Part shown: positions 1-23,265 of the stretch, piece after piece
How positions within the stretch are numbered: position 1 is the first letter of the stretch
Layout: the number at the start of each line of letters is the position of its first letter
IMG/VR virus record: IMGVR_UViG_3300009034_000213
Coordinates: 1-23,265 of that record
Reading direction: 5' to 3' (one strand)
Length of the DNA stretch: 23,265 nucleotides
Origin: a virus
Translations under genes and position numbers: made by a program
The notes under the pieces: generated by a model
What the model was told of the DNA's origin: nothing
Seen by the model: only the letters and a program-made list of their open reading frames with translations
Databases searched by the model: none

Positions 1-236
1 CCCCGCCGCGATTTCGCCACCTTAACTAAACGCTCCCTACAAAGCGACCCCCATTTTTACACCAAGGCCGCCGACCGGCGGAAGGCCGATATGAAATATC
101 GGGGCCAAAAAAATACCCCCTTGACTCGTTCCGAGTCAAAGAGGTACGAGAAATGTCAGAAATGACGGGAGGGCGGCGTGAAAGCTACGAGGCTTCGCCT
201 CTTGCAGAAAGACCGGGACGGTCTTGGGTACTAGTA
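1..236. other. Non-coding left edge with a series of short hairpins
   Basis: I see no convincing gene here. The stretch holds several short perfect inverted repeats: GC-rich arms at 68-73 and 76-81, a 7 bp stem at 86-92/96-102 with a GAA loop, GAGGC/GCCTC at 189-193/197-201, and AAGACC/GGTCTT at 209-214/220-225, besides the terminator at 107-147. All lie downstream of the leftward operon, so they would form a structured 3' untranslated region. A rightward reading frame starting at 153 exists but runs antisense into the gene at 237-563 and is not supported. Confidence 0.5.
107..147 (-). terminator. Rho-independent terminator of the leftward operon
   Basis: Read on the minus strand, bases 147-132 pair with 128-113 around a GAA loop. 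The inner eight pairs are perfect (TTGACTCG with CGAGTCAA). The outer eight include three G-U wobbles and five Watson-Crick pairs. The stem is followed at once by six U (112-107). It sits about 90 bases after the last leftward stop codon, where the end of that transcript is expected. Confidence 0.8.
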
Positions 237-563
237 CTACTTAATCAAAGCAGAAAGTTCCAAGATTCTGTCGGCGAGGTTGGGGTTTCTGCCGAAGAGC
301 TGGGCAAGGCCCTCTCCTATGGATGCGACCTGGTGGTGCTCGAGGCCAATGCCTTGGAACCTGTCGACCATCTCGATCAGCTCGTGGAAGTACGTTGACA
401 GAACCATCGCAGGTACTCTGTTGCCTTCCACCACGATCTTCAATCCGCATATATCCCAGGTGCCAAAGCACTCTTTCTTGTCCTCGTCTACTAAGGTCCC
501 TGGGATTTCGATAATGTCTACTGTGTAGCAACTGAACTTGATTTTCATAGTTTGTCCTTTCAT
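237..563 (-). CDS. Small protein with degenerate HExxH-like motif (HELIE)
   Basis: The product is 108 residues. The ATG at 563 is chosen because GGAGG lies a few bases upstream on the minus strand; a second ATG at 548 is possible. Residues 58-91 read as a helix carrying HELIE (60-64), followed by a GIGLEHHQ turn (71-78) and GEGLAQLF (83-90). From memory this layout resembles small phage proteins with an HELxH zinc-protease-like helix, but here the second histidine is glutamate, so catalysis is doubtful. The gene is last in the leftward block, separated from its neighbour by a strong terminator (581-618) and followed by another (107-147). Function unknown; the fold suggestion is inference. Confidence 0.7.
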   Translation of the reverse strand: MKGQTMKIKFSCYTVDIIEIPGTLVDEDKKECFGTWDICGLKIVVEGNRVPAMVLSTYFHELIEMVDRFQGIGLEHHQVASIGEGLAQLFGRNPNLADRILELSALIK

Positions 564-580
564 GTTTTCCTCCAGAAAAT

Positions 581-618
581 AAAAAATGGGGAGCGAGGTT
601 CCCAAACCTGCTCCCCAA
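581..618 (-). terminator. Rho-independent terminator or attenuator inside the leftward block
   Basis: The arms 588-594 (GGGGAGC) and 610-616 (GCTCCCC) pair. The stem continues inward with AGGTT (596-600) and AACCT (605-609), leaving one bulged G and a four-base loop. On the minus strand the stem is followed by A, six U, A and four U. It ends about 18 bases before the ATG of the last gene (563), whose ribosome binding site follows directly. Expression of that gene would need read-through or an unseen promoter. Confidence 0.85.
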
Positions 619-657
619 AGCTGAATAGCAAGAAGAAGAAGTATAAAGTGCTGCAGG

Positions 658-1086
658 CTACGATTCCGAGGTCGTGTTGGGAGGGTCCTCCTCTCCCCCA
701 CTATCTGTGGGAATGGTCTCTTCTGGGGTCTGAACAGCCCCATACTTCCTAAACAGAAAGTCCCGATATCCCTCTTCGCTGTGAAACGGTGCTGTCCAGG
801 TAATCTCCAGGTCTCTCAGCATGTCCACGAACATTTCGATCGTGGCAGTGTCAGTTTCTGCCTTGATGTTCAGTTTGAACAAATCCTGGCCTGGCTTGTT
901 CATAAACAGGGTGATGGTCAGCGGCCATCTCGATTCAGGATACGCTTTCTTCTCGATTTCCATCTGCCTCTGCAACTTCTGGCTGCGGTCATCGGTTCGA
1001 GCCAGGCCGGCAGAATGGAAGTCTCCCTTCTTGAACACAAACTCATTTACGACGATGAGCTTGTACAGGTCATCCGGAAGGCTCAT
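658..1086 (-). CDS. Phage protein of unknown function in the lysis block
   Basis: The product is 142 residues and I do not recognise it. The ATG at 1086 has a strong upstream GGAGGAGG on the minus strand and overlaps the end of the preceding gene by 17 bases. The protein is mixed alpha/beta with no signal peptide or membrane segment. It has an acidic, proline-rich and probably disordered C-terminus (from about residue 118). Residues 65-100 (SLIKAETDTATIE-like alternating pattern, then LRDLEITWTAPF) suggest a beta-rich core. It lies in the same leftward transcription unit as the endolysin and ends just before a strong terminator. Confidence 0.75.
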   Translation of the reverse strand: MSLPDDLYKLIVVNEFVFKKGDFHSAGLARTDDRSQKLQRQMEIEKKAYPESRWPLTITLFMNKPGQDLFKLNIKAETDTATIEMFVDMLRDLEITWTAPFHSEEGYRDFLFRKYGAVQTPEETIPTDSGGEEDPPNTTSES

Positions 1087-1294
1087 CTTCCTCCTCCATC
1101 ATTTCTCGTGGATCGCACGATTTCTTCAGAATCTCCTGAACTTTCTCCATCAGCCCAATCATCGGTCGGCCGAGAAGCTCGAAGTGATGCTTGCAGAGAT
1201 AGATTGTGAGCTTTCCCGCGTGATAGTCATAGACGTACTTACACCCCATATAGGGACTATCGTACGAGGGAGGCTCGTCCGTCTTGTGGTTCAC
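1070..1294 (-). CDS. Small unknown protein with Cys/His residues
   Basis: The product is 74 residues. A GTG start at 1294 is supported by GGAGG six bases upstream on the minus strand. It overlaps the endolysin end by 38 bases and the next gene by 17 bases, so translation is probably coupled. It contains CKHH at residues 34-37, plus C18 and C59, followed by an amphipathic helix and a very acidic tail. This is not a classical paired CxxC zinc motif, so metal binding is only a possibility. No family recognised. Confidence 0.7.
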   Translation of the reverse strand: MNHKTDEPPSYDSPYMGCKYVYDYHAGKLTIYLCKHHFELLGRPMIGLMEKVQEILKKSCDPREMMEEEDEPSG

Positions 1295-1817
1295 TTTCGT
1301 CCTCCGGTATACTGAATAGGCCCAACAGAGGCCTCAACTCCTGGTCCACCCCGTAGGCATATTTGCCTGAGTCGCTCTTTGCCTTGACAGAATCCCAGTC
1401 CACCTGCTTGAACTCCATCTCGCTGTTTCTGAGGGTGTTGTGAACGATGTGAGCCGGGACGCCTGTGAAGCGCCGGCCGGCATCCATCACGATCATATCA
1501 TGTTCCACAACCGCTACATGGAAAGCCTTGTCCTCTTTCACCCAAAAGACCAGCGTCCCGCTACCAATCTTATAACGGCGGTTGATCGCCGTGGTCATGC
1601 TGTGGTACATATAGTCAGCGGCAACTCTGATCCTGTACCCCATGAGCCACAGACCCCAGCAGACGCTCCCCGAGCAGTCAGCGTCTCCTATGATCTCCTT
1701 GCCCCAACCGTAGTCACTGTTCCAGAGCAGCTTGGTCAGATACGCCAGTCGCTCGTTCAGAGACATTCTCTCCAGATGGTTGCGGACCATGTCCACGAAA
1801 TGTTTCTCTCGGTTCAT
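1257..1817 (-). CDS. NlpC/P60-type peptidoglycan hydrolase (endolysin)
   Basis: The product is 186 residues. The ATG at 1817 has GGGAGA upstream on the minus strand. The order of motifs fits NlpC/P60 cysteine peptidases, which cut peptide bonds in bacterial cell-wall stems. YGWGK (36-40) stands for the usual Y-x-WGG region. DADCSG (45-50) carries the likely catalytic Cys48. GTLVFW (87-92) precedes FHVAVVEHD (99-107) with likely catalytic His100, then a VMDAG segment. There is no signal peptide, so release to the wall would need a holin; a membrane protein is encoded two genes upstream. The start lies 104 bases inside the previous gene; an internal ATG at 1766 would shorten this overlap. Family call from motifs only. 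Confidence 0.8.
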   Translation of the reverse strand: MNREKHFVDMVRNHLERMSLNERLAYLTKLLWNSDYGWGKEIIGDADCSGSVCWGLWLMGYRIRVAADYMYHSMTTAINRRYKIGSGTLVFWVKEDKAFHVAVVEHDMIVMDAGRRFTGVPAHIVHNTLRNSEMEFKQVDWDSVKAKSDSGKYAYGVDQELRPLLGLFSIPEDESEPQDGRASLVR

Positions 1818-2163
1818 CGTAAATCTCCCTGAAGAACTCTTCCTTAGACTTCGCGGCAGCAGCGCCCATCTTCCTGGCTCCCGCCTTGATCTTCTCACCC
1901 TTGTAAATCTGGTGGATGATCTCTGCACAGACCTTCATCTTGTTCTCGTGGAGCATCCTCTCGACCTCGCCACAGTTGAGGTTGTTCATAGCGAAGAAGT
2001 CCCATCCGATAGTAATCACCAGCGAACGGGCATCCGAACGAGGGTTCGGTTTGAGCCTTATGCAAAGCCCTCCGTTGAGATGGTCATAGTACGTGATTAT
2101 GTGAAGGTAGTTTCTTTTCAAAAATGCTTCGATGTCTCTAACATCATTCCAGTCAGGTAGCAT
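1714..2163 (-). CDS. Phage protein of unknown function
   Basis: The product is 149 residues from the ATG at 2163, which has GGAGGGG just upstream on the minus strand. A TTG at 2220 would add 19 residues (starting MTEWAVPPGH) and has AGGAGG about ten bases upstream inside the previous gene, so the start is not settled. The N-terminal two thirds look folded, with alternating strands and helices (for example SLVITIGWDFFAM). A basic alanine-rich stretch follows. The last 34 residues are hydrophilic, glycine/serine-rich and overprinted by the endolysin start. I recognise no family. It sits between the holin candidate and the endolysin, so a lysis role is possible but unproven. Confidence 0.7.
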   Translation of the reverse strand: MLPDWNDVRDIEAFLKRNYLHIITYYDHLNGGLCIRLKPNPRSDARSLVITIGWDFFAMNNLNCGEVERMLHENKMKVCAEIIHQIYKGEKIKAGARKMGAAAAKSKEEFFREIYDEPRETFRGHGPQPSGENVSERATGVSDQAALEQ

Positions 2164-2226
2164 CTTGCCCCTCCAAAACCATTTGAATCTATGCCCAGGT
2201 GGAACCGCCCATTCCGTCAATGGGTG

Positions 2227-2532
2227 CTATCCTCCTATCAAAGTATGCCATCCAATACCAAGGAAAAGCGCGGCAGAGGCCCTTCTGACCCACACCTGCA
2301 CCTGCATCTTGGTGTCTCTATTCTGCTTCCCTACGAGTTCTAAACCCGATAGCTGAGCGAAGGCGATGATCAGCGTGAGGACCATATTGCCCCATTGGAA
2401 CTCACCAAACTCAACTACTTCGCCAGCTCTGAACGGGCCGAGCCATTTGCTCGCAAACACACCAACGACCACGAGCAGGTACATAATCAGCAGGTCGAAG
2501 ATATATCGCCAGATACCGTTCTTAGATCGCAT
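2227..2532 (-). CDS. Small integral membrane protein, holin candidate
   Basis: The product is 101 residues. The start is ATG at 2532, with only a weak purine-rich ribosome site (GGGACGAACGAG). Hydrophobic segments lie near residues 10-28, 49-67 and 84-100, giving two or three membrane spans. The N-terminus is short and charged, and a basic patch (RRASA) precedes the last segment. Small proteins of this shape next to an endolysin are usually holins, which make the membrane permeable at lysis. It is the first gene of the leftward block. There is no family-specific motif, so the holin call rests on topology and position. Confidence 0.6.
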   Translation of the reverse strand: MRSKNGIWRYIFDLLIMYLLVVVGVFASKWLGPFRAGEVVEFGEFQWGNMVLTLIIAFAQLSGLELVGKQNRDTKMQVQVWVRRASAALFLGIGWHTLIGG

Positions 2533-2728
2533 CTCGTTCGTCCCGACGGCAGAGATAAAGGGAGGGGAGGAGGACGACCGCCCCCCTCACACCTTCCCCC
2601 GTGGGGTCACAACAGCCCTTTCCCTAAATCAGGAGTTCAGCAGCCCTGAGTTTCCCCGGTCCTGCAACGCAGGATGAGTGTCCGCTCATTCACCGCACGT
2701 CAAAGCTGCCGAATCTCCTGATACTGGT
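2533..2728. other. Divergent intergenic region with hairpins
   Basis: This is non-coding DNA between the leftward lysis block and the rightward structural operon. It contains a polypurine run (about 2555-2575), a TCCTGC/GCAGGA hairpin at 2660-2665/2669-2674 and ATGAG/CTCAT arms at 2674-2678/2685-2689. GGTAG/CTACC arms at 2726-2736 straddle its right edge. If a leftward promoter lies near 2729-2758, most of this would be the 5' leader of the lysis messenger. Confidence 0.5.
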
Positions 2729-2758
2729 AGTCTACCATATTGACACCCATCGTGTCAA
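2729..2758 (-). promoter_or_regulatory. Possible leftward sigma70-like promoter
   Basis: On the minus strand a perfect TTGACA (2758-2753) is followed after 18 bases by TAGACT (2734-2729), which matches four of six -10 bases. It would drive the lysis block with a leader of roughly 190 bases. The -35 is the mirror half of the inverted repeat that also carries the rightward -35. The weak -10 makes this tentative. Confidence 0.35.
2740..2758. promoter_or_regulatory. 19 bp inverted repeat, candidate operator
   Basis: TTGACAC (2740-2746) and GTGTCAA (2752-2758) are perfect inverted arms separated by CCATC. The left arm is the rightward -35 box and the right arm read on the minus strand is another TTGACA. 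A dimeric regulator bound here would block RNA polymerase in one or both directions. No regulator gene is in the window; operator function is inference. Confidence 0.45.
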
Positions 2759-2768
2759 GTGGTATGCT
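2740..2768 (+). promoter_or_regulatory. Rightward sigma70-type promoter for the structural operon
   Basis: A perfect TTGACA at 2740-2745 is followed by exactly 17 bases and TATGCT at 2763-2768 (four of six, including the key first two and last positions). Transcription would begin near 2775, only about ten bases before the ATG at 2785. It lies directly upstream of the first gene of the packaging operon. Confidence 0.6.
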
Positions 2769-2784
2769 TAGGATGGGTAGGTGT

Positions 2785-3066
2785 ATGGAAACTGATATTG
2801 GCAACATTCAACAAGCTGGGGCTATCCAGAAGGTTAGTCCTGAAGCAAATCCATACAAAGAGATGGCGCCTGAGGCTCGCTCGGTGCTCCGTCGCCTGAT
2901 GTATAACTCGCGGAACGAGAAAATCAGGAAGGAAACGGCGATGGATATCCTTGACAGAGCAGGGGAGGCCGGTATGAAGCCGGAAAACTTCCAAAGGCCC
3001 ATCATCATCAAGGACTCACAAGTTGTCCTTCTCCTGAAGGCAGCGCAGGAGGCATTGAGTGAGTAA
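2785..3066 (+). CDS. Putative terminase small subunit
   Basis: The product is 93 residues and mostly helical. The ATG at 2785 fits the promoter just upstream; an in-frame ATG at 2773 is possible, but the ribosome site is weak in both cases (GGGTAGG). Residues 29-60 include an AMDILDRAG motif (52-60), which I know from many small phage proteins beside terminases, often annotated as terminase small subunits or their DNA-binding parts. Small terminases recognise the packaging site and load the large subunit. The position directly before the large terminase supports the call, but I cannot see a clear helix-turn-helix. It overlaps the following zinc-ribbon ORF by 8 bases. Confidence 0.55.
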   Translation: METDIGNIQQAGAIQKVSPEANPYKEMAPEARSVLRRLMYNSRNEKIRKETAMDILDRAGEAGMKPENFQRPIIIKDSQVVLLLKAAQEALSE

Positions 3067-3268
3067 GAAGAGGAGACCGAGTTGTCCACAGTGCTCGAAG
3101 CTCCTGTCGCCGACGAGCAACGGGATGAGGTGTACAAGCTGTGGGAAGCTGGTAGGTTATCAGGAAGCGATGTCTCTGGGGACGCAGAACTCAGAAAGAC
3201 CTATAGAGACCTTGCATCGAAAAGCCTTTACTTCTTTGTCAAGGGCATCCTCCAGTATCCCGACCTAA
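3059..3268 (+). CDS. Overlapping zinc-ribbon ORF at the terminase start
   Basis: The product is 69 residues. A GTG start at 3059 is preceded by a perfect AGGAGG (3047-3052) with a 6-base spacer and overlaps the previous stop (GTGAGTAA). Residues 9-12 (CPQC) and 25-28 (CTSC, then GK) form a textbook CxxC-x12-CxxC zinc ribbon behind a basic N-terminus (SKKRR). From 3082 on, 187 bases are shared with the terminase in another frame, and the last 35 residues look like a frame shadow. Either it is a true small zinc-binding protein whose tail is overprinted, or a frameshift joins it to the terminase, or it is chance. The ribosome site plus the complete metal motif favour the first. Confidence 0.55.
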   Translation: MSKKRRPSCPQCSKLLSPTSNGMRCTSCGKLVGYQEAMSLGTQNSERPIETLHRKAFTSLSRASSSIPT

Positions 3269-4710
3269 CACGAGAGTCGCACCTTCCGTACTGTCAGTTC
3301 TTACAGGACTTCAAGGTAAAGAGAACTCTTGACCTCATGCCCCGTGGTGTCTATAAGACCACTTGCGGCACCATCGGTCTTGCTCCTTTCTACGTTCTAA
3401 ACCATCCAAATAACAGAGGACTAATCGCTAACCAGACTGCCGACAACGCTGAGGACATTCTGCTTGAAATAGAGGGCCATTTCGATGGCTCGAACTCCAT
3501 GGTCAACTGGATTCTGCCGGATATGGTTAAGCCCGGCGATAAGTGGGGACCATGGAATCGGAAGCAGATGAGGTTCCCGTGCAAGGATGGCGCTAGAGCT
3601 TCCTTGGAGGCCCTGGGCGTAGGAACCCGCTCTGAGACTCGGCACTTCCATATCATATTTAATGATGACCTTATCGGTTCCAAGGACATGGAGTCTGACC
3701 GCGAGATGCTTAGTGCCATCACTTGGCACGACTACTCTGTATCGTTGTTCGTGAACCCACGATTCGGGATAGAGAGGATGCACGGGACCAGATGGTCCCT
3801 GAGCGATCTCTATTCTGTCATTCTTGAGGACCCCGTTTACAAATACTACATAAAGCCGGCCATTGATCCTGCGACCGGTGAGGCTCTGTTCCCCCACATA
3901 CTTGACCTTGAAACTCTGCGGCATATTCGTGATACGAACTACGCCGTTTTCATGTCCCAGTACATGAACGATCCTCTCAACCCTGAGGCTCTTGACTTCC
4001 GGGAGGCCTGGGTCAGGCGGTATGCACTTGTCAAGACGGATGATGGGCCGGCCTGTAGAGCCGACGGTAGACTGTACTTCGTTAAGGATATGGATGTCGT
4101 CATAGTCGTTGACCCAGCAGGGTCAGGAGACGTTGACACGAGACTTAGTGAGGTCATCAAGCGCGGTAGGGCCCATAAGTCCAACAACGCTGTTGCGGCG
4201 GTCGGCCATCACGGCTCTGGAAATTACTTTCTGCTTGACCTGTGGGTAGGTAGAGGAAGGGGCGAGAACCCCGAACTTCAGGTTGCGGAACAGATGATGC
4301 AGATGGCGATGCGCTGGCATGGGTATGCTCGACGCGGATATGTCGAGGCCTATGGTGCTCAGGCTTCGCTAATTACGATTTACAATATGCTGTGCAGACA
4401 GCAATCGTTCATGTTCAGATTTGAGGAGATTCCCCGTGGAATCCAGAAGGCCAAAACGGTGAGAATCCGAGGTGCTCTCGGGTCTATTGGTCAGAATGGT
4501 CAAATCTACGTCAGACCCTCACACGATGTGTTCATTTACGAGTACTCCCGCTTTCCACAGATACAGCAAATGGACACCTTGGATGCTTTCACTTGGGCGG
4601 TATTGATGCTGAAGCCCAGAAGGGACGACGCAACTGCCATAACGATACGAAAGGACGCCGAGAAGAGGAAGCGGCGGCGCCTCAGAGTTGTCGGAAGGAG
4701 AGGGTACTAA
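3082..4710 (+). CDS. terL: Terminase large subunit (packaging ATPase and nuclease)
   Basis: The product is 542 residues, normal for the family. It pumps DNA into the procapsid through the portal and cuts concatemers. The ATPase part shows a Walker A-like PRGVYKTT (87-94) and a Walker B-like IIFNDD (191-196). The RNase H-type nuclease part has likely metal ligands D344 in VVIVVDPAG, E422 in VEAYG and D501 in DTLDAF. The C-terminus is strongly basic (EKRKRRRLRVVGRRG). The TTG start at 3082 has AGGAG six bases upstream. Its first 62 codons are shared with the zinc-ribbon ORF in another frame, so the exact N-terminus is uncertain; the conserved-looking part starts near residue 36. Confidence 0.92.
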   Translation: MSTVLEAPVADEQRDEVYKLWEAGRLSGSDVSGDAELRKTYRDLASKSLYFFVKGILQYPDLTRESHLPYCQFLQDFKVKRTLDLMPRGVYKTTCGTIGLAPFYVLNHPNNRGLIANQTADNAEDILLEIEGHFDGSNSMVNWILPDMVKPGDKWGPWNRKQMRFPCKDGARASLEALGVGTRSETRHFHIIFNDDLIGSKDMESDREMLSAITWHDYSVSLFVNPRFGIERMHGTRWSLSDLYSVILEDPVYKYYIKPAIDPATGEALFPHILDLETLRHIRDTNYAVFMSQYMNDPLNPEALDFREAWVRRYALVKTDDGPACRADGRLYFVKDMDVVIVVDPAGSGDVDTRLSEVIKRGRAHKSNNAVAAVGHHGSGNYFLLDLWVGRGRGENPELQVAEQMMQMAMRWHGYARRGYVEAYGAQASLITIYNMLCRQQSFMFRFEEIPRGIQKAKTVRIRGALGSIGQNGQIYVRPSHDVFIYEYSRFPQIQQMDTLDAFTWAVLMLKPRRDDATAITIRKDAEKRKRRRLRVVGRRGY

Positions 4711-4943
4711 TGCCAGGTAAAGGATGCAAGAAGGGGGGTCGGGCGCATACCCCAATCAAGTCTAAGGCCCAGCGTGGTGCCATGGGAGCAGCCTATGGTG
4801 CTAAGAAGGCCGGGAAGACTCCTACAAGGGAGCCGTCGAGGACGATGGCGAAGTCCATGACGAAGAAGACGTTGAAAAGACATCTGCATGAGGCCAAAGG
4901 AAAGAAGCTCCCGAAGAAGGTGACCAGGAAGAAGAAGGCATGA
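4710..4943 (+). CDS. Small, very basic protein
   Basis: The product is 77 residues. The ATG at 4710 overlaps the terminase stop as TAATG and has AAGGAGAGGG upstream. Roughly a third of the residues are Lys or Arg. A KSKAQRGAMGAAYGAKKAG segment (17-35) and a C-terminal KKLPKKVTRKKK tail stand out. Similar short basic proteins with a KSKAQ motif are common between terminase and portal genes in phages, but their role is not established. Nucleic-acid binding is a plain inference from charge. It overlaps the portal start by 4 bases (ATGA). Confidence 0.75.
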   Translation: MPGKGCKKGGRAHTPIKSKAQRGAMGAAYGAKKAGKTPTREPSRTMAKSMTKKTLKRHLHEAKGKKLPKKVTRKKKA

Positions 4944-6961
4944 GCGACGTTCAGCCAACAACAGTGGGGAAGACTCTTGCAACTCGGGCCGTCGGTATGG
5001 AGACTGAGCAGGCCATTGCTGATCAGGCTCTGCAAGCGCAGATCGATATACCGAGGGAGAAACTCGAAGAGATTACTCAGTGGCTCTATGAGGAAATTAC
5101 CGAGGCCAAGAACGATAGGACGCTTCTCGATAAGAGATTGCTTCTATGGGAACAGCTCTACGAGGCACGGCCGGAGTATGAGACTAAGACGGAGCCGTGG
5201 GAGGGCGCATGTAACCTTGTCATTCCTGTGATCGCTACTGCTGTGGACGCTGTCCTCGCGAGGCTCCTGAACGTCGTCTTTGGTGGGAAGCGGCTCTGGC
5301 TTCCAGTCGCTAAGGCCAAGGGGTGGGTTGACTCAGTTCCTACAATCGAGCTCTGGCTCGACTGGTGCCAGCGGGAAGTTCTCAAGATGTACAACGTTTG
5401 CCAGCGATGGTTCCTGTCGCTGACGAAGTACGGAACCGGGATTCTGAAGCTCCCGTGGGTTCAGAGGTTTAGGAATGTTCACTACCGTGACCAGGATGGG
5501 AGAGAGGTCAAAGATAGGATAGTAATCCATAATGGTCCCATGCCTGAGAATGTGCCGCTGACTCATTTTCTCTTCTCGTCCGATGCTATAATGGAGGAGG
5601 GGATTCAGTACTGCTCGTGGGTGGACCACAGAACTATCCAGACCAAGAAGGAGCTGAAGGAGAAGGAAGTATCCAACATCTATACGAACGTAGATGAAGT
5701 CCTGAAGTACACCGGGCAGACAACGGAGGAGATTGATGACCAGCAGGAGGAGACTACTGGCGTCCAGCCCGTGATCAAAAAGACCAGAGATATCCACGAG
5801 GTCTGGGCCTCCTACGATGTGGACGGGGACGGCTTTCTCGAAGAGATAGTTGTTGATATGCACCTGGAGACCAAGACCGTTGTGAGAGCCGTGTACAATT
5901 TCTATCGGCATCAGGAGAGGCCATTCCACATGGTCCGCTATATGCCGAGAGACAACAACCTGCTCGGTATAGGTCTTTGTCAGATGTTGGCCGACATCCA
6001 GGAAGAGATCACGACGATTCACAGGCAGAGGATCGACAATGCAACTATTGCGAATACCAGGGCTTGGCTTCGTCGTAGAGGTTCAACTCTCGGCACTGAG
6101 GAAATCTATCCGGGAGCGTTTGTCGACGTTGATGAACCGGATGACATTCAAGAACTCAAGCTCGGTGACATTTATCCTTCGCTGCTCCAAGAAGAGCTAC
6201 ATACTAATGCGATCGGCGAGAAGCGGACGGGAGTGTCTGATTATACTGTTGGAAGAGAGTCTCAAGCCATCGGTTCTCGTGCGACTGCTACGTCAACGCT
6301 CGCTCTTATCAGGGAAGGTAATAAGCGGTTCCAGATGACCATCAGGGACATCAGGGAAAGGCTCAACGATATAGCGCACCAAGTGATCATGCTCTATCAG
6401 CAGTTCGCTCCTCATCAGGAAGTCACTTACGAGATGTTCGATAAGGAAGAGCGAAGGTGGATGCAGCAACTTCTGCAGTTGCCTGTTGAGTATTCTCGTG
6501 CGAGTGTTGTCATCGACACTCCAGCGATCTCCGAGGTGTATAACAAGGAGATCGTCCAGCAGACGATGCTCACTCTGATGGGAGTTGTGCAGCAGTTCTA
6601 TAACGGGATAGCTCAGGCGTTTATGGTAGCTACGGCACCGACTGCACCTGAGCCTCTCAAAGCTCTCGCGGCACAAGGAGCACAGGCCGGCGCGAAGATT
6701 TGGGAGAAGGTTCTGGAGGCATTTGATATTAGAGATGCGGAGACTTACGTGCCGGATGTCGAGGGGATGCTCGGCTTTTCTCAGGCAGCGGAAACTCTGC
6801 AACAATTAGGAGGTCAAGGTGGCCGACTCGGAACAACTGGAGAAGCTGGAGGAGAAGCTGGGACTCTTGGGCAGAGCCTCATCGAACGTACTTTGGGGCT
6901 TGGTGGTGAAAGAGCTGGAACGCCGGAAGGAGAGCGAGCTGCGCAACTGGTTGGCAGGTAG
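4940..6961 (+). CDS. Portal protein (head-tail connector)
   Basis: The product is 673 residues, in the range of large podovirus-type portals. Portals form a 12-fold ring at one capsid vertex, dock the terminase and nucleate assembly. Evidence: the TEPWEGACNLVIPVIAT segment (84-100), typical of the portal N-terminal region; a YMPRDNNLLGIGL block near 330-345 followed by long helices with a DN.T.AN pattern; and an Ala/Gln-rich helical C-terminus that could line the channel. It follows the terminase in the canonical order. The last 48 codons are glycine-rich and are overprinted by the next gene (143-base overlap). Confidence 0.85.
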   Translation: MSDVQPTTVGKTLATRAVGMETEQAIADQALQAQIDIPREKLEEITQWLYEEITEAKNDRTLLDKRLLLWEQLYEARPEYETKTEPWEGACNLVIPVIATAVDAVLARLLNVVFGGKRLWLPVAKAKGWVDSVPTIELWLDWCQREVLKMYNVCQRWFLSLTKYGTGILKLPWVQRFRNVHYRDQDGREVKDRIVIHNGPMPENVPLTHFLFSSDAIMEEGIQYCSWVDHRTIQTKKELKEKEVSNIYTNVDEVLKYTGQTTEEIDDQQEETTGVQPVIKKTRDIHEVWASYDVDGDGFLEEIVVDMHLETKTVVRAVYNFYRHQERPFHMVRYMPRDNNLLGIGLCQMLADIQEEITTIHRQRIDNATIANTRAWLRRRGSTLGTEEIYPGAFVDVDEPDDIQELKLGDIYPSLLQEELHTNAIGEKRTGVSDYTVGRESQAIGSRATATSTLALIREGNKRFQMTIRDIRERLNDIAHQVIMLYQQFAPHQEVTYEMFDKEERRWMQQLLQLPVEYSRASVVIDTPAISEVYNKEIVQQTMLTLMGVVQQFYNGIAQAFMVATAPTAPEPLKALAAQGAQAGAKIWEKVLEAFDIRDAETYVPDVEGMLGFSQAAETLQQLGGQGGRLGTTGEAGGEAGTLGQSLIERTLGLGGERAGTPEGERAAQLVGR

Positions 6962-7097
6962 TAAAGTAGAGGGCGATGTCCGCCAGTTTATGAAGGGACT
7001 GGAGTATGCTATAAACTGCCCAAAGATATTGGCAGAGGAAATTAAGAGAGAGATTAAGAACCTAAGGAGGCACATGAATGCCCGAGGATCAACCTAA
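6819..7097 (+). CDS. Small coiled-coil protein overlapping the portal end
   Basis: The product is 92 residues. The GTG start at 6819 is preceded by AGGAGG (6808-6813) with a 5-base gap. It reads in another frame than the portal for 143 bases, then continues alone. The N-terminal heptads (SEQLEKLEEKLGLLG) and the later helices (EEIKREIKNLRRH) suggest an all-helical protein. No signal, membrane segment or known motif. The gene lies between portal and scaffold candidate, where small assembly factors are common; its function is unknown. The strong ribosome site and clean helical composition argue it is real. Confidence 0.7.
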   Translation: MADSEQLEKLEEKLGLLGRASSNVLWGLVVKELERRKESELRNWLAGSKVEGDVRQFMKGLEYAINCPKILAEEIKREIKNLRRHMNARGST

Positions 7098-8031
7098 GAA
7101 CATCTTTGCGGGGCTTCCAGTGGGAGCAAAGCAGGATGTGGGACCGCCCAGAGTGGAGCTGCCTGATCAGCTCAAGGGCAAGAGCGCCGAGGAAATCTAT
7201 ACCATCCTTGGGACCGCTCACAATCAGGAATTGGACGCGGCAGTAAATGCTACGAAGGCTGAGTTCGGCGGTAAGCTCGACGAACTGAACAAGAAGATCG
7301 AGCAGATGGCCGTGACGCCACAGCCCGGACAGCAACAGCAGCAACCTCCAGGGCCGAGGTTCGGTCCCCAGGGCGTCCAACAGCAGCAACCAGGAGAGGA
7401 AGTGCCCCCGGATCAGCTTACTGATCCCGACGGCTTCATGGACTATCAGTTCAGGAAGCGCATGGCGCCTCTCGTGAATACTACAGTAACTGCAATGCGC
7501 GAGAACAATAGGCAGCTTTTTGCTTCTCAGAACCCTGAGTACGAGACGTACAGGGGCGATATTGAGCAAATCGTTAATGGCTTTACTCCCGAGATTCAGA
7601 TGCGACCCCAGGCCTACGAAGTAGCTCTTCGCTATGTAAAGGCCGGCAAGATCGATGAGATCGCAGCAGAGAAAGGAAAGACGATGGCTAATCAAGTCCT
7701 TACTAAGGTCTTTAAGTCCTTGGGGCTTACGCCCGAACAGATTAGAGAAGCTACAGGGGAGGAGACTCCGGCCGCTGGCGGTCAACCGCCGCAGGCTGCT
7801 ACTGTCGTCCCGTCGACCAGTCTGTTTCAGGGGAATGTTGGGGTTCCTATAACTTCGCAAACCGGGCCGTCCGCGGTGGCGCCGGCCGCGACGAAGAAGT
7901 CAAAGCCAGCATCGGCGGTACAGAGAGAGGTCATGGCGGCGTTTGATATGGATGAGGCGGAGTACGACCAGTACGCTGCTCTTAACACCGACCTTCTGAG
8001 CGCTATAGAGAAGGAGAAGCCAAATGCCTAA
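7078..8031 (+). CDS. Putative scaffolding protein
   Basis: The product is 317 residues. The ATG at 7078 has AAGGAGG seven bases upstream. The protein is hydrophilic and rich in Gln, Pro, Ala and charged residues. It has a predicted coiled segment (about 47-77), a glutamine/proline linker (81-107 with two Q runs), a helical middle (113-235), a second Ala/Pro linker (about 239-285) and a short helical C-terminus. Low hydrophobicity and helix-linker-helix structure between portal and capsid genes are what scaffolding proteins look like; they guide shell assembly and then leave. Sequence does not identify a family, so this is positional inference. Confidence 0.6.
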   Translation: MPEDQPKNIFAGLPVGAKQDVGPPRVELPDQLKGKSAEEIYTILGTAHNQELDAAVNATKAEFGGKLDELNKKIEQMAVTPQPGQQQQQPPGPRFGPQGVQQQQPGEEVPPDQLTDPDGFMDYQFRKRMAPLVNTTVTAMRENNRQLFASQNPEYETYRGDIEQIVNGFTPEIQMRPQAYEVALRYVKAGKIDEIAAEKGKTMANQVLTKVFKSLGLTPEQIREATGEETPAAGGQPPQAATVVPSTSLFQGNVGVPITSQTGPSAVAPAATKKSKPASAVQREVMAAFDMDEAEYDQYAALNTDLLSAIEKEKPNA

Positions 8032-8794
8032 TAAGAAATTGCAAGAGCTACGAGACAAGATAGGAACACAAACTGAGAACGTAGGCGACACGAAGATTGC
8101 GGTGGACGTGTCGGCTGAGCCCGAGACAGTTGTTGTACCGGAGACGGGAGACACTGTTGAACAGAGACCTGTGGAGGAGCTTGTGACGGACGTTGATGTC
8201 GAGCTTCCTCCGAACTTACAAGAGGTTGAACTACCTCCAGAGATCGATCCTGACGTTAACGAGGACCTCCGGGATGCGCTGATGACGCCGGACCAAGTTA
8301 AGACGGCCATTGGCGCTATCGTGAGGGAGTTTACTGCGAAACTCGCTACGGTTGAGGGCAACTTCGAGAAATTGAGGCTTTCAATCGAGATGCAGGACAA
8401 AAAGAGCAAGGTAGGGAAGCCGAAACCATCGGGCATAGAAATCACCGCTATCTCACATGGTCCTGTAGACCACCAGGACCGTCTTGTCAAACTTCATATT
8501 GACAAGACAACGGGCAAAGAGGTTCTCTTTGCCAACAACAAGCCTGAAATCCGCTCGTTGAGAAGGAGTCAGGGTTGGGAGCCAGTACTGGATGAGAAGG
8601 GCGACGAAGTACGGTATATCGATGGTGTCATGATGACCATGGACCCGGGAAAGTTCCAAGAAGAAATCCGAAAGCCGAAGGAAATAAAAAAGGCATTGCG
8701 TAGAAAGTCCATCTCGAAGCGTTTTCACGAGAGGGGCAAGGACATGAATGTCGAAACCTTCGGCGATATCACGTACGACGAGGGAAAAGACTAA
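8024..8794 (+). CDS. Unknown head-region protein
   Basis: The product is 256 residues. The ATG at 8024 overlaps the previous stop by 8 bases. The first 90 residues are acidic and rich in Val, Glu and Pro (for example VELPPNLQEVELPPEIDP), probably disordered. A helical middle (about 90-130) is followed by a more basic C-terminal part with repeated Lys/Arg clusters (about 215-240). There is no recognised domain. Location between scaffold and decoration-like genes suggests an assembly or minor head protein; the charge-split layout would also suit a second scaffold-like or core protein. Neither can be shown from sequence. Confidence 0.65.
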   Translation: MPNKKLQELRDKIGTQTENVGDTKIAVDVSAEPETVVVPETGDTVEQRPVEELVTDVDVELPPNLQEVELPPEIDPDVNEDLRDALMTPDQVKTAIGAIVREFTAKLATVEGNFEKLRLSIEMQDKKSKVGKPKPSGIEITAISHGPVDHQDRLVKLHIDKTTGKEVLFANNKPEIRSLRRSQGWEPVLDEKGDEVRYIDGVMMTMDPGKFQEEIRKPKEIKKALRRKSISKRFHERGKDMNVETFGDITYDEGKD

Positions 8795-9294
8795 TGAGTA
8801 ACTTAGTCAGAAAGAATACGTGGTTCCAGAGGTTTTCTGTCGCATTTACTACCACTGGTGATCCTCCCATCGTTCTGATGGAGGTCATGGCCGCGAGCCA
8901 GACCCTTAAGGTTGGCGATCCGGTCACTAAGGCCGCTGGAGTTATCACCAAGGGGACCGATACCAGTGGGCAAATCTATGGTGTGTGTTTGGGCGCTGCG
9001 GTTACAACCGCTGCTAATGAAGGGACGCAGATACCCGTTGCTGTCGCTGACAGGAACACGGTATTTGTGGCCCAGGCAAACGGTGCAACGAACACCATCG
9101 CTGATGGCGCTGAGTGCGACATTGTTTCCTCCGGGAACACGTGGAAGCTGGAGATCAATGCTTCGACAGAAGACGTGGCAAAGATCGTAAAGCACGTCCC
9201 TGGTGACGACATTACAGATGCGACCTACCCAGGTAGGTTGTACTTCATCTGGGTGCGGAGTCAGTGGGACAACCTCGTGGCTGCGCAGGCGTAG
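8794..9294 (+). CDS. Putative capsid decoration protein
   Basis: The product is 166 residues. The ATG at 8794 overlaps the previous stop (TAATG). The sequence is beta-rich and small-residue-rich. Blocks such as TLKVGDPVTKAAGVIT, GQIYGVCLGAAV and VAVADRNTVFVAQANG resemble proteins encoded just before major capsid genes in many phages and annotated as head decoration or capsid fibre proteins. Such proteins sit on the outside of the shell and stabilise it. Immediate placement before the capsid gene (12-base gap) supports the assignment. Family membership is from memory of the pattern, not from alignment. Confidence 0.6.
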   Translation: MSNLVRKNTWFQRFSVAFTTTGDPPIVLMEVMAASQTLKVGDPVTKAAGVITKGTDTSGQIYGVCLGAAVTTAANEGTQIPVAVADRNTVFVAQANGATNTIADGAECDIVSSGNTWKLEINASTEDVAKIVKHVPGDDITDATYPGRLYFIWVRSQWDNLVAAQA

Positions 9295-9306
9295 GAGGAA
9301 TAGGGT

Positions 9307-10215
9307 ATGCCAGCATATACTGGTGCTTTTTCGCATCTGCTTGCCCCGGGCCTCCGAAAAGTATTCTTTAACGAATACAAGATGTGGCCCGAGGAATATT
9401 CCCGAATCGCTACGGTGGGCACCTCTAAGCGAGCTTATGAGGAAGAGCTGATCGTAGCCGGTTTGGGCAGGTTCGAGCAGAAGCCGGAAGGCCAGCCGCT
9501 CATTTACGATGATCCGATTCAGGGAGAGAAAAGACGTTACACTCATGTAACGTGGTCTCTCGGATTCCGGGTCAGCCGTGAGATGTGGCAGGACGACTTG
9601 TACAACGTCATGAAGAGAATGTCTTCTGAGTTGGCCAAGTCTGCACGCCAGACGGTGGAACTCGAGTTCGCAACAATAGTTGACGACGCCTTTACGGGTG
9701 CGTCAATCTTAGGCGCTGACGGTAAGGCACTTTGTGCCACCGATCATCCTCTGTTGGTTGGAGGGACCTATCAGAATCGTCCGACGACCCACACCGACCT
9801 CGGTGTTGGTTCTCTTCGATCCGCGCTGGAGCGGTTGGAAAATACTGTCAGTGAGCGGGGCCTCCCCTTGATGCTTGGCACTGGGGCTACGGTGCTTGTT
9901 ACTCCCACTTTCCAGTGGGTGGCCAAGGAGATGCTCTCCCCGCAGACACAGGGAGCTCCGTACACAAACGAAAATCAGATCAATGCCTTCCGGGACATGA
10001 GTCTGAGCTACATGGTGTACCACTTCGGCTCTGATTCAGATGCTTGGCTCGTGCTTTCCAATGGGAACCACGATATCAAGTTCTTCTGGAGGCAGAAGCC
10101 ACTGTTCGAGAACGGCGACGACTTCGATACGAAGGACGCGAAGTTCTCGGGCTTCATGCGGTTTAGCTACGGCTTCACCGACTGGAGGGGCGTTGACGGA
10201 AGTTCAGGAGGTTGA
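9307..10215 (+). CDS. Major capsid protein
   Basis: The product is 302 residues, the usual size for a compact HK97-fold shell subunit. The ATG at 9307 has AGGAGG upstream. Features of the Mu gpT-like branch are visible: a GFRVSREMWQDDLYN segment early, a helix around SSELAKSARQTVELEFA, a DGKALCATDHPLL loop in the middle, a RLENTVSERGLP helix, and a VTPTFQWVAKEML segment late. The C-terminus has a WRQKPLFENGDDFDTKDAKF region typical of such capsids. Several hundred copies would form the head. Neighbours (scaffold and decoration candidates upstream, portal and terminase further upstream) agree. Confidence 0.85.
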   Translation: MPAYTGAFSHLLAPGLRKVFFNEYKMWPEEYSRIATVGTSKRAYEEELIVAGLGRFEQKPEGQPLIYDDPIQGEKRRYTHVTWSLGFRVSREMWQDDLYNVMKRMSSELAKSARQTVELEFATIVDDAFTGASILGADGKALCATDHPLLVGGTYQNRPTTHTDLGVGSLRSALERLENTVSERGLPLMLGTGATVLVTPTFQWVAKEMLSPQTQGAPYTNENQINAFRDMSLSYMVYHFGSDSDAWLVLSNGNHDIKFFWRQKPLFENGDDFDTKDAKFSGFMRFSYGFTDWRGVDGSSGG

Positions 10216-10218
10216 GCC

Positions 10219-11268
10219 ATGCCTATAAATCCGACACCAACAGTTCTAAGTCAGATGACTTGGCCTGCTGTCAACTATGCAGGTAATCCGCTGGACTTAG
10301 AGGTCCAGCGGGTTGGGAATCTGGACGTCAATGGTTTGCTGAGGGTTAGTGGTGGTGCCCTGGGAGTTGGAGGTATGGACCTCATCCCCGGGAACTGCTG
10401 GTTTGTGGACGCTGATGATGGGGATGATAACAATGACGGCCGCTGCTGGAACAATGCTTTCGCAACGATTCAGACAGCGGTGAACTGGGCGAGGTACGGT
10501 GCTGCCACCGGCTCGTTGGAGTACGTCATCAAGAATCATCACAAGTTTATCTTTGTCAGGCCCGGTCACTACAACCTCACATCTTACATTTCGTTCAGTG
10601 GCTACGGCATGCACCTCATTGGTCTTGGAGCCGTCCCTGGGAAGGACTATGGAGTCTCTCTCAATTACGATGGGGCCATTACCTCTGTGGGTGTTATCGC
10701 GTTTTCGGGCTCGAACAACTCCATCCACAATATACACATCTACGACGATGCTGCTGTTCCTGCGATCTACATGGCCGGCGGTGACAATAACCTCATAGAC
10801 GGGGTGGTTATCGAAGGCGATGGTGTGAACGCTACTGCGGGTATCTATGCTCCAAGCATGAAGGGCTCGTGGATCAGGAACTGCGTCATTCACAACTGTG
10901 CAAAGGGAATCCATCTGCCGGGTGGAGCTAACATGTACTTCATTCATGGTGGGATCGAGGGCAACCAAATCCATTCAGACATCACTGGTGCTAAAGGCAT
11001 CATGATTGACGGACCAGGTCTCACTGTGTGCTACAATGCACGCATCAATCGTAACTGGATTGATGTGTTCGGTGGTGGTGCTACAGCAATAGGTATTGAC
11101 ATCAACGATACGGGCAACATCCTTGTGACCGACAATCGCATCTTGGTGGCTGGCTCAGCTGCTGGTATCTCAAATGCCGGACTGGGAACCATGTTCAACC
11201 AGGTATCGGTTAATGGCACAATGGCTGGACAGGCTACCATCGACGTGAACGATCAGACCGAAGGGTAA
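10219..11268 (+). CDS. Right-handed beta-helix protein
   Basis: The product is 349 residues. The ATG at 10219 has AGGAGG upstream inside the capsid gene end. After an N-terminal anchor-like part (1-60), WFVDADDGDDNNDGRCW (61-77) and FATIQTAVNWA (81-91) mark the start of a pectate-lyase-3-like solenoid. It is followed by repeating coils rich in N, G, I and V (SNNSIHNIHIYDD, GDNNLIDGVVIEG, MKGSWIRNCVIHN, LTVCYNARINRNWID). Phage beta-helices usually bind or cleave polysaccharide. Its place directly after the capsid gene, far from the fibres, suggests a head-attached fibre rather than a tailspike, but this is inference. No clear catalytic residues can be assigned. Confidence 0.7.
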   Translation: MPINPTPTVLSQMTWPAVNYAGNPLDLEVQRVGNLDVNGLLRVSGGALGVGGMDLIPGNCWFVDADDGDDNNDGRCWNNAFATIQTAVNWARYGAATGSLEYVIKNHHKFIFVRPGHYNLTSYISFSGYGMHLIGLGAVPGKDYGVSLNYDGAITSVGVIAFSGSNNSIHNIHIYDDAAVPAIYMAGGDNNLIDGVVIEGDGVNATAGIYAPSMKGSWIRNCVIHNCAKGIHLPGGANMYFIHGGIEGNQIHSDITGAKGIMIDGPGLTVCYNARINRNWIDVFGGGATAIGIDINDTGNILVTDNRILVAGSAAGISNAGLGTMFNQVSVNGTMAGQATIDVNDQTEG

Positions 11269-11278
11269 GGAGGCCAAA

Positions 11279-11443
11279 ATGGCCAAGAAGAAACATCCTG
11301 ACGAGGTTAGGTTCGCGGCCGAGGTCCAAGAGATGGCAGCACATCAAGAGCCAGGCCCTGGTTCCAGTCCACATGCTGGTGAGGGCAAGGCGAAGGCCAA
11401 GACGTCCGAACCGCCGAAGGAAGATGAGGAGGGGGCCGAGTAG
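11279..11443 (+). CDS. Small charged, probably disordered protein
   Basis: The product is 54 residues. The ATG at 11279 follows AAGGAGG with a good spacing. The composition is Lys/Glu/Pro/Ala-rich (MAKKKHPDEV start, TSEPPKEDEEGAE end), with no hydrophobic core, so it is probably disordered. No family recognised. Its last codons form the 5' arm of the terminator at 11428-11459, and its stop codon lies in the hairpin loop, so translation would affect termination. Confidence 0.65.
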   Translation: MAKKKHPDEVRFAAEVQEMAAHQEPGPGSSPHAGEGKAKAKTSEPPKEDEEGAE

Positions 11444-11459
11444 GCCCCTTCCATTTTTT
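11428..11459 (+). terminator. Rho-independent terminator after the head genes
   Basis: Bases 11428-11437 pair with 11443-11452 (ten pairs, one G-U) around a five-base loop GAGTA, followed by A and six T. The core GGGGCC/GGCCCC is very stable. It separates the head genes from the following accessory and tail genes. The ribosome site GGAGGG of the next gene starts one base after the T run. Confidence 0.85.
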
Positions 11460-11470
11460 AGGAGGGAGAA

Positions 11471-11668
11471 ATGCAGATTGACAGACATCCCCCACAGCAC
11501 GCTACTACGTTTAGTGGTGAAGAGTCCCTTGAGTTGGACGCGGGGGACGTTCTCAAGATTGAAAAGATTCTGGGCACTGGTCCAGAGACTATTCTGAACG
11601 AGGCCGTCCCTACTGGAAAGAGATGGATTCTCCGTATTGACGTGGTAGGGGACGAGGTAGATGCCTAA
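11471..11668 (+). CDS. Small unknown beta-rich protein
   Basis: The product is 65 residues. The ATG at 11471 is preceded by AGGAGGG. It alternates hydrophobic and charged residues with segments like TGKRWILRIDVVGDEVDA, suggesting a small beta domain. No motif recognised. It is the first gene after the terminator at 11428-11459 and overlaps the next start as TAATG, so it probably begins a translationally coupled group. Confidence 0.65.
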   Translation: MQIDRHPPQHATTFSGEESLELDAGDVLKIEKILGTGPETILNEAVPTGKRWILRIDVVGDEVDA

Positions 11669-11880
11669 TGGCAATAGCTCCGAGTATTTCGCTTGAAGAC
11701 AGGGTGCGAATTGAGTTGGGCATTGCGAGGACGTTTCTGAAGGTATCGAAAAAGGCGATCGTCAGGATGTTGAATGTGCGAGCAAGCAATCCCGAACTGG
11801 CCCCAATCATTAACCCCGTGCTGCTGACGGTTAAGCAGCAGATCATTGATCTTTATAATGACTATAAGGACATGAGCTGA
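11668..11880 (+). CDS. Small helical unknown protein
   Basis: The product is 70 residues, starting in the TAATG overlap with the gene before and ending in a TGATG overlap with the gene after. It is almost all helix with a basic middle (KVSKKAIVRMLNVR) and amphipathic C-terminal helix (TVKQQIIDLYNDYKDM). No membrane segment and no family recognised. The context is an accessory structural gene group. Confidence 0.65.
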   Translation: MAIAPSISLEDRVRIELGIARTFLKVSKKAIVRMLNVRASNPELAPIINPVLLTVKQQIIDLYNDYKDMS

Positions 11881-12566
11881 TGCCAGAACAAGATGGGGCG
11901 CACATGGGGCCATATGGTGGTGAGCCAATAAGCGAATGGGCCGCGTACATTGAAACTTGCGGGTCGATAACTTTGGGAGCCGCGGGCCGATCTCACGGCG
12001 AAAATGGTTGGCATCTTGTTTGGGACGGGAGCGGCACGGAGTTGTTCGCCCACGCCATCGGGTTCGGAGATCAATCAGAATTGTATATCCGGCTCTATTG
12101 CGAGCTCGATCCCGAGGTGGCGGGGTTGGACGCGGACAGCGTGATCACCGTCATAGTAGTTTGGGACACCACGATCACGTATCTCGCTTACATAGGCATT
12201 AGCATGGACGCCGAGGGCAACCCGAACGGTATTTTCGCGACCGATCAGGACGGCAATTACTGCTACGGCGCCGCTGTGCCGAACGACGGCAGCCGGCATT
12301 ACATCGAGCTCCACTGGAAAAAGGATCCGAGCGCCGGGGGGGTCGAGGGTTGGTACGACGGAGAGGAGTTCGTGCTGCAGGCCATGGACAACGACACCAG
12401 CGGTCAAACGGACATAGGCGATTATATCATGTTCGGCACTGCGAACGCCGGTTTGACGAACAACCCCGAGAACGGGGAGTGGCTCGACCTCGACGATTTG
12501 AGGGTGAACACTACCGTGAGAGTTGGTGAGTATGCAGTGCCTCACTGTAGGAGGAGAGTTAGCTGA
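11880..12566 (+). CDS. LamG/concanavalin A-like virion protein
   Basis: The product is 228 residues. The ATG at 11880 overlaps the previous stop (TGATG). The layout of beta strands, with SELYIRLYCELDP (about 65-77), a long strand segment around VITVIVVWD, RHYIELHWKKD (about 140-150), the GVEGWYDGEEF turn and an ending WLDLDDLRV, matches the jelly-roll of LamG/concanavalin A-like lectin domains found in phage surface proteins. These bind glycans or simply decorate the particle. Codons appear richer in G/C at third positions than in neighbouring genes, suggesting recent acquisition. Domain call is by pattern only; I see no enzymatic residues. Confidence 0.6.
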   Translation: MPEQDGAHMGPYGGEPISEWAAYIETCGSITLGAAGRSHGENGWHLVWDGSGTELFAHAIGFGDQSELYIRLYCELDPEVAGLDADSVITVIVVWDTTITYLAYIGISMDAEGNPNGIFATDQDGNYCYGAAVPNDGSRHYIELHWKKDPSAGGVEGWYDGEEFVLQAMDNDTSGQTDIGDYIMFGTANAGLTNNPENGEWLDLDDLRVNTTVRVGEYAVPHCRRRVS

Positions 12567-13117
12567 TGGCCGATATTTATCTTCGCAAGTACGGAGTCGC
12601 CGTCGACATTGATATAGACCTTTACAGTACAAATGGCGTGGACCTGAAGGTGGACGCTACCTTTGCCGCGGGGGACGTAAAGGTACGGAAGGACAATGGC
12701 GCTGAGGCCAACATAGGGACATTGCCTACTGACAGGGGAAATACATATTCCCAGCCCTTGGCAATAGCGGAGTTACAAGCCGCACGGACTATCATTACCT
12801 ACATTGACCAGACCGCTCCTAAGGCATGGATGGATAAGGCAGTAATCGTTGAGACGTACGGGCACGCGAGTGCTCAGCACGCGTTTGATCTGGACACGGC
12901 TCTGACACCCACGACCATTTGGGACAGGGTTCTCATCGGCACCAAGACGGCGAAACAGATTCTTGGCGTTCTTCTTCCCGCGTTTGCGGCAGGAAAGGTC
13001 ACTGGTGCCGGAACGACCACTATCACCTTCCGTGACACCGAGGACGGCTTCGACGCTATTGTAATGACCGTTGACGGGAGCGGGAACCGCAGTTCTGTAA
13101 CGATCAACTTCTCATAA
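12566..13117 (+). CDS. Conserved-type phage structural protein, role unknown
   Basis: The product is 183 residues, starting in a TGATG overlap. The N-terminal half (YLRKYGVAVDIDIDLYSTNG, then FAAGDVKVRKDNGAEANIGT) and a strand-rich middle ending IVETYGHASAQHAFDLD resemble a type of phage virion protein I have seen near capsid genes. That half is followed by a helical IWDRVLIGTKTAKQILGVL and a C-terminal beta part closing with VDGSGNRSSVTIN. Function of that type is not known to me. It is likely a virion component given its neighbours. Confidence 0.65.
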   Translation: MADIYLRKYGVAVDIDIDLYSTNGVDLKVDATFAAGDVKVRKDNGAEANIGTLPTDRGNTYSQPLAIAELQAARTIITYIDQTAPKAWMDKAVIVETYGHASAQHAFDLDTALTPTTIWDRVLIGTKTAKQILGVLLPAFAAGKVTGAGTTTITFRDTEDGFDAIVMTVDGSGNRSSVTINFS

Positions 13118-13127
13118 GGAGCGAATC

Positions 13128-13316
13128 ATGGCTGTAGGTGGGGTACCGCAGCGGGGGCTTCCTCAAGACAGTTGGCCGGACCGTGCGTTACCGGCGGCTG
13201 AGGGGGCCATGGCCGGAGAATCACACAAAGAGAGGATGCGCAGATACATCCTTACGTCAATTATTATGCCGATTGGAGGGCTAACATGGCTGTTAGTGTC
13301 AAGGGAACGACGATAG
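13128..13316 (+). CDS. Small single-span membrane protein
   Basis: The product is 62 residues. The ATG at 13128 has AAGGAG seven bases upstream. A hydrophilic, proline-containing N-terminus and basic stretch (HKERMRR) precede one hydrophobic segment at about 40-57, ending in SRERR. It overlaps the next gene by 31 bases. No family recognised; a membrane or holin-like accessory role is possible. Alternative internal starts exist at 13209 and 13236. Confidence 0.5.
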   Translation: MAVGGVPQRGLPQDSWPDRALPAAEGAMAGESHKERMRRYILTSIIMPIGGLTWLLVSRERR

Positions 13317-13552
13317 TTGCGACCGCGCAAGGTGACACCTACCCTGACTGGATTAGGGTCAAGGAGTGTCGTTGGCAAGGAGGCGCAGATAATGCTGATC
13401 TCCTGGTTGAGGACGCCGCAGCGGCTGCAAGGATTATGAAGTCGAAGTCCGACCAAGACGACTTCATTGATGTGGTCAGGCCGGATCGCTGGTACAAAGG
13501 ATTCAAAGTCACCACGATGACCAGCGGAGAAGTAACGTTCTACGTGGAGTGA
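13286..13552 (+). CDS. Small beta-rich phage protein of unknown role
   Basis: The product is 88 residues. The ATG at 13286 has GGAGGG upstream. Segments VKGTTIVATAQGD, WIRVKECRWQGG and VTTMTSGEVTFYV form an all-beta pattern that I associate with short proteins in phage structural operons, though no function has been assigned to them as far as I know. It overlaps the previous gene by 31 bases and is followed by a 3-base gap to the next ATG. Confidence 0.7.
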   Translation: MAVSVKGTTIVATAQGDTYPDWIRVKECRWQGGADNADLLVEDAAAAARIMKSKSDQDDFIDVVRPDRWYKGFKVTTMTSGEVTFYVE

Positions 13553-13555
13553 TCC

Positions 13556-13729
13556 ATGACCGCTGGCGAGCGCATAGCCGCATTGGAGGTCGGATTGAGG
13601 AATCTCGTAGATCGCTTCGATAGGCACATCAACGGCACTCGCAATGGCAGACTGTTATTGTACTTGCGGGAGATAGCCGTTTGGGGGTCCCTCGTGGCTA
13701 TCTTATTGAAGGTATTCGGGGTAATCTGA
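13556..13729 (+). CDS. Short coiled-coil plus membrane-anchor protein
   Basis: The product is 57 residues. The ATG at 13556 comes right after the preceding stop and its end overlaps the next ATG (TGATG); GGAG lies about 10 bases upstream. Residues 5-25 (ERIAALEVGLRNLVDRF) form an amphipathic helix, and about 39-57 a hydrophobic membrane segment (EIAVWGSLVAILLKVFGVI). This layout resembles XhlA-type and other small phage membrane proteins acting in lysis, although it lies in the structural operon. Function is therefore uncertain. Confidence 0.6.
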   Translation: MTAGERIAALEVGLRNLVDRFDRHINGTRNGRLLLYLREIAVWGSLVAILLKVFGVI

Positions 13730-13884
13730 TGCGCAGGAAGCCGAGCAAAAACAGTGCCAGTTTCAGGGGCCGTGATACGTGCGATCGTTGCGGTCAAGAG
13801 TGGTTCTGTGACGAACTCAAGAGATCACAGAAGGGCCTGAACCTCTGCGTGAATTGTTACGACGAGAATGAGGACGAAACATGA
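13729..13884 (+). CDS. Zinc-ribbon microprotein
   Basis: The product is 51 residues. The ATG at 13729 overlaps the previous stop (TGATG), and its own stop overlaps the adaptor start (ATGA). It has CDRC (18-21) and CVNC (40-43), the classic CxxC-x18-CxxC spacing of a zinc ribbon, with an extra Cys in the loop (C26). The N-terminus is basic and the C-terminus acidic (YDENEDET). It probably binds zinc; the partner is unknown. It is the second zinc-ribbon ORF of this window, besides the one at 3059. Confidence 0.65.
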   Translation: MRRKPSKNSASFRGRDTCDRCGQEWFCDELKRSQKGLNLCVNCYDENEDET

Positions 13885-14777
13885 CAACTACGGAACTTAT
13901 TGATGAACTCAAGAAGTCTCTTGGGAACAGGAGTGATATAGCCAACCAGCGGTACGTCAACTGGCTGAACTGGGCACAGTATGACCTTGTTGGTTATCAC
14001 AAAAAGCGCTTGTTTCCGCCACCGAGATTCCATATATTGGAAGAGATTCTGCACTTTCAGGGAAGTGTTGTCAGTGCTCTCTGTGGAGCGTCCGTCTCTG
14101 CTTCGACATTTCAACTTACTGGGGCCGGCGCGGTAGCTACCGCAGACTTCTACAATGATTGGGTTGTGAAGCTGACGGCCTATTCTGGAACTGCTCCAAG
14201 CGGTCTGGTTGACCAGGTGAGGACGATCGTAGACTATTCGGGATCACCGAACTATCTTGCCACGATCGGCACCGATTGGAGCGTCAATCCTGATACGAGT
14301 ACCACGTACTCGATTTATAAACGGTGGTATTCCCTTTCTGATATAACGTCGCACAAGATTATGGGGATTGAGAAAATCGTTCTGATCGAGAACGAGACTG
14401 AACTCGATCAAAAGAAATGGCACGAAATCTCTCATATAGCCTATCGCTCTAATGTTGGGAAGCCAACGAGATTTGCTTGGCGCGGTAGTGACCTAATGTT
14501 TGACTACGCTGTGGACGACACTTACTGGTTCAGAATGTTCTACTATCGCCTGCCCGCGGCCATGGCAGTAGATGCTCTGGACACAGAACACGAACTTCCG
14601 ACTGATTGGCATGAGGTAGTTCTGCAGGCGGCCATTTGGCGGGGCCATGACAAGCTGATGGAGCCAGACAGGGCATCTGCTGCGAAGAACCGTTATATCG
14701 AGTTGGCTGTCAACAAGCAGGACGCGTTCATGCTGTCTGAGGATCACATCTCTCATGGGCTAAAGGTGAGACGATAG
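13881..14777 (+). CDS. Putative head-tail adaptor protein
   Basis: The product is 298 residues. The ATG at 13881 overlaps the preceding stop. The N-terminal helices (ELIDELKKSLGNR, then RYVNWLNWAQYDLVGYHKK) and the C-terminal helical part (ELPTDWHEVVLQAAIWRGHDKL and a long helix after it) match adaptor proteins of short-tailed phages that bind the portal bottom. Between them, about residues 57-150, lies a beta-rich insert (QLTGAGAVATADFYNDWVV, TAYSGTAPSGLVDQVRTI, STTYSIYKRW) of a type I have also seen in such adaptors. Position before the fibre and nozzle genes agrees. The adaptor assignment is by pattern and context. Confidence 0.65.
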   Translation: MTTTELIDELKKSLGNRSDIANQRYVNWLNWAQYDLVGYHKKRLFPPPRFHILEEILHFQGSVVSALCGASVSASTFQLTGAGAVATADFYNDWVVKLTAYSGTAPSGLVDQVRTIVDYSGSPNYLATIGTDWSVNPDTSTTYSIYKRWYSLSDITSHKIMGIEKIVLIENETELDQKKWHEISHIAYRSNVGKPTRFAWRGSDLMFDYAVDDTYWFRMFYYRLPAAMAVDALDTEHELPTDWHEVVLQAAIWRGHDKLMEPDRASAAKNRYIELAVNKQDAFMLSEDHISHGLKVRR

Positions 14778-15550
14778 TGGCGATAACATTTGTTTGGGAT
14801 GCAGCGTTCAACGCTTACCCTCCGCAGACATTGGGGAAGTCCCTGATAGATAACAATATTCGTCTGCCCGTGCGCGGAATCCGTGAGAGGATGGAAGTGG
14901 AGCACGAGTGGGGATTCAATACTGAGTTTGACACCGGGCGCCACAGGGCTGGCTATGTAACCGTGATGGACAAGGGGAACGCGGCCGCGATGGCCGCCGT
15001 CTCGAATCCGCAAGAAGGAGCGCTATATCTCCTAACATCGGGTTCGGACCTCCAGGTCCACATACGGACTGGCGGTGCCTGGGTCAAACTTTCGTCTATT
15101 GACCATGCAGCACTCGCTGGCTTAACCGATGACGATCACCCGATGTACATCAGGAAGAACGGCGGTACTATGGGCGGTGATCTCGACATGGGAGGACAGC
15201 TCCTTGATACCGCCGAGGGCTCTGCTCAGAAATATTCCGGCTTTACTCTGTTCCGCCATAGGTCGTCGCAGCACGCCTCTCTCGGAGCTACTACCGTAAT
15301 TGCCAATGGGATCTTGACGGCCACCGAGGTCAAGATTTCCCAAACAGAAGTGTCGGGGGCCCTGAATGACGGGACGTGGGTTACAGTTGCTATATCCTAT
15401 ACCGCGTTCTTTCCACAGGTCTATGTCTCCGGCTCCTATGACAGAGACGTTTGGATCACGCCGGGCGTCAATGCCAGAGAGATCGGCATAGTTAATGACA
15501 GTGGCTCTAATCGGACGTATAGGCTTCGGTATGAGTGGGTGGCGCCATAA
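14777..15550 (+). CDS. Tail fibre-like protein, first of three tandem relatives
   Basis: The product is 257 residues, starting at GTG 14777 within the ATAGTG overlap of the previous stop. The N-terminus (VWDAAFNAYPPQTLG, then RGIRERMEVEHEWG at 33-46) matches those of the next two genes. Residues 109-140 contain DHAALAGLTDDDHPMYI and TMGGDLDMGG, a block common in phage tail fibre shafts. The C-terminal half is all beta and ends in RLRYEWVAP, which may be the host-contact or trimer part. No enzymatic motif. Probably a fibre or baseplate-associated subunit. Confidence 0.7.
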   Translation: MAITFVWDAAFNAYPPQTLGKSLIDNNIRLPVRGIRERMEVEHEWGFNTEFDTGRHRAGYVTVMDKGNAAAMAAVSNPQEGALYLLTSGSDLQVHIRTGGAWVKLSSIDHAALAGLTDDDHPMYIRKNGGTMGGDLDMGGQLLDTAEGSAQKYSGFTLFRHRSSQHASLGATTVIANGILTATEVKISQTEVSGALNDGTWVTVAISYTAFFPQVYVSGSYDRDVWITPGVNAREIGIVNDSGSNRTYRLRYEWVAP

Positions 15551-16371
15551 TGGGAGCATGGAGCCTTACCACACCAGTTGACGAGACCACGCCGGCCAAT
15601 GCTCTCCACACAGTTATCCAGACGTTCCGTGCGGACGTGATGGAGAGGATGCGTGCCACGAACGCCGATGCTGATGACGAGCACAGCGTTTATGGTACCG
15701 GCGCGACCGGCAAGCACACTATATCTGCGGTTGGGTTCTGTGGAGTCTGGACGACATATGCGGCGCTCTCGGCTGCTATCGCGGCAGCGAATGCGCCCGA
15801 CGGGAGCCTACATTACGTTAGTGAAGCTGGTTATGTCGGCCTGTATATTGTTCGCTCTGGCGTTCCTGAGCTTGTTGGTTCTGCCGATCATGGAATGCTC
15901 GATGGTCTCGATGACGATGACCACACTCAGTTCATGTTAGTTGATGGAAGTCGAGCAGCGACCGGCACAATTAAGATCAACGGAACATTGTCGGTGACGA
16001 CGTATGGAACGGATGATGACAATCCTGTCGAGGACACCCATGCTGACGCGACGTGGTATGCAGGACATGGAGCTGGAGGAATCATCCTACGGCACTTCGC
16101 TGACGATTCTGTCGCTCTCGGTGGCCTGAACTATACAACAGACAACGGGTCCCGGGTTGTCAGTGAGGGCATCTACCTCTCTATATCGGAGTCAGATACG
16201 ATGTTCTGGCCTGGTTTCCAGGACTCCAGTGTTGGAGGCTCTATGCCTGGCGATAGGAACCAGACGTTCATTGCAATAATGGCCGGCGAATGGGTCATCA
16301 GCGTCAGAAATGTAGGCGGCACGCTGAGCGCTCCCGGGTACGAACTTCATAGTTCTTCAGTGATGGTATAA
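15550..16371 (+). CDS. Tail fibre-like protein, second of three tandem relatives
   Basis: The product is 273 residues from the ATG at 15550, in a TAATG overlap with the gene before. A GTG at 15535 would add five residues but lacks support. It shares with its neighbours the N-terminal helix (FRADVMERMR at 26-35, DDEH at 42-45, then GKH), a LHYVSEAGYVGLYIV strand pair, and DHGMLDGLDDDDHTQFML (113-130) followed by DGSRAATGTIKING. The C-terminal 120 residues are beta-rich and different from those of its neighbours, as expected for fast-changing receptor-contact parts. Confidence 0.7.
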   Translation: MGAWSLTTPVDETTPANALHTVIQTFRADVMERMRATNADADDEHSVYGTGATGKHTISAVGFCGVWTTYAALSAAIAAANAPDGSLHYVSEAGYVGLYIVRSGVPELVGSADHGMLDGLDDDDHTQFMLVDGSRAATGTIKINGTLSVTTYGTDDDNPVEDTHADATWYAGHGAGGIILRHFADDSVALGGLNYTTDNGSRVVSEGIYLSISESDTMFWPGFQDSSVGGSMPGDRNQTFIAIMAGEWVISVRNVGGTLSAPGYELHSSSVMV

Positions 16372-17159
16372 TGCCTGATTGGACAGCGAGCATAGAAGAG
16401 TTTCCTCATGGGAAGGACTTTGGTTCCGTCTCCGGCTTTGCCGTTCGGCAGGTCAAGTCGATGTTCCAGACACGTCTGGAGATGGAGCACACCTTTGATG
16501 TTGGAGCTTCTCCAGAGTGTGTTCACGTTCCTGGCAAAGCTACGATTGTGAAGTTTCTGGACTCGACTCCACTGACTTTGCTCAAGGTCGGTGGGCTCCA
16601 GTATGACTACTCTGCTGGGACACTCTACAGGGATACTGGTGCAGCTATGGAGTCTGTTGGAGCGAAGGACCATGGAGGATATGCGAATCTTACGGCGGAG
16701 AACGCCCATACGCAGTACCTCCACAAGACGAAGGCGACCCCCGACGAGATAGTGGACGTCACTGTCCCAGCAGCATACAAACTGAAGGGACTGAAAGAAA
16801 GCGCTGGCGGTTATAGCGGCGCTGAGGTTCTGCCTCGGGCCCTTCACACTTTCGACTCTGGTGGCCATGACAGTGATATTATAACGGATATCTCCGCCTT
16901 GGCCAAGGTTGGGAGGGACAAACTTGACGTGACTTACGCAACGGTCTACGATGGCACTATTGGTGGTCTATCAGGGCAAGAGGTCACCATCGGTGCGAGA
17001 GCCTTCTTGCCGTTTGCTTCAGAGTGCGATGGAGTTGCTTTCTATTTGCACCCTGCATTTAGTAACTCACCACCAAGTGACTATGTTGCCAAGGCGAACT
17101 TCAGGAACCCAAACTTATTTGCGAAGTCGTTCGTTCTTCATGCATGGAGGTTGGCCTGA
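16371..17159 (+). CDS. Tail fibre-like protein, third of three tandem relatives
   Basis: The product is 262 residues, starting in a TAATG overlap at 16371. It has the shared N-terminal region (FAVRQVKSMFQTRLEMEH, 23-40), the Y/L strand block GGLQYDYSAGTLYRDTG (74-90) and DHGGYANLTAENAHTQYLHK (100-119), matching the DH..L..L..DDH.QY pattern of the two genes before it. The C-terminal half (from about 125) is unrelated by eye to the others and ends in FVLHAWRLA. Likely a fibre or fibre-adaptor subunit. No catalytic signature is seen. Confidence 0.7.
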   Translation: MPDWTASIEEFPHGKDFGSVSGFAVRQVKSMFQTRLEMEHTFDVGASPECVHVPGKATIVKFLDSTPLTLLKVGGLQYDYSAGTLYRDTGAAMESVGAKDHGGYANLTAENAHTQYLHKTKATPDEIVDVTVPAAYKLKGLKESAGGYSGAEVLPRALHTFDSGGHDSDIITDISALAKVGRDKLDVTYATVYDGTIGGLSGQEVTIGARAFLPFASECDGVAFYLHPAFSNSPPSDYVAKANFRNPNLFAKSFVLHAWRLA

Positions 17160-17407
17160 TGTTGTTCAGTTGTAGGTACACTTCTGACGGCAAGATCGTT
17201 GAGCTTCGTAAGGGGATTCTTTCCGAGGTTCGGAAGATTAGTGAGTCAAGAACTATCGATAGGGCAGGAGTAGAGATTCCTTATGCATATGGTATGGTAT
17301 CAAAGTTCCCCAAAGAGCTGCTTGACGACGATCGGCCATACGTTCACAGGTTTCTGCGGATATCGAAAGTTAATGATAATGGAACGGTCGAGATAGAGTA
17401 TGAGTGA
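17159..17407 (+). CDS. Small unknown protein between fibre genes
   Basis: The product is 82 residues from the ATG at 17159 (TGATG overlap), with GGAGG eight bases before it. An in-frame ATG at 17144 would add five residues but covers the ribosome site. Basic N-terminal half, acidic C-terminal end (NDNGTVEIEYE), mixed alpha/beta. No family recognised. It overlaps the collar-fibre start by 8 bases, so it may be a fibre assembly helper, which is only a positional guess. Confidence 0.6.
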   Translation: MLFSCRYTSDGKIVELRKGILSEVRKISESRTIDRAGVEIPYAYGMVSKFPKELLDDDRPYVHRFLRISKVNDNGTVEIEYE

Positions 17408-18398
17408 CGAGAAGAAGTACGATGCTGGTGAGAGGGAACTCGATGAAGTCCTCAAAGAGGCAGGATATGCTGAGCCAGACATGGAGCTGCCCAGGCCACT
17501 TGAGAAGGCTGCGGATGATCTGAAGTCTCACAGGACCGGGGTTGTTCTCGATCACCCGAGAGGCAGCGTCAGACTGGATCACCTTGAGTCGGCTCTATAC
17601 GCCCTACTTCGTGTTCTTCGACAGGGACAGAACAAAGCCATCCTTGGAGAGGACCTCAACATCCTTAATGACCTCGACGTTGATGGTAGCATAAACTGCG
17701 ATGGGTCCGCCGTGATTGACGTCAACGGGAGCGTCGGAGGAAACCTCGCTGTAACGGGTGCTGTAACTGCTGGTAGTTGTAACTTAATAGATGCTCTCTC
17801 CCTTCTTCCTCCAGGTGTGATACTGCCCTATGGTGGAACCTCTCTGCCAGATGGGTATTTATGGTGCGATGGATCAGCAAAATCCCGGACGACTTATGCG
17901 GCTCTTTTTGCCGCAGTCGGTACCAATTACGGAAATGGTGATGGATCAACCACCTTCAATGTTCCGGAAGGGCGTGGTTATTTCCTCAGAGGCCAGGATG
18001 AAGGTCAGGGAAATGACCCAGATGCTGGCACTCGAACAGCCTTATCGGGTGGTAATACTGGTGATGCCGTAGGTTCTTACCAGGCTGCGACCATGCTGAA
18101 CCACACCCATACAACCACAATTGGGTCACACGGCCATACGACTGTTATGGGAAGTCATGGGCATACCCTTAGAATTGAAAAAGGAAGTCCGACTTCTCAT
18201 ACATATTATATCTATTCGCAGTACCAAAGTGCCTCCTATGACACTAACATCTCCCAGTCAGTAGTGGCAACAAACCTGGGAACTAAAAGCTCCAGTAATT
18301 ACAACCACGGGAATAAGACTTCTGGTAATCCGAGTGCTGGTGGAGGCAATGAAACTCGGCCAATCAACATATATGTGCGGTACATTATAAAGACCTGA
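17400..18398 (+). CDS. Tail fibre with phage tail collar domain and HxH tip
   Basis: The product is 332 residues. The N-terminal part (1-75) is helical and charged. A strand-repeat shaft follows (about 85-125, LNILNDLDVDGS, VIDVNGSVGGNLAVTG). Residues 138-200 read as a tail collar domain: PPGVILPYGGTSLPDGYLWC, YAALFAAVG, DGSTTFNVPEGRGYFLRG. The tip holds three HxH motifs (235-237, 244-246, 253-255). HxH histidines bind metal ions in the T4 long fibre tip (known for gp37), so a metal-stabilised trimer is likely here. The closing ETRPINIYVRYIIK is typical of such fibres. Probably the main receptor-binding fibre. Confidence 0.85.
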   Translation: MSDEKKYDAGERELDEVLKEAGYAEPDMELPRPLEKAADDLKSHRTGVVLDHPRGSVRLDHLESALYALLRVLRQGQNKAILGEDLNILNDLDVDGSINCDGSAVIDVNGSVGGNLAVTGAVTAGSCNLIDALSLLPPGVILPYGGTSLPDGYLWCDGSAKSRTTYAALFAAVGTNYGNGDGSTTFNVPEGRGYFLRGQDEGQGNDPDAGTRTALSGGNTGDAVGSYQAATMLNHTHTTTIGSHGHTTVMGSHGHTLRIEKGSPTSHTYYIYSQYQSASYDTNISQSVVATNLGTKSSSNYNHGNKTSGNPSAGGGNETRPINIYVRYIIKT

Positions 18399-18408
18399 GG
18401 AGAGAGGA

Positions 18409-18750
18409 ATGTTTGATTTGAACAACAATCTAACACTAAGAGCAATCATGATAGTGCACAATTTTCACAACACGAACATTCAGTTTGTCTTCGAGTTATT
18501 TCCAACAGCAGGGACTGTTGCTGGTGAAAGTGAAGACGAGTACAGGACGTTCGAAATCTTCGGAGACAAAAATGACCCTGGGTCAGTTCAAGTATACCAG
18601 GCGGCTATTGGTAGAAGTGCGGCCGATATTAAACAGATACTTCTTGCGCAGTGGAATCTCTACAAGGATGAGGCAACCCGGGACCAGGTCCCCGAATCAC
18701 TGTGGGAGTTGTTTAGTTACATTTTAGATGTTGGACTGAAAGATGGCTAA
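18409..18750 (+). CDS. Unknown protein between collar fibre and tail nozzle genes
   Basis: The product is 113 residues. The ATG at 18409 follows GGAGAGAGGA and the end overlaps the next start by 8 bases. The first half is beta-like (RAIMIVHNFHN, IQFVFELFP); the second half is helical (SAADIKQILLAQWNLYKDE, SLWELFSYILDVGL). No signal, membrane segment or recognised motif. Placement among tail genes suggests a small tail or chaperone protein. Confidence 0.65.
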   Translation: MFDLNNNLTLRAIMIVHNFHNTNIQFVFELFPTAGTVAGESEDEYRTFEIFGDKNDPGSVQVYQAAIGRSAADIKQILLAQWNLYKDEATRDQVPESLWELFSYILDVGLKDG

Positions 18751-21205
18751 ACTGCTTAGGCCGGTAATGTTTGGAATCGTCCCGGCGAACAAGGGGAAGA
18801 ATGTCTCTGAGACCGCGAGGGCCATAGACATGCGCGAGTCTCCCGACCTCATGAACGTCAGGTTTCATCATAGCCAAATCTGCACGAGAGACGGTTTCAA
18901 GTCCAAATATTTCGGTGGAAATGAGGCGATTCTTTGGATTGACGTTACGTACGCTTCTGACGGAACGTTTTCTGCCTTGATCTGTTACGGCATATCTCAG
19001 TTGTACCAGGTCCCGTCTGGTGTATATGATATGATTCCGATAGAGGTCTTCAGCGACGCCAGCGCAATAATGTCGCTGACTACCGACCCTGCTGCGGACT
19101 TCTACTCCGTAGATGTCGGTGAGGGGGCTTATGACGCCAAGACTATCAACGGTGGAGCCCTCTATCCAGCTTCTGGATACGCCAGTATCATGGCGTTCAC
19201 CAATCAGGCGGATGGAGTGTTCATCGTGATTCCCGGGGCCGGCGGTGCTCCTCTCGAAGCGGAGGAGATAGAGGACGTCGCCGGTGTGGGACTGGCCAGC
19301 GCCAGGTGCGTCGCCTTTTTTGCCGGCAGACTCGTCGTTGGAGGGAGCACTTCGAGCAACGCTGAACTCCTCTGGTCTGCTGACGGAGCGTTCGAGGAGT
19401 TTGACCCCGCTGCTGACCCTTCTTGTGGAGCAAAGCTCCTTGGAGACGGCGCTGACTGGATTCAGAACATGTTTCGCATGGGTGATAACCTGATCATCTA
19501 CAAGGAGAGGTCAATTTACATTGGGCGGAAGACTTACATTACTGATCCACCCATTGCCTTCGAGCCGGCCCCAGGACAAGGTATCGGCCTTGCTGCTCCG
19601 TTGTCTATTGGTGACCTCGGAGAGGAACATCTGTTCCTTGGATGGGACGACGTTTATACTTTCTCACTGAATGGCCTGGATACCGTTGGTGAGAGAATAA
19701 AGGACGAACTGTTTGGTCGTGTCGGTGAGAATGGGATTCTGCCGGAGTACGTTCATCGGTGTGTCGGGATCATTGCTGAGGAGTTCGACGAGTATTGGCT
19801 CTTCGTACCAACGGGGAAGTTCCCAACCTGCGAGAATCTGCTTGAGTGTGGTGATTGCGCTTTCGTCAGGACTACTGGCGATACTCACTCGAACACGACA
19901 GTTGATGATATCACTGCTCTCGATTGGGGGCACATACGGGTCGGTGATACGATCATAGGGTCCAACATTCCTGCCGGCGCTTATGTAGTAGCGAAGCCGT
20001 CGAGCGGGACGGTCACGATAAGCGCTGCGGCAACTGCGACGGAGAACGATATTGAGATTTGGTTTGGGAACGTGGCTGCACAGCCGTGGTCAGAAGCCAC
20101 AGATGATACTGCTACTTGGACGGCAAAGGCCGGTGGCAACTTCGGAGGGATTTACCAAGAGATTGTAATGACCGCTGGTGCCTACGCAAAGATTCAGCAG
20201 GAATATGACTACGGCTCCACTCAGGGCGCTGGAATAGTCATCTCTATCGTGGTGTGGGCAAAGACGGAGCACACGACGACCAGGACGTTGCGGATAGTCG
20301 GTGTGGAAGTAGGGCCGGGAGAGGACGGAACTTCTCATAGTGAGGACTATGACATAGCTGCTGATGAGGCCGATTGGCTTCCTTACTTCTTCTCTTTCAC
20401 TTCTGTCGATGCCGACATGGAGAAGGTGCGCGTTGAGGTGCAGACGATAACTGTCGATGCTAAACTCCATGTAGATGCTGTTCAGATGATTGATATCACC
20501 AGCCTCACGTCGGACGATCTCTACACCGATCCGACGAGCGGGTATCAGTGCCCCGGTTACGTCGAGGCGGATAACGAGATGGTGATGATTCCGTTCATCG
20601 TCGACAAGTGCGGGCCGTGGGTCTGTGACACCGTTTGGGTCTATAACTATGAGGACGATGCCTGGTCCTGCTGGCGATTGCCAATGTGTGGTTTCGGCTA
20701 TGATACGCTGGCTACGGCCATCACGATAGCCGACCTGGAAGGTATGATCTCTGACATAACGTGGCGATACGACGACACGGCTCTCGAGGCCTTCTCACCG
20801 ACGAACTTGGTATCTCCTGTCGACGGACAGGTGTATGAGATATCGAGAGCCTACTCGAAGGACTACCAAGGATTCACAGACAGGAGCAGTTTCGTCTTCT
20901 GCTTTTGGGAGTCGAAGGACTTCGACTTGGGCAGACCTCATCTTGACAAGACGTTCATGCGACTTGTCATTTACCATGAAGTGTCCCACTATCCTTCAGA
21001 GATCATTGTCGGCTTCTCGACGGACTCAGGGAGCACATGGGAGGAACAGACGGTAACGATCCGCACCGGCTTTACAGAGACGTTCGCGGACTTTATAGCA
21101 ACAGGAACTCAAGGAAGGTTCAAGGTCAGGAGCAGCGGGCAAGGGATCAGGCTCTCCGGCTTCGCTGTCAAAGTCGTACCAAGAGGGGAGACAAATGTCT
21201 ATTGA
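18743..21205 (+). CDS. Tail nozzle/stabilisation-like protein with inserted domains
   Basis: The product is 820 residues, beta-rich throughout. The start ARAIDMRESPDLMNVRF (25-41) with TRDGF after it, and repeated propeller-like blades (ARCVAFFAGRLVVGGS, MFRMGDNLIIYKERSIYIG, LFLGWDDVYTFSLNG, EYWLFVPTG), resemble podovirus tail nozzle or stabilisation proteins. Around residue 358 the blade breaks off and resumes near 610 (MVMIPFIVDK, then TVWVYNYEDDAWSCW). The gap holds two inserted parts: a VGDTIIGSNIPAGAYVV-type module (about 375-445) and a jelly-roll, carbohydrate-binding-like domain (about 448-585). The C-terminal 130 residues are again beta. It would sit at the end of the short tail. Confidence 0.65.
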   Translation: MAKLLRPVMFGIVPANKGKNVSETARAIDMRESPDLMNVRFHHSQICTRDGFKSKYFGGNEAILWIDVTYASDGTFSALICYGISQLYQVPSGVYDMIPIEVFSDASAIMSLTTDPAADFYSVDVGEGAYDAKTINGGALYPASGYASIMAFTNQADGVFIVIPGAGGAPLEAEEIEDVAGVGLASARCVAFFAGRLVVGGSTSSNAELLWSADGAFEEFDPAADPSCGAKLLGDGADWIQNMFRMGDNLIIYKERSIYIGRKTYITDPPIAFEPAPGQGIGLAAPLSIGDLGEEHLFLGWDDVYTFSLNGLDTVGERIKDELFGRVGENGILPEYVHRCVGIIAEEFDEYWLFVPTGKFPTCENLLECGDCAFVRTTGDTHSNTTVDDITALDWGHIRVGDTIIGSNIPAGAYVVAKPSSGTVTISAAATATENDIEIWFGNVAAQPWSEATDDTATWTAKAGGNFGGIYQEIVMTAGAYAKIQQEYDYGSTQGAGIVISIVVWAKTEHTTTRTLRIVGVEVGPGEDGTSHSEDYDIAADEADWLPYFFSFTSVDADMEKVRVEVQTITVDAKLHVDAVQMIDITSLTSDDLYTDPTSGYQCPGYVEADNEMVMIPFIVDKCGPWVCDTVWVYNYEDDAWSCWRLPMCGFGYDTLATAITIADLEGMISDITWRYDDTALEAFSPTNLVSPVDGQVYEISRAYSKDYQGFTDRSSFVFCFWESKDFDLGRPHLDKTFMRLVIYHEVSHYPSEIIVGFSTDSGSTWEEQTVTIRTGFTETFADFIATGTQGRFKVRSSGQGIRLSGFAVKVVPRGETNVY

Positions 21206-21821
21206 ACCGCCCAAAGGGGCTAAGTTTTTGGAGATCAACAGTCCTCAGAAGATCATGCAGATTTGGCTGACTCTGAACGACATCAAGGGACTGTTTGACG
21301 ATTACACGAAGAACAGGCCAGACCTGTTCAGGAACCTGGTAGTGATGCCCAATACATTGTGGCTTGAGAGAGAGGACGGAAATGGGCTCCTGTATTTGAC
21401 GGAAATTATGCCAGGGCTCTCTGCCAATGCTCATATTGTCTATTGGGACAGGATACTGAGCGGCAAAGAGGACTTCACGATGGACTGCCTAAGATGGGCA
21501 ATAACCAACTGCAACTTGCAGAAGGTTAACTGCTTTCTGCCGGACTACGCCAGGTCAGCGAGGCACTTCGCCAGAAAACTTGGCTTTCGGAGAGAAGGTG
21601 TTATAAGACGGTACTCCATCGGGAACAACCGAATGTTCGATATGTACATATTCGGTATCACAAGAGAGGAGGCCTTTAGCGATGGGCAACTTCGGACCGA
21701 GCGTGACACAGGTGGGAACGGAGAACCCGTTCATGCAGCAGTTCCAGGACTGGATGAAGGGACTCCAAGCCCCGCAGATGGAAGCTCCGGACACGAGCCG
21801 GATGGAGGGGATGCTCCGTGA
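21195..21821 (+). CDS. GNAT-like acyltransferase fold protein in the tail operon
   Basis: The product is 208 residues. The ATG at 21195 overlaps the nozzle gene end by 11 bases, with GAGGGGAG upstream. Residues 20-158 follow the GNAT order. YLTEIMPGLSANAHIVYW forms the central strands. CLRWAITNCNLQKVNCFLP is the helix-strand after them. ARSARHFARKLGFRREGVIR (119-138) is the typical C-terminal motif, followed by FDMYIFGITREE. I do not see the usual R/Q-x-x-G-x-G/A acetyl-CoA loop, so the protein might be inactive or structural. The last 48 residues are disordered and overprinted by the next gene. Similar GNAT-like genes occur in some podovirus tail operons; their role is unclear. Confidence 0.7.
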   Translation: MSIEPPKGAKFLEINSPQKIMQIWLTLNDIKGLFDDYTKNRPDLFRNLVVMPNTLWLEREDGNGLLYLTEIMPGLSANAHIVYWDRILSGKEDFTMDCLRWAITNCNLQKVNCFLPDYARSARHFARKLGFRREGVIRRYSIGNNRMFDMYIFGITREEAFSDGQLRTERDTGGNGEPVHAAVPGLDEGTPSPADGSSGHEPDGGDAP

Positions 21822-22377
21822 GCTTGGCGCCAACATAGGCCAGTACGGCGGTGACCTTTCAAAGTTTTTCTATGGAGCTATGACACAGCCCCCGACGGAC
21901 CTGTCGGGAGTAATGGATATCTTTGGCCAGATGGGGGACATCAGCCGTCAGAAGGCTTGGAGGGAGGCCATGGGTCGTGGCTATGGAGCGGGAAGCACTG
22001 CAGCTATTCGATCCGGCCTCGGAGCAATGCGGGAGGGCGACTTACGGAGTCAGCTTGCTGCTGCTGGTTTGGGTCTGGACGTCGCTGGACAGGAGTTCGG
22101 AAGGAGGATGGCCGGGGCGCAAGGTCTCATGGGGATGCCCGGCTACTACGCAGCTCCCACGTCCGTAGAGATGGGATTGCTCAACTTGCTCCAGCAAGGG
22201 GGTCTCGCCAACTTGCAGGCCCAGATGGGAACTCAGGGTCTTCAGGCCGGAGCGATGGGAGATATCTTCGCTCAGCAGCAGACGCAGCCAGTAATGATGC
22301 CAGGATGGGGGCAGACAATCGCGAGCCCCATTCTGGAAGCAATAGCGTCAGCAGCCACGCTGATCCCGTTCATCTAA
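21682..22377 (+). CDS. Gly/Met/Ala/Gln-rich virion protein, ejection protein candidate
   Basis: The product is 231 residues. The ATG at 21682 is preceded by GAGGAGG with an 8-base gap and lies 140 bases inside the GNAT gene in another frame. The sequence is poor in charge and rich in Gly, Met, Gln and Ala, with helical stretches (AIRSGLGAMREGDLRSQLAAAGLGL; LLNLLQQGGLANLQAQMG) and a hydrophobic C-terminal segment (SPILEAIASAATLIPFI). Such composition near the end of podovirus structural operons fits proteins released into the cell envelope with the DNA. No family-specific motif; role is inferred. Confidence 0.6.
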   Translation: MGNFGPSVTQVGTENPFMQQFQDWMKGLQAPQMEAPDTSRMEGMLRELGANIGQYGGDLSKFFYGAMTQPPTDLSGVMDIFGQMGDISRQKAWREAMGRGYGAGSTAAIRSGLGAMREGDLRSQLAAAGLGLDVAGQEFGRRMAGAQGLMGMPGYYAAPTSVEMGLLNLLQQGGLANLQAQMGTQGLQAGAMGDIFAQQQTQPVMMPGWGQTIASPILEAIASAATLIPFI

Positions 22378-22387
22378 GGAGGACACA

Positions 22388-23265
22388 ATGCCAACACAGG
22401 TTCAATTCCTACCGGAATATATGTGGGGTGGGCTATCGCCCATGTCAGGTGCTCTTTCCTCTATCGTGCAGAGTATTGTTTCGAGGGGGATGCCCCAGGT
22501 CAGGAGAACAAGGGCCGCGATGTACGATCCAAGCGAATGGTGGGACCCAGCGCAGGCCGACTGGCTCAGGGGAACTCCTGGGAGAGTCAAGCGGGGGACT
22601 GACGTTTATGCTCATCCTACACAGGCAGGGCAGTTCGCCTTCGGTGCTCAGCCCTCGGGTTATGAGCCATTTGCTCCTGGTCAGGGGCTTCCCTCCGGGT
22701 GGGAACCTCGAACGGTCGAGTTTGGACAGATGCCGCAGGACCAACTCGCTGAGTTGGTCAAGTTGATTCTGAACCAGCTCATAACAGGCCAAGGGAAACA
22801 GAAAGGTGGTCCTGTCAAGAAGCCCAGCAGCAATGTCCAGTCTCTGCTTGACCTGATTGGTGTAGAGCGGGGAGAGACAGATGTTGTTCCGGTACTGGCA
22901 GAGCCAGGCGAGGTTGTGCTACGGAGAGAGGCCGTTGACTTCTTTGGCGGGCCAGAGAAGGCTGACCTGATCAACCGTGTCTTCGACAAGATGCCAAAGA
23001 TGCAGGCCGGCGGGCCCATTCCGAGATGGGGGAAACCGAAATCGTGGGATGAACTGACCGAAGAGGAGAAGAGGTTCCTCTTGGAGAAAGGCGTGACCCC
23101 GGAGTCCTACCAAGAAGCGGAAGCAGAGATGGAGAGGGCCGGAACCTTACCGGGGGTTCCAACTGGAGAGGAGGGCATTCCTCAGCTCTTCGTCGAAGCC
23201 CTTGAGAAGATGGTTCCTACGAAAGAGACCACTCCGACCGGAGAGTCGCTCCACGAGATGTGGAC
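22388..23265 (+). CDS. Large virion protein, ejection or tape-measure-like (cut by window end)
   Basis: An open frame starts at ATG 22388 (GGAGG about five bases before it) and runs 292 codons to the window end with no stop. Residues about 170-215 contain DVVPVLAEPGEVVLRREAV and a following MQAGGPIP, a P-G-E-x-V-x-R pattern I know from tape-measure and internal virion proteins of phages. An earlier helix (DQLAELVKLILNQLITG) and a C-terminal charged helical part (DELTEEEKRFLLEKGV) are seen. The end is missing, so length and any transglycosylase domain cannot be judged. Likely part of the DNA delivery apparatus. Confidence 0.65.
   Translation, partial: MPTQVQFLPEYMWGGLSPMSGALSSIVQSIVSRGMPQVRRTRAAMYDPSEWWDPAQADWLRGTPGRVKRGTDVYAHPTQAGQFAFGAQPSGYEPFAPGQGLPSGWEPRTVEFGQMPQDQLAELVKLILNQLITGQGKQKGGPVKKPSSNVQSLLDLIGVERGETDVVPVLAEPGEVVLRREAVDFFGGPEKADLINRVFDKMPKMQAGGPIPRWGKPKSWDELTEEEKRFLLEKGVTPESYQEAEAEMERAGTLPGVPTGEEGIPQLFVEALEKMVPTKETTPTGESLHEMW

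Follow-up and report, generated by a model that had tools for sequence, protein, structure and literature searches.

In known phage small terminases (TerS), the DNA-binding domain consists mostly of an N-terminal helix-turn-helix (HTH), and the herpesvirus TerS analogue bears zinc fingers (PMC9611059). The TerS of a gene transfer agent (GTA) has no HTH, and it has been proposed that sequence specificity is lost as a consequence (PMC6854486). The locus analysed here lies in a 23,265-nt stretch of viral DNA (the window; IMG/VR record IMGVR_UViG_3300009034_000213), in which a short TerS-like gene without a detectable HTH is followed by a zinc-ribbon gene that overlaps the start of the large terminase, TerL.

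All features described in the window were on the plus strand. The zinc-ribbon ORF (3059-3268) starts at a GTG, encodes 69 amino acids, and is preceded by AGGAGG at 3047-3052, a Shine-Dalgarno sequence (SD) with 6 nt spacing to the GTG; its cysteine codons (3083, 3092, 3131 and 3140, spanning 3083-3142) give CPQC-x12-CTSC, a CxxC-x12-CxxC pattern. TerL (3082-4710; phrog_38, E 1.5e-51) starts at a TTG 23 nt downstream of GTG 3059, with its own SD, AGGAG at 3071-3075, inside the zinc gene and 6 nt from the TTG, and this start position is common to the relatives. The two ORFs overlap over 187 nt (3082-3268), with the zinc frame at +1 relative to TerL. The preliminary description had reported the GTG ORF with AGGAGG-N6, the CxxC-x12-CxxC pattern, the TTG-initiated terminase with AGGAG-N6 and the 187-base overlap, and re-reading positions 2700-3600 confirmed every one of these details. 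The TerS-like ORF (2740-3066; TTG 2740, alternative ATG 2785) was assigned by its position and a conserved block, A..L...M.NS.NEKI..ETA..ILDRAGE, its match to a TerS family being weak (phrog_2538, E 0.029), and its stop codon, TAA 3064-3066, overlaps the start of the zinc gene. The next large gene after TerL encodes the portal protein (4940-6961; phrog_1216, E 1.7e-37; Pfam SU10_portal, E 2e-33), and between the two lies a small lysine-rich ORF (4593-4943), whose listed frame overlaps the end of TerL and for which a later start is likely. Elsewhere in the window, a second zinc-ribbon-like ORF (CDRCGQEWFCDELKRSQKGLNLCVNC) was found at ~13780-13860, without terminase overlap, and a same-strand ORF pair (21195-21821 and 21682-22377) shares 140 nt when the first ATG is taken as the start, the first of the pair having head-morphogenesis and acyltransferase matches.

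Relatives were gathered by staged TerL searches, giving L001, L005, L011, L012, L024, L032, L036 and L039, which together with the window make nine distinct sequences with the zinc gene (L013 is nearly identical to L012, and L038 is the same contig as L024). These zinc-bearing relatives are uncultured tailed viruses, all from metagenomes, and TerL identity among the nine sequences was 41-66%, except for the L001/L005 pair at 90%. A DNA pattern based on the overlap returned 16 loci, among them one new relative, L024; a search with the short TerS gave no loci beyond those already known, and neither the zinc protein searched against annotated phages nor a nucleotide search of 2740-3400 against phages produced a match. 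Archaeal viruses were present among the more distant TerL matches. L005 (DAOVFN010000080.1) is a 4 kb contig of the zinc-bearing clade placed in a bin named Aenigmatarchaeota; it may derive from a virus infecting that host, or the binning may be wrong.

Loss of the cysteines, or stop codons in the zinc frame, among relatives had been named beforehand as the outcome that would speak against a gene; in all nine sequences the frame was open at the same place and in the same relation to TerL, with the four cysteines kept at CxxC-x12-CxxC or CxxC-x13-CxxC spacing, a G[ML]xC motif, and a Tyr six residues past the last Cys. The zinc frame ended at its own stop in every relative, and its start overlapped, adjoined or lay close to the TerS stop wherever the two were compared. 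Comparable SDs preceded the zinc gene in five of the six relatives compared, and the zinc start was least clear in L039, where it was not obvious.

Codon-position divergence across the nine sequences was calculated along TerL. At codon positions 1, 2 and 3 it was 0.50, 0.36 and 0.44 in codons 2-36, and 0.39, 0.30 and 0.64 from codon 63 on, so that the depressed synonymous variation (third-position divergence of 0.44 vs 0.64) was confined to the overlap. Expressed as third-position divergence minus the mean of the other two, codons 2-36 gave 0.008, against a mean of 0.30 (sd 0.05, lowest 0.17) in TerL windows outside the overlap, making this the most extreme codon-position window in TerL. This pattern appears to fall between those expected of zinc-only and of TerL-only coding, which would be the outcome if both frames were constrained. 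The core of the signal, TerL codons 1-36 lying above the zinc ribbon (3082-3190), had the lowest third-position divergence in TerL. Within 3059-3268, for which the preliminary description suggested a synonymous-constraint analysis, constraint was seen only up to ~3190, the conserved core of the zinc ORF spanning ~3059-3190; because the codon-position pattern is normal from there on, the tail (~3190-3268, the last 25 zinc ORF residues) is not conserved, selection is not visible in it, and these residues look like passenger sequence.

The closest pair gave a finer view of the core. Between L001 and L005, 16 changes fell in the core and only 1 altered both proteins, vs 7.6 expected (P 5e-4), while zinc-synonymous changes numbered 7/16 in the core vs 12/77 further on. 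The window/L001 pair had too few changes in the core after RDEV for an informative pairwise test. When TerL synonyms were redrawn, the zinc frame stayed open with its cysteines kept at a probability of 0.001-0.021 per lineage, with a product over the seven other lineages of ~3e-16, a rough guide that assumes independence although the lineages share ancestry. Along TerL, the +1 frame was open in all nine sequences only at the N-terminus, and the +2 frame nowhere. That the zinc frame is an open frame left by chance, with a chance cysteine pattern, would be conceivable for the window alone (0.004 by redraw), and its product passes the cut-off of no zinc family; against it stand the codon-position pattern, the retention of the frame in nine sequences and the absence of a comparable opening elsewhere in TerL, and with both the relatives and the codon redraws opposed, this explanation was rejected as refuted for practical purposes, its remaining probability being negligible. 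Judged from these comparisons of sequence, dual coding of the overlap is highly probable.

The TerL start codon is built on a zinc-frame cysteine codon. In eight of the nine sequences it consists of the base before the Cys1 codon and the TG of that codon, as in the TTG of the window, and reads TTG in the window, L001, L005 and L012, GTG in L011 and L024, and ATG in L032 and L039; in L036 an ATG sits on Cys2 instead. An SD accompanied the Cys-codon start in five of six sequences tested, the exception being L012, which has an alternative upstream ATG. If only the zinc protein were made from the overlap, with TerL beginning further down, the variability of TerL residues 1-36, the absence of RDEV from L039 and L032, and the low confidence with which these residues were modelled, in an overall poor model, would all be expected. 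This arrangement is nevertheless improbable: the Cys-codon start and its SD are conserved, the only alternative starts in the window overlap (GTG 3091 and GTG 3130) have no SD, redrawn zinc synonyms left the TerL frame open at a rate of only 0-26%, depending on lineage, and changes altering TerL in the L001/L005 core numbered 6 vs 11.7 expected (P 0.003). Both frames behave as genes and the relatives support both starts, in agreement with the earlier view that both are real.

A ribosomal frameshift had also been put forward, by which a -1 shift would join the zinc frame to TerL and yield a motor bearing a zinc ribbon at its N-terminus. The relation of the frames fits such a shift, and the constraint on the zinc frame stops inside the overlap. 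However, six sequences were tested for a slippery heptamer (X-XXY-YYZ) in the zinc frame and all lacked one, their few 4-base runs lying at differing places with none shared; moreover, every relative terminates the zinc frame at a stop of its own, and the TerL start is kept at the Cys codon, with an SD in most. The fusion was rejected on the absence of a slippery site in the six sequences and is given very little probability. Since no conserved frameshift site was found, the zinc ORF and TerL are probably expressed as two separate proteins.

The zinc ORF product was characterised by family, fold and profile searches. Pfam gave no zinc family above its cut-off (best DZR_2, 17.8 bits vs a cut-off of 27), and the AF2 model contained a confident hairpin (~residues 11-40; strands 15-19 and 22-25 with high local confidence) followed by a low-confidence tail. 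By motif and model, the product appears to be ribbon-like and outside any Pfam family. The nearest matches in a fold search were zinc ribbons of nucleic-acid-binding proteins, none below E 0.001, and a zinc-family profile searched against solved structures retrieved generic ribbons only, at E 0.01 or worse.

In a TerL tree of 31 sequences, the nine zinc-bearing sequences formed one clade (support 100/99), outside which fell 22 related TerLs without the zinc gene; L040, L056 and L059 were closest to the clade, on a 90/89 fork. The residues preceding the SLYF motif numbered 45-56 in zinc-bearing TerLs and 15-39 in most others, with 46-52 in three zinc-less TerLs when counted from the first possible start. 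Within the overlap the zinc frame was better conserved than the TerL frame: TerL residues 1-36 were variable, RDEV was missing from L039 and L032, and in L039 GMRC was kept in the zinc frame where RDEV had been lost from the TerL frame. Fold prediction for TerL was poor (mean pLDDT of 50 for a model made with six sequences, with residues 1-36 at low confidence), and codon usage gave no indication of which frame is older. Because the zinc-bearing TerLs have a longer and variable N-terminus and the zinc frame is the better conserved, the TerL N-terminal extension probably grew upstream into an older zinc gene and overprinted it. The preliminary description had the zinc ORF overprinting the terminase, and this order is probably to be reversed.

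The TerS proteins also differed between the two groups. The nine encoded beside a zinc gene are short and share one conserved block, and a Pfam search of them gave no match and detected no HTH, whereas those zinc-less relatives with a recognisable TerS mostly encode 150-200 residues, and 7 of 10 tested had weak N-terminal matches to HTH-class Pfam families, all below curated cut-offs. Two observations weigh against reading the zinc gene as a substitute for the HTH. The exchange of one for the other is a single event on the tree, and L007, L008 and L052 have an HTH-less TerS and no zinc gene, so the zinc protein is not the sole way to dispense with an HTH. In L007 (MW202554.1, 2929-5466), TerL is annotated as two pieces, the first of which, by eye, enters an insert resembling an intein or Hint-type domain.

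We propose that TerS, the zinc-ribbon protein and TerL are encoded by a single packaging operon of overlapping genes. Ribosomes finishing TerS would restart at GTG 3059 and make a separate protein of ~70 residues, of which the first ~44 would fold as a four-cysteine zinc ribbon, and TerL would initiate 23 nt further on, at the codon built on a zinc Cys codon. The zinc protein may then act as a DNA-recognition or assembly module for the HTH-less TerS, so that the small terminase would be divided between one protein for oligomerisation and another with the zinc ribbon, and the older zinc gene would have been overprinted by the TerL extension. A role in packaging is indicated because all nine sequences keep the gene between TerS and TerL, a place from which it is absent in zinc-less relatives. 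Completion of TerS is the favoured role because TerS has no detectable HTH where the zinc gene is present and weak HTH-class matches in most zinc-less cases tested, because the HTH binds DNA in known TerS proteins, and because herpesviruses use zinc fingers. Taken whole, with ribosome restart and TerL overprinting included, this reading is tentative, its chances lying not far below even. The narrower claim of a phage terminase made of three proteins, with a free zinc ribbon in place of the TerS HTH as reader of the packaging site and a zinc-binding Cys codon that is also part of the motor start codon, is a bolder one and, at present, unlikely.

Zinc ribbons serve also in protein-protein contacts and transcription, and small ones are common in virus genomes. 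The zinc protein could accordingly be real and separately translated, yet regulate, for example, late transcription or the host RNA polymerase, or assist or restrain TerL, and be placed here by operon position only. RNA polymerase factors are found among its sequence and fold neighbours together with other generic ribbons, none of them significant, and the window holds a second zinc-ribbon-like ORF. The fixed place between TerS and TerL, together with its absence there in zinc-less TerL relatives, argues against such a role, which is a serious possibility of somewhat less than even likelihood.

The overlap of the zinc gene and TerL is a clean natural setting in which to ask which of the two frames came first, and it allows a test of whether a free zinc ribbon can carry packaging DNA recognition instead of an HTH. 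In this clade, gene annotation that disallows overlaps would overlook the zinc gene or put the TerL start in the wrong place. A literature search found no overlapping gene in a terminase module.

Compared with phage TerS proteins that combine an N-terminal HTH with an oligomerisation core (lambda, Sf6, SF6 and PaP3; PMC9611059), the locus shares a TerS directly before TerL, and the short TerS keeps a helical-looking block; unlike in those systems, no HTH is detectable and a zinc-ribbon gene follows TerS and overlaps TerL. The Rhodobacter capsulatus GTA TerS (PMC6854486) is likewise HTH-less, but the available portion of that source describes no overlapping zinc-ribbon gene and proposes that HTH loss led to non-specific packaging. 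The herpesvirus terminase pUL28/pUL33/pUL15 (PMC9611059) combines a small third subunit with zinc fingers located on its TerS-like side, and zinc-ribbon DNA recognition by the phage protein, if true, would parallel it; there, however, the zinc fingers are in the large pUL28 and its contact with pUL33, and the likeness is one of working principle only, with no sequence relation claimed. The embedded and overlapped Rz/Rz1 spanin genes (PMC6139136) similarly encode two phage proteins in overlapping same-strand frames, often missed by gene callers, but they are lysis genes, whereas here the overlap belongs to the packaging module, with a Cys codon also supplying part of a start codon.
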